A stretch of 64,000 nt of DNA from Aquimarina agarivorans (GTDB lineage Bacteria > Bacteroidota > Bacteroidia > Flavobacteriales > Flavobacteriaceae): positions 1-64,000 of the forward strand of contig NZ_AFPB01000086.1 of assembly GCF_000218485.1 (NCBI RefSeq). The letters are read 5' to 3'. The notes beneath the pieces were generated by a model. The model was not told the origin of the DNA. It saw only the letters and a list, made by a program, of their open reading frames with translations, and ran no database searches. Position 1 is the stretch's first letter, and every line of letters starts with the position of its first letter. Positions 1 to 64,000 of this stretch are shown one piece after another. The position numbers and the translations under genes were made by a program.

Positions 1-224
1 AAAACAACACTGCCAATAGCTCTAATCAATTGAATATGTTTGACTTATAACCGGACAATAGTGATAAATTACCTTTATTTACACAAAAATAGATCAAAGT
101 TTATTACCTTAATTTTTGATAGTTATTGAAAATCTGAAGTTTATTATTGCATTATTATATTGTGAAATATATACTATTCACGAGAACTTCGCATGTAATT
201 ACTATTTAATTTTGAACATTATTT

Positions 225-1229
225 ATGAAAACTCTTAATTGCCCTAATTGTAATAGTATAGTTTATTTCGAGAATGATTCTTGTATTAATTGCAATGCTA
301 CTTTACACTTCGATCCTAGAATTTTTAATTTCATCCAACTTGGTAATAGCAGTAATAACATTAACGATATCAATGCTATATCTAAACCTTGCATCAATCA
401 TCAATTTAATTTATGCAACTGGATTGCGGCAGATAATGCAGATTACTGTGTTTCCTGCAAGCTAAATAATGAAATTCCTACTGTTGGCGATACTGAAAAT
501 TATCAAAAGTATATAAAACTAGAAAATGCCAAACGCCAATTGGTGTATCAACTATTGAAATTAAAACTTCCTGTAGTATCGAAGATTGAAAATAACAAAC
601 TTGGACTAATGTTCAATTTTATTCCCGAAAATAATTCTAAAGGATTAAAAACGGGTTATATGGATGGCACGATCACCATTCTATTAAAAGAAGCCGATGC
701 TGTAGAAAGGGCACAAATTCGCAAATTATTATCGGAGCCCTACCGTACATTGATTGGACATTTTCGACATGAAATAGGACACTATTATTTTAGTCAACTA
801 ATTAATAATCAAAACCTATCGCAATACCGAAACCTTTTTGGTAATGAGGAAATAGATTACCAACAAAGCCTTAAACGTTACTATCAAAATGGACCACCAA
901 ATAATTGGAATGCACATTATATTTCTAAATATGCCTCAGCGCACCCTGCAGAAGATTGGGCAGAAACATGGTCGCACTACTTGCATATTATTGACCTTTT
1001 AGAAACAGCGCATTGTAATAATATTTGTTTTAATGAAAATGGAATCACTTTAAATTACATAGATCCATATAATTCAACGGATACTAATACTATTATTCAT
1101 CAAAGTATCATTTTAAATATTGTAGCCAATAACCTAAATAGAAGCATGGGTATCCCTGATACTTACCCTTTCGTATTACCTAAGCCTATGTATAATAAAC
1201 TAGCATTTATTCATAGCCTTTTTAGTTAG
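225..1229 (+). CDS. zinc-ribbon putative zincin metallopeptidase
   Basis: A 334-residue soluble protein with no signal peptide. The N-terminus has Cys pairs C6/C9 and C20/C23, then C56, C64, C75 and C78, which looks like one or two zinc ribbons. A zincin signature HEIGH follows at residues 182-186 (two zinc His and the catalytic Glu), and an acidic-aromatic stretch at 242-251 (AEDWAETWSH) could give a third ligand. This matches the zinc-ribbon plus putative zinc-binding peptidase family (COG4307 / Peptidase_Mx type). In other bacteria such genes tend to sit near ATP-grasp/transglutaminase-like operons (from memory); here the left neighbour is outside the window. Substrate unknown. ATG start at 225; it stands alone, with about 100 bp and then decayed DNA downstream. 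Confidence 0.8.
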   Translation: MKTLNCPNCNSIVYFENDSCINCNATLHFDPRIFNFIQLGNSSNNINDINAISKPCINHQFNLCNWIAADNADYCVSCKLNNEIPTVGDTENYQKYIKLENAKRQLVYQLLKLKLPVVSKIENNKLGLMFNFIPENNSKGLKTGYMDGTITILLKEADAVERAQIRKLLSEPYRTLIGHFRHEIGHYYFSQLINNQNLSQYRNLFGNEEIDYQQSLKRYYQNGPPNNWNAHYISKYASAHPAEDWAETWSHYLHIIDLLETAHCNNICFNENGITLNYIDPYNSTDTNTIIHQSIILNIVANNLNRSMGIPDTYPFVLPKPMYNKLAFIHSLFS

Positions 1230-1325
1230 CATAAGTTCATTATAAAATTATAACACTAACAATTACGATAACTTAAACTAATCCATCAAAAATAATTATA
1301 CCTATAATAAAAGCTGTATTGTTAG

Positions 1326-1658
1326 GTGTTTGAATTGAATATTGATAGTTATAACTTAGTTACTTTCACTTTAGATAAAATAAGGGATTCGATTCATTCT
1401 TCTCTAGAAAAACAGGACGAGTTATTTGAGAGTTCTAATATGTTTACAAAAGAATATATTGATCGTTAATCTATTTACAATAATGGTTTGCTACAATTTG
1501 ACAAACCTTCAGCTATTAATATAGAATTTAATGATTCTTTTTTCTCCTCATTTTTCGATAAATATATTGAATTACCTAGTCAAAAAGTAAAAGAAGGCAG
1601 TAAAACTCTATTGATTTCACCATTTAAAAAGAATATTCTTAATTGTAATAAGGTTTAA
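1326..1658 (+). pseudogene. decayed gene fragment, 111 codons with one internal stop
   Basis: A frame starting at a possible GTG (1326) reads as protein-like sequence for 111 codons, interrupted only by a TAA at 1467-1469, and ends with TAA at 1656-1658. The conceptual product is hydrophilic, rich in Phe, Ser and Asp, and contains FNDSFFSSFFDKYIELP. I do not recognise the family. It lies between an intact metallopeptidase and the defence-type gene, in a 960-bp stretch without intact genes. It is probably the remnant of a lost gene. Calling it a pseudogene is inference from the single stop in an otherwise open, coherent frame. Confidence 0.35.
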
Positions 1659-1686
1659 AGCTAGTTCGAAGCAATCTTAAAAAGTT

Positions 1687-1925
1687 TCAATATTTTCTAA
1701 AATATAGTAATTGATCGCCAATACTACAGGCTCGCTACTCACTAAATTTAAGCTCTTGCGGGAACTACACGAGAATGCCGTAGAAAAAAATATTGCAGGA
1801 TTATTATCTAATACGAGAATTTTGAAACAATCTAAATGACTTTTACATAATGTCAGATATAAAACACTAATAATATAAAATGCAAGCATTCGCCAATTTG
1901 CTACAATATACATTTGTCCTATAAT
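1687..1925. repeat. left copy of degenerate direct repeat flanking the SIR2 gene
   Basis: Three or four blocks here recur in the same order and orientation on the other side of the 1030-codon gene. Block A is 1692-1706 (15 identical bases, ttttctaaaatatag). Block B is 1753-1820, matching 5692-5759 at 63 of 68 positions by eye. A short block is 1841-1850 (ttttacataa). Block C is 1912-1925 (atttgtcctataat). Block B is in frame with a coding remnant (1711-1839) that reads LLRELHENAVEKNIAGLLS. The right copy encodes the same peptide with V to I, so the repeat seems to derive from a gene. Confidence 0.6.
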
Positions 1926-2193
1926 GTTCTGCGTTAAATAACTTTGCTTTGGTAAAAAGCTTTTACCACTGAAATCTTCTTTGATTTTTTTTCTCAAATG
2001 TTTCTTCTGCTATAGTAATGGAACACTTATTATGCGAGCCAACGGAAGGAGGGGAGTGTAATGTGTGTGGAATGGGTAATTTGTTTCTAACTTTCTATTA
2101 ATTACGGATTTCCCTCAAAGTTATTCATACAAAATTTACTATATTTATTTTTTCTGCTTGATTAAATTTCCCCATTGCACTAATATATAATTC

Positions 2194-5100
2194 ATGAACG
2201 AAACTATAATACCTAAAGCTTTATTAGATCAAATAAAAGATGGAAATGTAATCTTATTTTTAGGTGCAGGTGCGACATTTGATGCAAAACATCCTAGATA
2301 CGAATCTCCACCAACTGGGAGGCAATTATCGAACTTAATTGCAAGAAAATTTTTAGGTGATAAGTATTTAGATATGGATTTACAATTTGTTTCTGAATTA
2401 GCAATAAGTGAAACAGATTTATTTAGTGTACAGCAATTTATAGCTGATATTTTTAAAGAGTTTAAGCCAGGTAATCATCATTTAAGAATCCCTTTGTATC
2501 GTTGGCACTCTATTTTTACTACAAACTATGATTTAGTAATAGAAGATTCATATGAAATTAAAGAAAGGCAACAAGTACTTGCAACTTTTGTTAAAGATGG
2601 AGAAAGAATAAAAGACAAAATGATTTTTCCGAATTCACTTATGTATAATAAATTACACGGATCAATAACAGATATAAATGATCAAAAATTACCTTTAATT
2701 TTAACTCCAGATCAATATGTTGATCATAAAGAAAACCGTTCACGTTTATTTAAGCGATTACAAGAGTTCTCATATGATTACCCGATTTTATTTGTTGGTT
2801 TTAGTTTTGCGGATTTAGATATAAGACTTACTCTAAAAGAACTTAATAAACTTGGAGATGCTAGACCGAGATCTTATATGATTGGACCACATATTACAGA
2901 TGCTGAACAAAGATTATGGGATTTAAAAAAGATTTCATCTATAAAATTATCTTTTAAAGATTTCATGGAAAGGTTAAAAACTGATATTAGTGAAAATGAA
3001 CGAGTTTTAAGTGGAATTATTAAAAAAAGCTATTCACATCCAATAATGCATAAATTCCAATCTGATGCAAAAGAACCATCAGATAGATTAATGGAATTTT
3101 TAGAAAGAGATATAACTTATGTTCATCCTAATTTAGCAGAAGAAAATACTGATCCAAAGACTTTTTATAAAGGTTATTTTGAAGGTTGGGATCCAATAAT
3201 TAAAAACTACGATGTACAAAGAAATGTAACAGATTCAATTTTATCAGAAGTTTTTTTAATAGAAGAAAATGAAAGGTTAACAGAACAAGAATTGTATCTA
3301 ATTAAAGGCAATGCTGGATCTGGTAAGACTGTGTTATTACACAGGTTAACTTGGGAAGCGTCTGTAACTTTTGAACGACTTTGTTTTTATTATAAATCAG
3401 ATCTATCAATTGAATATAATCGTATCTCAGAATTATATCAATTAGTTAAAGAAAGAATATATCTTTTTATTGATAATGTTACCGAAAGAGTTGAGGATAT
3501 AGAATATATCTTATCAAAAGCTAAAAAAGATAAAATACAAATTACAATAATATCAGCAGAAAGAACTAATGTATGGAATGTAGAAGGAGATAGGTTATCT
3601 CATTTATTAAGTCGAAGTTATACATTAGGTTACTTAAAGGATAAGGAAATAGAAAACCTTATAGAACTTCTTACAAAATATAAATCATTAGGCTATTTAA
3701 CTGGTAAAAGTTTAGAAAAACAAAAAGAAGCTTTATCTGAAAAATCAGGCAGAGAGTTATTAGTAGCTCTATATGAAGCAACAGCAGGAAAGCCTTTTCC
3801 AGATATTGTTATGGACGAATATAAATCGATTCCAAATGAGGAAGCCAAAAGTTTGTATTTGACAATATCTATGTTTCACAGAATTGGCACTTATGCAAGA
3901 GCTGGTAATATTTCAAGATTACATAATATTAATTTCTCATATTTTAAAGAAAAATTATTTAAACCTTTAGAGTCTGTAGTTTATAATCATAGGAATTATG
4001 TTATTAATGACTTTGTTTTTACTACTAGACATCAATATATTGCTGAACTAGTCTTCGAACAAGTTTTAGTCGATCAAGATGCAAGATTTCAAAAATATAT
4101 TGCAGTAATTTCAAGTTTAGATATTGATTATGATAGTGATAGACAAGTATTTGTTGATTTAACTAATGCTCGAAAATTAATGGCAACATTTAAAGAGGCA
4201 AATATAATTAGAAGTATTTATGAGGTTGCCTATGAAAATGTTGGTGAAGAATCATCTCTATTACAACAGGAGTCTATTTTTGAAATGAACTCAAGTGGTG
4301 GTAATTTTGAAAAAGCAGATTTATTACTAAAAAAAGCACATGAAATGGATCCAGATAATCCATTCATAGCACATTCAAAAGCTGAATTCCTTCTTAGAAA
4401 AGCTGAGAAATCTGGACAAGATTTAATTACAAAAAAACTTTTAGCGTCTGCAAAAGATGTTTGTAATGATATTATTAAAAATAGAAAAACTAAAAATAAG
4501 TCTCATGGATATCATACCCTTTTAAAAATCTACTTATTTGAGTTAGAAAAATTATTTAAAGGAAATAATACTGAATTACTAGAAACTAAAATTCAAGAAT
4601 TTGAAAAGACCATCAGTAAATCGAAACAATCATATCCAAATGAAAGTTTTTTATTGGATGCAGAATCAAGTTTTAATGAGCTACTAAATAATTCACCACA
4701 AGCATTTGAATCACTAAAATCTGCTTTTGAATTGAATAAGAGAAGTCCTTATTTAGCAACAAGATTGTCTAATTATTATGTTGAAAATGATGATATTGAT
4801 ACTGGATTAGGTGTTTTATTAGAGACTATAAATTTAAATCTAAATAACAAAGATTTAAACTTCTTGTACGCTAAATTATTAATGACCAAGAACCCTGAAG
4901 ATTATGGCGAAATAAAACACTATTTAAGAAAGTCTTTTACTAAAATGGACAAGAGATATGATGCTCAATTTTGGTATGCAAGAATATTATATTTACTTGA
5001 TGACAAAGAGTATATTGATTATTTTGAATATTTAAAAGGGGCTCCATTAGATATTAGAAGAAAGAAAAAACCTCAAGGTACAGTTACAGAAAATTTGATA

Positions 5101-5286
5101 ACAAAAACTTATGATGGTACAATTACTAAACTTGAAAGTTCATATGGATTTATAAAACAAGACTTTAGCGGTGAAACTATATATTTCCATAGAGGAATAG
5201 ATTTACAAGATTTAAGGTTTAATTCTAGAGTTAAATTTAATAAAGCTTTTAATTATAATGGAGTTATAGCATTATTGGCAACTTAG
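2194..5286 (+). CDS. SIR2 / STAND-like NTPase / TPR / cold-shock-like defence protein
   Basis: A 1030-residue protein with four regions. (1) Residues 15-215, a SIR2-like domain: GAGA 24-27, TTNYD 109-113, KLHG with H155 as the likely catalytic His, and GFSFADLD 202-209. (2) Residues about 320-620, a P-loop NTPase: Walker A GNAGSGKT 372-379, hydrophobic Walker B ending in D427, and SAERTN 454-459, followed by helical sequence typical of STAND ATPases. (3) Residues about 690-960, TPR-like helical pairs. (4) Residues 975-1029, a cold-shock-like beta-barrel with YGFIKQD and IYFHRG. SIR2-STAND proteins are known anti-phage NADases: the repeat region senses, the NTPase oligomerises, and SIR2 depletes NAD. 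That role is inferred here. The gene stands alone, looks more AT-rich than its neighbours, and lies between decayed repeats, which suggests horizontal acquisition. Confidence 0.85.
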   Translation: MNETIIPKALLDQIKDGNVILFLGAGATFDAKHPRYESPPTGRQLSNLIARKFLGDKYLDMDLQFVSELAISETDLFSVQQFIADIFKEFKPGNHHLRIPLYRWHSIFTTNYDLVIEDSYEIKERQQVLATFVKDGERIKDKMIFPNSLMYNKLHGSITDINDQKLPLILTPDQYVDHKENRSRLFKRLQEFSYDYPILFVGFSFADLDIRLTLKELNKLGDARPRSYMIGPHITDAEQRLWDLKKISSIKLSFKDFMERLKTDISENERVLSGIIKKSYSHPIMHKFQSDAKEPSDRLMEFLERDITYVHPNLAEENTDPKTFYKGYFEGWDPIIKNYDVQRNVTDSILSEVFLIEENERLTEQELYLIKGNAGSGKTVLLHRLTWEASVTFERLCFYYKSDLSIEYNRISELYQLVKERIYLFIDNVTERVEDIEYILSKAKKDKIQITIISAERTNVWNVEGDRLSHLLSRSYTLGYLKDKEIENLIELLTKYKSLGYLTGKSLEKQKEALSEKSGRELLVALYEATAGKPFPDIVMDEYKSIPNEEAKSLYLTISMFHRIGTYARAGNISRLHNINFSYFKEKLFKPLESVVYNHRNYVINDFVFTTRHQYIAELVFEQVLVDQDARFQKYIAVISSLDIDYDSDRQVFVDLTNARKLMATFKEANIIRSIYEVAYENVGEESSLLQQESIFEMNSSGGNFEKADLLLKKAHEMDPDNPFIAHSKAEFLLRKAEKSGQDLITKKLLASAKDVCNDIIKNRKTKNKSHGYHTLLKIYLFELEKLFKGNNTELLETKIQEFEKTISKSKQSYPNESFLLDAESSFNELLNNSPQAFESLKSAFELNKRSPYLATRLSNYYVENDDIDTGLGVLLETINLNLNNKDLNFLYAKLLMTKNPEDYGEIKHYLRKSFTKMDKRYDAQFWYARILYLLDDKEYIDYFEYLKGAPLDIRRKKKPQGTVTENLITKTYDGTITKLESSYGFIKQDFSGETIYFHRGIDLQDLRFNSRVKFNKAFNYNGVIALLAT

Positions 5287-6261
<975 letters not shown>

Positions 6262-6843
6262 TTATTGCACATCTTCAGAAACTATTGGTTCAATGGTTCC
6301 GTCATAAGAAATTGGATTTAAGTGTGATGAATTTACAATAACCTGAACTCGATCGGAATTTGAAGCCCATATGATAAATGTATGATTTTCGACATTGTTG
6401 TTGGCGTTCAATTTTGCCGTTACTGTATTCTTTTTTGGATTTGTAGTAACGGTGTATTGTTTCATTAAATTTTGAACACGAATTCCATTATCTGTAGTTC
6501 CATAATTCCCACTAATTTGTCGTTCTCCAAAGAATGGTAAATCTGCATCAATGGAATCTCCCATTATTTTTATAAAATTCCCATTTCCTTGAACATCAAT
6601 ACGTGCTGCAGAATTTCCTGTGGGAAATAAAATAGTATTCAATACCTGATTGGTTGCTGTTGTATTAAATGGATATACAGCCTTAATATTAATTTGATAT
6701 TTTTTACTCTCAATCAATTGTATTAAAGCGGCTAATTGCTCCTTTTCCTGAGCGGAGTTTACCAAACGACTTGATTTACAAGCTATAAAACAACTCGCTA
6801 CACTAATCACTATAAAGCATTTTACAATAAAATTCATACCCAT
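6262..6843 (-). CDS. DUF4251 domain lipoprotein
   Basis: A 193-residue predicted lipoprotein. The signal peptide ends in a lipobox with C22 (CFIAC), so it is probably anchored in an outer or inner membrane leaflet. The mature part is beta-rich and contains the FFGERQISGNYGTTDNGI core and a C-terminal ISYDGTIEP segment, both typical of the Bacteroidota DUF4251 family. The function of the family is unknown. It is transcribed leftwards, 104 bp downstream of the small beta-sandwich gene, and may form a loose group with it. Nothing looks disrupted. Confidence 0.85.
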   Translation of the reverse strand: MGMNFIVKCFIVISVASCFIACKSSRLVNSAQEKEQLAALIQLIESKKYQINIKAVYPFNTTATNQVLNTILFPTGNSAARIDVQGNGNFIKIMGDSIDADLPFFGERQISGNYGTTDNGIRVQNLMKQYTVTTNPKKNTVTAKLNANNNVENHTFIIWASNSDRVQVIVNSSHLNPISYDGTIEPIVSEDVQ

Positions 6844-6947
6844 ATCTCTATTGGTATTAATATACGAAATAGTTGCGAGGTTTTGCCTATTTAGTTTTTA
6901 GCTTTTGACCATTGAGTGTTGGCTTTTGATAATTTCTTGTATAATAA

Positions 6948-7217
6948 CTATAGAAACACTAAAATTTCCTCCACGCCTGCTTCAATAGGACTTACATTTA
7001 TTGATTTGTACTGTTTGTATCCTTCCTTTATAATTGTAAGCACGTAGGTATCTTGATCTAAATCGTAGTATTTGAATTCTCCTAGCTCGTTTGTCAGCTG
7101 CGCGATATCTTTAGAGAACCTATTTTCTGCATTTAGCGTAATTATAGCCTCTTTAATGGGCTTATTTGTAGTTTTATCAAAAACTTTTCCTAAAATTGAA
7201 AATTTCATCACCTTCAT
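6948..7217 (-). CDS. small carboxypeptidase-regulatory-like domain protein
   Basis: An 89-residue protein that is essentially a single carboxypeptidase regulatory-like (CarboxypepD_reg / DUF4480-type) beta-sandwich: GKVFDKTTNKPIKEAIITL at the start, a TNELGEFKY turn in the middle, and YVLTIIKEGYKQY at the end. Such domains usually sit at the N-terminus of TonB-dependent receptors or other surface proteins. Here it stands alone with no signal peptide visible, so it could be cytoplasmic or a remnant of a larger protein. ATG start at 7217. Function unknown. Confidence 0.75.
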   Translation of the reverse strand: MKVMKFSILGKVFDKTTNKPIKEAIITLNAENRFSKDIAQLTNELGEFKYYDLDQDTYVLTIIKEGYKQYKSINVSPIEAGVEEILVFL

Positions 7218-7229
7218 TCAAATTAAAAA

Positions 7230-7310
7230 CAGCATTCAGTTTAACAATTATACTGTTTCTGGTATTAAAAAACAGTTAACAGTGTTGCAATTGTTAAACT
7301 ATGAATGCTG
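7230..7310. repeat. long imperfect hairpin between two minus-strand genes
   Basis: The left arm 7230-7249 (cagcattcagtttaacaatt) pairs with the right arm 7289-7310, whose reverse complement differs only by two inserted bases. An inner pair, actgttt 7252-7258 and aaacagt 7270-7276, extends the fold. It lies between the protease stop and the next gene's start, both on the minus strand. It could be a terminator-like structure or a small palindromic repeat element. There is no T-tract directly after the stem. Confidence 0.5.
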
Positions 7311-7332
7311 CTATCAACACATCCTCAATAAA

Positions 7333-8043
7333 TTATTTATATTTTTTCTTCCAATTGCTAATGTTTTTATACACCGCAGTATTAATTCGAGTAGCTGAAT
7401 TCCCTAATTTAGAACCGTTAGTATGAATACCAACTACGTAGCGTTTCCCGTTTTTGTATTTCCATACGGGCGAACCACTTTGTCCTCCTGCAGTGACAAT
7501 ATTATATACAAGTGTTCTTGGCGTTACTGCTTTAATTTTTCGGCAATGCCACCACTGCGTACCTAATGGTTTGTCTCCCGGATACCCAGAAAGGTTGACT
7601 TTTAAACCAAATAGTTTGGTGAAATTGTAATTTGCAAATCCGAAATAACCTACCGTATTTCCAAACTTGCAGTTTTTTGGTAAAATAATGGCTCCATAGT
7701 CATTGATACGTTTTTTCTTTTTTGTCCAACCAGTTACCGAATGAAAATGGCTTGTTTTGCATGATCCGTATGGTTTTTTTGAGCCATTACAGCCAGGGAT
7801 CACCTCGATACTTTTTGCCCAACCGCCGTGTTTATGCATATATACCACGTGTCCAGCCGTAATTACAGTCCGTGGTCCTACTAAAAATCCAGTACCAATC
7901 CAGCTTGTACCATCTTTAGCTTTTATACGTAATGAGCAAATGGCACGCCAAGGATATCGTTTTGTTCCTGCATCATTTTTTGACCACTTTCCGTTCGCAT
8001 TAAATTTTCTAAATCCTCCCCTTCGTAACTTGCTTAATATGCG
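7333..8043 (-). CDS. trypsin-like serine protease (V8/Glu-endopeptidase type), 5' end frameshifted
   Basis: The open frame runs from 8043 to the stop at 7333. It holds a full chymotrypsin-fold triad: His in the VITAGHVVY segment, Asp in INDYGAIIL, and Ser in AGGQSGSP. The only start-like codon downstream is a GTG at 7848, which lies just after the catalytic His and would give an inactive 171-residue protein. No ATG, GTG or TTG lies upstream in frame before the stop at 8044-8046. The domain therefore probably continues from the acidic frame at 8034-8405 through a 1-nt shift. The family is extracellular in most bacteria, but no signal peptide is visible here. The alternatives are an assembly indel or a true pseudogene. 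Confidence 0.7.
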   Translation of the reverse strand, partial: RILSKLRRGGFRKFNANGKWSKNDAGTKRYPWRAICSLRIKAKDGTSWIGTGFLVGPRTVITAGHVVYMHKHGGWAKSIEVIPGCNGSKKPYGSCKTSHFHSVTGWTKKKKRINDYGAIILPKNCKFGNTVGYFGFANYNFTKLFGLKVNLSGYPGDKPLGTQWWHCRKIKAVTPRTLVYNIVTAGGQSGSPVWKYKNGKRYVVGIHTNGSKLGNSATRINTAVYKNISNWKKKYK

Positions 8044-8405
8044 TTAATTGCATTTTCGCTAAAGTCACTTTCGGCAAAGTGCTCCTGATCTTCTTCTACT
8101 ATAGAATAGTCATAACCATTGACCTGTTCCAAGGTGGCTTCATTACTATTCTTTTCGTACGCCTCACTTTGAGCTACATCATCCGCTCCACCTTCAAATG
8201 GATTTTCCGAATTTGCAGTCGTATTGCTTTCATCTGTACTTGTTACTTCTTGATAATCTGATTCATTGACATCATCTTCAAATTCGTTTACCGCTTCATC
8301 AAATTCCGAAGATGCATTTTCAACTTCTTGTTTTCCATTGAAAGATTCTTCCAATGCATTTTCATCGATTACTGTTTCCGATTCGTATACCCCATTACTT
8401 TTCAT
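8034..8405 (-). CDS. acidic N-terminal region, probable propeptide of the adjacent protease
   Basis: A 123-residue, strongly acidic sequence (many Glu, Asp, Ser and Asn) with no recognisable fold and no signal peptide, starting at the ATG at 8405. Its stop (8034-8036) overlaps the start of the open protease frame, which is in another frame. The protease frame lacks its own start, so the simplest reading is one gene of about 360 codons (7333-8405) broken by a single-base change around 8036-8046. If it is a separate gene, its function is unknown. Confidence 0.6.
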   Translation of the reverse strand: MKSNGVYESETVIDENALEESFNGKQEVENASSEFDEAVNEFEDDVNESDYQEVTSTDESNTTANSENPFEGGADDVAQSEAYEKNSNEATLEQVNGYDYSIVEEDQEHFAESDFSENAINAY

Positions 8406-8831
8406 AATTTTAAATTTAAATGTTATTGTATACTTTAAAATTACTAATTAATGTTTTGTTTATCAGTATTTTAAATACGGTTTTGCTTTAGGTGAAATAC
8501 GGTTTTTTATAAGGGGAAATGTATTGATTGTGGGGAAAAACACGGTATTGATTACAGTTAAAATGATTCACTATGGGCTAAAAGTATCATAGTTTCGGTT
8601 ATGACTAAAAGTTATTGCTTTTTTAAACATCCGTTTTTTGCAATTAGCTATTAGCCTTTGGCTATCATATTTTAAAGTCAACAGCTAATTGCCAATAGCT
8701 CTTGTAATATTTTTAGAAGCTAAAAGCGAAAGGCATTAAAAATGCATAGTTTTAACTAAACCTGAGATCAATAAAAAAAACCACTCAAACGGGAGTTCAA
8801 GTGGTTTTTTAAATACGATTATAATTGCTAT
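8406..8831. other. 426-bp intergenic region with dispersed agct-type repeat fragments
   Basis: No gene is seen. At 8641-8735 there are degenerate pieces built on agctatta, gccaatagct and gaagctaaaagcgaaaggc. Related pieces occur near 10-26, 6891-6930 and 12624-12662. The right end carries the hairpin terminator of the cysteine synthase-like gene (separate entry). Confidence 0.45.
8775..8810 (-). terminator. Rho-independent terminator of the cysteine synthase-like gene
   Basis: Arms aaccact and agtggtt, flanked by A and T runs, form an 11-bp stem around a caaacgggagttca loop. It lies 22 bp past the stop of the minus-strand gene. The symmetric A and T tracts make it potentially bidirectional. 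Confidence 0.8.
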
Positions 8832-9872
8832 TTAACGTACAAATTGAATTTTAGTAGTGTTTCCTTCTCTAATACTATCGAAAAACCCTTGCTTATTCAT
8901 CCATTCGTCGCTAAAAACTTTACTTAAATACCTTGATCCATGGTCGGGAAGAATGATTACTACATTACTATTAGCATCAAATTCGCCATGTTCAGCAAAT
9001 TGTTTAACGCCTTGTATAGCAGCACCGCTGGTATAGCCTAAAAACATCCCTTCTTTAAGTACCAATTCTCGGGCAGTATGCGCACTATCTTCATCAGTTA
9101 CTTTTTCGAATTTATCAATAATATCAAAATCGGTCGCTGTAGGTATTAAATTTTTTCCTAGGCCTTCAATTCGGTAAGGATAAATCTCTTTATCATCAAA
9201 TTCACGTGTTTCATGGTACTTTTTTAGTACCGAACCAAAAGCATCTACACCTAATACTTTAATATCAGAATTTTGTTCTTTCAAATAACGTGCTGTACCC
9301 GATATAGTTCCTCCAGTTCCACTACAGGCCACTAAATGCGTTATTTTGCCGTTTGTTTGTTTCCAAATTTCAGGACCAGTGGATTTAAAATGAGCATCCA
9401 TATTCAACTCATTAAAATATTGATTAATATATACGGATCCTTTAATTTCCGAATGTAATCTACGAGCAACTTGATAATAAGAACGGGGATCATCGGCACT
9501 AACGTTTGCAGGACAAACGTACACCTTGGCTCCCATATTCTTTAGGGTTTCAATTTTATCTTTTGATGATTTTGAACTTACGGCCAGTACACACTCATAT
9601 CCTTTTATGATACTTACCATAGCCAGACTAAAGCCAGTATTTCCACTGGTAGTTTCAATAATAGTGTCTCCTGGTTTGAGAATGCCCTTTTTTTCAGCTT
9701 CTTCAATTATATAAAGTGCAATTCTGTCTTTTGTAGAATGTCCCGGATTAAAAGCCTCCACTTTAGCGTAAAAATTACCAGGTATACCCTCGATGATCTT
9801 GTTTAATTTTACTAGTGGTGTATTTCCAATTAAATCAAGTACACTATTAAAAGCCTGTATATCGTCTTTCAT
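8832..9872 (-). CDS. PLP-dependent cysteine synthase / cystathionine beta-synthase family enzyme
   Basis: A 346-residue fold-type II PLP enzyme. The Schiff-base Lys is K48 in HSTKDR, the substrate loop TTSGNTG is at 74-80, and the phosphate-binding loop SGTGGT is at 184-189. The [10 protein letters not shown] start is typical of CysK/CysM/CBS enzymes. It probably makes cysteine from O-acetylserine, or cystathionine from serine and homocysteine. The length (about 345) and lack of a CBS-pair domain favour a short CBS/CysM-like enzyme; the exact substrate cannot be read. A possible promoter box (tatcttta on the minus strand) lies about 25 bp upstream. It is monocistronic with a clear terminator. 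Confidence 0.88.
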
Positions 9873-9964
9873 AAAATTGTTTTGTGTTACCTATAAAGAT
9901 AGGATAAAATGTTTAATTATCTCATTTCCTTGCAGGCGATGCAAATCTACGGATTTTTTAATTA

Positions 9965-12055
9965 TTACTCAGTAATTCCTTCCAAATCGAATAAAAACGC
10001 ATATTCCTCTGCCAATTCTTTTAGCGCTTCAAAACGTCCTGAAGCGCCACCATGCCCCGTATCCATATTTGTGTGTAAAAATAATTTATTATTGTCTTGC
10101 TTTAAATTACGCAACTTAGCAACCCATTTTGCTGGTTCCCAATATTGTACCTGAGAGTCATGCAAGCCAGTTGTAATTAATACATTTGGGTAATTTTGCT
10201 TAGTAACATTATCATAAGGTGAATATTCCTTCATGTATAGGTAATACTCCTTTTCATTAGGATTGCCCCATTCGTCATATTCTCCCGTGGTTAACGGTAT
10301 CGAATCATCAAGCATGGTGGTTACAACATCAACAAATGGTACAGCTGCAATTACTCCATGATACAATTCTGGCCTACTGTTCATTACAGCTCCTACCAAT
10401 AATCCTCCTGCAGATCCGCCCATGGCGTACAAATGTGCTGGACTGGTATATCCTTTTTCAATTAAAAATTCCGAACAATTGATAAAATCAGTAAACGTAT
10501 TTTTCTTTTTTAATAGTTTTCCATCATCATACCATGGTCTGCCCAAATATTCGCCTCCGCGAACGTGGGCAATTGCATAAATAAATCCGCGATCCAACAA
10601 ACTTAAACGCGTGGTTGAAAAATAAGGGTCAATAGTATGTCCGTAAGATCCATACCCGTATTGCAGTAACGGTTGCGATCCGTCCATTTTAATACCTTTT
10701 TTGTAAACTAAAGATATTGGAATTTTAGTTCCATCATTTGCTGTAGCCCAAACCCGTTCAGAAGCATAATTATTTTTATCAAACTTCCCTCCTAACACTT
10801 CTTGCTCTTTTAAAACCTTACTTTCTTGCGTAAGCATATTAAATTCAATTACCGAAGTGGGTGTTGTTAACGAGTTATAACCGTAGCGAAACCATTCAGT
10901 TTCAAAATCAATATTGATGCTTGAATATGCCGTATAAGTTTCGTTGTCAAACGGCAAATAGTAATCCACTGTGCCGTCCCATCGCTTTATCCGAATTTGG
11001 TTTAACCCATTGGTACGCTCGCTAAGTACTAAATACTCCTCAAAAACATCAATATCTTCAAGTAAAGTATCGCTTCGGTGCGGAATTAAGGTTTCCCAAT
11101 GCTTTTTTTCGGTAGCATCTTCCTGAGTTTTCATCAATTTAAAATTGGTGGCATCATCTGCATTTGTTAAAATGTAAAAATGACCATCATAATGAGCCAT
11201 ACCATATTCCAAACCACGAATACGTTCCTGAAAAATTTTGAAATCTTTTAAAGGCGTATTGGCATCTACAAAACGATATTCAGAAGTTAATGTCGCACTA
11301 GCGCCTATGCAAATGAATCTTTTTGATTTCGTTTTGTAAACAAATACATCAAAAGTTTCGTCTGTTTCTTCGTAAACATCAACATCTTCGGTAACTGATG
11401 TTCCCAAAGTATGACGACAAATTTTATAAGATCGTAAAGTTTCAGGATCTTTTAAGGTATAAAATAAGGTACTATTGTCATTTGCCCAGGTAATGCTTCC
11501 TGTAGTATTTTGTATGGTTTCCTCGTAATATGTTCCAGTAACTAAGTTTTTTATACGTATAGTATATTCCCGTCTACTTACGGTATCCACTCCAAATGCC
11601 ATCATCGTATTATCCGGACTGATGGATAATCCTCTTGCTTTATAATATTCATGTGGTTCGGCTTCAATATTACAATCCAGTAATATTTCTTCGGAGGCAT
11701 CTAATGATTCTTTTCTGCGTGTGTATATGGGGTACCCCTTGCCAGTTTCATAACGCGTTATGTACCAATATCCGTTGTATTTGTAAGGCACTGAACTTTC
11801 ATCTTCTTTAATTCGGGCTTTCATTTCCTGAAATAAAGATTGTTGAAAATCCTTGGTATGCGACATATTTTCTTCAAAATACTCATTCTCAGCCTTTAAA
11901 TAATCTAAAACTTCCTGGTCTTCGCGCTGATTTAACCAAAAAAAGGGATCAATTCTGAGGTCGTTATGTATGTTTAGTTCCTTTGCTACTATTTTCGCCT
12001 TTGGAGCGCTTACTTCAGTTTTCAATAGAAAAAGTGTATTTTTTTTATAACTCAC
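9965..12055 (-). CDS. ptrB: oligopeptidase B (S9 prolyl oligopeptidase family)
   Basis: A 696-residue serine peptidase with an N-terminal seven-bladed propeller and a C-terminal alpha/beta hydrolase domain. The triad is readable: S548 in GGSAGG, D633 in GLHDSQV, H668 in TGHGGASGR. The spacings (85 and 35) are the same as I recall for E. coli oligopeptidase B. The family cuts short peptides after Arg or Lys in the cytoplasm or periplasm. No signal peptide is visible. The start at 12055 (MSYKKNTLF) gives a slightly long N-terminus. It is transcribed away from ybaB; the cysteine synthase-like gene lies 92 bp downstream on the same strand. Confidence 0.9.
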   Translation of the reverse strand: MSYKKNTLFLLKTEVSAPKAKIVAKELNIHNDLRIDPFFWLNQREDQEVLDYLKAENEYFEENMSHTKDFQQSLFQEMKARIKEDESSVPYKYNGYWYITRYETGKGYPIYTRRKESLDASEEILLDCNIEAEPHEYYKARGLSISPDNTMMAFGVDTVSRREYTIRIKNLVTGTYYEETIQNTTGSITWANDNSTLFYTLKDPETLRSYKICRHTLGTSVTEDVDVYEETDETFDVFVYKTKSKRFICIGASATLTSEYRFVDANTPLKDFKIFQERIRGLEYGMAHYDGHFYILTNADDATNFKLMKTQEDATEKKHWETLIPHRSDTLLEDIDVFEEYLVLSERTNGLNQIRIKRWDGTVDYYLPFDNETYTAYSSINIDFETEWFRYGYNSLTTPTSVIEFNMLTQESKVLKEQEVLGGKFDKNNYASERVWATANDGTKIPISLVYKKGIKMDGSQPLLQYGYGSYGHTIDPYFSTTRLSLLDRGFIYAIAHVRGGEYLGRPWYDDGKLLKKKNTFTDFINCSEFLIEKGYTSPAHLYAMGGSAGGLLVGAVMNSRPELYHGVIAAVPFVDVVTTMLDDSIPLTTGEYDEWGNPNEKEYYLYMKEYSPYDNVTKQNYPNVLITTGLHDSQVQYWEPAKWVAKLRNLKQDNNKLFLHTNMDTGHGGASGRFEALKELAEEYAFLFDLEGITE

Positions 12056-12272
12056 AATTTATTTAAACTCTAAAAATCTTACCATATAAAATTGATATAT
12101 ATTTCAACATTTTTTTACTTTTGATGGTTGATAAGTTTATTTGATTACGTGTTATAGTGTCAATTTTTGTCGATTAATACTTGTATTTAGACCAAATTAC
12201 ATAAAATAAAATGTTCGTATAATAAATGAATAGTGACACTAATTAATTTTTAAAAATTTAAAATAAGAAACT

Positions 12273-12596
12273 ATGTTTGGAGATATGATGGGCATGATGA
12301 ATAAATTGAAAGAGTCGCAGGAAAAAGTTGCCCAAACTAAAGAAAGACTGCATACTGTTTTAGTAGATGAACAAAGTCTGGATGGTTTACTAAAAGTGAC
12401 TTTAACAGCAAACCGTACGATAAAAAGTATTACTGTTGATGATGAACTATTAAAGGATAAAGAACAATTAGAAGATTACCTGATTTTAACACTTAATAAA
12501 GCTATTGTTAAAGCGACAAGCATTAATGAAGCTGAGCTAGCCGCTGCCGCCAAAGATGGTCTTCCGAATATTCCTGGAATGGATAAGTTTATGTAA
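12273..12596 (+). CDS. YbaB/EbfC family nucleoid-associated protein
   Basis: A 107-residue protein of typical YbaB size. It has a Met-rich N-terminus ([12 protein letters not shown]), a long helix, a central beta-sheet ([18 protein letters not shown]) and a C-terminal helix ending in [12 protein letters not shown]. The family forms dimers that bind DNA and is often near dnaX/recR in other phyla, but not here. It is divergent from ptrB, with about 217 bp between the starts. Confidence 0.9.
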
Positions 12597-12910
12597 AGAT
12601 TGGTTTTTGTTTGCTACTGAGGGGTTAAAGTTTAGCTTTAAGCCATTAACTTTTAGCTTATAAATGTTGGGTGTTACGCAAATATTTTTTATTTCTTGTT
12701 GATTTACAGCTTTTTTATAAGTCTTACATCTTAAGTCAATATTTAAAGAGAAAATCTATGTTCTATAATTTATGAGCGGAGCAGTCTATAATTCAGTCAA
12801 TGAAATTGAGTGTTAACCCGAAACAAATTTTAGTTGACCCAAAATCTTTTTATACAAATCAGCTTAGTTAAATTGTGTATTTTTAATTTGTAATTATAAA
12901 GCAAAATACA
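12597..12910. other. 314-bp intergenic region
   Basis: No gene seen. 12624-12662 (aagtttagctttaagcc, then attaacttttagctta) belongs to the degenerate agctaaaa-type pieces scattered over the window. No convincing terminator hairpin or promoter was identified. Confidence 0.4.
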
Positions 12911-13030
12911 ATGAATAAAATTATTAAGGCTTTAATAGCTGCTTATGGCTCTAAAAAACTTGGCGGAGGATGTTTTTCAACAGTTATTATATTTATAATA
13001 ATCTATTGGTTATTGGGTAAATTAGGGTAA
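12911..13030 (+). CDS. 39-residue small membrane protein
   Basis: A short frame, ATG 12911 to TAA 13030. It begins with a basic amphipathic stretch (MNKIIKALIAAYGSKKLGGG) and ends with one membrane segment (CFSTVIIFIIIYWLLGKLG). The layout of a Lys-rich helix, a glycine hinge and a single C-terminal transmembrane helix is that of small flavobacterial membrane peptides I recall from genome annotations. It sits 52 bp before the DUF1853 gene on the same strand. Function unknown. It is probably real because the reading is coherent, but it is short. Confidence 0.6.
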   Translation: MNKIIKALIAAYGSKKLGGGCFSTVIIFIIIYWLLGKLG

Positions 13031-13082
13031 TATTTTAGAAACGAATAGTCATATCAAAAATCTATTTGAAGGGTATTGCCGT

Positions 13083-13862
13083 ATGCCCTTATTATGGGAC
13101 GATCAATTTGAAGGTTTAACGCAGTTTGCCCCTACCATAATTGAGCAATTACCGACACATTTTTTCACAAAACCAGGATATCAGCGTTTAGGTAAGGTAG
13201 CGGAATCGCTTTTTAATGATTACATACAAACCACACCTAATTTTAAGGTTGTACTGGAAAATTATCAAGTTATTGATAATAAACAAACTATTGGTGAACT
13301 TGATGTTGTTTTAAAAAATGAATTTGACAAAACCATTTATCATGTTGAGCTGGTAACTAAATTTTATGTGTATCACCCTGATTATGATCCTGATTCTATT
13401 GATGCCTGGATTGGTCCTAACAGAAATGATTCTTTAAAAAATAAAATAGAAAAGCTACAAAATAAACAACTTCCCCTACTCTATCATCCGATTACAAAAA
13501 GTTTTTTACAATCTTTAGGGCTTACGCCAGAAGGTATACATCAGCGGGTTTGTTACAAAGCATGGTTATTTGTACCATTAAAATTTAACAGCAAACTTAA
13601 TTTATTTAATAATCAATGTATTGCTGGGAATTACGTGACCTTTGATGAATTAATGGGTTTGCATAATTTAAAAACTACTTACTTTTGTCCGCCAAAAAAA
13701 GATTGGCTTAGATTTCCTGAAACACAAAAGGAATGGCATTTACTAACAGATTGTATGCCTAAAATTCAAGAATTTATGAATGGCCATCAAGCAATTATGA
13801 TATGGATTCAATATGAAGAACAATACAAACGTTTCATTATCGTTCCATACCAACAATTTTAG
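13083..13862 (+). CDS. DUF1853 family protein
   Basis: A 259-residue cytoplasmic protein. The core has YQRLGKVAESLFNDYI, then TIGELDVVL, then YHVELVTKFYV, then WIGPNRNDSLKNKIEKLQNKQL, a pattern I recognise as DUF1853. The Asp in GELD and the E-x-x-x-K in the next strand look like a PD-(D/E)XK nuclease-type active site; that is inference and the function is unknown. It is followed after 14 bp by the penicillin-binding protein gene on the same strand, so the two are probably co-transcribed. Confidence 0.85.
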   Translation: MPLLWDDQFEGLTQFAPTIIEQLPTHFFTKPGYQRLGKVAESLFNDYIQTTPNFKVVLENYQVIDNKQTIGELDVVLKNEFDKTIYHVELVTKFYVYHPDYDPDSIDAWIGPNRNDSLKNKIEKLQNKQLPLLYHPITKSFLQSLGLTPEGIHQRVCYKAWLFVPLKFNSKLNLFNNQCIAGNYVTFDELMGLHNLKTTYFCPPKKDWLRFPETQKEWHLLTDCMPKIQEFMNGHQAIMIWIQYEEQYKRFIIVPYQQF

Positions 13863-13876
13863 GAATTCACGTATTT

Positions 13877-16167
13877 ATGAGTAAAAAAACGCTAAAAAAG
13901 CACCTTTATATCCTTCTTTTCAAGATATTAACAATAGGATTGCTAGCAGTAGCCTTACTTATAGCAAGTATTTACTTAGGTTTTTGGGGGACTATACCTA
14001 GCCAGAAACAGCTCACTGAAATTCAGCAAAGTAAGGCCACTGAAGTATTGAGTAGTGATTATAAATTATTAGGAAAATTTTATACCACCGACAGGCAACC
14101 TATTACATTTAAACAAATTCCTAAGCATGTTATTAACGCCTTAGTAGCTACGGAGGACGTCCGTTTTTTTGAACATGAAGGAGTTGATAATTTAAGTTTA
14201 TTGCGTGTTTTAATTAAATCCATTTTACTACAAAACAAATCTGCAGGTGGTGGTAGTACGCTTTCGCAGCAGTTGGCTAAAAATATGTTTCCTCGTAAAA
14301 ACCTAGGCAAATTTGGTATTGTTATTCATAAAATTAGGGAAATTATTATTTCGAACCGTTTAGAAAAAGCGTATTCAAAAGAGGAATTACTAACACACTA
14401 TTTAAACACAGTTCCTTTTAGTGACAACACTTTTGGTATTGAAAGTGCTGCCAAAAAGTTTTTTAATAAATCAACCCATCAATTGTCAATTGATCAAGGT
14501 GCGGTTTTAATTGGAATGTTAAAAACAAACTATTACTACAATCCAAGATTATTTCCTGAAAAAAGTAAAAAACGAAGAAATGTGGTGCTGCATCAAATGA
14601 AAAAGTATCATTACCTAAAAGATGCCGATTACAAAAAACTACAAAAATTACCACTAGAATTGGATTATCAAAGTTTTAGCCATAATACTGGTTTGGCCCC
14701 CTATTTCAGAGAACATTTAAAAAAAGAATTAGGGCAATGGTTGAAGGATTACAATGCAGAACACAAAACACAATTTAATTTATATAATAGCGGTTTAAAA
14801 ATACATACTACTATTGATGCTGGCATGCAGCAATTGGCTGAGGAGGCTATGTGCTCGCATTTATCTAAATTACAAACCGATTTTGAGCGTTCACACGGAA
14901 AAAATGCCCCTTGGAAAAAGAAAACAAACTTAATTAGTAGAGAATTAATTAAACTAGACGCTTACAAAAAGCTGAAAGCCTCGGGTTTAAATGCCAAAGA
15001 GATTATAAAAAAAATGAGTACACCTCATGATATTGAATGGTTTACCTGGCAAGGAAAAAAATTGTAAAAGCTTCCACGCTTGACAGTATTCGACATTATT
15101 ATAAATTTCTAAACACTGGCTTTGTTTCTTTAGAACCTCAAACCGGAGCTATAAAAGCTTGGATAGGTGGCATCAACTATGAGCATTTTAAATACGACCA
15201 CGTTAACCAAAGTAAGCGTCAGGTAGGGTCTACCTTTAAACCTATTGTGTATGCTGCTGCTTTAGAGCAAGGTTACAATCCGTGTACTTACATCTCAAAT
15301 GCGCCAGTAACTTACGAAGATTTGGATAACTGGACACCCCGAAACGCATCTTCAAACACAGATGCCAATAAGGAATATGCTATGTGGGCAGCTTTAAGTA
15401 ATTCGCTAAATGTAATTAGTGTGAAATTATTAAATTTCATTGGTATTGACAGCGCAGTTGATATGGCTTATGATATGGGTATTGAGACTGAGCTTCCCAA
15501 AGTCCCATCCTTGGCACTAGGTACTGCAGAATTAAATGTGCTAGAATTAGCCAAGGCCTATACTACACTATCCAACAATGGAAAAGCTGCAATTCCGTAT
15601 TACATTACTAAAATAGAGGACGCCTCTGGTAATGTGCTAAAAACTTTTCAACCTGAAAAAAATGCTAATAAAGCGTTTTCAGAAAATACCCGCCAGCAAT
15701 TAATTGCTATGATGCAACGGGTTGCAGATAGTGGTACGGCCAAACGCTTACGAACCGCTTATAAATTACGCAACGATATTGCTGCAAAAACAGGAACTAC
15801 TCAAAATAATAAAGATGGTTGGTTTGTGGGAATTACTCCAAAATTAGTTTCTGTTTGTTGGGTGGGAGCCGATCATCATAGTATTGGCTTTACTAATACT
15901 CGAATTGGGCAAGGCGCAAACTCAGCACTACCTATTTTTGCCAAATGGTATCAAAAGTTGAATGCCGATTCAAAATATAAGAAATACACAGCATCGCGTT
16001 TCTCAATTTCGTCAAGCAATAGATCCAAATTAAATTGTGCTGCTGCTCGCAACCCGAATTTGTTGAAAAAAATATTCTCCAAAAAAGATAAGATAAAGCA
16101 AAAAAGATTTGATAAGCAACAGAAAAAGAAAGGCTTTTTAAATCGATTGTTTGGAAAAAGGAAATAA
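13877..16167 (+). CDS. class A penicillin-binding protein 1A, reading frame split at an A7 run
   Basis: Together the two frames give about 763 residues, the usual length for a flavobacterial PBP1A. Part one (13877-15067): an N-terminal membrane helix (10-38), then the glycosyltransferase domain with EDVRFFEHEG (93-102) and TLSQQLAKNMF. Part two (from about 15060): the transpeptidase domain with S452 in STFK, SLN 510-512 and K638 in KTGT. The protein polymerises and cross-links peptidoglycan at the inner membrane. Frame 0 ends at TAA 15065-15067, just after GGA-AAA-AAA-TTG. A -1 shift on A-AAA-AAA (15055-15061) restores ...QGKKIVKAS.... This could be an assembly indel, transcriptional slippage, or programmed -1 frameshifting. 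Without the shift the protein has no transpeptidase. Confidence 0.85.
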
Positions 16168-16327
16168 TTCATTTGTAAAATACATAATAGACAAAATATT
16201 ATTGTAACAAAAAAGCTTTACGAAAACACCTTAATTTCAAAATTAAATAGCTAACATTAAATTTTATACTTTACTTTAACACATACAAATATCAACCAAC
16301 CACTAACAGTCAAATGATAACTAAAAA

Positions 16328-16930
16328 ATGAAAATCGTATTTGCCACAGCTAATCAAAACAAAGTAAAAGAAGTACAAGCGCTCCTGCCTGATACTGTAC
16401 AAATATTGAGCTTAAAAGATATTAATTGTTTAGAGGATATTCCTGAAACTTCAGAAACTATTGAGGGAAATGCCATTCAAAAAGCCCAATATATATTTGA
16501 TAATTACGGATATGCGTGTTTTGCAGATGACACAGGATTGGAAGTTGATGCTTTAAACGGTGACCCCGGCATTTATTCTGCACGCTACGCTGAGCCTGAA
16601 AAAAATGCTGACAATAATATGAGCAAATTATTAAACGAATTAGCCGCTAAAAATAATAGAAAAGCTCATTTTAAAACAGTTATAGCAATCATTGGTTTCA
16701 ATAAAGAGTTAAAAACTTTTGAAGGTATTTGTAATGGTGAAATTACTACTGAAAAATATGGAGAAAAAGGATTTGGTTATGATCCAATTTTTAAACCATT
16801 TGGATACGATATTACTTTTGCGCAAATGCCGTTAGCAGAAAAAAACAAAATAGGTCATCGGGGCAAAGCAGTACAAAAATTGATTTCTTATTTAACCAAA
16901 ACCAGTTATTCTAAATCTGATTCTAAGTAA
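16328..16930 (+). CDS. rdgB: XTP/dITP diphosphatase (HAM1/RdgB family)
   Basis: A 200-residue protein starting FATANQNKVKEV, with the substrate-binding SETIEGNA, the FADDTGLEVDALNG motif, GIYSARYA, and a C-terminal GKGFGYDPIF-type loop plus IGHRGKA. All are diagnostic for the enzyme that hydrolyses dITP, XTP and ITP to monophosphates and keeps them out of DNA. It is cytoplasmic and full length. It stands alone, 160 bp after the PBP gene; the interval is AT-rich and could hold its promoter. Confidence 0.93.
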   Translation: MKIVFATANQNKVKEVQALLPDTVQILSLKDINCLEDIPETSETIEGNAIQKAQYIFDNYGYACFADDTGLEVDALNGDPGIYSARYAEPEKNADNNMSKLLNELAAKNNRKAHFKTVIAIIGFNKELKTFEGICNGEITTEKYGEKGFGYDPIFKPFGYDITFAQMPLAEKNKIGHRGKAVQKLISYLTKTSYSKSDSK

Positions 16931-17055
16931 TTTAAATAAAAAATCGGATAAATAAAACACAAGCGTAGACTTAACTATGGTATTGTTTTATTTTGAAGTA
17001 ATAAGCAAATAAGAACCATTTTAAATGAGTAATATAATGTCAGAAACAGAATTAA

Positions 17056-17325
17056 TTACAACATGCGTTTTAGCTTAAAGTTAAACTTTAATACTTCGCC
17101 TTTTCTATCAATAATAACGGTCATTCTTTTGCCTTCTTTAACAGATAGCCATTCGGTAATTTCACCAATCAATTCTGCCGGAATCACAATCATATTACTT
17201 ATTAATTGAATTTTCAATTTACTTTTCTGATCTTTAGGATCAACAAACTGATATCCTATTTGCGCATTAGCAACAAAAGTGAAAAATAAACTAAATATTA
17301 TAAGTTTTAAAGTACTAATTTTCAA
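17056..17325 (-). pseudogene. probable internally deleted aspartyl protease/PDZ protein relic
   Basis: A frame of 89 residues with a good signal peptide (cleavage after FVANA). The next part, QIGYQFVDPK...KIQLISNMIVIPAEL, resembles the start of flavobacterial secreted aspartyl-protease-like proteins, where the text continues into a DTG active site. Here it jumps straight into GEITEWLSVKEGKRMTVII...KFNFKLKRML, which resembles the end of a C-terminal PDZ domain. The DTG motif and everything between are absent. I infer an in-frame deletion of about 1 kb that left an intact frame. A genuine small secreted protein is the alternative. Confidence 0.5.
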
Positions 17326-17406
17326 AAATTAACAGTTTAGTATAATATACAATTAATATTAAATAGTTCCCGTCATTTTTGTAAGAAAAAAATGATATTT
17401 AGCTCG

Positions 17407-17433
17407 TTTGTAAGGGAAAAATTCATAGATTTA
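17407..17433 (+). promoter_or_regulatory. possible oxyR promoter
   Basis: TTTG at 17407-17410 and TAGATTTA at 17426-17433 resemble the Bacteroidota TTTG / TAnnTTTG boxes, with the last base off and a slightly short spacer. They lie 18 bp ahead of the oxyR ATG. Another TTTTTGTAAGAA sequence lies about 25 bp upstream. Confidence 0.3.
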
Positions 17434-17450
17434 TCCTACAAGAACTACAT

Positions 17451-18389
17451 ATGACAATCACACAACTAAAGTATGTATTGGCAGTTGCCGAATACCAAAA
17501 TTTCACTAAAGCCGCAAAAAATGTATTTGTAACGCAGCCCACGCTTAGCATGCAAATTCAGAAACTTGAAGATGAACTAGACATACAAATCTTCGATCGG
17601 ACAAAGAAACCTATTCAACTTACAGAAGTAGGAAAAAAACTAGTAGTACAAGCTCGAAACATTGTAAATGAGAGTAATAGAATGCAGGATGTTGTCGATC
17701 AACAGAAAGGATTTGTAGGAGGTGAATTCACCTTAGGGATTATTCCTACAATAATGCCTACATTACTACCCATGTTTTTAAATACTTACATCAAAAAGTT
17801 TCCTAAAGTTAAACTTAAAATTGTGGAGTTACCAACCGAAGGTATTATCCAAGATATTTTAGATGGGCATTTGGACGCTGCTATAGCTGCTACACCATTA
17901 AATAACGATACTATCAAAGAGCGTGTTTTATATTATGAACCTTTTATAGGGTACGTGCCACCAAGCAATAAATTGGCAAGCCATGAAAAACTGGCTCCTG
18001 GCGATTTGGATATTAACGATATGTTACTTTTAGAGGATGGACATTGCTTTAGGGATAGCGTTTTAAACATTTGTAAAACTCAAAAAACCTATGACGAAGA
18101 ACGTTTTAAGCTTGCAAGCGGAAGTTTTGAAACTATGATAAAGCTAGCCAATGAAGGTTTGGGCATGACGTTACTTCCTTATCTGAATAGTTTGGATGTA
18201 AAAGAATCGGATAAAAAAAATCTTCGAAATTTTGAAGATCCAAGTCCCGCTCGAGAAGTTAGTCTAATTTATCATAAGAGTGAATTGAAAATTCAAATTA
18301 TAAATTCATTAAAAGATACCATTAGTGCAATTGTAAAAGGCGCTATTGCTTTTCAGAATGTTCAAATAATTAGTCCTTTGGGAAAATAA
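17451..18389 (+). CDS. oxyR: LysR-family peroxide sensor OxyR
   Basis: A 312-residue LysR regulator: winged-helix N-terminus (MTITQLKYVLAVAEYQNFTKAA, TQPTLSMQIQKLEDEL) and a periplasmic-binding-type sensor domain. The redox cysteines fall at C199 (GHCFRD) and C208 (LNIC), the same numbers as the E. coli OxyR disulfide pair, which makes the assignment strong. It should switch on catalase and peroxiredoxin genes on H2O2 stress. No such target is adjacent, though a peroxiredoxin-like gene lies 3.4 kb away. A hairpin terminator follows. Confidence 0.92.
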   Translation: MTITQLKYVLAVAEYQNFTKAAKNVFVTQPTLSMQIQKLEDELDIQIFDRTKKPIQLTEVGKKLVVQARNIVNESNRMQDVVDQQKGFVGGEFTLGIIPTIMPTLLPMFLNTYIKKFPKVKLKIVELPTEGIIQDILDGHLDAAIAATPLNNDTIKERVLYYEPFIGYVPPSNKLASHEKLAPGDLDINDMLLLEDGHCFRDSVLNICKTQKTYDEERFKLASGSFETMIKLANEGLGMTLLPYLNSLDVKESDKKNLRNFEDPSPAREVSLIYHKSELKIQIINSLKDTISAIVKGAIAFQNVQIISPLGK

Positions 18390-18441
18390 GTTTTTTCTTA
18401 TATCAGCTCAGAAATTCAATAAAAGTTTATGTCTTAAACAT

Positions 18442-18490
18442 AAAACGACCGTATTAATTGATAAAATTTATCTTTTAAAACGGTCGTTTT
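18442..18490. terminator. bidirectional terminator between oxyR and the convergent methyltransferase gene
   Basis: An 11-bp perfect stem (aaaacgaccgt 18442-18452 and acggtcgtttt 18480-18490) with a 27-nt AT loop and flanking T-rich sequence. The genes on both sides point towards it. Confidence 0.8.
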
Positions 18491-18520
18491 CTTTATTGTA
18501 GCAGAGACTATTTACTGCTT

Positions 18521-19690
18521 CTATTTTTTTTTAAATTTGGTACGCTTACTTCCTGAGTACATTTTATAATTTACTAAACGTGCCTCCAATTTAGCGTTAA
18601 ATACTTTTATCTTTCGCGAAGGCCGTAATCCAACGTGTTTTAAAGCTTCTAAATCAGAAGTAATAAACCATGCCTCAGTACCAGGGTATTCTTTTTTAAG
18701 TGTATCCCCTATTTGTCCATAAAATGTTTCTATGTCAATAGGCAAACGTTCCCCGTAAGGAGGATTAAATACCATATGAAGTGATTTTTTAGCATCAATT
18801 TTTTTGGAAGACTCAAAAAAATCTGCTTGTTCAATGCTAATAAAATCAGTCATATTGGCATTTTCAATATTATCATGAGCTTTCCTAATTGCCGAAGGTG
18901 CTTTATCATATCCGGAAATTTTTACAGCGCAATCGCGTATTTTTTTGAGTACAGCAGCCTCTATTTTTTCAAAAAGATCCATATCCCAATCCAGCCATTT
19001 CTCAAAAGCAAATTCTTTTCTGTTCAAATTAGGAGGAATGTTACATGCAATCATAGCAGCTTCAATAAGTAGTGTACCACTACCACACATAGGATCTAAA
19101 AAATCTGATTGTCCCCTCCAACCTGAAAGTAGCAATAAACCAGCTGCTAATACTTCATTAATAGGTGCAATGTTAGTAGCTGTTCGGTACCCTCGATGGT
19201 GTAATGAATCCCCTGAGCTATCTAATGAAATGGTACAAATATCTTCGGATATGTGAATGGAAATCATTAAATCAGGGTGTGTGGTATCTACATCAGGACG
19301 CTCATTATATTTATCCCTAAACTGATCTACAATAGCATCTTTGGATTTTAATGCAACATATTTTGAATGATTAAAAGTAGTAGAATTAACTGTAGTTGCA
19401 TATACCGCAAATGTATCATCTTTAAACATATAATCCTCCCAGTTGATGCTTTTGACAAAGTCGTACAATGCTTCATTATCAGCTATTTTTTTTTCAGCAA
19501 TGGGTTTTAAAATTTTTAAAGCCGATCGCAGGCAAAGATTCGCTTTATACATAAAACCCGTATCTCCATAAAAACTCACCATACGATTGCCTTGAGTAAT
19601 TTTTTCTGCTCCCAAAATTCTAAGCTCATTTGCAAGTATTTCTTCAAAACCATAAAAAGTTTTGGCAACCATTTTAAACGATGTATTCAC
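18521..19690 (-). CDS. THUMP-domain class I RNA methyltransferase (RlmL/YpsC-like)
   Basis: A 389-residue protein. An N-terminal ferredoxin-like/THUMP region (about 1-160) comes first, then a UPF0020-type methyltransferase domain with FLDPMCGSGTLLIEAA (SAM loop) and NPPYGER (N6/N2-methyltransferase catalytic motif). Family members methylate guanines of 23S rRNA (RlmL/RlmK N-terminal half) in the cytoplasm. The C-terminus is basic (SGSKRTKFKKK), which suits RNA binding. It is monocistronic and convergent with oxyR. Confidence 0.88.
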   Translation of the reverse strand: MNTSFKMVAKTFYGFEEILANELRILGAEKITQGNRMVSFYGDTGFMYKANLCLRSALKILKPIAEKKIADNEALYDFVKSINWEDYMFKDDTFAVYATTVNSTTFNHSKYVALKSKDAIVDQFRDKYNERPDVDTTHPDLMISIHISEDICTISLDSSGDSLHHRGYRTATNIAPINEVLAAGLLLLSGWRGQSDFLDPMCGSGTLLIEAAMIACNIPPNLNRKEFAFEKWLDWDMDLFEKIEAAVLKKIRDCAVKISGYDKAPSAIRKAHDNIENANMTDFISIEQADFFESSKKIDAKKSLHMVFNPPYGERLPIDIETFYGQIGDTLKKEYPGTEAWFITSDLEALKHVGLRPSRKIKVFNAKLEARLVNYKMYSGSKRTKFKKK

Positions 19691-19843
19691 TCTATATAAA
19701 AATTAGTAAAAATTAGTGTCTTTTTGATCAAATCAACTCACTATTAATTTTATAAAAAAATTATAAATATTTGTAATAAGTTGTAAGAATAAAAGACTTA
19801 AACAGTAACAACTATTGCAAAAATACATTAATTTTGTGCCCCT

Positions 19844-20575
19844 ATGTCAAAAGATATTACAAAGTGGTATTCTGAGTGGTTTAACACGCCTTATTACCAT
19901 TCATTATACAAAAATAGGGATGATTCAGAAGCTAAAAAGTTTATGGATAATCTAACACAGCATTTAAGCATACAAAAAAATGAAACTATTCTTGATTTAG
20001 CCTGCGGCAAAGGACGCCATAGTCGTTATTTAAATAGTTTAGGATACAGTGTTACTGGGATTGACTTATCAGATAACAGCATTAATTTTGCTAAGCAATT
20101 TCAGAATGATCGCCTACATTTTGCAGTACATGATATGACTAAGGTTTATGAGCAACAGTTTAATTTTGTGTTCAATCTTTTTACCAGTTTTGGTTATTTT
20201 GAAAAAGAGGAAGACAATTTAAACACCATAAAGGCCATAAAACAAAACCTAAAGCCAAACGGTATTGGTGTTATTGATTTTATGAATGTGGATTATGTAA
20301 TTGAAAATTTAGTGCCCTCCGAAACAAAAAATGTTAATGATATTATTTATAACATTAATCGTTTTGTAGAGAATGGTTTTATAATCAAGAAAATCAATTT
20401 TATTGATAACGGAGATGCTTATAGCTTTAGCGAAAGGGTTAAAGCCATAAAATTGAACGAATTTAAAGCTTACTTTAAGGCTGCAGGTATGACACTACTT
20501 GAAATTTTTGGAGATTACAATCTAAACAAATTCAATACACATAATTCACCCCGATTAATCATGATTTTTCAATGA
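19844..20575 (+). CDS. class I SAM-dependent methyltransferase
   Basis: A 243-residue protein with the SAM-binding LDLACGKGRHSRYL motif near residues 48-61, GIDLSDNSINFA, and FNLFTSFGYFE. This is a methyltransferase-25 type small-molecule or protein methyltransferase; the substrate cannot be told. The stop TGA (20573-20575) overlaps the ATG of the ZIP transporter gene (20572), so the two are translationally coupled, and a third gene (DUF4268) follows directly. A TAATTTTG box at 19829-19836, about 8 bp before the ATG, could be the promoter and would give a very short leader. Confidence 0.85.
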   Translation: MSKDITKWYSEWFNTPYYHSLYKNRDDSEAKKFMDNLTQHLSIQKNETILDLACGKGRHSRYLNSLGYSVTGIDLSDNSINFAKQFQNDRLHFAVHDMTKVYEQQFNFVFNLFTSFGYFEKEEDNLNTIKAIKQNLKPNGIGVIDFMNVDYVIENLVPSETKNVNDIIYNINRFVENGFIIKKINFIDNGDAYSFSERVKAIKLNEFKAYFKAAGMTLLEIFGDYNLNKFNTHNSPRLIMIFQ

Positions 20576-21261
20576 TGATAAATTATTTGTTACCCATAAT
20601 AGCGGTTATAATTGGTTTCGTTGTTGTTTATTTTTTGAAACTAGATAACCAGCGGAATATTAAAATACTACTAGCCTTTAGTGGTGGTTTTTTATTGGCT
20701 ATTACCATATTCAATCTATTACCTGAAATTTTTGAACACAGCATCCACTCAACGAATTCAAAATACATTGGATTATTTGTTTTGTTTGGAATTTTATTTC
20801 AAATTTTTTTAGAATATTTTTCCAAAGGAGCTGAACATGGTCACGTACACAGCCATGATAGACAAAAAAAATTTCCATGGTTACTATTTTTCAGTTTATC
20901 CATACACGCTTTTTTGGAAGGTTTTCCTATACACAAAACGCATGGTTTACTTGCTGGAATTATTATTCATAAAATACCCGTTGCTATTATATTAGCTACG
21001 TTTTTATTACGATCTGCAATATCAAAACCGAATACGTTCATTTTTATGTTACTATTTGCCATAGCAACACCATTAGGTAGTTTCGTATCCGAAAATTTTG
21101 CAATAATAACTCATTATTATACTGAAATTGTTGCCTTAGTGATTGGGATATTTTTACATATTTCAACAACTATTCTTTTCGAAAGTAGTGAGGGACATCG
21201 TTTTAATTTAGCAAAATTTACAGCTATTATTTCTGCAATAGCTATAGCTTATTTCATTTAA
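20572..21261 (+). CDS. ZIP-family metal transporter
   Basis: A 229-residue membrane protein with about seven or eight hydrophobic helices. It has a His-rich loop (AEHGHVHSHD) between helices 3 and 4. Helix 4 carries HAFLEGFPI and helix 5 carries IIIHKIPVAI, the ZIP metal-site pattern. It should import zinc or another divalent metal across the inner membrane. The start overlaps the preceding methyltransferase stop by four bases; a second ATG at 20575 is equally possible. The gene ends directly before the DUF4268 gene. Confidence 0.88.
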   Translation: MMINYLLPIIAVIIGFVVVYFLKLDNQRNIKILLAFSGGFLLAITIFNLLPEIFEHSIHSTNSKYIGLFVLFGILFQIFLEYFSKGAEHGHVHSHDRQKKFPWLLFFSLSIHAFLEGFPIHKTHGLLAGIIIHKIPVAIILATFLLRSAISKPNTFIFMLLFAIATPLGSFVSENFAIITHYYTEIVALVIGIFLHISTTILFESSEGHRFNLAKFTAIISAIAIAYFI

Positions 21262-21690
21262 ATGTTTAGTAAAGAAGACGCCAAGCGCATAAGACAAGAA
21301 TTTTGGACTAGTTTTGGGCAGGAATATCCCAGGAAATGGTTACTGTACAATACAAAGGTTAAAGAAATATCACTAAAATTTACATTCACCACTAAACTGG
21401 CGCAAGTTTCTATTGATATAGATGCTGATGATGCCCTAATCCAAGAATATTATTACGAAAAAATTTGGAGTTTAGAGCAAATTTTAAAAACTGAATTTAT
21501 CCCAAACATTATTTTAGACCCAAAATATGAGGTTACCGCTGGTAAATTTGTTAGTAGAGCCTACATTCAGCTTAACAATGTTTCAATCCATAACAAAAAA
21601 ACTTGGCAGGAAGTTTACCATTTTTTATACGATAATATGACACAGCTAGAATTGTTTTTTTATGAGTATGAAGATTTTATCAAAGGATAA
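21262..21690 (+). CDS. DUF4268 domain protein
   Basis: A 142-residue protein starting immediately after the ZIP gene's stop codon (no gap), so it is translated from the same mRNA. It begins FSKEDAKRIRQEFWTSFGQEY and continues with KFTFTTKLAQVSIDI, which I recognise as the DUF4268 domain; this domain is also found fused to nuclease domains in other proteins. It is stand-alone here. Function unknown. Confidence 0.82.
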   Translation: MFSKEDAKRIRQEFWTSFGQEYPRKWLLYNTKVKEISLKFTFTTKLAQVSIDIDADDALIQEYYYEKIWSLEQILKTEFIPNIILDPKYEVTAGKFVSRAYIQLNNVSIHNKKTWQEVYHFLYDNMTQLELFFYEYEDFIKG

Positions 21691-21768
21691 TACTTTATTT
21701 TGTTAAAAAATACTATCCTTTTGCAAGCTATACTAATTTTGAACGTATTGAATATAAAAAATTAAAAT

Positions 21769-22410
21769 TTATGACAATGCTTCTAAAATATCTTCAGGGT
21801 CAGCTCTTTCTTTATAATCCGCTTTTACAAAGTCATATATTATAGTTCCATCGGTATCTACAATGTATGTAGCAGCAATAGGTAACTCCCTATTAGTATT
21901 TTGTTGACTTTTTTCAAGATTAATTCCAAAACTCAAATAAATTTCATTCAATTCTTCTGGAATTTGATATACTAAGTTGAATTTTTTAGCTAGCGAATTA
22001 TCCTCATCTGTCAGTATCTCAAATGAAAGTTCATTTTTTTCGATCGTACTCAGTGAATTATCAGGTATTTCAGGTGTAATTGCTACTAAAACAGCATTTT
22101 TAGCCTCAATTTCAGGCAGTACCGCTTGCAGTGCTTTTAATTCCAAATTACAATATGGACACCATCCTCCTCTGTAAAAAGCTAAAACAACTTTTTTACC
22201 TTTTTGCAACATTTGGTTTACGGAAACTTTATTGCCCTTAGCGTTTGGTAATTGAATTTCAGGAATTTTTTTGCCAGTCCTTAATGAAGAAATTGCTAAT
22301 TCACTTTCTTCTAGTTCTTTTATAGCTGCTAGCATCAGTTCCAATTTATCTTTAGGAATTTTTAAAGCGCTCTGATCAGCATAATCTTTTAGATGTTGTG
22401 TTAATGACAT
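21769..22410 (-). CDS. AhpC/TSA-type peroxiredoxin-like protein
   Basis: A 213-residue thioredoxin-fold protein. Helical N-terminal extension (1-45), then GKKIPEIQLPNAKG, then the active site AFYRGGWCPYCNLEL with a CPYC pair, and a C-terminal YIVDTDGTIIYDFV strand. The WCPYC arrangement is typical of peroxiredoxin-like (PRX-like2) proteins rather than classical AhpC. It probably reduces peroxides in the cytoplasm. It is monocistronic; OxyR control is possible given the nearby gene, but I see no clear operator. Confidence 0.85.
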   Translation of the reverse strand: MSLTQHLKDYADQSALKIPKDKLELMLAAIKELEESELAISSLRTGKKIPEIQLPNAKGNKVSVNQMLQKGKKVVLAFYRGGWCPYCNLELKALQAVLPEIEAKNAVLVAITPEIPDNSLSTIEKNELSFEILTDEDNSLAKKFNLVYQIPEELNEIYLSFGINLEKSQQNTNRELPIAATYIVDTDGTIIYDFVKADYKERADPEDILEALS

Positions 22411-22809
22411 GTGTAATGTATTTGTGGTTAAATACTAAGTCGGTAATTTTTTTTAAAATAACGGAAAACTAATAAGTTTTTTATATAAAAATAATAATTA
22501 ATTTAAATACTAATTTACTAAATCTATTACACAAAACTATTTAAGATGAGATAAATAAAGAAATAATCAATATTTTAACAGTAAATATGGAAGATTATTG
22601 TAACAATTTAATATTGAAAATACCAGAATGCATTATTTAAACAATTTTCCCTTAAATTTTGCTATTCCAAAACAACAGTAAAAAAACAAAAAAAATTTAA
22701 AAATCGTTTTAAATTTGTTGTTTATAAATAACTTAGAGTAAAATAATTATTTTAATATATAATTTGAAGAAAGACAAAATTTTTAGTAGTGTGCTAAAAT
22801 TTGTAATGA
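22411..22809. other. 399-bp very AT-rich intergenic region
   Basis: No gene, hairpin or RNA was recognised. It lies downstream of the Fe-S operon and upstream of the peroxiredoxin-like gene, so it should hold the latter's promoter. Confidence 0.4.
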
Positions 22810-23600
22810 CTACAAATCTTTTGCAGCAGCAATCATTTCAGCAATATCCATCATCGGAATATCAGCTTCTTTTTCTTTATTTTTTATGCTATCCGTCATC
22901 ATAGTATTACAAAATGGACAGCCTGCTGCAATAATATCAGGGTTTGTTTCCAGTGCTTGCTCGGTACGTTCAATATTAATTTCTTTGTCTCCTGGCTCCG
23001 CCTCCTTAAACATTTGAACACCGCCAGCACCGCAACACAATCCATTTCGTTTACTTTTTTTCATTTCAAATAATGCACATCTAATTTTTTGATTAAATCC
23101 CTCGGAGCTTTGTAAACAGCATTAGCTCGACCTAAATAACAAGGATCATGAAACGTAATCCGTTTGCCTTTAAATTGATCACCTTCTAACTTTAAACGAC
23201 CTTCGTCCAATAAATTTTTTAAAAATTCTGTATGGTGTAGCACTTTATAATTACCTCCCAAACTTGGGTATTCATTTTTAATGGTATTGAAGCAATGTGG
23301 ACAAGCAGTTACAATTTTTTTTACTTGATAAGCATTCATGACTTCTATATTAGCCATTGCCTGCATTTGAAATAAAAATTCATTACCTGCTCTTTTTGCA
23401 GGATCCCCGGTACAACTCTCTTCTGCGCCTAAAACAGCAAAATCAACTCTAGCATTGTTTAACAATTTGACAAATGCTTTGGTTATCTTTTTAGCTCGAT
23501 CATCAAAACTACCTGCACAGCCTACCCAAAAAACAACTTCAGGTGGTTTTCCATCAGCTATACATTGGGCTAAGGTGGGGACTTTTAATGCTTCGTTCAT
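22810..23600 (-). pseudogene. HdrB/LutA-like CCG-domain Fe-S protein, split by a 1-nt frameshift
   Basis: The first part, 23061-23600 (179 residues), carries one CCG half: GCAGSFDDR, ESCTGD and ACPHCFN, then HDPCYLGR. It ends at TGA 23061-23063 after LDVHYLK. The second part, 22810-23064 (84 residues), begins KKSKRNGLCCGAGG and continues with CPFCNTM. The intact paralogue at 25011-25793 reads straight through at this point (ATIVEMKRSKQTALCCGAGG), so one base is missing near 23064-23072. The stop and next ATG overlap (ATGA), so separate translation of two fragments is conceivable. CCG proteins bind Fe-S clusters in electron-transfer complexes. The cysteines of both halves are otherwise conserved. 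Confidence 0.8.
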
Positions 23601-23618
23601 AAGATTAGACTACTAAAA

Positions 23619-24872
23619 TTAAGTGGTCACCGTATCATTTGACAATTCTGGTTTAATCAAATCAATGTGCCTATCATGGTAACCTAATAAATATAACACC
23701 CCATCCAGTCCTATACTTGAAATGGAACTTTGTGCGTTATCTTTAACCTTTGGTTTGGCATGGAATGCAATACCCAAGCCCGCTAAATTAAGCATCGGCA
23801 AATCATTTGCACCGTCACCAACAGCAATAGTTTGATCAATTGCAATCCCTTCTTTTTTTGCTATTTCTTTTAAAAATTCTGCCTTTTTATTTCCATCTAC
23901 TATTTCGCCAACATATCCGCCTGTTAACACACCATCTTTAATTTCTAATTCGTTAGCATGCACATAGTCAATACCCAATTCTTTTTGTAAATAATGTCCA
24001 AAATAGGTGAATCCACCAGATAATATTGCAGTTTTGTAACCATACCGTTTTAAAGTGTCAATTAACCTACGAGCACCTTTGGTTATTGGCAAGTTGATAG
24101 CGACATTATGCAGCACCTCTTCACTTAACCCTTTTAATAACAGCATTCGTCTTTTAAAACTTTCGTTGAAATCAATTTCGCCCTGCATGGCAGATTCAGT
24201 AATTTCAGCTACCTGTTTACCTACCCCTGCTAAGTCAGCCAACTCATTTATAACTTCTGTTTGTATTAACGTAGAATCCATATCAAAACACACTAAACGT
24301 CTGTTTCTTCGGTAAATATTATCTTCCTGAAAAGCTATATCAACATCTAAATCTCTGGAAATTTGCATAAATTTTTCGGTAAATTCCGTTTTATCAGCAA
24401 TTTCACCTCTTACAGATAATTCAATAGACGATCTAGGATATTCTTGTTCTTTAACAAGTGATAACCTTCCTGTTAATCGTTTTATAGAATCTATATTTAA
24501 TTTTTTATCCGAAATTACTTCGGTTACCGCCGAAATTTGTTTTGCTGATAATTTTTCTCCCAGAAGGGTAATTATATAGCGATCTTTGCCGTGTAAATCC
24601 ACCCATTTTTCATATTCATCAGAGCTAATTGGTTTAAATTTTGCCTTTATACCCAACTCATAAGCTCGGAAAAGTAAATCTTTTAAAACCGCTGCTGATT
24701 TTTTTCCTGAAGCTATTTCAAATAAAATACCGAGAGATAAAGTATCGTGAATGTTGGCTTGACCAATATCCAATACTTTAGCTCCATACTGTGCCAAAAC
24801 ACCTGTTAAAGATGACGTTAAACCAGGCTCATCCTGACCTGAAATATTTAAAAGGAAAATTTCTTTATTCAT
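23619..24872 (-). CDS. serB: phosphoserine phosphatase with ACT domain
   Basis: A 417-residue protein. The N-terminal 1-80 is an ACT-like domain (ISGQDEPGLTSSLTG), a second ACT-like region follows at about 95-180, then a HAD phosphatase with nucleophile D197 in FDMDSTLIQTE, ILSGGF, and GDGANDLPML. It performs the last step of serine synthesis in the cytoplasm. The length matches the long two-ACT SerB type. It sits inside an Fe-S protein operon, between the two HdrB-like genes. The neighbours do not explain the placement beyond a link to serine or lactate-type redox metabolism, which is inference. Confidence 0.93.
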   Translation of the reverse strand: MNKEIFLLNISGQDEPGLTSSLTGVLAQYGAKVLDIGQANIHDTLSLGILFEIASGKKSAAVLKDLLFRAYELGIKAKFKPISSDEYEKWVDLHGKDRYIITLLGEKLSAKQISAVTEVISDKKLNIDSIKRLTGRLSLVKEQEYPRSSIELSVRGEIADKTEFTEKFMQISRDLDVDIAFQEDNIYRRNRRLVCFDMDSTLIQTEVINELADLAGVGKQVAEITESAMQGEIDFNESFKRRMLLLKGLSEEVLHNVAINLPITKGARRLIDTLKRYGYKTAILSGGFTYFGHYLQKELGIDYVHANELEIKDGVLTGGYVGEIVDGNKKAEFLKEIAKKEGIAIDQTIAVGDGANDLPMLNLAGLGIAFHAKPKVKDNAQSSISSIGLDGVLYLLGYHDRHIDLIKPELSNDTVTT

Positions 24873-25010
24873 AATTATGTATACTACTCAATACGCATCG
24901 CAAAAATGACTAATCTATTTGGATTGTAAAAAATTATTTTCAAACTTTTACTAAAGATCGCATTCGCTTTTAAAATTAATTGGAGGTTTATTTAGAATGT
25001 GATTTAAATT

Positions 25011-25793
25011 CTAGGAATTTGCTATCAATTCAGCAATATCCAATACAGAAACGTCTGCTTCCTTTTCTTTATTTTTTATGCCATCAGTGAGCATCGTATT
25101 ACAGTACGGGCATCCCGTTGCTATAATATTTGGTTGTGTTTCCAAAGCATCATCAGTACGTAAAATATTAATGTCCATATTCCCCTTTTCTGGTTCTTTA
25201 AACATTTGCGCACCTCCTGCTCCACAACACAATGCTGTTTGTTTACTACGTTTCATTTCAACAATGGTAGCTTTTGTGCTGGATAAAACTTTACGTGGGG
25301 CATCGTATTCGCTATTGGCCCTACCCAAATAGCATGGGTCATGAAAAGTAATTCTTTTCCCTTTATAGGTATTGCCTTCAACTTTTAAACGCCCTGATTG
25401 TATTAATTCGTCAATAAATTGTGTGTGGTGTAACACCTCATAATTACCTCCTAATCCAGGATATTCATTTTTTAAACAATTGAATGAATGTGGATCACAA
25501 GTAACAATTCGTTTAACTTCATAAGCATTTAGTACTTCAATATTTGTAACGGCCTGCATTTGAAACAAAAATTCATTTCCAGCACGCTTGGCAATATCAC
25601 CAGTACAACTTTCTTCAGTTCCTAAAACGGCAAAATCAACATTTGCTTTATTTAGTATTTTTACGAAAGCCCTTGATATTTTTTTTGCTCGATCATCAAA
25701 ACTGCCTGCAGATCCTACCCAAAATAAAATTTCAGGTTTTTTATTTGCTGCAAAACAGTCCGCCATTATTGGCACTTTAAGTTCATCGCTCAT
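25011..25793 (-). CDS. HdrB/LutA-like CCG-domain Fe-S protein
   Basis: An intact 260-residue paralogue of the split gene at 22810-23600. The second CCG half is complete: HDPCYLGR, ALCCGAGGAQMF and GCPYCNTM. The first half has lost cysteines seen in the paralogue: GSAGSFDDR instead of GCAGSFDDR and CDPHSFN instead of CPHCFN, so it may bind one cluster where the paralogue binds two. It follows the membrane Fe-S protein by 29 bp. The two CCG proteins plus the 4Fe-4S membrane subunit probably form one redox complex (inference from HdrBC-like architecture). Confidence 0.85.
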   Translation of the reverse strand: MSDELKVPIMADCFAANKKPEILFWVGSAGSFDDRAKKISRAFVKILNKANVDFAVLGTEESCTGDIAKRAGNEFLFQMQAVTNIEVLNAYEVKRIVTCDPHSFNCLKNEYPGLGGNYEVLHHTQFIDELIQSGRLKVEGNTYKGKRITFHDPCYLGRANSEYDAPRKVLSSTKATIVEMKRSKQTALCCGAGGAQMFKEPEKGNMDINILRTDDALETQPNIIATGCPYCNTMLTDGIKNKEKEADVSVLDIAELIANS

Positions 25794-25822
25794 AATAAAT
25801 TATAGCTGTTAAATTAAAAAAA

Positions 25823-27154
25823 CTATTCGTTTACCCAGTTCAAACGATCCATTTGGTTATAAGGCCATGGCGCTCCATTATTTTCAATATTGGACATCAT
25901 GTTATTCAATTCTGTAGGAGCGGCGCTTTCTTCCATTACCAGGTAACGACGCATTTCATTAATAATAGACAATGGATCAATACTTACAGGACATGTTTCC
26001 ACGCAAGCATTACAGGTAGTACATGCCCAAAGTTCTTCTTTAGTAATGTAATCGCCTAGTAATTGTTTTCCGTCATCTTTAAATTCGCCTTTGTTGGCAT
26101 CAATATTTTTACCAACTTCCTCTAAACGATCTCTGGTGTCCATCATAATTTTACGAGGAGATAACTTTTTACCGGTTAAATTAGCAGGACATTCGCTGGT
26201 ACAACGGCCACATTCGGTACACGTGTAGGCATTCATCAATTGTACCCAATTTAAATCCATTACATCAGATGCTCCAAACTTAGCTACTTCCTCAGTTTCA
26301 GTCGAAGGATCAGGAGTAGCAAAAGGATCAGCATCAGGATCCATCATCAATTTAACTTCGTTTGTAACTGCTTCTAAATTATTAAATTGTCCGTTTGGTG
26401 TCAATTTAGCAAAATAGGTATTTGGAAATGCCAATAGAATATGTAGGTGTTTTGAAAAATACAGGTAATTTAAAAATATAAGTATCCCGGCAATATGCAG
26501 CCACCATGCAGTTCGCTCCACGATAATTAAAGCACTCTGAGATAAATTATCAATCAATGGCATAATCAACCAGCTACTTACAGGAAAAGCTCCCGCCTCA
26601 ACATAATGAGGTGCACCAAGCAATTGAAGTTTGTAATCCGCAGCATTCATGGTTAAAAATAAGAGCATTAGGACTACTTCAAAATATAAAATGTTGTTCC
26701 CGTCACTTTTAGGCCAACCCTTCATTTCCGGACTTAAAAAACGTTTTAGTTTAATAACATTTCTTCTTGCCCAAAATGCGATAATGGCTATTAATACTAA
26801 AAGTGCTAAAACCTCAAAACTTCCTATAAGTATGTCATATACCTTTCCTAATGGAGCAAAAATCCTATGCGTTCCAAAAAGTCCGTCAATAATAATTTCT
26901 AAAACCTCAATGTTTATTATTAAAAAACCAACATACACTATAATATGTAGCAAACCAGCAATAGGCCTCCTAACCATTTTGGTTTGACCTAATGCTATTT
27001 TTGCCATATTTTTAAAACGCAAGTTTTTTTGATCAGAACGATCAATAGCTAATCCCAAATTTATATTACGGATTAGTTTGCGTACATTAATGGTAAAATA
27101 TCCAATACCACCTGCTAAAAGTATAAAAAAAAGAATGTTAGGTATAAATTGCAT
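25823..27154 (-). CDS. membrane-bound (Fe-S) oxidoreductase, HdrC/E-like
   Basis: A 443-residue protein. The N-terminal half has five or six transmembrane helices with His residues suited to heme binding, like a cytochrome b/NarI-type subunit. The C-terminal half is cytoplasmic and has two 4Fe-4S motifs, CTECGRCTSECP and CTTCNACVETCP. It should pass electrons between the quinone pool and the CCG-domain partners downstream. It starts 7 bp after the mlaD-like gene's stop and is followed by the intact CCG gene after 29 bp, so it sits in the middle of one operon. Confidence 0.87.
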   Translation of the reverse strand: MQFIPNILFFILLAGGIGYFTINVRKLIRNINLGLAIDRSDQKNLRFKNMAKIALGQTKMVRRPIAGLLHIIVYVGFLIINIEVLEIIIDGLFGTHRIFAPLGKVYDILIGSFEVLALLVLIAIIAFWARRNVIKLKRFLSPEMKGWPKSDGNNILYFEVVLMLLFLTMNAADYKLQLLGAPHYVEAGAFPVSSWLIMPLIDNLSQSALIIVERTAWWLHIAGILIFLNYLYFSKHLHILLAFPNTYFAKLTPNGQFNNLEAVTNEVKLMMDPDADPFATPDPSTETEEVAKFGASDVMDLNWVQLMNAYTCTECGRCTSECPANLTGKKLSPRKIMMDTRDRLEEVGKNIDANKGEFKDDGKQLLGDYITKEELWACTTCNACVETCPVSIDPLSIINEMRRYLVMEESAAPTELNNMMSNIENNGAPWPYNQMDRLNWVNE

Positions 27155-27161
27155 AAACTAT

Positions 27162-28112
27162 TTATTGTAATGAGTCTTTGGGCTTTTTGTAATCTTTATT
27201 TCGTTTTCCAAAAACAGAAAAATGGACATAGCGCTTTGGATTCAATTTCATATCCTGTAATAACATGTCCAATTGTTTTGTCGCTCTGTCAAGATTGTCA
27301 TAAACTTCATTGTCGTTTAGGAATTTACCGGCAGAACCTTTACCCGCCTTTAAATTAGCTGCAATACCTGAAAAAGTAGCTACAGAAGCATCTAATTTTC
27401 GTATTAAATCATCAACAGGAGCATTAGATAGCTTTGTTGATAAAGTTTTAATACCAACTGAGGCTTCATTAAAATTACTAATTGTTTGTGACAATTTCAA
27501 CTGATTTTCCGATATTAACGATTGTGCAGTACCTGTGGTATATTTTAGTGAATTTAAAGATGACGACAAATCTTTTAAAGATTTCCCCAAAACAATTGCG
27601 TTTTCTTCGCTCAAAATTTTATTTAGCGACGCTATCAACACATCAGTTTTAGTGAGTACGGTTTCAATTTTGTTTTGAAGTGGTGATAATTGATCCGTAA
27701 TAGCGTCAATCATTCCTAGTTCAATATGCGATTTTAAAAAATCATTGCTTTTAGCGAAAATCTTTGGATTTTTTTCCGGAACAATGGCTAAACCATTTCC
27801 TTCAACAAATCCCATACTGTATATTTTGGCAGTACTGTTTTTCCCAAACTTAAAATCATTTGTTACACTAAAAGTGACTGTTAACTTGCCTTTTGCATCT
27901 GCAAATTCAATTTTTAGTACTTTTCCTACTTTAAAACCGTTAATGGTTACAGGCGAAGATGTCGTAAGTCCTTCTACATTATCGTACATCGCATAAAAAA
28001 CACGATCCGTTTTTAGTAAGTTTTTTCCTTTTAAAAAACTATATCCAAAAATTAATAAAGCGATAGCTGAAAGAACTAATATTGATGCTTTGACTTCTCT
28101 TGTAATCTTCAA
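27162..28112 (-). CDS. MlaD/MCE family lipid-transport protein
   Basis: A 316-residue protein with an N-terminal membrane anchor (ASILVLSAIALLIFGYSFL), an MCE domain (YDNVEGLTTSSPVTINGFKVGKV, about 40-120), and a long helical C-terminus that can form the MCE tunnel. MCE proteins carry phospholipids between inner and outer membrane. It heads the minus-strand operon with the Fe-S genes. No MlaE or MlaF gene is in the window, so its permease partner must be elsewhere. Confidence 0.88.
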   Translation of the reverse strand: MKITREVKASILVLSAIALLIFGYSFLKGKNLLKTDRVFYAMYDNVEGLTTSSPVTINGFKVGKVLKIEFADAKGKLTVTFSVTNDFKFGKNSTAKIYSMGFVEGNGLAIVPEKNPKIFAKSNDFLKSHIELGMIDAITDQLSPLQNKIETVLTKTDVLIASLNKILSEENAIVLGKSLKDLSSSLNSLKYTTGTAQSLISENQLKLSQTISNFNEASVGIKTLSTKLSNAPVDDLIRKLDASVATFSGIAANLKAGKGSAGKFLNDNEVYDNLDRATKQLDMLLQDMKLNPKRYVHFSVFGKRNKDYKKPKDSLQ

Positions 28113-28414
28113 AATTGATTTTTATTTTATAAATTCAAATTTAGTGAATTAAATGGGACTTCAACGTAAACTAATTGTTTGAAGTTATTAATTTTTATTG
28201 AATCCAATTTACCTAACAAACATATAAAATGTTTCTTTTTTTTTAGATTAATTGGTTTAAAACGTTCATTAATTTATTGATAAAGCGCAATAAATTGGTT
28301 CGTATAAAACGTCTTAATTTTTAAAATTTTAGAACACCGTTTAAAATTTAGATAAAGATGATAAATAAACTAAAATTACTTGCTAAAAATCAATAGCTTC
28401 AGATAAAGGAATTT
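28113..28414. other. 302-bp intergenic region upstream of the mlaD operon
   Basis: No gene or clear hairpin. It should contain the promoter of the minus-strand mlaD/Fe-S operon and the 3' end of the amidase transcript. It is AT-rich with no diagnostic boxes that I would defend. Confidence 0.35.
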
Positions 28415-29602
28415 TTATTTGTTTTTAAAAGCAACAATAAAGCATGATGAAAAGCCTTTTTCAATCGCCAATTGTTTTACTTTTTTGATTCTTTCGTAAG
28501 AATTTTCAGTTCCGTAATAGTATTTAAAGACACCATCGTTTTCTTCAAAATAAACTTCTGACAAGCCTTTAAAATTAGCAGGAGTTGGCTCAATTTTACT
28601 TGACCCCACAGCAAGTTGTATTCGAAACTCCACCGCATTACTCGTTGCTATTATCTCTTTTGGCTCTTTTTTCACCTCTTGCTTATTCAACAATTTATCA
28701 GTAGCAGCTGTAATGGCAGGACGAATGGAATCTTTAATAATATTGGACAAATCTTTTTTAACAGTATTTTTTTCATAAATTTCAACTTCGGGAATATAAT
28801 TTTCTAACACCGTATTTCTGTAGTTTTTAATGGCTTTAGCAATAGAAGTTGCCATTTCCAACTTTCCTTTCTTTGAATTTAGGTATTTGCCTTCGGATTT
28901 ATTAGTTAAAAAACCTGTTTCAATAAGTACACTTGGCATAAAGGTGCGGTGCAACACTAAAAAACCAGCTTGCTTTACTCCCCTATTGGAGCGCTTTAAT
29001 TTTTTTGTAAAATTTTGCTGCACAAAACTGGCTAAATTTAAACTTTGTTCTAAATATTCTTCCTGCATTAAGGTGAGTCCAATTACTGACTCGGGTGAGT
29101 TTGGATCAAAACCATCGTAATCCTGCTCGTAATTATCCTCTAAAAGAATTACGGCATTTTCTTTTTTGGCAATATTAAAATTTCGTTCATTTGCATGTAG
29201 CCCTAAAACGAACGTTTCAGTACCAAAAGCACTACTCTTATGTGCATTACAATGAACCGAAACAAACAAATCAGCCTTTGCTTTATTAGCAATATCAGCT
29301 CGCTTACTCAAAGGAATAAATACGTCGGTTTTACGCGTATATATTACTTTAATATTAGGGTCTGTTTTTAAAATTTCGCCTGTTTTCAGAATAATATCTA
29401 ACGCAATATTTTTTTCAAAATACCCGTTCCCTCTATTCCCTGAATCATGTCCTCCATGACCTGCATCTAAAACTACAACAAAAGGTTTTTTATTACTTTT
29501 ATTGTTTGTTTGTTGCTTGTTGTTTAATGGAGTTGTTTTAGCATAAAAAACAGTAGATACTGTTACAAATACTATGGCAAACAAATAATGTATTTTTATC
29601 AT
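28415..29602 (-). CDS. N-acetylmuramoyl-L-alanine amidase (Amidase_3)
   Basis: About 395 residues from the ATG at 29602; two codons upstream is a TTG that I think is not used. It has a signal peptide, then an Amidase_3 domain with VVLDAGHGGHDSGN (first zinc His), FEKNIALDI (Glu), SVHCNAH (second His) and a C-terminal ETGFLTN catalytic Glu region. A final 70-residue SPOR-like domain (EFRIQLAVGSSKIE to end) probably binds denuded septal glycan. It acts in the periplasm during daughter-cell separation. It is divergent from the lptD-like gene. Confidence 0.9.
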   Translation of the reverse strand: MIKIHYLFAIVFVTVSTVFYAKTTPLNNKQQTNNKSNKKPFVVVLDAGHGGHDSGNRGNGYFEKNIALDIILKTGEILKTDPNIKVIYTRKTDVFIPLSKRADIANKAKADLFVSVHCNAHKSSAFGTETFVLGLHANERNFNIAKKENAVILLEDNYEQDYDGFDPNSPESVIGLTLMQEEYLEQSLNLASFVQQNFTKKLKRSNRGVKQAGFLVLHRTFMPSVLIETGFLTNKSEGKYLNSKKGKLEMATSIAKAIKNYRNTVLENYIPEVEIYEKNTVKKDLSNIIKDSIRPAITAATDKLLNKQEVKKEPKEIIATSNAVEFRIQLAVGSSKIEPTPANFKGLSEVYFEENDGVFKYYYGTENSYERIKKVKQLAIEKGFSSCFIVAFKNK

Positions 29603-29814
29603 ATGCAATTAAAGATTTACTACAAAGCCTCTTTTAACACCCTAATTTTCGTCACATAGTTAATAGTAAAACGTTCATTGGTTAATATTATGCTAAAAAA
29701 ATAAAAAGGAAATTACTTTTTTAATACAATAACAATACCAAGCTGAAAAATAAATGTAATTTAGCTCGCTGAAATAACATGTAATTTCTGGCTACAAAAA
29801 TAAGTTTATAAGAT

Positions 29815-32526
29815 TTGCAAACAACATTGCGCTATATATTTTTTTTAATCCTAATGTGGTGTGGTGCTTCTACTACTTTTGCACAAGAAAAGCCAAATGC
29901 AAAAAACCTGAGCGAGGTTAAAAAAAAGGCAACTGACACCATAAATTCTTCAGTAGAAATTAATCTTACGGAACAGGATTCCACTTTAAATGACAGTATA
30001 AAAAAGAAATCTTTTTTAGAAGGTAATGTGGTTTATAGTGCTAAAAACTACATGCGTTTAAATCGTAAAAATAATAAAATGTATTTGTACGATGATGCTA
30101 AAATTAAATACACCGATATGGATATTGAATCGGGTAGTATTATTGTTCATCAGAGCAAAAAGGAAGTTTATGCCAAAGGAATCAAAGATTCTGCAGATGC
30201 TTACACCCAAACACCAATATTTACGCAAGGTCAAAATGTTGTAGAACCTGATACCATTCGTTTTAATTTTGATACAAAAAAAGCGTTGATTTATAATTCA
30301 AAAACAAGTCAAGGAGGTTTTAATATTATAAATGAGGTTTCAAAGCGCGAAAATGATTCGGTGGTATACATGAAAAATGTTCGTTTCACTACTTCCACTA
30401 ATTTGGAAGATCCTGAATATTATTTTTACGCTAGACGCATAAAATTTGTTCCCAAAAAGAAAATTGTATCGGGTTTAGTCAATATGTATATTGCTGATGT
30501 TCCTACTCCTCTGGGGCTGCCTTTTGGTTATTTTCCTATGAAAGAAGAAGCGGTTTCAGGATTTATCGTTCCTAGTTTTAATGATAGTAATGACAGAGGA
30601 TTTACATTACAAAACGGAGGTTATTATTTCGCTATAAGCGATTATATGGACTTGACTTTAGTGGGTGACTACTCTACCAATAATAGTTTTGCGTTGCGGG
30701 GCGACTCGAATTACGCCAAAAGATATCGATTTACTGGAAATGTGAGTATTCGATATGAAAATAATATTACTAGCCAGCGTGGTTTCCCAGATTTTTCTAA
30801 AGCTACAAATTATAATATTCGTTGGGCGCATAGTCAAAGCCAAAAAGCAAGCCCAAATTCACGTTTTTCAGCTAGTGTAAATTTTGGAAGCAGCCAGTTT
30901 TTTCAACAATCACGTAACTTGACTAACGTGGGATCACGTTTAAATACCGAGCTAAGCTCCAGTGTCTCCTACTCACGTACAATTCCAACAAATCCGCAAG
31001 TCAATTTTGATACGGCAATTCGAATCAGCCAAAATACAAGTAATCAACGAATTAATTTAACTACACCTTTAAATGTTACTGTTGCCCGAATTTATCCTCT
31101 TGCCCCTAAAGTTGGCGCAAAAAAAGGAATTTTACAAAATATAAATTTGCAATTGACCTCAAGGGCAGAAAGTAGGATTGAAACAAACGATGACAATTTT
31201 TTAACTTCCGAAATGTTTAGAGATGCTGATGTTGGTGTGCGCCATAGCATTCCTATAAGTACAAACTTTAAGGTTTTAAAATATTTTAGTGCATCTGCTA
31301 GTACAAATTTTCAGGAAAGCTGGGTATTTGAAACTATTGATCAAAACTACGCTCCTGACGATCCACGAAGCAATGAAAGAACAGGAGTTTTAAATGACAC
31401 CATTAAAGGTTTTGATAATTTTAGAACTTATAATTTTAGTACCAGTTTAGGTACCACTATTTATGGAACAAAGGAATTTAAAAAAGACTCTAAAATAAAG
31501 GCAATAAGACATGTCATGCGTCCTAATGTAAGTTACAGCTACACACCCTCATTTGATCAATTTTTTGATGAGTATGTAATTCCTGCTGATCCAACGTTGG
31601 AACGAGAAGCCGAAACGGTTTCCTTTTCTAGATTTTCAGGTGGTTTTTATGGTGCCCCTGGTAATCGAATTTCAAGTGCTATGAGCTTTTCATTAAATAA
31701 TGTGATAGAGGCTAAGGTTGCAGATAGAGATACTACTAAATTAGAACCTAAAAAGATTAAAATTTTAAATTCATTAAATTTTAGTAGCGGTTATGATTTT
31801 AGAGCAGAGGAATTCAAATTAAGGCCTGTAAGTGTCAGAGGAAGTATACCCGTGGTTGAAAAATTAACCCTAAATTTTGGTGGAACATTAAACCCATATG
31901 CATTAGATAATAATAACAATCAAATTGATCGTTGGAATATTGATAATGGCGGAAGTTTATTTCGACTTACCAATGCTAATTTAAACTTTGGTTATTCCTT
32001 TTCCAGCAACGACTTTAAAAAGAAAAAAGAGAAAGAACCTGATGAAGATGATTTAGATGATGAAACTTTTAGAAATGGTGGGCGCCGAGATGATTTGTTT
32101 GGTACGCATACCGATTTTAGGGATGGAAGCCTTTTTGAAGAAGAAACGGAAGAGGAAAAAGCTGAAAAAACCGACGTTGATTTTTACAATTACAAATTAC
32201 CCTGGTCATTAAGGCTTTCTTATTCCGTTAATTATTTAAATACCAGGCGACAGGATGAAATCTCCTCACACTCATTATCTTTTTCAGGAGATATTGAATT
32301 AGCTCCTCGCTGGAAAGTTGGTGCATCTTCAGGCTACGATATACGAAATAAAGGATTTACATTTACCAATTTGCGCTTCCAACGTGATTTGGAAAGTTGG
32401 CGTATGAGTTTTAACTGGGTTCCCTTTAGTACAATTACCTCTTGGAACTTTTTTATTGGAATATCCTCATCCGTACTTAGTGATATTAAATGGGATAAAC
32501 GCCGTCAGCCCGACAGAAGGCAGTAA
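29815..32526 (+). CDS. lptD: LptD-like outer-membrane LPS assembly protein
   Basis: A 903-residue outer-membrane protein. The signal peptide ends near TTFAQ. The N-terminal periplasmic OstA-like region (about 65-220) has repeated short strands (NKMYLYDDAKIKYTDMDIESG). After FGYFPMKEEAVSGFIVP comes a long beta-barrel with alternating aromatic and polar residues, and an acidic insert (EPDEDDLDDE) near 740. It should insert lipopolysaccharide into the outer leaflet. The first possible start is TTG at 29815 with an in-frame TAA just upstream at 29809; no ATG precedes the signal peptide, so a TTG start is forced. It is followed by proC after 18 bp. Confidence 0.85.
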   Translation: MQTTLRYIFFLILMWCGASTTFAQEKPNAKNLSEVKKKATDTINSSVEINLTEQDSTLNDSIKKKSFLEGNVVYSAKNYMRLNRKNNKMYLYDDAKIKYTDMDIESGSIIVHQSKKEVYAKGIKDSADAYTQTPIFTQGQNVVEPDTIRFNFDTKKALIYNSKTSQGGFNIINEVSKRENDSVVYMKNVRFTTSTNLEDPEYYFYARRIKFVPKKKIVSGLVNMYIADVPTPLGLPFGYFPMKEEAVSGFIVPSFNDSNDRGFTLQNGGYYFAISDYMDLTLVGDYSTNNSFALRGDSNYAKRYRFTGNVSIRYENNITSQRGFPDFSKATNYNIRWAHSQSQKASPNSRFSASVNFGSSQFFQQSRNLTNVGSRLNTELSSSVSYSRTIPTNPQVNFDTAIRISQNTSNQRINLTTPLNVTVARIYPLAPKVGAKKGILQNINLQLTSRAESRIETNDDNFLTSEMFRDADVGVRHSIPISTNFKVLKYFSASASTNFQESWVFETIDQNYAPDDPRSNERTGVLNDTIKGFDNFRTYNFSTSLGTTIYGTKEFKKDSKIKAIRHVMRPNVSYSYTPSFDQFFDEYVIPADPTLEREAETVSFSRFSGGFYGAPGNRISSAMSFSLNNVIEAKVADRDTTKLEPKKIKILNSLNFSSGYDFRAEEFKLRPVSVRGSIPVVEKLTLNFGGTLNPYALDNNNNQIDRWNIDNGGSLFRLTNANLNFGYSFSSNDFKKKKEKEPDEDDLDDETFRNGGRRDDLFGTHTDFRDGSLFEEETEEEKAEKTDVDFYNYKLPWSLRLSYSVNYLNTRRQDEISSHSLSFSGDIELAPRWKVGASSGYDIRNKGFTFTNLRFQRDLESWRMSFNWVPFSTITSWNFFIGISSSVLSDIKWDKRRQPDRRQ

Positions 32527-32544
32527 TAATTACAAAAAATAAAC

Positions 32545-33342
32545 ATGAACATAACTGTTATTGGAGGAGGAAATATGGGATTGACCTATGCCCTTTCTAT
32601 TCATAAAAATTTTGATGAAGCTACCATAGCTATTATTGAAAAGGATGCTGAAAAAATAACGCATTTAAAAAACACCACCCCTTTTGCCATTCATACTAAT
32701 GAAAACGAATGCTTAACCAATGCAAATATTATTTTGTTAGCTGTAAAGCCACAAGCATCAAATTTAGTATTTAAAAATATTGCTCATTTAATTAAGCCTA
32801 ATCAATTAATCATTTCCATCATGGCTGGAGTTACTATGGAAAGTATTAAAATTGGCTTAAATGCTACTAAAATTGTTCGTGCAATGCCTAACTTGCCGGC
32901 GCAAGTTGGTCGTGGAGTTACGGGCTATCTACTTTCGGACACAATAACACTTGATGAAGGTTTACAAATACAACAAATTTTAAGCGCCACAGGAAAAGCA
33001 ATCAAAGTTTTTAATGAAGATGCCATTGACGCCATTACGGCATTGTCAGGTAGTGGTCCAGCTTATGTTTTTTATTTTATGAATGCTATGATTGAACAAG
33101 CTGCTGCTTTTGGTTTTAATGAAAAAGAAGCTAAATCAATTATTTTACAAACGTTTTTGGGAACGGCCTCATTGTTTGAAAAATCCGAAGATAGTGCACA
33201 ACTATGGATTGATAGGGTAACTTCAAAAGGAGGCACTACACATGCTGCAGTGACTAGTTTTAAAGCAGATCAACTTAATGAATCTATAAAAAAAGGAGTA
33301 GATCAGGCTTTTAAACGAGCTAAAGAATTGGCTAAAATTTAA
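32545..33342 (+). CDS. proC: pyrroline-5-carboxylate reductase
   Basis: A 265-residue NADPH enzyme. N-terminal Rossmann motif VIGGGNMG, then AVKPQ, MAGVTMESI, VRAMPNLPAQVGRGVTG, and the C-terminal DAITALSGSGPAYVFYFM and SKGGTTHAAV signatures of ProC. It makes proline from pyrroline-5-carboxylate in the cytoplasm. The length is standard. It starts 18 bp after the lptD-like gene on the same strand and is probably co-transcribed, with the coiled-coil gene 74 bp on. Confidence 0.93.
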   Translation: MNITVIGGGNMGLTYALSIHKNFDEATIAIIEKDAEKITHLKNTTPFAIHTNENECLTNANIILLAVKPQASNLVFKNIAHLIKPNQLIISIMAGVTMESIKIGLNATKIVRAMPNLPAQVGRGVTGYLLSDTITLDEGLQIQQILSATGKAIKVFNEDAIDAITALSGSGPAYVFYFMNAMIEQAAAFGFNEKEAKSIILQTFLGTASLFEKSEDSAQLWIDRVTSKGGTTHAAVTSFKADQLNESIKKGVDQAFKRAKELAKI

Positions 33343-33416
33343 AAAAATTACAACACAATACAACAAATTCAATATAAATTGAGTTTACTAAACTAAATTT
33401 TAACTAAACAATTTGT

Positions 33417-34325
33417 ATGCAGAATACTGAAACCACTAACTCATCATCAAAATCATCAATAATTCAAAAAGTGATTATTGGTGTTTTAATCCTTTTAAGT
33501 ATTGTCGCGCTGTATTTTGCTTTTTCTAATTATTCTAAATTAAAAGAAAATCAGCAGTTTTTTGAAACAGAAAAGTCCGTGCGTATTGCGGAACTGAAAT
33601 CTTTACAGAAAGAATATGATGATTTACAATTAAATGATTCTATCCATCAGGATGAAATATTAGAAATTAATGAGCGATTAAAAATTGTATTAGACTCCGT
33701 TGAAGATTTAAAAGCCAATACAGAATTAGTCAACGATTTACAGCGAGTTAAACGAAATTTATTGGCAAAGCTTAAGCGATTGAAGCTGGAGAATAAAGAG
33801 CTAAAAGAGAAAAATGCACTTCTGGCTATACAAAAAGATAGTATCTCTTCGGAATTATCAAGTGCCTTAGTAGTTTACGATTCAGTAAATGAAATAAAGA
33901 AAAATCTTGAATTAGTAGTTGCAAAAGCGCAAAAGTTATTTGTATCTGGCGTAAATTTTAAAGCGGTAAGAATTAAATCAAATAATAAGGTAGTTCCTGT
34001 TACAAAAGCTAAAAAAGCGTCAGGAATTGAAGTTTGCTTTGATGTTCAAGCAAATACTGTAGCCGAATCAGGTGAAAAAAGCTTTTATATTCAAGTGGTA
34101 TCTCCTTCTAAAAAGGTTTTGGGAGGGCGCTTTTATATGAATGAAGAAGATGATAGATCAATCAATTTTAGTAAAGTTTCTAAGTTCCGTTACAAAGGCA
34201 AAGCTATGACGGTTTGTGACTTTGTAGAACCTTTAGATAATGAAGCTTTTGAAAGTGGTAAATACACGGTAAATATTTTTGATGGTGTTAACTTAATAAG
34301 TTCTTCAGCCATTAGCTTAAAATAA
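33417..34325 (+). CDS. membrane-anchored coiled-coil protein
   Basis: A 302-residue protein. One membrane helix at about 19-37 (IIGVLILLSIVALYFAFSNY) is followed by coiled coil from about 40 to 150 (EIKSLQKEYDDLQ-type heptads, KRNLLAKLKRLKLENKELKEK). A C-terminal beta-rich domain (about 165-300) comes last. Similar flavobacterial proteins are often named chromosome partitioning or SMC-like without evidence. The C-terminal domain looks periplasmic or extracytoplasmic. Function unknown. It lies at the end of the lptD-proC group and is followed by a strong terminator. Confidence 0.75.
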   Translation: MQNTETTNSSSKSSIIQKVIIGVLILLSIVALYFAFSNYSKLKENQQFFETEKSVRIAELKSLQKEYDDLQLNDSIHQDEILEINERLKIVLDSVEDLKANTELVNDLQRVKRNLLAKLKRLKLENKELKEKNALLAIQKDSISSELSSALVVYDSVNEIKKNLELVVAKAQKLFVSGVNFKAVRIKSNNKVVPVTKAKKASGIEVCFDVQANTVAESGEKSFYIQVVSPSKKVLGGRFYMNEEDDRSINFSKVSKFRYKGKAMTVCDFVEPLDNEAFESGKYTVNIFDGVNLISSSAISLK

Positions 34326-34348
34326 ATATTACCCATCTTAGTTATAAA

Positions 34349-34387
34349 AAAACTCCAGATACAATCTGAATTTGTATCTGGAGTTTT
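34349..34387 (+). terminator. strong terminator after the coiled-coil gene
   Basis: A perfect 15-bp stem, aaaactccagataca (34349-34363) with tgtatctggagtttt (34373-34387), followed by T-rich sequence. Confidence 0.88.
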
Positions 34388-34541
34388 TCATTTTATCTTA
34401 CATTGATTCAAATTTTAAATTATTTTTAGGTTGAATAATACCATTGTTCATTACGACAACGTAAATTAATTACTCAAAGGTTTCTCGTAATTTTCTAAAA
34501 TATTTCATTATCAACAATTTAAATTAATTTTTTTTAAATAA

Positions 34542-34573
34542 AAAAACCCGATATAAAACTATATCGGGTTTTT
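34542..34573 (-). terminator. terminator of the gltBD operon
   Basis: A 14-bp stem of aaaaacccgatata and tatatcgggttttt around aaac, 19 bp past the gltD stop on the minus strand, with T-run on either side. Confidence 0.85.
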
Positions 34574-34591
34574 AAAATTCTTAATTTCAAT

Positions 34592-36055
34592 TTATATTGC
34601 TGGTAAATCTCCTTCAATATTTTTAGACGGCAAGTCTGATTTTCCCATTAAAAAGATATCTACCTCTCTAGCTGCTTCACGACCCTCGGAAATTGCCCAA
34701 ACAATTAATGATTGTCCTCTACGCATATCACCTGCAGCAAAAATATTAGGCACATTAGTTTGGTAATTACCATAATCGGCCTTATAATTTGAGCGTGCAT
34801 CAGTTTCAATACCTAATTGATCCGCTAAATATCCTTCAGGACCTGTAAATCCAAGCGCTAACAAAGCTAAATCACATGGCCAAGTTTTTTCAGTTCCTTC
34901 AATTTCAATTAATTGAGGTCGTTGACCTGGAATTATTTTCCATTCAACATTAACCGTTTTTAAAGCCGTAAGTTTACCGTTCTCATCGGTTACAAACTCT
35001 TTCGTATTAATTAGCCAATTACGCTCCACGCCTTCTTTATGTGATGAAGATGTTTTCAATTTCAATGGCCAGTAAGGCCATGGAGTACTTGCAGCTCTAT
35101 CACCTGGTGGTTTTGGCATAATTTCAAAATTAACCACAGATTTTGCGCCTTGTCTGTTGGAAGTACCCACACAGTCAGATCCTGTATCTCCGCCACCAAT
35201 AACAATTACATTTTTACCTGTTGCTAAAACTTGGTCTTGAACTTCTTTACCAAACACTACCTTGGTTTGCTGAGTCAAAAAGTGCATTGCTTGCACCACT
35301 CCGTCAGCATCAATACCAGGTGTTGGCAATGACCTTCTTTGTGTTGCACCACCAGTTAATACGATAGCATCAAAAGCTTTCAATTCATCAACTGAAACAT
35401 TTTTACCAACATCTGCATTTACTTTAAAAGTAATTCCCTCGGCTTCCAGAATAGCTAAACGACGATCAATAATCTCCTTTTCCATTTTAAAATTAGGAAT
35501 ACCGTAACGTAACAATCCTCCAATTTCATCATCTCTTTCAAAAACAGTTACTAAGTGTCCTGCTCTATTCAACTGTTGTGCAGTTGCTAAACCAGCAGGA
35601 CCAGAACCTACAACAGCAACCGTTTTTCCTGTTCTGGTTTTAGGTGCCTGAGGTTTTATCCAACCTTCTTTAAAAGCACGTTCTACAATATTTTTTTCTA
35701 TATTTTCAATAGAAATTGGGTCTTCAATAATTCCTAAAACACACGCTTGCTCACAAGGAGCTGGACATAAACGTCCCGTGAATTCAGGAAAATTATTAGT
35801 TGAGTGTAAAATTAATGATGCTTTTTGCCATTCGCCTTGATGCACCATGTGGTTAAAATCAGGAATTAAATTTCCTAATGGGCAACCACTATGGCAAAAA
35901 GGAATACCACAATCCATACATCTTGATCCTTGAGTTGTCAATTCTTGTTCACTCAAAGGAATCGTAAATTCTTTATAATCCTGTAAACGTTCTTTTACAG
36001 GTTCGTAAGCTTCGTCTTTTCTATCGAACTCTTTAAATCCAGTTACTTTTCCCAT
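34592..36055 (-). CDS. gltD: glutamate synthase small subunit
   Basis: A 487-residue flavoprotein. The N-terminal 4Fe-4S domain has CMDCGIPFCHSGCPLG and CPAPCEQACVLG (about 46-110), then FAD-binding VAVVGSGPAGLATAQQL (about 148-164) and NAD(P)H-binding VIVIGGGDTGSDCVG. It moves electrons from NAD(P)H to GltB for glutamate synthesis. It follows gltB by two bases in the same operon. All motifs are intact and the length is standard. Confidence 0.95.
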   Translation of the reverse strand: MGKVTGFKEFDRKDEAYEPVKERLQDYKEFTIPLSEQELTTQGSRCMDCGIPFCHSGCPLGNLIPDFNHMVHQGEWQKASLILHSTNNFPEFTGRLCPAPCEQACVLGIIEDPISIENIEKNIVERAFKEGWIKPQAPKTRTGKTVAVVGSGPAGLATAQQLNRAGHLVTVFERDDEIGGLLRYGIPNFKMEKEIIDRRLAILEAEGITFKVNADVGKNVSVDELKAFDAIVLTGGATQRRSLPTPGIDADGVVQAMHFLTQQTKVVFGKEVQDQVLATGKNVIVIGGGDTGSDCVGTSNRQGAKSVVNFEIMPKPPGDRAASTPWPYWPLKLKTSSSHKEGVERNWLINTKEFVTDENGKLTALKTVNVEWKIIPGQRPQLIEIEGTEKTWPCDLALLALGFTGPEGYLADQLGIETDARSNYKADYGNYQTNVPNIFAAGDMRRGQSLIVWAISEGREAAREVDIFLMGKSDLPSKNIEGDLPAI

Positions 36056-36057
36056 TA

Positions 36058-39000
36058 TTACGCTTCTGTTAATTCTTCAACCATAGGCTCTTCGTTAGCA
36101 ATTCTTTCCAATGCCACTTTATATTCTTTAGGCATTACCTTTACAAAATTGGCTAAACTATTATCCCAGTCAGCTAAAACTTCTTTACCTCTATTACTAT
36201 TTGTATAAGCAACATGGTTTTCAATTAATCCTTTCAATTCCAAAGCATCTTGTGCTGATATAGGATCAAAATCAATAGTTTCTTCGTTACACAAACCTTT
36301 AGTAAATTTACCTGTAGTATTTAATACATACGCATAACCACCACTCATACCAGCAGCAAAGTTACGTCCTGTATCACCTAACACTACAATTCTACCTCCA
36401 GTCATATACTCACAACCATGATCGCCTAGTCCCTCTACAACTGCTGTAGCTCCTGAATTACGCACGGCAAAACGTTCACCGGCAATACCATTAATATAGG
36501 CTTCCCCTTTTACTGCTCCAAATAAACATACATTACCTACAATGATATTATGTTCGGCAATAAAATCAGCATCCGCAGGCTTTTTAACTATAATTTTGGC
36601 TCCAGACAATCCTTTACCTAAATAATCGTTTGTGTTACCTTCCACTGTAAAGGTGATACCATGAGCTCCAAATACACCAAAACTTTGTCCTGCTGAACCA
36701 TTAAATTTTAAATGTAATGTATCTGCTGGCAATCCTAAATGACCGTATATTTTTGATATTTCATTAGAAACAATAGCTCCTACTGATCTATCAACATTTT
36801 TAATTGGATAAGATAGGTGTGTTACCTCTTTTCTGAACACAGCGGCATGCGCATCCTTTAAAATCTGGAAATCAATCACATTATCTAAATTATGATCTTG
36901 CTTTTCGCTATTTTTTATTGGCAATTCACTGTAACCTTCAGGTTGGTATAAAATTGCTGATAAGTCTAATCCTTTAGCTTTATAATGCTCAATTGCTTTG
37001 TTAGAATTAATCTTTTGAGTTTGACCAATCATTTCATCCATAGTACGGAATCCTAATTGCGCCATAATTTCCCTCAATTCATTTGCTACATAGTAAAAGA
37101 AGTTAATTACATGTTCAGGCGTACCCTTAAAGTTCTTGCGTAACTCTTTATCTTGCGTTGCTATACCTACAGGACATGTATTTAAATGACACTTACGCAT
37201 CATAATACATCCTGAAGCTACTAATGGCGCTGTAGCAAAACCAAATTCTTCGGCACCTAATAGCGCTGCAATTGCTACATCACGACCTGTTTTTAATTGC
37301 CCGTCGCATTCAACAACAATTCTAGATCGCAAATTATTTAGCACCAATGTTTGTTGTGCTTCCGCTAATCCAAGTTCCCAAGGAAGACCTGCATGCTTAA
37401 GCGATGTTAATGGAGATGCTCCTGTACCACCATCATAACCTGAAATTAATACTACATCAGCCTTTGCTTTTGCAACACCCGCAGCAATTGTTCCTACGCC
37501 TACTTCTGATACTAATTTTACGTTGATTCGCGCCTCTCTGTTGGCATTCTTTAAATCGTAAATTAATTGAGCTAAATCTTCAATTGAATAAATATCATGA
37601 TGTGGAGGTGGAGAAATTAATCCAACAAACGGCGTTGAATTTCTGGCAGCAGCAATCCACGGCAACACTTTAGTCCCTGGCAACTGACCTCCCTCACCTG
37701 GCTTAGCACCCTGAGCCATTTTAATTTGAATTTCCTTAGCAGAACTTAAGTAGTGCGAAGTTACTCCAAAACGTCCTGAGGCTACTTGCTTAATTGCAGA
37801 GTTTTTATTATCACCATTTGCATCTGGTTGAAAACGCTTTCTGTCCTCACCACCTTCACCAGAGTTCGATTTACCTCCTAAACGGTTCATTGCAATGGCT
37901 AAATTTTCATGTGCTTCTCTGGAAATAGATCCATAAGACATGGCACCTGTTTTAAAACGCTTTACAATTTCAGTCCAAGGTTCTACTTCATCTAATGGAA
38001 TAGGATCCAGGTTATCAAACTCAAACAATCCTCGTATAGTTAAATGTTTTTTGGACTGTTCATTAATATCATTTTTGTATATATCGTATGAAGCCTGATC
38101 ACTCAAACGTACTGCTTGTTGTAGTTTTGCAACCGTTACAGGATTAAATAAATGGCGTTCACCATTTCTTCTCCAACGGTAATCACCACCGATATTTAAA
38201 CCTAAACGTTTATCAATTTGAGTATCCGGATATGCGTATTTGTAACGCTTGTCAATTTCTTTTTCAATTTCATATAAACCGATACCTTCAATTCTTGAAG
38301 CTGTATACGGAAAATATTTATTTACAAATTCAGAATTGAATCCAACAATTTCAAAAATTTGAGATCCTCGGTAGGAATGCAATGTCGAAATACCAATTTT
38401 GTTCATTACCTTCAAGATACCTTTACCGATAGCTTTGTTAAAGTTATCTACAGCCTTTTGCTCATCCATTTCAATAAAACCTTCCTGCACCTGTAAACGA
38501 ATGATTTCATTTACCATATAAGGGTTAATTGCAGAGGCTCCATATCCAAATAACGTTGCAAAATGATGTGGCTCTCTTGGTTCAGCGGATTCAATAACAA
38601 TATCAAAGTAAGAACGTTTACGTAAACGGTTCATTTGATGGTGTACGTACGAACATGCTAATAGTGCTGGAATAGGCGCTGAACCTTCCTTAGCTCCCCT
38701 ATCCGAAAGAATAATGATATTAACATCATTATCCACAGCTTTAGATATTTTAGAGATAATCATATCAAGACCATCTTCTAAGCCATTCATTCCTTTGTCC
38801 TTTTCATACAATATCTCTATTGTTTCAGCTTTAAAGCCTTCCACATCGATATTTCTGATTTTTTCTAAATCATTATTAGAAATTACAGGGTTTTGGATTC
38901 TTAATTTTTTACACTGATCTGGTGTGATATCAAAAATATTCTTGTCATGACCAAGTGCTAAGCTAATATCAGTAACCACTTCTTCACGAATACCATCTAA

Positions 39001-40563
39001 TGGCGGATTAGTTACTTGAGCAAATAATTGTTTGAAGTAGTTCGATATTAATTGTGGTCTGTCAGACAACACTGCCAATGGTGTATCAATACCCATTGAG
39101 CCTAAAGCTTCTTTGCCCACTTGAGCCATTGGTACGATAACTTCTTGAATATCTTCTATAGTATAATTGTATAAACGCTGTCTTGTTTTTAGATCTAATG
39201 TTTCAATAGGACATGCCTCATTATTATTAGGCACATCTTTTAATTGTAAATTGTTTTCGTCTAACCATTTGCGGTATGGACGTTCAGAAACAATTTTATT
39301 TTTGATTTCTTCATCATCAATAATTCGTCCTTCATTCATGTCCACTAAAAACATTTTACCTGGCTCCAAACGACCATGACTCTCAATGTCTGAAGGTTCA
39401 ATATCAACTACCCCAACTTCCGAAGACATAATCAATTTACCGCTTTTAGTCACCGTATAACGAGAAGGTCTTAAACCATTTCGATCAAGTAACGCTCCAA
39501 TATAATCACCGTCAGTAAAAGGTACTGAAGCTGGTCCATCCCAAGGCTCCATGATACATGAATTGTATTCATAAAAAGCCTTTCTTTCCTCTGACATTGT
39601 AGCGTGCTTTTCCCATGCTTCAGGAATCGTCATCATCATAACCTCGGGCAAAGAACGTCCTGTTAAAGTCAATAACTCTACTGACATATCCATAGAAGCT
39701 GAATCGGATTTCCCTGGTAAAATAATTGGAAATAAATCTTCAATTTGATCTCCAAAGATACCAGACTTCATGATTTCTTCGCGTACACGCATTCTGGAAA
39801 CATTACCTCTCAACGTATTTATTTCACCATTTTGACATAAAAATCTAAAAGGTTGTGCTAATTCCCATGCAGGCATTGTGTTTGTTGAAAAACGCTGATG
39901 TACAAGTGCTAATCTAGTCACTAAATCTGGCTGCTGTAAATCCGTGTAATAAGGACCTATATCCTCAGGCATTATGATACCTTTATATATAAGTGTAGTA
40001 TTTGATAAACTTGGGATGTAAAAATAATCAGCCTCTGAAATTTTTGAGTTTCGAATGGCATGCTCAGCTATTTTGCGAGCAGCATATAACTTGGCTCTAA
40101 AAATAGTTTCCTCTAATTCACCCTGAGCAATAAATATTTGCTCAATTGCAGGTTCAGATGCCAATGCTATTTTACCCAATTGTGTTGAATCCACGGGTAC
40201 AGTTCTCCATCCTAAAATTTCTAAGCCTTGAGCCTTAATTTGCTTTTCAAACTCGTTCTTACAAAAAGTGTATTGATTGATATTTTTTGGTAAAAATATC
40301 ATTCCTACTGCATATTGTCGTTGTTCAGGTAGTTTGAAATTACAAACTCTAGTAAAGTAATCATGTGGTATGTCAATAAGTAAACCAGCACCATCACCAG
40401 TTCTACCATCAGCACTTACACCACCACGATGTTCTAGCTTTACTAAAATTTCTAATGCATCATGAATAATTTGATTGGTCTTTTCCCCTTTAAGGTTACA
40501 GATAAAACCAGCCCCACAGTTTTCATGCTCAAATTCAGGCAAATACATTCCTTGTTTTTGCAT
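36058..40563 (-). CDS. gltB: glutamate synthase large subunit
   Basis: A 1501-residue protein. A class II glutamine amidotransferase domain starts after a short propeptide, with the catalytic Cys at C16 in ENCGAGF. The central domain and FMN/Fe-S synthase domain follow (SGEGGED near 900, [10 protein letters not shown], and [13 protein letters not shown] for the 3Fe-4S cluster), then the GXGXG beta-helix (about 1240-1460). It combines 2-oxoglutarate with ammonia from glutamine. With gltD it forms the GOGAT operon. It is divergent from the P-II/Amt cluster, so both probably answer to nitrogen supply. Confidence 0.96.
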
Positions 40564-41023
40564 ATTCTTATTTCTCTTAAGTTTTTCCGGTGCAAAATTA
40601 CGAAAACGCTAAGGATTCCGAAAATTTATAACATTATAATAGTCTCTTTTGCGAGTTAGCCATTTTTAGCCGTAGTTTTTTATTAATTCTCACTAAACTG
40701 TCAATTTTTGTAAGAATTTAACAATCACAGTTTTTAAACATTTTGTTTAAATTTCATTCTATAAAATTAAACAAGAATGTGCTTTTTTGAAATAAACAAA
40801 TATTAAAGTTATGCTATTTAAGTATGCTTACGTAACAACATTCTTACAAAATAAGTATTAATAAGATGTGATTTTAATAAATAATTATGATTATGATACT
40901 ATTAAGTAAATTATTGTTGTTTTTTCGTAAAAATACTTAGTTATTCAACGAAAATCTTGCTCAAACTAACTAGTTAATATACTTTTGATCTCATAATAAA
41001 TACTAACAATATAATTATACTCT
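40564..41023. other. 460-bp divergent promoter region between gltB and the P-II gene
   Basis: No gene. On the gltB side is a TAATTTTG box. A perfect 12-nt inverted pair, ttttgtaagaat at 40706-40717 and attcttacaaaa at 40840-40851, lies in the middle. The pair could be regulator half-sites or two -33-like boxes facing opposite ways. No riboswitch-like fold was recognised. Confidence 0.5.
40593..40600 (-). promoter_or_regulatory. probable -7 box of the gltB promoter
   Basis: On the minus strand this reads TAATTTTG, an exact fit to the Bacteroidota TAnnTTTG box, 29 bp before the gltB ATG. A weak TTTTCGG sits 17 bp further upstream in place of the TTTG box. Confidence 0.5.
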
Positions 41024-41362
41024 ATGAGAAAAATAGAAGCAATTATCCGAAGATCAAAGTTTCGCGCTGTAAAGGAAGCGTTACATTCCAAAGGAATTAA
41101 CTTCTTTTCATACTGGGATGTTACTGGTATCGGAAATGAATCAACAGGTCATGTATACCGTGGTGTAAGCTATAGTACAAGTGACATCCAACGTAGATAC
41201 TTGTCTATAGTGGTAAACAAAGAATTTGAAGAGGCTGCAATAGATGCTATTTTATCTGCTGCCAAAACTGGTGAAGTTGGTGATGGAAAAATATTTGTTT
41301 CTGATGTTACTGAAGCGTACAGAATACGTACTGCTGAAAAAGGTGGTGAAACACTTAACTAA
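41024..41362 (+). CDS. P-II family nitrogen regulator (first copy)
   Basis: A 112-residue GlnB/GlnK-type protein: KKIEAIIR-like start (MRKIEAIIRRSKFRAVK), T-loop GHVYRGVSYSTSD with the usual tyrosine position, and the C-terminal GDGKIFVSDVTEAYRIRT signature. The T-loop differs from the proteobacterial YRGAEY. P-II trimers sense ATP/ADP and 2-oxoglutarate and plug the Amt channel. It lies 46 bp before amt, with a very similar second copy after amt, so it is a GlnK-type partner of Amt. Confidence 0.92.
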   Translation: MRKIEAIIRRSKFRAVKEALHSKGINFFSYWDVTGIGNESTGHVYRGVSYSTSDIQRRYLSIVVNKEFEEAAIDAILSAAKTGEVGDGKIFVSDVTEAYRIRTAEKGGETLN

Positions 41363-41408
41363 TTAAATCCCCTAAAATTATATTTAAAAAATTACAAAAC
41401 TCATTATT

Positions 41409-42674
41409 ATGAATGAAGTACAACAAAAAGCATTAGATGCTGCTATATCGAGCATCAATGGAGATATGGGTGCCTTATGGATAACTATATCTGCAATACT
41501 AGTATTTTTTATGCAAGCTGGATTTACGCTTGTTGAAGTTGGTTTTACACGCGGAAAAAATGCGGGTAACATTATTATGAAGAACATTATGGATCTTTGT
41601 ATTGGTTCCATCATGTTTTGGGCAGTTGGTTATGCATTTATGTATGGCGATACTGTTTTATTGGGTGGATTTATGCGTTCTAGTTCTGCAGATCAAGGAT
41701 ATTTCTTTTTTCATGCTGATGACTGGTATAATTTATTTTTCCAAACAGTATTTTGTGCTACTGCTGCTACTATTGTTTCTGGAGCCGTTGCCGGAAGAAC
41801 AAAATTTACTACTTATTTAGTATTCTCTTTTATTTTAACAACAATCATATATCCAATATCAGGTAGCTGGTACTGGCCATTTGATGATGATGCATGGTTA
41901 AACACTTTAGGTTTTGTTGATTTTGCTGGTTCATCAGTAGTTCATGCTGTAGGTGGTGGTGCTGCATTAGTTGCTGCTAAATTAGTTGGACCTCGTATTG
42001 GAAAATATGTGGACGGAAAAGTAAACGTAATTCCTGGTCACAATTTATTATTTGGTGCATTAGGGGTACTAATCCTATGGTTAGGATGGTTTGGATTTAA
42101 CGGTGGATCTCAATTAGCTTGGGGTGGTTCTGATACTGTTGCTGCTGGTAGCGTAATTATTAATACAAATATTGCAGCTGCAATGGGTGCAATTGCTGCA
42201 TTATTCTTTACATGGATCAAGTACGGTAAGCCAGACATTTCAATGACATTAAATGGTGGTTTAGCTGGTTTAGTAGGTATTACCGCTGGATGTGGTGCTG
42301 TAAGTGCTGGTGGTGCTTTAGCTATCGGTTTAATTTGCGGTATTGCCGTAGTATTGTCTATCGAATTTATTGACAAAACATTACGTATTGATGATCCTGT
42401 TGGTGCAATATCAGTACACGGAACTTGTGGTTTCTTAGGAACTGTATTAGTTGGTGTTTTTGCATTAGACGGTGGTTTACTAAACGGTGGTGGTGCTAAG
42501 CTACTTGGTGTACAAGCATTAGGTTCATTGTCTTACATCGGATGGGCTGTATTAACTACTTTCATCGTACTATTTATCCTTAAAAAAGTGATGGGATTAA
42601 GAGTTTCAGAAAAAGAAGAAATAGAAGGTTTAGATGTTCACGAACACGGAATTTCAGTATACACTGCAGAATAA
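41409..42674 (+). CDS. amt: ammonium transporter
   Basis: A 421-residue membrane protein with about 11 helices. Helix 1 carries ITISAILVFFMQAGFTLVE, and the twin pore histidines are in SSVVHAVGGG and ISVHGTCGF. It takes up ammonium through the inner membrane. The N-terminus lacks a separate signal peptide. It is flanked on both sides by P-II genes that should gate it, and is downstream of the divergent GOGAT promoter. The C-terminal cytoplasmic tail ends in GLDVHEHGISVYTAE. Confidence 0.95.
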   Translation: MNEVQQKALDAAISSINGDMGALWITISAILVFFMQAGFTLVEVGFTRGKNAGNIIMKNIMDLCIGSIMFWAVGYAFMYGDTVLLGGFMRSSSADQGYFFFHADDWYNLFFQTVFCATAATIVSGAVAGRTKFTTYLVFSFILTTIIYPISGSWYWPFDDDAWLNTLGFVDFAGSSVVHAVGGGAALVAAKLVGPRIGKYVDGKVNVIPGHNLLFGALGVLILWLGWFGFNGGSQLAWGGSDTVAAGSVIINTNIAAAMGAIAALFFTWIKYGKPDISMTLNGGLAGLVGITAGCGAVSAGGALAIGLICGIAVVLSIEFIDKTLRIDDPVGAISVHGTCGFLGTVLVGVFALDGGLLNGGGAKLLGVQALGSLSYIGWAVLTTFIVLFILKKVMGLRVSEKEEIEGLDVHEHGISVYTAE

Positions 42675-42703
42675 CCAACCTGAATATTATATTATTCATA
42701 AAA

Positions 42704-42731
42704 AAAAGGCTACCAAATTTGGTAGCTTTTT
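42704..42731 (+). terminator. terminator after amt
   Basis: Stem gctaccaaa / tttggtagc with A-run and T-run flanks, directly after amt and before the second P-II gene. That gene therefore probably has its own promoter. Confidence 0.8.
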
Positions 42732-42836
42732 TTATGTAAAATCACCATCCATTCAGTGCTTTTAAAATTGCAGATTTGCCACATAAGGATAATTTTTCTA
42801 CATTTATTACTGATATTATAAATAGTAAATATATTC

Positions 42837-43175
42837 ATGAAAAAAATAGAAGCAATTATCAGACGCTCAAAATACCGTACTGTACGCGATGCGTTACACG
42901 CAAAAGGAGTAAATTTCTTTTCATACTGGGACGTTACTGGTATTGGAAATGAAAAAACAGGTCATGTATATCGTGGTGTAAGTTATAGTACAAGTGATAT
43001 CCAACGCCGCTACCTATCAATTGTTGTAAATGATGATTTTGAGCAGCTCACTATTGATACCATTATTGAAAATGCCGGAACAGGTGAAATTGGTGACGGT
43101 AAAATATTTGTATCTGATGTTAAGGATGCCTACCGTATCCGAACTGGTGAAAAAGGAGGCGAAACACTTGACTAA
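42837..43175 (+). CDS. P-II family nitrogen regulator (second copy)
   Basis: A 112-residue P-II protein, very like the first copy over its whole length (MKKIEAIIRRSKYRTVRDALHAKGVNFFSYWDVTGIGNEKTGHVYRGVSY). It differs mainly around residues 70-85 (DDFEQLTIDTIIENAGTG). The DNA is also clearly similar, so a local duplication around amt is likely. The terminator upstream separates it from amt. It may respond to different effector levels; that is inference. Confidence 0.92.
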   Translation: MKKIEAIIRRSKYRTVRDALHAKGVNFFSYWDVTGIGNEKTGHVYRGVSYSTSDIQRRYLSIVVNDDFEQLTIDTIIENAGTGEIGDGKIFVSDVKDAYRIRTGEKGGETLD

Positions 43176-43509
43176 TTTATTAATTGCCGTTTTCAGATAA
43201 TAGTTGACAATAACTTGTAAAGTGTATAAAATTCAAAATTTTACACTTATGTAATATACTAATTAACTCAATGGGTATACTATTTTCGGATGCTTATATT
43301 TTACGCTTCTATTCACCAATTAAATTTTGAATTGCTCTCCTTTTTATTCCCCTAAATCCATTGGTCTTTTTAATTTCAAAATATTCTTTTTTCTTTTCGA
43401 TTTTTTTCGAATAGGTAGTTTTTATAAAGAAAAATTTAGTACTTATGCTTTCTAACACCTGCTATTCCTACCATTTTTCGGACAATTATTTAAAGACTAT
43501 TTATTTTAC
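43176..43509. other. 334-bp intergenic region
   Basis: No gene, hairpin or RNA seen. It sits between the second P-II gene and the convergent DUF2254 gene. Confidence 0.4.
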
Positions 43510-44769
43510 TTACGCAGAAGTAATATCTCTTTTTAGCTGATCAATACTATTTTGAACATTTTTTTTAATTTTTAATAACGCTGAAATTATTTTGCTATCA
43601 TTACTGATATGATTAAGATGAGTAATTGATTCCGATAATTTTTCTAACACCAATAGGTCATTTTTGCTATACTGAAATATAGGGATATAAATTCGGTCAA
43701 TTAGCAAACTCTTATCAATTTCCGTAATGAGTAATTTGATTTTATTTCCCTTATTCACGCGTTCAACTTCAAACTCCATTGGAATAATTTTTTGCATTAA
43801 TGTTTCAATTGCCGTAATAATATGTAGCATTGTACCAGGATCATTTATACCAGGAGACATGGCTTTTAAACCAATTTCTTTTAATTTTATTAAATTATTT
43901 TCAATGTTTTCATTATTATATCTGGTAGGGTTTATTAGGATACTTTCTTTTAAAGAATTTATTTCTTTATCAGGAACATCTTCTTTAATTTTTAATACGG
44001 GATCCCCTTCCCTTATATAATCATTAAAACAGGGTATTACTTTAACATGATGCGTATCTTTATTAAAATAATCACTTGTAAATTGTATAATTATTCCATG
44101 AAAAAAGCCTGTATGATCACTGTAAATAGTATGCCAATTCTCTTGATCTCCAAAATCAGCAGGCTTGCATTCGCTTCTTTTATCAATTAGGATAATTGTT
44201 TTATTTTTAAGCTGTTCAACAATGTTTTTTAATTGAATTGATTTTGAAATGTTGTGTATAAAAAACACAAAACATCCAATACTCAATATCATAAAAAAAA
44301 ACGCGATAATGACACCTATGGCAATATTAGGTTCCGCTAGCTTACCACTACCCAAACCAAGTAAAATAATGAAAGTAAAAATGATACTTCCAGCATAAAA
44401 TCCTAAAATACTTTGATGTCCCCTGTCCGCAATTAAATTTGGTAATACACGGGGAGAAAAATTTGATGAGGCCTGATTTAACACTACCATAACCATAGAA
44501 AAACTAAACACCATCAACGAAATTTCGCCTCCTGCAATACTCGTAAGAATGGTACTTGCGGAATCTTTATTTTTTACAAATAAAATTTTAGTCCAACCCA
44601 AGCTACCAAATAATGTTATATCAAACGTAATAAGTACACTACTGAGACCTAACAACAAAAAAAAGCTGGCAATCAAAACGGGATAAAAAGCAATACTCTT
44701 ATAAACGTTCTGAAAAATAATTTTAATTTGCTGAAGCAAACGTTGTGCAAAAATTGAATTACCTATCAT
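43510..44769 (-). CDS. DUF2254 family membrane protein
   Basis: A 419-residue protein with four N-terminal transmembrane helices (about 28-50, 80-105, 130-152, 160-185), then a soluble C-terminal domain with SPGINDPGTMLHIITAIETL, a stretch typical of DUF2254. Function unknown. It starts 6 bp downstream of the blh stop on the same strand, so it is probably in the blh/rhodopsin transcript. A link to photobiology is not established. Confidence 0.85.
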   Translation of the reverse strand: MIGNSIFAQRLLQQIKIIFQNVYKSIAFYPVLIASFFLLLGLSSVLITFDITLFGSLGWTKILFVKNKDSASTILTSIAGGEISLMVFSFSMVMVVLNQASSNFSPRVLPNLIADRGHQSILGFYAGSIIFTFIILLGLGSGKLAEPNIAIGVIIAFFFMILSIGCFVFFIHNISKSIQLKNIVEQLKNKTIILIDKRSECKPADFGDQENWHTIYSDHTGFFHGIIIQFTSDYFNKDTHHVKVIPCFNDYIREGDPVLKIKEDVPDKEINSLKESILINPTRYNNENIENNLIKLKEIGLKAMSPGINDPGTMLHIITAIETLMQKIIPMEFEVERVNKGNKIKLLITEIDKSLLIDRIYIPIFQYSKNDLLVLEKLSESITHLNHISNDSKIISALLKIKKNVQNSIDQLKRDITSA

Positions 44770-44775
44770 GTTTCT

Positions 44776-45726
44776 CTATTTACTAAAATAATTTTTAGGC
44801 TGTATTGGATTTAAGTGACTTCCTATCATTTTAGAAATTGTAATGATATGTGGAATTACAATTGCTGCAACCAAACTCATATAAATATGCGCCATCCAAC
44901 TTTTTGCTTCCATAGAAATAAAAGCTGGAATAAGTACTAAGATAGAAATTATATATACTGGAAATCCTCTTTTTAAAAATAACAAACTGTTTGTTTTGTT
45001 TAGAGTTTCAAAATCATTGAGCACCTGTAATCGTAATGAAGATATACTATGCCAAAAAATGAAATAAAAACAAAAGCTGCTTAGTAAACTAGTATTATTA
45101 AAAAAAACAATTAGAGTCAGCAAAGCGACTTGAAATAATAGCCAATCTCTTAATTTTAATCGATTTAAAACAACTAAACGAAACAAATAAATTGATTGTA
45201 AAATTGTTGGCACAATAAAAAGTAATTTTAAAGTTAAAATATTATTAGTTTTTGAAACTTGCAAGAAGCGATGTATAATTGCTAAAACCTCTTGTTGGTG
45301 AAAAAATAACAAGGCTCCAATAATTGCCATGCCATAAGTGAACCTAAATGCATACGCAGTTAAGTAAAAACCTTTAGTATCGCAGTAAAAATGCTGCTCT
45401 CCAAAATGATAGCCACTGAAAATTATGAATAAACTGAGTCCTAACAGCGGGAACATATAAAATAATACAAAACCAATACCTGCTAATACTAAATATCTTG
45501 CTAATCTGAATTTTATGGAGTCTACAAAAACTGATTGCTCTTTTATATTTAAATACAAATCATTTACTCCATGGAATAATCCTATAGTAAATAATAGACC
45601 TACTTGTAAATATGTAAAATCAAACCTTATACTAAAATAATAACATAAGAAATTTACAATCAACACTAAAATTGTTAATAGAGTCAGAAAAAGTAACTCT
45701 TTCCTTATGCGTTGTAAATTTCTCAT
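44776..45726 (-). CDS. blh: Brp/Blh-family beta-carotene 15,15'-dioxygenase
   Basis: A 316-residue protein with about eight transmembrane helices. The iron-ligand histidines are in FHGVNDLYL, SGYHFGEQHF, FWHSISS and PHIITI, all present. The family cleaves beta-carotene to two retinals for rhodopsins. The open frame is intact. It lies 142 bp downstream of the broken rhodopsin gene on the same strand, the usual opsin-blh order. Since the local opsin is dead, blh serves another opsin in the genome or is on its way out. Confidence 0.88.
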   Translation of the reverse strand: MRNLQRIRKELLFLTLLTILVLIVNFLCYYFSIRFDFTYLQVGLLFTIGLFHGVNDLYLNIKEQSVFVDSIKFRLARYLVLAGIGFVLFYMFPLLGLSLFIIFSGYHFGEQHFYCDTKGFYLTAYAFRFTYGMAIIGALLFFHQQEVLAIIHRFLQVSKTNNILTLKLLFIVPTILQSIYLFRLVVLNRLKLRDWLLFQVALLTLIVFFNNTSLLSSFCFYFIFWHSISSLRLQVLNDFETLNKTNSLLFLKRGFPVYIISILVLIPAFISMEAKSWMAHIYMSLVAAIVIPHIITISKMIGSHLNPIQPKNYFSK

Positions 45727-45868
45727 GTTATTAAATTTTACTTAATTAACGTGATCTAAAAAGACTATTGCTATTAAATTTATTAGTATAAATTTTTAAT
45801 AGTACGTGCTTTACATTTTGTAAAGAATGATCAAAAAAGTCTAGTAACATCTATTATAGTTGCCACTT

Positions 45869-46719
45869 TTAATAAGTGCTTGATAGTTTTTCGTAATCGT
45901 AACCTTCTGCTTTGCTTAAAATTACAGCAACTTTACCCAATAACACTCCATAAATTACTTTTGAGCTTACATCGGCAATGGTGTACGTAAGTTGTCTTGC
46001 CATAACACCATCTTCATTAAAAAAGGCTCCTTCAACACCTAATAAATGAGGCATTAGATATGCTCCTGGGTACAAAAACCATGATATTACAAAAAGCCAC
46101 CAAATGTTATTTAAAGTGTTTTGTGCTTCTAAAGGAATACCACTTTTACCTTGATCAATTACTTTTTTCATCACCCAAAGAATATGGAAAAAGAATATAC
46201 TTGAAACTCCTCCCCAAATAAAGAATTTTGGTAAATCTGATACTTCGTAAAATTGACCAATATAACCAGTTATAATCATTAATGCCCTGAAAATCAAAAT
46301 TGATTTCGTATGGATGAAAAACTAGAAGTGGTTAATTTTACTACAAATAGGATTTGAAATAACAACATTGGAACATCGATCAACCAATTTAAATAACGGT
46401 ATCCATTGTTAAATAAGTCACCGCCTGGTGTTAAAAATTACTTACCAGCTTCCTGATTGTATGAAAATGAAGTAACCCAGTTACCAGCCTGTGCAAATAA
46501 TAACAAAAAGGCTGATACCATAACCACACCTGATAATAAATTTGACATCCGATACTTTGGAGCTACATTTTTAATGGTAAGCACAAAATAAAATAGTCCT
46601 GCCAACATGATAGCGTAACCTAACGTTAATATATGTGATACAAATTGATATGCGATTTCTGAATAACCAGTTGTTGCACCAATAATGTTTTCAAAATTGG
46701 CATTAATTAATTTTTCCAT
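45869..46719 (-). pseudogene. sodium-pumping (KR2/NQ-type) rhodopsin, inactivated
   Basis: Reading through, the protein is a seven-helix microbial rhodopsin very close to the Krokinobacter KR2 sodium pump. The N-D-Q pump motif is at N111, D115 and Q122 (46387-46389, 46375-46377, 46354-46356), in helix C text NWLIDVPMLLFQILF. The retinal lysine is at 45959-45961 in ADVSSKVIYG. Three lesions occur: codon 94 is TAA (46438-46440), where KR2 has Tyr; codon 142 is TGA (46294-46296), where KR2 has Trp (NQFWFSG); and one base is missing near 46285, after which the frame changes. Two lesions are substitutions, not homopolymer errors, so this is probably a true pseudogene. blh follows. Confidence 0.85.
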
Positions 46720-46744
46720 GATTGATATAAATTTTAGTCTATAT

Positions 46745-46752
46745 CAAAATTA
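46745..46752 (-). promoter_or_regulatory. possible -7 box of the rhodopsin relic
   Basis: Reads TAATTTTG on the minus strand, an exact TAnnTTTG fit, 25 bp before the opsin ATG. The upstream TTG is at a shorter than usual distance. Transcription of blh may still start here. Confidence 0.35.
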
Positions 46753-46978
46753 TTTTTAAACGATTCAAGATTGTATTTCAATTGACTAAAAGTTTAACTC
46801 AATACCTAATTCATTGATAATTAAATAGTTTTAACAGGTTGTTAATTTTTGTTGAGTTTGTAATAATAGTTTTTAAATGTAAATTATTTCTATTAATATG
46901 CCAAACAAACTAAATGAAGACAAGCATATTAATCTAAATAGGAAATTTTATATCTGTGATTAATGATGTGGCTGTTTG

Positions 46979-48757
46979 TTACACCGCTTCAATTAATTCT
47001 GGTTCATCCTTAAATTGAATAGTAAAAGAGAACCTAGATCCCTCTCCTTTTTTAGAGGTAACTGAAATGTCTCCATTATGAAAACCAATGATTTTTTTAC
47101 AATGAGCCAGTCCAATACCAGTTCCTTCATATTCATCCCTAGCATGTAACCGTTTAAAAATATTAAAAATTTCATTCTGATGTTTTTCAGAAATTCCTAT
47201 CCCATTATCTTTTACATGAAATTGCCAGCGGCTGTCAAAAACGTCAGTCTTTTCAAGCTTTTCACCATAAATATGTATAATAGGCGTTTTATTGTGTTTG
47301 CGAAATTTGATTCCGTTGGATATTAAATTCTGAAATAACAATCCCAATTCTACTCTATACCCTTTTATTTTTGGCATGTTACCTAGAATAACTTTTGCTC
47401 CTGTTTCCTCAATAGTTGCAGTAAAATTCTTAATAGTATTATTAAGTAGTTTTTTACTATCAATGTTTTCCAGTTTTCTATTGGCGCCAATACGTGAATA
47501 ATCCAATAATGAACGAATTAAAATTGACATGCGATCACAACCTTCTTTAATATAAACCAAGTTTTCCTTACCCATATCATCAAGTTGATCGTAATAATCT
47601 TCCAACAAAAAATTTGAAAAACTTGTTACTGTGTGTAATGGCTCTTGTAAGTCATGACTGGCGATAAAAGCAAATTGTTCTAGCTCACTATTCTGCCTAC
47701 TAAGTATTTTTGATTTTTTAGCAATTTCTTCATTTTTAAGTTCCAAATTTTTGACAAATAAGCGCTCTTTTTTACGTGTTTTATAAAAATAAAATGAAAA
47801 CAAAAGGGTGGACAAAATTAAAGAAAGTAATAGCCAATTAATTTTTCGCTGTAGAGACAATTTTTCTTCTTGTTCTCCAAGAATTTCTTTTTGTAATTGT
47901 ATTTGGTTTTCCTGCGTTTTTAAAAATTCGCTTTGTTTTCTTATTAAGTTTTTTTGATCAACTAATTCTTTTTCCTTGGAAGTAACTAAGTCTTTCTGTA
48001 TACTATATCTATTTTCTAATTCTTTCAGTAAATCACTAGTAGCTGTAAATTTTTTTCTCTGACTTTTTGTTAATTCTTCAAGGTTTTCAACTCTTTTCTG
48101 CTCTTGTTCAATTTTTAGATCTTTATCAACAACTTCTTTTCTTTGTTCCTTTAATTCTTTTTGCTGCTCTTGTAAAATTTGCTCTTGCTCTTGCGCTACA
48201 ATTCGGGTTTTGGTGTATAATTCTTTCCAATTTTTTACCGATTTTAATGAACTTTCCAACAAACTAGTAGAAGCAGTAAAACCATATTGAGCTAATAAAT
48301 TAGTGTTGACATCAATTATAAAATCTCCATTTAAATTTGAAATATTAATCATTGACGGTTCAAAATTGTAATTTTCGGTAATCAGTAACGTAGGATACCT
48401 GTTTAATTTTACCAAAATTTGTTCAATTTCTAAATTATAAGATTTGTTTACATACAAAACATCCACTCCTTTCAAGTGATTAAGGTTTTCTACTAATTTC
48501 ACGTTAATAGGTCGGTCATTAATTGTTCTTTTTGAAGCTCTTCTCACTAAGGAACGAGCCGTTGTTTTGTCTTTTAGAACCCCGATCACAAACTTTTTTT
48601 TACTTTGTTTATATCCCGAAGTTTGCTCGGCTATGTTTAAAATATAAATAGCCCTTTTTTCTGCTTCAAATTGCCCATAGCCTGATTGGGCAATGACTTT
48701 ATTACCCAAAAACATAAAGGATAACACGATATACAAATATGTTGTTTTAAACTTCAA
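46979..48757 (-). CDS. histidine kinase with YfiR-like periplasmic sensor domain
   Basis: A 592-residue protein. The signal peptide (1-23) is followed by a YfiR/HmsC-like (DUF4154) domain (about 30-165; KKFVIGVLKDKT and PTLLITE). A long Gln/Glu/Lys-rich coiled coil spans about 180-300, and one membrane helix about 305-325. Then come HisKA with phospho-acceptor His in ASHDLQEPL (near residue 375) and HATPase motifs (NLISNGIKF, DNGIGI, GTGIGLAHCKKI). It has no fused response regulator and none is adjacent. It starts 7 bp after the TonB-dependent receptor stop, so the receptor and kinase are one transcript; the receptor or its ligand may feed the sensor. Confidence 0.88.
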   Translation of the reverse strand: MKFKTTYLYIVLSFMFLGNKVIAQSGYGQFEAEKRAIYILNIAEQTSGYKQSKKKFVIGVLKDKTTARSLVRRASKRTINDRPINVKLVENLNHLKGVDVLYVNKSYNLEIEQILVKLNRYPTLLITENYNFEPSMINISNLNGDFIIDVNTNLLAQYGFTASTSLLESSLKSVKNWKELYTKTRIVAQEQEQILQEQQKELKEQRKEVVDKDLKIEQEQKRVENLEELTKSQRKKFTATSDLLKELENRYSIQKDLVTSKEKELVDQKNLIRKQSEFLKTQENQIQLQKEILGEQEEKLSLQRKINWLLLSLILSTLLFSFYFYKTRKKERLFVKNLELKNEEIAKKSKILSRQNSELEQFAFIASHDLQEPLHTVTSFSNFLLEDYYDQLDDMGKENLVYIKEGCDRMSILIRSLLDYSRIGANRKLENIDSKKLLNNTIKNFTATIEETGAKVILGNMPKIKGYRVELGLLFQNLISNGIKFRKHNKTPIIHIYGEKLEKTDVFDSRWQFHVKDNGIGISEKHQNEIFNIFKRLHARDEYEGTGIGLAHCKKIIGFHNGDISVTSKKGEGSRFSFTIQFKDEPELIEAV

Positions 48758-48763
48758 AGCGAA

Positions 48764-51469
48764 TTATAATTTTAGTAATAATCTAGCAAAGTAATTTGCT
48801 CCTTTTACTCCATATTGTTGTACTCTGCGGCTATAAATAAACCTTCCTTGATTAACATTATCGGAATGTTTATGTTTATCAGGAAATACGTTAAAGACGT
48901 TATTTGAACCTACTGAAATTTGTACAAAGTCATTAAAATTATAAATTACAGTAACATCTGTAACCAATTTAGGGGAAAACTTTTGGTCACGACTTTCAAT
49001 GATCCCTGAAAACTCATTTAGCGTCCAATTATCAGGATTTCCATCCGTTGGATGTTTATAAATAACACTACCAAACAAATTGTTGTTTAAAGTAAATGAA
49101 AAATTTTCAACTTCATAAATATTTGAAAAATTAATTTTAAAATTGGGCTGTCCTGTTTCAATTCGCGACCTTTCTTCTCTATTAAAAATTTCCTGATTTT
49201 GATTGGCTATTTGGGCGGAAGTCCTTGGTATTCCTAAAATATCCGTATTAGAAAAATTTGCTGAAAGTACGGAATGTAACATCCCTTTTCCTAATAGCAT
49301 ATTATAGTCTATTTTAACATCTATTCCGGTTGTACGGGTGTCAATAGCATTTGTGAAAAACTGGGCTCTATCTAAGTTAAACGGTTGTAATAAAGCTTCA
49401 AATCCTTCATCAATAGGATTTGATAACACAATACGATCATTAATTTCAACAATATATCCATCAATAAACAAATTAAATTTATCTAAGAATTTTGTGGTAA
49501 AACCTAAACTAAAATGTTTTGATAATTCAGGGCGTAAAGGTTCAATACCTAAACTTTCTGCAGCAGCACTTGAATTATTAAATGTTCCTACATTAAAAGC
49601 TTCCCCATTTGAAAATTGTGTACTCGTATTATTAAAAAAAAATTGATGCAATGAAGGTGCTCTAAAACCAGTTGATAGGGAACCCCGAAACGTGATGTCC
49701 GTTTTAGGTTTGTATCGCGTAGAAAATTTCCAGGTTCCTTGCGAGCCAAAACTATTAAAAGTTTCATAACGCCCTCCAATAACAGCCAGTAATTGCTTGG
49801 AAATTTTTGATTCAAATTCAATATACCCTGAACTGTTAGTCCTAAATTTATTTAATTCATTTTCAGGCATAAATCCAGGAAAACCTTGTGCTCCAATGCT
49901 TCTTGGAATAACTTCGCCGTTTTCAATAAAAGTTTCTCCTCCATTGATATAGGATGCCTCCTCTCCTGCAATAATTTCATAATTTTCCACACGCAATTCC
50001 GCACCAAATGCAAAATTAGAACCTTCCAAAAAATCAAAAGGTTTTGAAAAGTCTAAATTGGTTACGTTTTGACTATAAATAAACCCTCCTGCATAAAATG
50101 TTTTGGGCGATATGATACCTAACGATGCATTGTTGGAGTTGTTAACGGTATAGTCCAAACTATTTTTACCAATTGTATGACTAAAATCTACATTCCAGTC
50201 ATTCTTTTTTCCTTTAATTCCGAGTGTTATAGCATCATCTTGAATATCAGTAAAAATTTCAGGAGAAAATCCATTTTCAAAAAGTTCAGTAATTACTTTA
50301 CTTTCATCATTTGGAAACCTGTAAAAAGCTCGTGCTCTACCCTCTCTATAATTTCGACCTCCAAATGCATAAACTGTCGACTGCGTTCCAATTTTAAATT
50401 CTGAGTTAAATTGTAATGCCAAATTACGAGTTGCTGCATTACCAACTTGCATAACTCTACGGTCACCAAAACCAGTTTGATCAAAAAAATCATTTAATTG
50501 TTGGTTAGTTTCGGAACTGCCAAAAACTGTTCCTGTATAATTTCCAGACCTATTGGTGGCTTCACGATCTCGATACTCTGCTGAAACATTAACAAAACCA
50601 TTATTCCCTAATTTAAATCCTGCATTACCCGAAGTGTAAAAATTTTGTCCATCACCTGCTTGATTGACGCTTCCAACACTTTCAATTATAATACTTTCCG
50701 TCTGGCTTTTTAAAATAATATTTACCACTCCAGCAATAGCATCAGATCCATATTGTGAACTTGCACCATCTCTTAAAACTTCAACCCTTTCAATGGCGGA
50801 TACCGGAATGGCATTAAAGTCAGTCCCAACTGATCCACGACCAATTGTTCCGTTAACGTTAACTAATGACGAGGAATGCCTTCTTTTTCCATTTATTAAT
50901 ACTAACAGCTGGTCTGGTTCCAACCCCCTTAAAGTCGCTGGGTCAATGTGATCCGTACCGTCCGATATGGTTTGATGAGTGGAGTGAAAAGAAGGTAATA
51001 AGAAATGTAATAACTGTCCTAATTCCATTTGCGATGAATTTGCAATATCTTTAGAATAAATTACATCAACTGGTGCTATAGTTTCTGATAATTTTTTTGG
51101 CTTTGATCGGGAACCTAATGAAATAGGTTGATCATCATCCAAATCAGGTATTAAGGTGATATTAAATTCTTTAAATTCACCTGTTTTTAAAGCAACTATT
51201 TTTTCGAAAGATTTGTATAATAAATAGTCAACTTTTAGGGTGTATTTTCCAGGTTTGTGAGCTAAAAAAAAATCCCCTGCAACGTTAGTTTTTGTTTCAA
51301 TTCCAGTTTCTTTAATGTAAACCGTAGCGCCAGGAAGTGCTCCAAATTGATCCAACACTTTTCCTTTAAAACCGCTGACTTCTGATTCAATTTGAGCAGT
51401 GGCAAATAAAAAACAAAAGTTACTAATTATCCAAGCAAAAAAATGACCACTTGAGTAATGTTTTGTCAT
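48764..51469 (-). CDS. TonB-dependent receptor
   Basis: A 901-residue outer-membrane transporter. Signal peptide (1-26), a carboxypeptidase-regulatory-like domain (about 33-110; GFKGKVLDQFGALPGATVYI), a plug domain (about 125-245; LRGLEPDQLLVLINGKRRHSS), then a 22-strand type barrel ending in NYFARLLLKL. The plug follows the MIDDVSVGQ-free, vitamin/siderophore-like type rather than the SusC type, and no SusD partner is next to it. It takes up an unknown ligand using TonB energy. The downstream kinase with YfiR-like sensor is co-transcribed. Confidence 0.9.
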   Translation of the reverse strand: MTKHYSSGHFFAWIISNFCFLFATAQIESEVSGFKGKVLDQFGALPGATVYIKETGIETKTNVAGDFFLAHKPGKYTLKVDYLLYKSFEKIVALKTGEFKEFNITLIPDLDDDQPISLGSRSKPKKLSETIAPVDVIYSKDIANSSQMELGQLLHFLLPSFHSTHQTISDGTDHIDPATLRGLEPDQLLVLINGKRRHSSSLVNVNGTIGRGSVGTDFNAIPVSAIERVEVLRDGASSQYGSDAIAGVVNIILKSQTESIIIESVGSVNQAGDGQNFYTSGNAGFKLGNNGFVNVSAEYRDREATNRSGNYTGTVFGSSETNQQLNDFFDQTGFGDRRVMQVGNAATRNLALQFNSEFKIGTQSTVYAFGGRNYREGRARAFYRFPNDESKVITELFENGFSPEIFTDIQDDAITLGIKGKKNDWNVDFSHTIGKNSLDYTVNNSNNASLGIISPKTFYAGGFIYSQNVTNLDFSKPFDFLEGSNFAFGAELRVENYEIIAGEEASYINGGETFIENGEVIPRSIGAQGFPGFMPENELNKFRTNSSGYIEFESKISKQLLAVIGGRYETFNSFGSQGTWKFSTRYKPKTDITFRGSLSTGFRAPSLHQFFFNNTSTQFSNGEAFNVGTFNNSSAAAESLGIEPLRPELSKHFSLGFTTKFLDKFNLFIDGYIVEINDRIVLSNPIDEGFEALLQPFNLDRAQFFTNAIDTRTTGIDVKIDYNMLLGKGMLHSVLSANFSNTDILGIPRTSAQIANQNQEIFNREERSRIETGQPNFKINFSNIYEVENFSFTLNNNLFGSVIYKHPTDGNPDNWTLNEFSGIIESRDQKFSPKLVTDVTVIYNFNDFVQISVGSNNVFNVFPDKHKHSDNVNQGRFIYSRRVQQYGVKGANYFARLLLKL

Positions 51470-51569
51470 AGTTCAATTTTAATATGAAAATCAAAAATAC
51501 ATTTTTTAGATGATTATGATAATCTTATGTTAAATTTAAACTACAAAATCGATAAAGTACCTTTTTAAT

Positions 51570-53208
51570 CTACTTCTGTAAGTCAATCTCATTCAAATTT
51601 TCAATTCTATTACGAACTAAAAAATCATCTATTGTTTCAAAATGCTCAATTACTCTTTTATTTTTAAACTCAAATACTTTTTTTGAAAGTCCTTGTAAAA
51701 AATGCACGATCATGAGATACCAATATCAATGTACCGTCAAAGGAAACTAAGGCCTCTTTCAACACATCTTTTGATTTTATATCCAAATGGTTAGTAGGCT
51801 CATCTAATATTAATAGATTGACTGGCTCCAATAGTAATTTTACCATGGCTAATCTTGTTTTTTCACCTCCGGAAAGTACGCTCACTTTTTTATCAATATC
51901 ATCGCCTTTAAACATAAATCGCCCTAAAATATTTTTAATCTGCGTACGTACATCCCCTTTAGCAACTTCATCAACCGTTTGAAATATGGTTAAATTTTCA
52001 TCAAGTAATGAAGCTTGATTTTGAGCAAAATAACCCACTTTTACATTGTGACCTAGCTCGCAAATACCATCAACTTCAATCTCCTTCATAATGGCTTTTA
52101 TCATAGTTGACTTCCCTTCGCCGTTTCTGCCAACAAATGAAACTTTTTCGCCTCGGGAGATAGACATATTTGCTTCCTTAAATACGATATGATCTTCATA
52201 CTTTTTTGAAAGATCCTTAACAGTAACTGGATAATCGCCAGATCGAGGTGCGGGAGGAAATCGTAATTTTAACGCTGAAGTATCCACTTCATCAATTTCA
52301 ATAATGTCAAGTTTTTCGAGCATGCGCTGCCTATCCCTAACTTGATTGGTCTTTGAATAAGTCCCTTTAAATTTGTCAATGAATGCTTGCGTATCGGTAA
52401 TAAATTTTTGTTGCTCCTGATAGGCTTTTATTTGATGCGCACGGCGATCCTTCCTTAATTCTAAATAATGGGAATAATTTGCTTTATAATCGTAAATTTT
52501 TCCCATAGTAATTTCAATAGTACGATTGGTTATATTGTCAATAAAGGTTTTATCATGAGAAATTACCATAACGGCTTTGGCTTTGTTTAATAAGAAATCT
52601 TCCAACCAAATTACAGACTCAATATCAACATGATTTGTTGGCTCATCCAACAATATCAAATCAGGCTTTTTTAATAAAATTTTAGCCAGCTCAATACGCA
52701 TTCGCCATCCGCCACTAAATTCACTGGTAGCTCTGTGCAAATCTTCGGCTTTAAAGCCTAAACCTTTTAATGCCTTTTCAACTTCTGCTTCATAATTAAC
52801 CTCCTCAATTGCATAAAACTTTTCGCCTAATTCCGAAACTTTTTCAATAATTTTCATGTAAGCATCAGAATCATAGTCAGTACGCGTTTCCAATGCTTTA
52901 TTTAAACGATCCATTTCATCGCGCATTTCAAAAATATGACTAAATGCTTTTGAAGCTTCTTCCATGACCGTGCAGTCATCTTCGATAAGTAAGTGTTGCG
53001 GAAGGTAGGCAATAACAATATCTTTAGGAAAACGAACACCTCCGCGGGTAGCTTTTTGCGTGCCTGCAATAATTTTCATCATTGTAGATTTTCCCGCACC
53101 ATTTTTACCCATCAAGGCAATTTTGTCGTTTTCATTTATGGTAAAAGCAACATCTTGGAACAACGCTTCACCACCAAATTCTACCGCTAAACTATCTATT
53201 GAAATCAT
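51570..53208 (-). CDS. ABC-F family ATPase (YbiT-like), frameshifted near the C-terminus
   Basis: It has two ABC domains: GKNGAGKST and SGGWRMRIELAKILL with LLDEPTNHVD, then a linker, then GRNGEGKST, LSGGEKTRLAMV and LDEPTNHLD. ABC-F proteins act on ribosomes. One frame stops at 51670 just after LVSHDRAF. Dropping one T from the T6 run (A6 on the plus strand, 51697-51702) gives LQGLSKKVFEFKNKRVIEHFE... to a TAG at 51570-51572, exactly the usual ABC-F tail; the total length is then about 545 residues. So this is a one-base insertion in a homopolymer: an assembly error, slippage, or a recent mutation. Without it the protein lacks only its tail. Confidence 0.88.
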
Positions 53209-53282
53209 ATTATTTTTTATGTGTTGCGAAAATAGGAAAAGAATGATTCAATTGTAATTTTATACTAAGCAAAGAGCGTAAA

Positions 53283-53316
53283 AATAAGAGACTTCTAAAA
53301 AAGGAAGTCTCTTATT
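53283..53316 (-). terminator. terminator downstream of the broken lipoprotein gene
   Basis: A 13-bp perfect stem (aataagagacttc and gaagtctcttatt) with an 8-nt loop, followed on the minus strand by TTTTTA. It separates the lipoprotein gene from the ABC-F gene. Confidence 0.8.
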
Positions 53317-53424
53317 AAATTTAAGTATAGTAAAGCTACAAAAAATGGAGTATAACAGTTGTCGAAGACAAAATTTAAGTAAACTCGTTACAATTCGAAA
53401 TAGATTATTTGCTTTTACTATGGA

Positions 53425-54240
53425 TTAAAACTTATAACTAACACCCGTGCTAAAGGTTACTCCTTGTGCAAAGGACGTGTGACAACTGAGTTTTCCAGTT
53501 ATTTTATTTTGCGAAAAATATAGACCTGTAGCGGTGGTTAAAATTTGATTTCCTCTGCCTATACTACTCCAAAAACCTAATTCTGAATCAGTATCAACCC
53601 TAAAGATTAGCTCACTTATAGCACTTAAATTTATACTTCGCTTTTGGGGCGCTAAGTCAATAAAATCTATTTCAACAATCGGAAAATCATCGTCCTCAGC
53701 CACAGTTTCAATCCTTGCCAACTCTTTTCTTAAGTCAGCATAACTTCCATCTTCATATTGTACTGTCAATTTTGCGCCTATAATGCGCCAGTCTACTTTT
53801 TTGAATGGAATATTGTAAGCAATTTCTGCTGAAAGACCAGCACCGTAGAAATTTTTAGTACTAATATTAATGGTTTCACTAATTGTATTAAAAGTTCCGG
53901 AAGGATCATTTATTGAAAATGTTCAGTCAGCAATATCAATAGTACCAAAATGCGAATACCCCCCATAAGCATACACTACACTTTTTCGTGTAAAACTTTT
54001 ATTGTATGCCACTGAAACAAAAGTACTTTTATCATCTACGTCAATACTTTTATGAAACGTTCCTGATACGTAACGTGATTTTAAAAGGGTACCTCCTTGT
54101 TGCATACGCTTTTGATATACCGTACTTTCGTTTGCAAAATTAGCAGGTCCAAAAAGTGCAGTACAACTCACAGTTGACTGCACAAATAATCCCACAATTA
54201 CCATTTTAATTGTGGGATAAATAAAATTTTTTATTCTCAT
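53425..54240 (-). pseudogene. lipoprotein / outer-membrane-type protein with an internal TGA
   Basis: The frame is continuous from ATG 54240 to a stop at 53425 except for TGA at 53923-53925 (codon 106). Before it, a lipobox with C26 (QSTVSC) follows the signal peptide, and strands such as STFVSVAYNKSF and VVYAYGGYSHFG look like beta-strands. After it the same frame continues with TFSINDPSG... and ends GVTFSTGVSYKF, an outer-membrane-like aromatic end. The TGA follows IAD and likely replaced TGG (Trp). No family was recognised. It starts 5 bp after the prohibitin-like gene's stop, so it is the last gene of that small operon. Confidence 0.65.
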
Positions 54241-54245
54241 TTAAA

Positions 54246-55058
54246 TTATTTTCCTAAAATAAGTGGCAAACCATCTTTTGCTGAACCCACCACAATCACT
54301 TTTGAATTTGGTGATTTGGATAACTCAATAGTAGCCTGTATGCCTTTTTCCTGAAGAATTTTATCGGTTAACGAAGCACTTAAAATTTTATTTGCCGTAG
54401 CTTTACCTTCCGCATCGATCTTTTGTCTTTCAGCCTCCTTTGCAGCCTTTGTCAAACGAAATTCATACTCTAACGATTCTTGTTCTTGCTTTAGCTTACG
54501 CTCAATGGCATCTTTTATAGTTGGTGGCAATGTTACATCTCTTACTAAAATTTCTTCCAAATCAATGTATTGCTTGCCTACAATTTTTTTTGTTTCATCA
54601 AAAATTTCTTTTTGAATTACATCTCTTTTACTTGAGTATAATTGCTCAGGAGTATATCGTCCAACAACACTCCTCGCAGCGGAGCGGATAGCGGGTTGAA
54701 TAATTCTTGCCAAATAATTTTTACCTTTTTCCTGGTGTAGCTTACCCAAATCTCCATATTTTGGCTTATACCAAGCCGAAGCTTCTAGCTTAATTTCCAA
54801 TCCATTGGAGGATAATACCTGCATTTTCTCAAACACCTCCTGTTGTCTTACTTCATACAAAATAACACTGTTCCAGGGTGCTATAAAATGAAATCCTTCA
54901 CCCAGCGGAGGTTCATCCGTAACCACTCCATTAGCAAATGTTTTGTACAAAACACCAGCTTTACCAGAATCAATTGTTATGGTTGATTTTGATATAAAAA
55001 TAATGGTAAAAACTAAAAGTATTATTAGTGGTATTCCAATTTTTGGTAATCTGTCCAT
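54246..55058 (-). CDS. prohibitin / SPFH-domain protein
   Basis: A 270-residue protein with one N-terminal membrane helix (about 8-24), an SPFH domain (about 25-190; VLYKTFANGVVTDEPPLGEGFHFIAPW) and a helical end (EAERQKIDAEGKATANKIL) typical of prohibitins. These proteins form large ring oligomers on the inner membrane and influence membrane proteases. The downstream lipoprotein gene begins 5 bp after its stop. Nothing odd in the frame. Confidence 0.87.
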   Translation of the reverse strand: MDRLPKIGIPLIILLVFTIIFISKSTITIDSGKAGVLYKTFANGVVTDEPPLGEGFHFIAPWNSVILYEVRQQEVFEKMQVLSSNGLEIKLEASAWYKPKYGDLGKLHQEKGKNYLARIIQPAIRSAARSVVGRYTPEQLYSSKRDVIQKEIFDETKKIVGKQYIDLEEILVRDVTLPPTIKDAIERKLKQEQESLEYEFRLTKAAKEAERQKIDAEGKATANKILSASLTDKILQEKGIQATIELSKSPNSKVIVVGSAKDGLPLILGK

Positions 55059-55217
55059 TGCTTTTAAATTTTATAAATAGTACTTTATAGTACTGTGTTA
55101 ATTTTGTGTCTTTCTTCTGGTATTTATAGTTTTGAATACTCCAATATATGATTTATTTAAAGAAAAACTGAGATGTTTATACTAAATCTATTTGAGCTAT
55201 TGTAACCGAAATTTATT

Positions 55218-57248
55218 TTAAATAAGTCCGTTATATTTTCTTAAAAACCATTCTACACTTAACAAAAATAATAATAATGCTAGCATGAATTTCCAGGATA
55301 TTAGTGGGAGTTTTTCTTGCCTCGATTTTTGTATTGGCTTAAATTGATCACTTTTAATTAAGGTTTCAATTAATTGATCTATTTGATTTGGATAAAACAG
55401 CGCCCCATTATTTTTAACGCTTAACGCAGAAAGATTTTCAATATCGGGGCTGAAAAATTGTTTTTCTATATCAAAATCTAAAATATTGAACCGCCCAAAC
55501 GTTTTTAGTTTTGTCCCCTCAGCATTGATTGAAAATGTATAATTACCAGCAGGCAGATCACTTAAATCAGCCTCGTAGTAATTACCTTTTAAAACCATGG
55601 GTAATTTTTTGATCGATGCTGTATTTGTATCAGTGATCATTAACAATAATTTCCCTTTGGTATCAAACTCGTAGTTTTTATTAAAATATCCTGCCGTTAT
55701 TTTAATTGCATTTGAAGTATAGTAAGTAGACTCATAATTAGCTGTTAGGCGTTTTCGTTCTTTTTTACTGGATAAAAATTGAATTATTTTCCCAAAAAAA
55801 TCATCAAACTTTTTAAAATCTCCATCTCTTTTAAAATTTGCCAGGCGCCATTTCCAGAAACCTTCTCCAAAAAGTACAGCTTCATTTGCCGCATCATTCT
55901 CCCAAAAAGCAAGTAATGGATCGGTTGTAGCTACATTTGCTATCTTTTTGAATAACAAGCTTTCAAAAGGTGGCAGTAAGGTTTCCTGACCAAAACTACT
56001 CTCCAACGGAGGATAGTCTTTCAAATCAAATTGATCTGTATTAAAAACTGTAAAATTATCGGATAAAATGGCAATAATTTCCTGATCCTGATTTGAATCA
56101 TTTTTTTGATAATTTCTTTTCAACCTATTTAAAAAAGTCCAGTCAGTTTGCTTACCTGTAATGGTTAATAATTGCGCTCCTTTTTTAGCTATCAAATCAA
56201 AAACTGGTCTAAAAGTAGGTTTAGGCTGGTATGCAATAACCAACTGATAACCTTCCAAACTATTAACTTCACTTGCTTTTTTTACTGTTAGCGAACGCCT
56301 TTCGTTACTTTCTATAGTTCTTTTTAAGGCAGCAATGTCTGAGTGTATGATATCACTTACTAACAATACATTTGTTTTTTGATCAATTGTTTCAACCACA
56401 AAACTTTTACTATTGTTATCCTGATTCTTTTCTCCCGTAAAGGGTAAAATACGAGCGGTATAGCTATGCAATCCTACCTGGGTAGCTTTTACAGTAAAAT
56501 CAACAAATTCAGATGTTTTTTGTATATCAAATGACAATTGCTTTTTAAACACTAGCTGTTTGCCTTTATACACTTGCAATTCAGATTTTTTACTTGATTT
56601 ACCTGCATAGTTGACTAATACTTCTATGGGGAATTTATTGTTTAAATAAGCATATTTGTTGGCGTTTATGCGGGTAATTTTTAAATCTTCCACCCGAGTG
56701 GTATCTCCAAAAGGGACACTGTAAATAGGTTGTTCATGGTTACTTTTATAATAAGAATAATCCGAGCCATAGGTTTGATTCCCATCGGTCAATAAAACAA
56801 TAGGCGACTGCGCCTTTCGGTGTATTTTTTGAACATTTTTTAAGCTATTAAAAATTTGTGTTTGTCCGCTGTTGAGATTGTCAACAACACTATCTGATAA
56901 TTGTTCCCCAAATCCATAACTAAAAATAGCAAAACGTTCTTTTAAATCAGCACTTTGATTAAATTTTGCTAGTGTTTGTGTTAGTGATTGCTGAAGATTT
57001 AAATATTCTATTGATTTTGATTGATCGGTCAATAAAATTAAATCAGGCTTTTCCGTAGTAGTTTTGGTAACTGATACCTGCGGATTTATCAATAAAACCA
57101 GAATTACAAATACGGTTAAAAAGCGCAAAAAAGCGAAAAGTAATGTCTTTTTTGACTTACTTTTCGCTTTATACAAATATTGAAAAATAGCTACTAACAG
57201 TGCCACGACTGCTGATGCAATTATTAATAGTACTGTTTGTGTAGCCAA
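55218..57248 (-). CDS. VWA-like membrane protein
   Basis: A 676-residue protein. Two N-terminal helices (about 5-24 and 37-58) and one C-terminal helix (about 650-667) bracket a large soluble part. A von Willebrand A-like domain begins at about 70 with the MIDAS pattern LLTDQSKS (DxSxS form), and Ig-like beta segments follow. It resembles Bacteroidota BatA-like or glutamine-amidotransferase-like membrane proteins of unknown role. It is 51 bp past the fabG coding end on the same strand. Confidence 0.72.
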   Translation of the reverse strand: MATQTVLLIIASAVVALLVAIFQYLYKAKSKSKKTLLFAFLRFLTVFVILVLLINPQVSVTKTTTEKPDLILLTDQSKSIEYLNLQQSLTQTLAKFNQSADLKERFAIFSYGFGEQLSDSVVDNLNSGQTQIFNSLKNVQKIHRKAQSPIVLLTDGNQTYGSDYSYYKSNHEQPIYSVPFGDTTRVEDLKITRINANKYAYLNNKFPIEVLVNYAGKSSKKSELQVYKGKQLVFKKQLSFDIQKTSEFVDFTVKATQVGLHSYTARILPFTGEKNQDNNSKSFVVETIDQKTNVLLVSDIIHSDIAALKRTIESNERRSLTVKKASEVNSLEGYQLVIAYQPKPTFRPVFDLIAKKGAQLLTITGKQTDWTFLNRLKRNYQKNDSNQDQEIIAILSDNFTVFNTDQFDLKDYPPLESSFGQETLLPPFESLLFKKIANVATTDPLLAFWENDAANEAVLFGEGFWKWRLANFKRDGDFKKFDDFFGKIIQFLSSKKERKRLTANYESTYYTSNAIKITAGYFNKNYEFDTKGKLLLMITDTNTASIKKLPMVLKGNYYEADLSDLPAGNYTFSINAEGTKLKTFGRFNILDFDIEKQFFSPDIENLSALSVKNNGALFYPNQIDQLIETLIKSDQFKPIQKSRQEKLPLISWKFMLALLLFLLSVEWFLRKYNGLI

Positions 57249-57306
57249 TTTTTTATTTTAATTGTACCCTACCTGGGGTGTGATGTAATATAATGACAAC
57301 TTTTGG

Positions 57307-58056
57307 CTATGTCAACATTCCGCCATCAACATTAAGTACTTGCCCTGTTACGTAAGCACTTAAGTCGCTACCCAAATATACACAAGCATTTGCAATATCT
57401 TCGGGTGTTCCTCCTCTTTTTAATGGAATTCCAGCTCTCCAGCCTTCAACCACCTTTTCATCAAGACTTGCTGTCATTTCAGTTTCAATAAAACCTGGTG
57501 CTACCACGTTGCAACGGATATTTCGTGATCCTAATTCCAATGCCACTGATTTTGAAAAACCAATGATTCCTGCTTTGGAAGCCGCATAATTAGTTTGTCC
57601 CGCATTTCCTTTTACTCCTACTACCGAACTCATATTTATAATAGATCCCTTGCGTTGTTTTAGCATTGTGCGTTGTACCGCTTTAGTCATGTTAAATACC
57701 GACTTAAGGTTGACCTCAATTACTTTATCAAAGTCGTCTTCACTAATACGCATCAACAAATTATCCTTAGTAATCCCAGCGTTGTTTATTAAAATATCTA
57801 TTCCTCCTTCAAAATCCTTAAGGATATTTGCTACTAATTCCTGCGAATCATTAAAATTAGCAGCATTACTTTTATATGCTTTTGCTTGTACTCCTAATTC
57901 AATAAGTTCTTTTTCTAATTCTTCTGCCGCTGCCGCAGAAGAGCTGTATGTAAATGCTACGTTTGCCCCATGCTGAGCAAAAATTTGAGCAATTCCTTTA
58001 CCTATACCTCTACTTGCACCTGTAATTATTGCGTTCTTTCCTTGTAAAAGTTTCAT
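57307..58056 (-). CDS. fabG: 3-oxoacyl-[acyl-carrier-protein] reductase
   Basis: A 249-residue short-chain dehydrogenase: NADP-binding TGASRGIGKGIA at 13-24, NNAG near 90, catalytic Ser-Tyr-Lys (INMSSVVG, then YAASKAG), and a C-terminal YVTGQVLNVDGGM. Length and motifs match FabG of fatty-acid synthesis. It is cytoplasmic. Other SDRs of the family are possible, but the NVDGG ending supports FabG. It follows the coiled-coil membrane gene on the same strand. Confidence 0.9.
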   Translation of the reverse strand: MKLLQGKNAIITGASRGIGKGIAQIFAQHGANVAFTYSSSAAAAEELEKELIELGVQAKAYKSNAANFNDSQELVANILKDFEGGIDILINNAGITKDNLLMRISEDDFDKVIEVNLKSVFNMTKAVQRTMLKQRKGSIINMSSVVGVKGNAGQTNYAASKAGIIGFSKSVALELGSRNIRCNVVAPGFIETEMTASLDEKVVEGWRAGIPLKRGGTPEDIANACVYLGSDLSAYVTGQVLNVDGGMLT

Positions 58057-58146
58057 TAGTTTTATTTACTGTTTTTATAATTACCAAATATAGTAATTCC
58101 CAAAATCATGGCGTTAATTCCTTTTTAAATAATATAGTTTGCATGA

Positions 58147-58647
58147 TTAATGCTTGGGGTATATGTGTGAAGCGATAGTTTCAAAACTTAACGTACGGTC
58201 TTTTGAAAAATCATATTTGTAAAGTACCTGCCCCCAATATTCACTATCTGTAAAATCGGCAATAGCCCACTTATGATTAATCAATTTAACACGATCAATA
58301 CGAGTTGGACCACTCATTCCTGCCACAGGAACTAGTGGGTTATCATTATCAACGCTATTGTTTTCTATTAAAGCATCCAGTACCAAACCTTCAATTTGTG
58401 GAACGGTAATGCCTAAATCCTCAATATATTCCGAAGCATATTCGTCGTGACGTAAAGTGAAATAACTTAATTCCAAGGTTTCATTATCTAAGGAATCTGC
58501 TACTTTTTTAGCTTTTTCTAATTTTTTTTCAAGTTTAGAAATTCGCTGCGAATCCAAATCTATTTTTTTACTTGCATTTCGGTGTTGAAACAAAATATAC
58601 AATACAGCTAAACCAAATAGATAAATAAAAATTTTACTGTTTTTCAT
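58147..58647 (-). CDS. membrane-anchored protein of unknown function
   Basis: A 166-residue protein: one N-terminal helix (IFIYLFGLAVLYILFQ, 6-21), a coiled coil (SQRISKLEKKLEKAKKVADSL), then an acidic domain with HDEYASEYIEDLG and a C-terminal WAIADFTDSEYWGQVLYKYDF segment. In annotations I recall similar proteins are loosely called hydrolases, but I see no catalytic motif. It lies 9 bp after the MBL-fold gene's stop and so is probably in its operon. Confidence 0.65.
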   Translation of the reverse strand: MKNSKIFIYLFGLAVLYILFQHRNASKKIDLDSQRISKLEKKLEKAKKVADSLDNETLELSYFTLRHDEYASEYIEDLGITVPQIEGLVLDALIENNSVDNDNPLVPVAGMSGPTRIDRVKLINHKWAIADFTDSEYWGQVLYKYDFSKDRTLSFETIASHIYPKH

Positions 58648-58656
58648 TCTAAAAAA

Positions 58657-59427
58657 TTAATTAAATTCTAACTCCAAGCCATCGTAAGCTAAAAAAACAT
58701 TTGAAGGTAAACTTTTTTCCACTTCATCATGAAAGCCTAGCAAATGACTAATATGAGTTAAATAAGCACGTTTGGGTTGTATTTTTCTAATAAACGCTAA
58801 GGCTTCTTCAAGCGTAAAATGCGAAAAATGCGCTTCTTCGCGTAAAGCATTTACAACTAATATATCAATATTTTTTAAATGCTGATAAGAATGTTCAGGT
58901 ACAGTTTTTACATCGGTCAAATACACTAAATTATCAACACGAAATCCTAGTATAGGCAAATTACCGTGCATAATATCAATAGGCTGTACTTTTTTATTTT
59001 GTAACTGAATTGTGTTTTTTGCACTAATAACTGTTTGCCGTACATTGGGCGTTCCCGGATATTTATTTTGTGAATCAATAATGTAATGAAACCTACTGCT
59101 TAATGCTTTAAAAACCCGTTCATCAGCGTACAAAGGGATGTCCTTTTTTTGTCGGTAAAAAAACGGACGAATGTCATCCAAACCAATAATATGATCGGTG
59201 TGTTCGTGTGTGAATAATATACCATCTATTTTTGATACATTTTGCCTAAGCATTTGCTGCCTAAAGTCTGGGCTGCAATCAATTACATACACATTATCAT
59301 CCCAAGTAATCATTGCCGAACAACGCAAGCGTTTGTCTTTAAAATTATCACTTAAACAAACGGGATGAGTACTCCCTATAATTGGAATACCTTGCGAGGT
59401 TCCGGTACCAAGAAATGTAATTTTCAA
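58657..59427 (-). CDS. MBL-fold metallo-hydrolase (PhnP-like)
   Basis: A 256-residue metallo-beta-lactamase fold enzyme starting FLGTGTSQGIPIIGSTHPVC. The metal-binding THEHTDHIIGLDDIRPF is near 75-91, with DVKT and HISH further ligands near 170 and 222. It is close to the phosphoribosyl cyclic phosphodiesterase (PhnP) and tRNase Z-like group. No phn genes are near, so the substrate is open. It begins a minus-strand group divergent from the conserved gene at 59562. Confidence 0.85.
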   Translation of the reverse strand: MKITFLGTGTSQGIPIIGSTHPVCLSDNFKDKRLRCSAMITWDDNVYVIDCSPDFRQQMLRQNVSKIDGILFTHEHTDHIIGLDDIRPFFYRQKKDIPLYADERVFKALSSRFHYIIDSQNKYPGTPNVRQTVISAKNTIQLQNKKVQPIDIMHGNLPILGFRVDNLVYLTDVKTVPEHSYQHLKNIDILVVNALREEAHFSHFTLEEALAFIRKIQPKRAYLTHISHLLGFHDEVEKSLPSNVFLAYDGLELEFN

Positions 59428-59561
59428 CAGTTTATTTTTTCACAAATTAACACAATTTAGAACGAAAAACAGTGTACTATTATTAATTTCATAAAATTAG
59501 TTCTAGTATTTTTTGTTCTCGTTTGGATTACTAACTTTACACGTACCTTAAAATATTGTAT

Positions 59562-61016
59562 ATGGCTATTACTCTTATTGGTGATCGTGATTTTGATCCA
59601 GTACCTTCTATAAAAAGTAAATGTTTACGCGTTAATTTGAATGAGCATATTTATGGTACCTTTAATGAAATTGGTGCAGGACAAGAGACGGTTCGTAATT
59701 TTTTTAGAGCTGGTGGTGCCTCAGGCACTATAGCCAAAGCAATGAGTGCGTATGACAAAGATTTTAGTGATGCCATTTATGGTGTTGAAAAAGATGGACG
59801 TTACGTTACCGAATTACGCTTGCGTACCATGCTTGAAAAGGAAATGAAGCACATGGAACAGCGTATTTCAAGAGAAAAACATCCTAAAAAAATGTTTTTT
59901 AGCTACGCAAACACTGTTGCTACTATTGATTTTGCAAAAAAATACAAAGGTCATGGTTGGGTCGGCATTCGTTACCAAACGGATCCTACTCAAAAAGAAT
60001 ACAACGAAATTACGTTACACGTCCGATTTCATGAAAATGATGCCCGTCATCAACAAAATACTTTAGGAGTTTTAGGAGTTAATTTAATTTATGGTGCTTA
60101 CTACAAATATGATAATCCTAAAAAATTGCTACTCTATTTGTACGATCATATTGATAAAGATAAACTAGAGATTGATACTATTAATTTTTCGGGGCCTGTT
60201 TTTAAAGATGTGGACAATCGATTAATGAGTTTGCAATTAGTTAAAAACGGCATGACCGAAGCTATTATGTTTGGTCCTGACGGTAATAATGTATTGCCTG
60301 CACGTATTTTATACAAAAAGAACATTTTAGCTTTACGCGGAAGTTTTAGACCCGTGACCAGAGTAAATATGGACATTTTAGAATGCTCATATGACATGTT
60401 TAAAAAAGAGGATAAAGTAAACCCTGAAAAAATTCAGGTAGTTTTTGAAATTACCTTATCAAACCTTATGGCCGAAGGTCAAATTGACGAGACTGATTTT
60501 ATGGATCGTGCCCGTTTGTTATGCAATTTGGGACAAACAGTGCTAATTTCAAAATTTAAAGAATATTATAAACTGGTAGAATATTTTTCAAATTACTCCA
60601 AAGAAAAGATGTCTTTGGCTATGGGAGTCAATAATTTTATTGAAATTTTTAATGAAAAATACTACCGACAATTAAGCGGAGGTATTTTAGAGGCTTTCGG
60701 AAAACTATTTTATAAGGATTTGATTGTATATATGTATCCTTTAAAAAACCATGATACTGGAGAGATTACCAATAGTCATAACCTTATTTTAGATAAACAC
60801 ATCAAGGAGCTTTACAAGTTTTTTAAGCATAACAAAAAACTAAAAGACCTAGAAAATTACAATCCAAAATACTTGGATATCTTTTCCAGAGAAGTACTCC
60901 AGAAAATTAAAGAACGTGAACCTGGTTGGGAAAAAGCATTGCCAGAGGGAATTCCTGAAATTATAAAAGATAAAGGCTTATTTAATTATAGAGAAGTGAG
61001 TATAAGAAATTTTTAA
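59562..61016 (+). CDS. conserved protein of unknown function
   Basis: 484 residues from ATG 59562 (a TTG two codons earlier is less likely). It has no signal peptide or membrane helix. A very conserved-looking core is GTFNEIGAGQETVRNFFRAGGASGTIAKAMSAY near residues 25-57, followed by GRYVTELRLRTMLEKEMK and FFSYANTVATIDFAKKYKGHGWVGIRYQ. I recall homologues across bacteria with inconsistent names, some plainly wrong (such as TonB-dependent receptor). The text suggests a large cytoplasmic enzyme, but no catalytic motif can be named. It stands alone between the MBL-fold group and the glycan genes. Confidence 0.75.
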   Translation: MAITLIGDRDFDPVPSIKSKCLRVNLNEHIYGTFNEIGAGQETVRNFFRAGGASGTIAKAMSAYDKDFSDAIYGVEKDGRYVTELRLRTMLEKEMKHMEQRISREKHPKKMFFSYANTVATIDFAKKYKGHGWVGIRYQTDPTQKEYNEITLHVRFHENDARHQQNTLGVLGVNLIYGAYYKYDNPKKLLLYLYDHIDKDKLEIDTINFSGPVFKDVDNRLMSLQLVKNGMTEAIMFGPDGNNVLPARILYKKNILALRGSFRPVTRVNMDILECSYDMFKKEDKVNPEKIQVVFEITLSNLMAEGQIDETDFMDRARLLCNLGQTVLISKFKEYYKLVEYFSNYSKEKMSLAMGVNNFIEIFNEKYYRQLSGGILEAFGKLFYKDLIVYMYPLKNHDTGEITNSHNLILDKHIKELYKFFKHNKKLKDLENYNPKYLDIFSREVLQKIKEREPGWEKALPEGIPEIIKDKGLFNYREVSIRNF

Positions 61017-61048
61017 GATTATTAAACAGTCCCTACCCTATTCTAAGA

Positions 61049-61705
61049 ATGAAAAATTTAATACGAAAATTCTTTGTAAATTATGACAGAAAGCTATACA
61101 ATGACAATAAATTTGTAGTTGTTTCAAACAACTGCTGGGGTGCGGAAGTGTACAAAAGATTAGGAGTACAATACAATACGCCTTTTGTTGGTTTATTTAT
61201 TTTCGGACCAGATTATCTAAAATTGTTATCTAATTTTGATTATTATTTAAATAGTAAATTATCTTTTATATCCAAATCTAAATGGATTGACAAACCTCTT
61301 GATTACCCTGTAGGATTTTTAGTAGATGTTGAGATTCATTTTTTACATTATAAAAATAAAAAAGAAGCGTCTTTAAAATGGAATCGAAGAGTTGTTAGAA
61401 TGTTAGAAACAAAAAATAAAAATAATTATTTTTTTAAAATTTGTGATAGAGATTTAACTGATAATGAAATTCTATTAAAATTTCACCAATTACCCTTCAA
61501 AAATAAAATTTCATTTGGCTTGAAGAATTTAGAAATTAAAAATCATATTAAAGTAAAAGAAAATCAAAACAACTCAACTGTTCCCGATGGCTTAAAACTT
61601 TTTAGATGCTCGTTCAGGTATATAGATATTTTCAAGTGGATAGATAGTGGAATATTGACAAATAGTTATTATAATAGATTAAAATATTTTTTAAAGGTAA
61701 TCTAA
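61049..61705 (+). CDS. DUF1919 family protein, exopolysaccharide-type
   Basis: A 218-residue protein. The N-terminal part VVVSNNCWGAEVYKRLGVQYNTPFVGLFIFGPDYLKLL is the hallmark of DUF1919, which is found in exopolysaccharide and capsule loci. It may add or remove a group on a polysaccharide, but no activity is shown. It is 32 bp after the conserved unknown gene. Its 3' end overlaps the end of the convergent glycosyltransferase by four bases. Confidence 0.82.
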   Translation: MKNLIRKFFVNYDRKLYNDNKFVVVSNNCWGAEVYKRLGVQYNTPFVGLFIFGPDYLKLLSNFDYYLNSKLSFISKSKWIDKPLDYPVGFLVDVEIHFLHYKNKKEASLKWNRRVVRMLETKNKNNYFFKICDRDLTDNEILLKFHQLPFKNKISFGLKNLEIKNHIKVKENQNNSTVPDGLKLFRCSFRYIDIFKWIDSGILTNSYYNRLKYFLKVI

Positions 61706-62493
61706 TTGTATTTATTCTTATAGATTCCATTATCGCAAAATGTGGATTTCTGAGTAGCTATCAATTTCTGTAAATTTTCATTCTCTTTTAGTTTATTTCT
61801 AGGCTTTTCCTTATGCCAAATATGAAAAACAATACCACTATATTTAATCCTTTTTCCTAGACAACCGCTATTCAACAAACGTATAGCGAGTTCTGAATCC
61901 TCTTTACCCCACCCTTCAAAATCTTCATTATAACCATTTACTTTTATAAAATCACTTCTAAAAAAAGACAAATTGCATCCTCTTAGCTTTTTAGAAAGCT
62001 GATCATTTCCTTTAAATAAATTAGCTAGAAAAGGAATTCTAATAGCCCGAGCCCTCTTTTTGATACCTTTTGAAAAAAAATTAAAATTTATTTTCGATTT
62101 TTTAAATAACTCTATCAAATAAAACTGTTGAATATTTACTCTACTCCCAAACAGAAAATGACCAGGTAGAGCTAATCTTTTATGATCTTTAATAAAATCC
62201 TTATGTAAAATACAGTCTCCATCAACTTCTATAATGTAGTCTACTTTAGTTGCAGTAATTGCCTTATTTAAAATTTTTGATTTTCTAAAGCCTTTATCTT
62301 CTTGCCATACATGTTTAACATTTAATAGACTTAGATTTCTAAAATCTTCAATCAATTCTCTCGTTTTTTTTGAAGATCCATCATCAGCAATTAAAATCTC
62401 ATCTGGAAATACACTTTGATTGAGAACACTTTTAAGAACTAAGTTTAAAGCTTCTGGCCAATTGTATGTGGAAATTAGTAAGGCAGTTTTCAA
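61702..62493 (-). CDS. glycosyltransferase family 2
   Basis: A 263-residue GT-A fold enzyme. N-terminal ISTYNWPEALNLVLKS, then ILIADDGSSKKT, the DxD-type VDGDCILH, and a C-terminal RGCNLSFFRSDF, GWGKEDSEL and HIWH. This is the second domain typical of chondroitin polymerase-like/GT2 enzymes of surface glycans. It uses a nucleotide sugar at the inner membrane face. It is 59 bp downstream of the GT4 gene on the same strand. A related partial gene at the window edge shares its RGCN / GWGKEDxE pattern. Confidence 0.88.
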   Translation of the reverse strand: MKTALLISTYNWPEALNLVLKSVLNQSVFPDEILIADDGSSKKTRELIEDFRNLSLLNVKHVWQEDKGFRKSKILNKAITATKVDYIIEVDGDCILHKDFIKDHKRLALPGHFLFGSRVNIQQFYLIELFKKSKINFNFFSKGIKKRARAIRIPFLANLFKGNDQLSKKLRGCNLSFFRSDFIKVNGYNEDFEGWGKEDSELAIRLLNSGCLGKRIKYSGIVFHIWHKEKPRNKLKENENLQKLIATQKSTFCDNGIYKNKYN

Positions 62494-62552
62494 AGTTTTG
62501 TATTAATATTTAATAAATCATAATAATTTTTGCAGTACTTTTATTATTAAAT

Positions 62553-63662
62553 TTAATAATTCACCTCTTTATAATATTCTGCAATTAATTGGCTCGTTAT
62601 TTTCTCAATTGTAAATTTGTTATTTAAAGTTATTTTTGCAGCGTCTGCCAATTTTACTCCAAGATTTTCAACTTTTAAAACTTCTACTATTTTTTTTGCT
62701 AGCTCTTTATAATCTTTTACATCTACAAGCAAACCATTAAAATTATCTTCAATACATTCTTTTAAAACACCTACTTTTGTTGAAATGACTGGTGTTCTGT
62801 AAAAAAAGGCTTCTAGAGCAGCTGTAGGACCTCCCTCCCTTTCAGAACTAATTACAAAAACATCAAAGTATTGTATATGCAAATATCCTTGATCTATAAA
62901 GTTTGTAAAAACAACATAATTCTCAATTTTTAGTTCGCGAATACTATTTTTTAAATCTTCAGTTAGATCTGAAAATTCACCTATCTGAATTAATTTAAAA
63001 TTTTTAAAATTTAAACTATGAACTATAAATGATATCGCTTTTAAAAGAGTTATTAAATCTTTCGCTGAAGTATGATTTGCTATGTTACCAATAATCTTAT
63101 CCTCAACATTTATATTATAAAGTTTTCTAATATCTTGAGGGTGAACATTACTTAACCTATTTTGATTAATTGAGTCGTAAATAACATTCAATTTATAATG
63201 ATTTTTTTTCCAAATTACATTTTTAGACATTTCACTTTTTACAAAATTTGAAACACAAATTATAGATTTTATATTTTTATAATTATACTTGAGAATACTT
63301 AAAAAACTCATGCTTCTACCCATACCCTTTTTTGAAAAAACAGCTTGAGTTTTTAACCTATATAATATATCCGAAATCACAAATACTGTAACAGCGTTAT
63401 TAGTATGCAAATGAATTAAATCTGGTCGCTCTTCGTTTACTATTTTCTTTAGAAATTTATAATTTACAAATTTATTTAATTTGGTTTCTTTTGCCTTAAT
63501 AAAATCTATTTTATTTACCTCACAATAGGTATAAAGAGGTGAATCTTTCACTCCAAAAACTACATTTTCAATCTCATTTTTTTCTAATTCTGGTATTATA
63601 TCGACCAATTGTTGTTCATTCCCCCCCCAAGACTTTGCTCCACTAATATGTAATATTTTCAT
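62553..63662 (-). CDS. glycosyltransferase family 4
   Basis: 369 residues from ATG 63662, beginning MKILHISGAKSWGGNEQQLVDI (typical GT4 start; a TTG 12 codons upstream is unlikely). Two Rossmann halves follow, with the donor-binding ISSEREGGPTAALEAFFYRTPVISTKVG near 285-315 carrying the E-x7-E pattern. It transfers sugar from an NDP-sugar to a surface glycan. It lies 38 bp after the partial GT2 gene. Confidence 0.88.
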   Translation of the reverse strand: MKILHISGAKSWGGNEQQLVDIIPELEKNEIENVVFGVKDSPLYTYCEVNKIDFIKAKETKLNKFVNYKFLKKIVNEERPDLIHLHTNNAVTVFVISDILYRLKTQAVFSKKGMGRSMSFLSILKYNYKNIKSIICVSNFVKSEMSKNVIWKKNHYKLNVIYDSINQNRLSNVHPQDIRKLYNINVEDKIIGNIANHTSAKDLITLLKAISFIVHSLNFKNFKLIQIGEFSDLTEDLKNSIRELKIENYVVFTNFIDQGYLHIQYFDVFVISSEREGGPTAALEAFFYRTPVISTKVGVLKECIEDNFNGLLVDVKDYKELAKKIVEVLKVENLGVKLADAAKITLNNKFTIEKITSQLIAEYYKEVNY

Positions 63663-63700
63663 ATTTAAATTAATTAAATTCAAAAGCGTTAGCTTCAAAT

Positions 63701-64000
63701 TTATTTACCAATTACACTATTTTTTGCTTTAAAATCATCTGATTTTATACTTTGTTTAAAAAGAAATTCATTTCTTTCTAAGTTTTTTAAATCTCGCATC
63801 TCATGTTTCAAATGATAAGCTATTGCTCCAAACTTTAAACTTTTTCTTTTCACTCCGTATTTATTTAGCCTTAATGAAAATTCGTCATCTTCTTTTCCCC
63901 ACCCTACAATATTTTCATTATAACCATTTATTGATTTTGCATCCTGTAACCAATAACTCATATTACATCCTCTAATCGGAGTTTTTACTAATTTATTTAC
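63701..64000 (-). CDS. glycosyltransferase family 2, partial (C-terminal end; cut by window edge)
   Basis: The frame is open to the window edge; the ATG at 63961 is internal, because the codons before it read KTPIRGCN. The visible part has RGCNMSYWLQD, SINGYNENIVGWGKEDDEF and HLKHEMRDL, matching the second half of the GT2 enzyme at 61702-62493. The N-terminal nucleotide-sugar domain is outside the window. It heads the visible part of a glycan operon. Confidence 0.8.
   Translation of the reverse strand, partial: VNKLVKTPIRGCNMSYWLQDAKSINGYNENIVGWGKEDDEFSLRLNKYGVKRKSLKFGAIAYHLKHEMRDLKNLERNEFLFKQSIKSDDFKAKNSVIGK

What the first reader, a model, noticed from the sequence alone, without database searches (positions are those of the whole stretch)
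2194..5286. Single-gene candidate immune system: SIR2 + STAND-like NTPase + TPR + cold-shock-like domain
All SIR2 signature segments are visible (GAGA, TTNYD, KLHG, GFSFADLD), joined to a P-loop NTPase and a long helical repeat region. SIR2-STAND proteins are known anti-phage NADases (Avs and related families), but the C-terminal cold-shock-like barrel is an unusual end to that architecture. The gene is alone, AT-rich and in scar DNA, as expected for an acquired defence gene.
Basis: partly seen in the sequence, partly recalled or inferred. Interest (0 to 1): 0.85.

Follow-up and report, generated by a model that had tools for sequence, protein, structure and literature searches.

The report
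SAMD9-like bacterial SIR2 defence protein
One bacterial gene carries a SIR2 enzyme domain, a STAND-type ATPase domain, helical repeats and a cold-shock-type barrel, in the same order as the core of the human antiviral protein SAMD9; it is predicted to shut down phage-infected cells by destroying NAD+, and would give a simple bacterial model of how that human protein is built and switched on.

Summary
ORF 2194-5286 (+) encodes 1,030 residues: SIR2 (PF13289), nSTAND_NTPase5 (PF25199), a helical-repeat arm and a C-terminal cold-shock domain (CSD). The CSD is supported by Pfam in some relatives, by profile search and by a predicted model. It is not an odd tail: of 252 relatives of at least 960 residues, 252 keep SIR2 and 249 the CSD. 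SIR2 Asn111/His155 and P-loop Lys378 are 252 of 252. Among solved structures the sequence is nearest to Avs5, but the NTPase belongs to another Pfam family and Avs5 is not described with a CSD. The predicted model aligns end to end (residues 3-1030) with human SAMD9. Best reading: a single-gene, STAND-gated NADase against phages, a new variant between Avs5 and SAMD9. Defence is inferred: the gene is patchy, occurs on plasmids and prophage-like contigs beside integrases, and in a close congener the same junction holds a Pycsar system; neighbour tallies against random regions showed no enrichment. Unexpectedly, the 'scar' flanks carry a ~294-nt non-coding repeat with matches in 86 of 299 genomes of the host family (69 at E<=1e-10). 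In congeners it brackets restriction and toxin-antitoxin genes, so the gene looks like one cassette of a defence-gene array.

The parts
2194..5286 (+). Whole gene, 1,030 aa, ATG start, TAG stop
2215..3003 (+). SIR2 (PF13289) effector domain, residues about 8-270; Asn111 and His155 predicted catalytic
3121..3633 (+). STAND P-loop NTPase (PF25199), residues about 310-480; Walker A GNAGSGKT 372-379, Walker B-like LFID 424-427
3634..4263 (+). Helical / winged-helix-like part of the STAND module, residues about 481-690 (label inferred from the model and STAND architecture)
4264..5073 (+). TPR-like helical repeat arm, residues about 691-960
5092..5283 (+). Cold-shock (OB) domain, residues about 967-1030
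5685..5976 (+). Full copy of the ~294-nt conserved non-coding repeat (model 1-291)
1747..1838 (+). Partial copy of the same repeat (model 2-92), same orientation, upstream of the gene
5881..5910 (+). Left arm of an imperfect inverted repeat inside the full repeat copy
   Evidence: coordinates read
6112..6140 (+). Right arm of that inverted repeat, beside the DUF4251 gene
   Evidence: coordinates read
6262..6843 (-). DUF4251 gene: conserved anchor next to the variable junction in congeners

Best explanation
The gene encodes a single-chain SIR2-STAND NTPase-TPR-cold-shock-domain protein that is predicted to act as a stand-alone anti-phage switch, which once triggered would assemble and hydrolyse NAD+ to stop the infected cell. 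Proposed cycle: at rest the TPR arm and CSD fold back on the NTPase and hold it in the off state. A phage product, most likely a phage protein on the TPR arm and/or phage RNA or single-stranded DNA on the CSD, opens it. ATP binding then drives self-assembly, and the clustered SIR2 domains become active and deplete NAD+. Shown here: domain order, invariant catalytic and P-loop residues, conserved aromatic positions at the RNP-like motifs of the CSD, patchy and mobile distribution. Inferred: NADase activity, self-assembly, nucleic-acid binding, the trigger and the anti-phage outcome.
For: Domains and order. SIR2 Asn111 and His155 and P-loop Lys378 252 of 252. Nearest solved relatives are SIR2 defence proteins: EfAvs5 E 2.4e-18, ThsA, KomC by profile; Foldseek first hit EfAvs5 9jap E 4.8e-24, then SAMD9, the AVAST5 filament 9nc9 and DSR2. 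NTPase part matches EfAvs5 E 4.8e-10. CSD positions: 984 Y/F 81/84, 986 F/Y 80/84, 997 Y/F 81/84, 999 Y/H/F 68/84; in the wider set 984 Y/F 233, 986 F/W/Y 200, 997 F/Y 239, 999 H/Y/F 203 of 252. Sporadic: a full-length close match in 1 of the 33 genomes searched of the genus, its own; 4 of 395 in the order and 3 of 395 in the phylum at E<=1e-60, own included. Mobile: 14 of 19 matching plasmid records cover at least 80% of the query; 5 IMG/VR contigs, three with an integrase as next ORF (L014, L015, L016), one beside portal and terminase genes (L012); resolvase directly upstream, and TnsB/TnsC-like genes on the same stretch, in L022; integrase, PD-Lambda-5_A and AbiEi near L024. Congener G007 carries PycTM and PycC (Pycsar) plus ParDE at the junction where the window has this gene.
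Against: No activity is measured. Relatives L001, L003 and L021, and the more distant L023, have housekeeping-type next genes (aldehyde dehydrogenase, LpxD-like, MetRS, RF-1), not islands. PADLOC hits among 98 neighbour ORFs (30 families) are no richer than among 149 ORFs of random regions of four of the same genomes (41 families). The C-terminal sensor is only mildly more variable than the effector (mean identity to the window protein over 67 rows: TPR 0.41, CSD 0.37, SIR2 0.53), with no sign of hypervariability. Several plasmid and viral-contig relatives have weak CSD RNP-like motifs, position 999 being P, S, A or D in 4 of 7 such loci. No PADLOC model matched beyond the SIR2 or the P-loop part. 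No phage record matched. The copy in L016 is split into two ORFs and L015 is cut by the contig end.
Confidence: 0.72

Rival explanations
1. It is simply a divergent Avs5: the TPR arm senses a phage protein, and the CSD is a structural cap with no sensing role.
For: Closest solved sequence and first Foldseek hit are Avs5; same tripartite order apart from the end; CSD RNP-like motifs are weak in several plasmid and viral-contig relatives.
Against: nSTAND3, the Avs5 NTPase family, is below cut-off while nSTAND_NTPase5 is far above; CSD kept in 249 of 252 relatives of at least 960 residues, with mostly aromatic residues at its RNP-like positions.
Confidence: 0.3
2. It works like SAMD9 in the strict sense: the output is translation arrest, with SIR2 as a structural or regulatory part rather than an NADase.
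Against: No AlbA_2/tRNase domain row in the protein, which is the SAMD9 effector (PMC13245274); SIR2 catalytic residues invariant, whereas SAMD9 has a variant SIR2 (PMC5445408).
Confidence: 0.07
3. It guards against plasmids or other mobile elements, or stabilises the element that carries it, rather than acting on phages.
For: Found on plasmids and beside transposition genes; SIR2 effectors of short Argonaute systems (SPARSA) also match the SIR2 part.
Against: Also carried by IMG/VR contigs next to integrases, as anti-phage cargo of phages and satellites is (PMC9122126, passages); I saw no obvious antitoxin gene beside it in the window.
Confidence: 0.12
4. A housekeeping SIR2/TPR regulatory protein unrelated to conflict.
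For: Several relatives have housekeeping-type next genes.
Against: Sporadic presence, different neighbours in the loci compared, plasmids and viral contigs, and no full-length match in the other 32 genomes searched of the genus.
Confidence: 0.04

Closest known systems
Avs5 (AVAST type V, SIR2-STAND; EfAvs5 9jap, PaAvs5)
   Same: N-terminal SIR2 PF13289, central STAND NTPase, C-terminal helical repeats; best solved sequence and first Foldseek match
   Different: NTPase is nSTAND_NTPase5, not nSTAND3; extra C-terminal CSD (the passages of PMC12931631 that I searched name none); 1,030 aa against 869 for the EfAvs5 chain; the 9jap match ends at model residue 849
SAMD9/SAMD9L core (human 9zjr; bacterial members in Mekhedov et al. 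2017, PMC5445408)
   Same: Order SIR2, P-loop NTPase, TPR, cold-shock-like OB; alignment spans model 3-1030 and chain 389-1587
   Different: No AlbA_2 nuclease, SAM or kinase domain row; SIR2 catalytic residues and canonical GKT P-loop intact, whereas that family has GGT/S (PMC5445408); no SAMD9 among the rows shown of two profile searches
DSR2 (defence-associated sirtuin 2)
   Different: No NTPase in DSR2 (recalled); the well-fitting match is limited to the SIR2 domain
ThsA and KomC SIR2 NADases
   Same: SIR2 domain, catalytic Asn and His aligned
   Different: Parts of multi-gene systems (recalled) without STAND, TPR or CSD
YB-1, Unr and Csp cold-shock domains
   Different: Here fused to a STAND effector; the stacking Trp of YB-1 (recalled) appears to be Lys979 here, an alignment made by eye

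Membership tests
Avs5 (AVAST type V) | N-terminal SIR2-like effector PF13289 | tested here: met
   75.4 bits, cut-off 24.5
Avs5 (AVAST type V) | nSTAND3 (PF20720) NTPase, as stated in PMC12931631 section 9 | tested here: not met
   17.2 bits, cut-off 27.2; nSTAND_NTPase5 84 bits, cut-off 34
Avs5 (AVAST type V) | C-terminal helical repeats as sensor | tested here: met
   helices 691-960 in the model; TPR hits in relatives. Sensing itself not tested
Avs5 (AVAST type V) | NAD+ depletion on phage infection | not testable with these tools
   N111 and H155 252 of 252; no assay
Avs5 (AVAST type V) | Match to a PADLOC Avs5 model | tested here: inconclusive
   no such row at E<=1; I did not check how PADLOC models Avs5
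SAMD9 family | Core order SIR2, P-loop STAND-like NTPase, TPR, cold-shock-like OB | tested here: met
   order from PMC5445408
SAMD9 family | AlbA_2 / tRNase-SA domain before SIR2 (lost in some members per PMC5445408) | tested here: not met
   no AlbA_2 row at E<=0.1; SIR2 starts at residue about 8
SAMD9 family | Walker A with Gly in place of Lys (GGT/S) | tested here: not met
   GNAGSGKT; K378 252 of 252
SAMD9 family | Sequence-level homology to SAMD9 | tested here: inconclusive
   SAMD9 not among the best 60 of 127 rows nor the best 60 of 76; the remaining rows were not shown
Cold-shock domain (PF00313) | Five-stranded OB barrel with RNP-like aromatic positions | tested here: met
Canonical integron (for the flanking repeat array) | Integron integrase (TIGR02249) | tested here: not met
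   0 of 12 congeners over the cut-off of 265 bits; matches are listed in pieces, best piece 127.4, the strongest pairs of pieces sum to about 210
Canonical integron (for the flanking repeat array) | Sites with imperfect inverted repeats between co-oriented cassettes | tested here: inconclusive
   inverted repeat in 17 of 26 copies tested at p<=0.01; copies co-oriented; recombination not tested

The most novel reading that the evidence does not exclude
This family is a fully equipped prokaryotic counterpart of the SAMD9 core: SIR2-STAND-TPR-CSD with both enzyme sites intact, in which the CSD senses phage RNA or single-stranded DNA and licenses NAD+ destruction, so that SAMD9 would descend from, or share, a nucleic-acid-gated NADase ancestor. 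In its host the gene is one cassette of a family-wide array of defence cassettes divided by a ~294-nt, inverted-repeat-bearing non-coding element that lacks an integron integrase.
Probability: 0.25. Interest if true: 0.85.

Novelty: new variant of a known kind. Interest (0 to 1): 0.62.

Why it matters
SAMD9/9L are antiviral proteins linked to human disease whose trigger is unknown (PMC13245274, section 21). A bacterial protein with the same four-domain order and intact catalytic sites would give a tractable system in which the roles of the STAND switch, TPR arm and cold-shock end can be tested with phages. It also widens SIR2-STAND immunity beyond Avs5 and predicts a nucleic-acid-sensing element in it. 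The flanking repeat array, if confirmed, would be a ready index to unknown defence genes in flavobacteria and their relatives.

Tried and rejected
PADLOC neighbour enrichment was tried with a control: 98 of the 103 neighbour ORFs of at least 90 aa in L001-L003 and L021-L024 gave 30 families; all 149 ORFs of at least 100 aa in 8 random regions (two from each of G420, G375, G243, G549) gave 41. Single-gene PADLOC hits therefore do not discriminate; I rely on complete or near-complete systems and mobile-element genes instead. A separate scan of 59 of the 72 neighbour ORFs in the five IMG/VR loci gave only AbiD, capP and HTH_VI rows. Effector swapping (other N-termini on the same NTPase-TPR-CSD) was looked for with two searches from residue 300 on, each showing its best 120. 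I found none: six shortened rows that I looked at (of 20 proteins under 960 residues) begin in the SIR2 domain, the linker or the NTPase as judged by eye, except that the first residues of P0217 are unassigned. My simple motif patterns missed some relatives (P-loop 231, TTN 228 of 252); an alignment showed that the key residues are there. Phage records: no match. E. coli genomes: no near-identical match to the Klebsiella plasmid relative; a distant search there was not made. Rfam: no match in window 1-9000. A consensus RNA fold of the repeat is weak (-3.66 kcal/mol, 11 pairs). A coding reading of the repeat (my first guess) was dropped: six copies show no long open frame in common. Integron proper was set aside for lack of an integrase over cut-off. 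The left repeat copy has no significant inverted-repeat partner in the script (p 0.615). One of the five CSD-only models was poor (pLDDT 44.9), and Foldseek gave no match at E<=0.001 for that model. SAMD9 does not appear among the rows of that model, which excludes nothing.

A claim of novelty rests on searches of open-licence PMC papers only, judged from titles, starts of abstracts and the passages named in the full report: none that I saw describes a SIR2-nSTAND5-TPR-CSD family. I did not search papers for the repeat array.
Full report
CHECK OF THE OBSERVATION. The ORF 2194-5286 (+) is real and complete, 1,030 codons. Pfam places SIR2_2 at 106-248 (E 6.2e-21) and nSTAND_NTPase5 at 323-466 (E 1.2e-23). 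In 84 aligned relatives (A1; 84 of the 120 proteins listed; 44-80% identity to the window protein) G24, G26, N111, D113, H155, G156, D207 and R211 of the SIR2 part and G372, G375, G377 and K378 of the P-loop are 84/84. In all 252 collected proteins of at least 960 residues N111, H155, G375, G377 and K378 are 252/252, D207 251, G24 246, G26 242, G372 237. A phmmer alignment puts H155 on the KomC histidine that is changed to Asn in entry 9xvc.

LITERATURE. Mekhedov, Makarova and Koonin 2017 (PMC5445408; [quoted passage not shown] The Avs5 paper (PMC12931631; abstract, sections 6 and 9, passages) gives Avs5 as PF13289 + nSTAND3 PF20720 + repeats, with NAD+ hydrolysis on jumbo-phage infection, and notes its resemblance to SAMD9. 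The SAMD9 review (PMC13245274; passages, sections 21 and 22) says that the SAMD9/9L triggers are unknown. PMC7159879 (passages) mentions CSDs among conflict-system domains. Rousset, Depardieu et al. (PMC9122126; passages) mention SIR2-STAND proteins in a phage-satellite hotspot. None of the papers that my searches listed (titles, starts of abstracts, these passages) describes this four-domain family.

DISTRIBUTION AND MOBILITY. One copy in the own genome. Among 56 genomes of relatives, 4 match at E<=0.001, but only the window's own is a full-length close match; the others are 23-28% identical and partial. At E<=1e-60: 4 of 395 genomes of the order and 3 of 395 of the phylum, own genome included. 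Plasmids: 19 records, 14 with at least 80% of the query in one place (Klebsiella, Vibrio, Acinetobacter, Psychrobacter, Methylobacterium), 29-35% identical. The Vibrio copy lies among conjugative-transfer genes with an Abi gene about 6 kb away, the Psychrobacter copy beside type I restriction genes, the Klebsiella copy among transposases. Phage records: none. L016 is split into two ORFs and L015 is cut by the contig end. L022 (contig length equal to that of P0026, Chryseobacterium oranimense) has a resolvase directly upstream and TnsB/TnsC-like genes about 5-8 kb upstream. L024 has an integrase, a full-length PD-Lambda-5_A (E 3e-170) and AbiEi. Against this, L001, L003, L021 and L023 have housekeeping-type next genes, and the PADLOC tally shows no enrichment over random regions (98 vs 149 ORFs, 30 vs 41 families).

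THE LOCUS IN THE WINDOW. Two close congeners, G005 and G007, share the block to the right (cysteine synthase 96-97%, DUF4251 57-58% in both; the peptidase gene matched in G007 only) and have no match to the SIR2 gene in the whole genome. In G007 the stretch beyond DUF4251 holds PycTM and PycC (PycC E 1e-156), a DUF4238 gene and a ParDE pair. The G005 contig ends about 0.7 kb beyond DUF4251. The window contig starts at base 1, so the left border of the variable region is unknown.

THE FLANKING REPEAT. The 81-nt direct repeat found at 1744-1824 and 5683-5763 belongs to a ~294-nt non-coding element. A profile built by iteration finds 29 copies in the window's first 9 kb plus 13 fetched stretches of 11 congeners (12 of 13 stretches have at least one; most were fetched because BLAST had shown a repeat there) and none in the other 55 kb of the window. 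Copies share one orientation in 9 of 9 stretches with two or more, and ORFs between them mostly point the same way. By BLAST at E<=0.001, 24 of 37 genomes of the genus have it and 86 of 299 genomes of the family, in 74 of 236 genera, own included; 17 of the 86 have only weak, often short matches, and 69 reach E<=1e-10 by my count. The family is probably Flavobacteriaceae, inferred from a contig length shared between G243 and P0140, Flavobacterium humidisoli. Of the 24, 20 also have a DUF4251 hit, all 20 on the same contig as a repeat: 11 within 0.5 kb, 14 within 3 kb, 6 at 26-58 kb; 4 have no DUF4251 hit. C5 DNA-methylase genes lie between copies in 3 of 8 genomes searched: 3 of 12 such genes (15 rows merged by hand) in 80 kb of 39.8 Mb, Poisson P 5e-7. 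I picked that family after seeing such ORF starts, so the figure is post hoc. A ParDE pair lies between two copies in G007; the Pycsar genes have a copy on one side only. An imperfect inverted repeat is significant (p<=0.01, 200 shuffles) in 17 of the 26 copies tested (3 of 29 lacked the box pattern), with compensating bases (GGAC/GTCC in the window and G007, GTAC/GTAC in G014). No integron integrase is over cut-off in 12 congeners. I read the gene as one cassette of a repeat-divided array rich in defence genes; how the array moves is unknown.

MECHANISM. Shown: domain content, invariant sites, mobility, CSD family and fold (the fold from a predicted model). From established knowledge of Avs5, ThsA, KomC and DSR2 (recalled, apart from Avs5 in PMC12931631): SIR2 domains of this kind hydrolyse NAD+ when activated, several of them in assemblies. 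Inferred: autoinhibition by the TPR arm and CSD, ATP-driven assembly, triggering by phage protein or nucleic acid, and cell arrest. I give 0.72 to the STAND-gated NADase defence reading and lower odds to the CSD being the sensor itself.

VERDICT. It is a new variant of a known kind: it fails the nSTAND3 test for Avs5 and the AlbA_2 and GGT/S tests for SAMD9, yet is built like the SAMD9 core and most likely works like Avs5.

Noticed in passing
window 5685-5976, 1747-1838; L052, L069-L087: A ~294-nt conserved non-coding repeat with an inverted-repeat pair, matched in 86 of 299 genomes of the family (69 at E<=1e-10), separating mostly co-oriented genes next to a DUF4251 gene in congeners; restriction and toxin-antitoxin genes lie between copies. 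Possibly a new kind of defence cassette array.
   Followed up: partly
L052:3154-8864 (congener G007): At the junction where the window has the SIR2 gene, a close congener carries a Pycsar pair (PycTM, PycC), a DUF4238 gene and ParDE.
   Followed up: yes
L002:3958-7626: Two large adjacent ORFs (587 and 633 aa) just upstream of the Dokdonia relative: no PADLOC family at E<=1e-10, and no Pfam family at E<=1e-4 apart from a below-cut-off trypsin-like hit in the first.
   Followed up: no
L005 (G023), L006 (G034): Distant SIR2 proteins in open frames of 1,055 aa, 23% and 25% identical over query residues 9-847 and 8-737, probably a sister branch; their C-termini were not examined.
   Followed up: no
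L058 (Klebsiella plasmid): The relative is annotated as two ORFs, a 5' SIR2 piece and the rest, in 8 plasmid records with the same identity and coverage (one of the 8 opened); described only.
   Followed up: no
window 225-1229: Zinc-ribbon plus Peptidase_Mx protein at the contig edge, with a match in only one other of 37 genomes of the genus set searched: likely part of the same variable region.
   Followed up: partly
window 7333-8405: The congener's single 369-aa trypsin-like gene (L052:10506-11615) corresponds to two shorter ORFs here, so the gene may be broken in the window.
   Followed up: no
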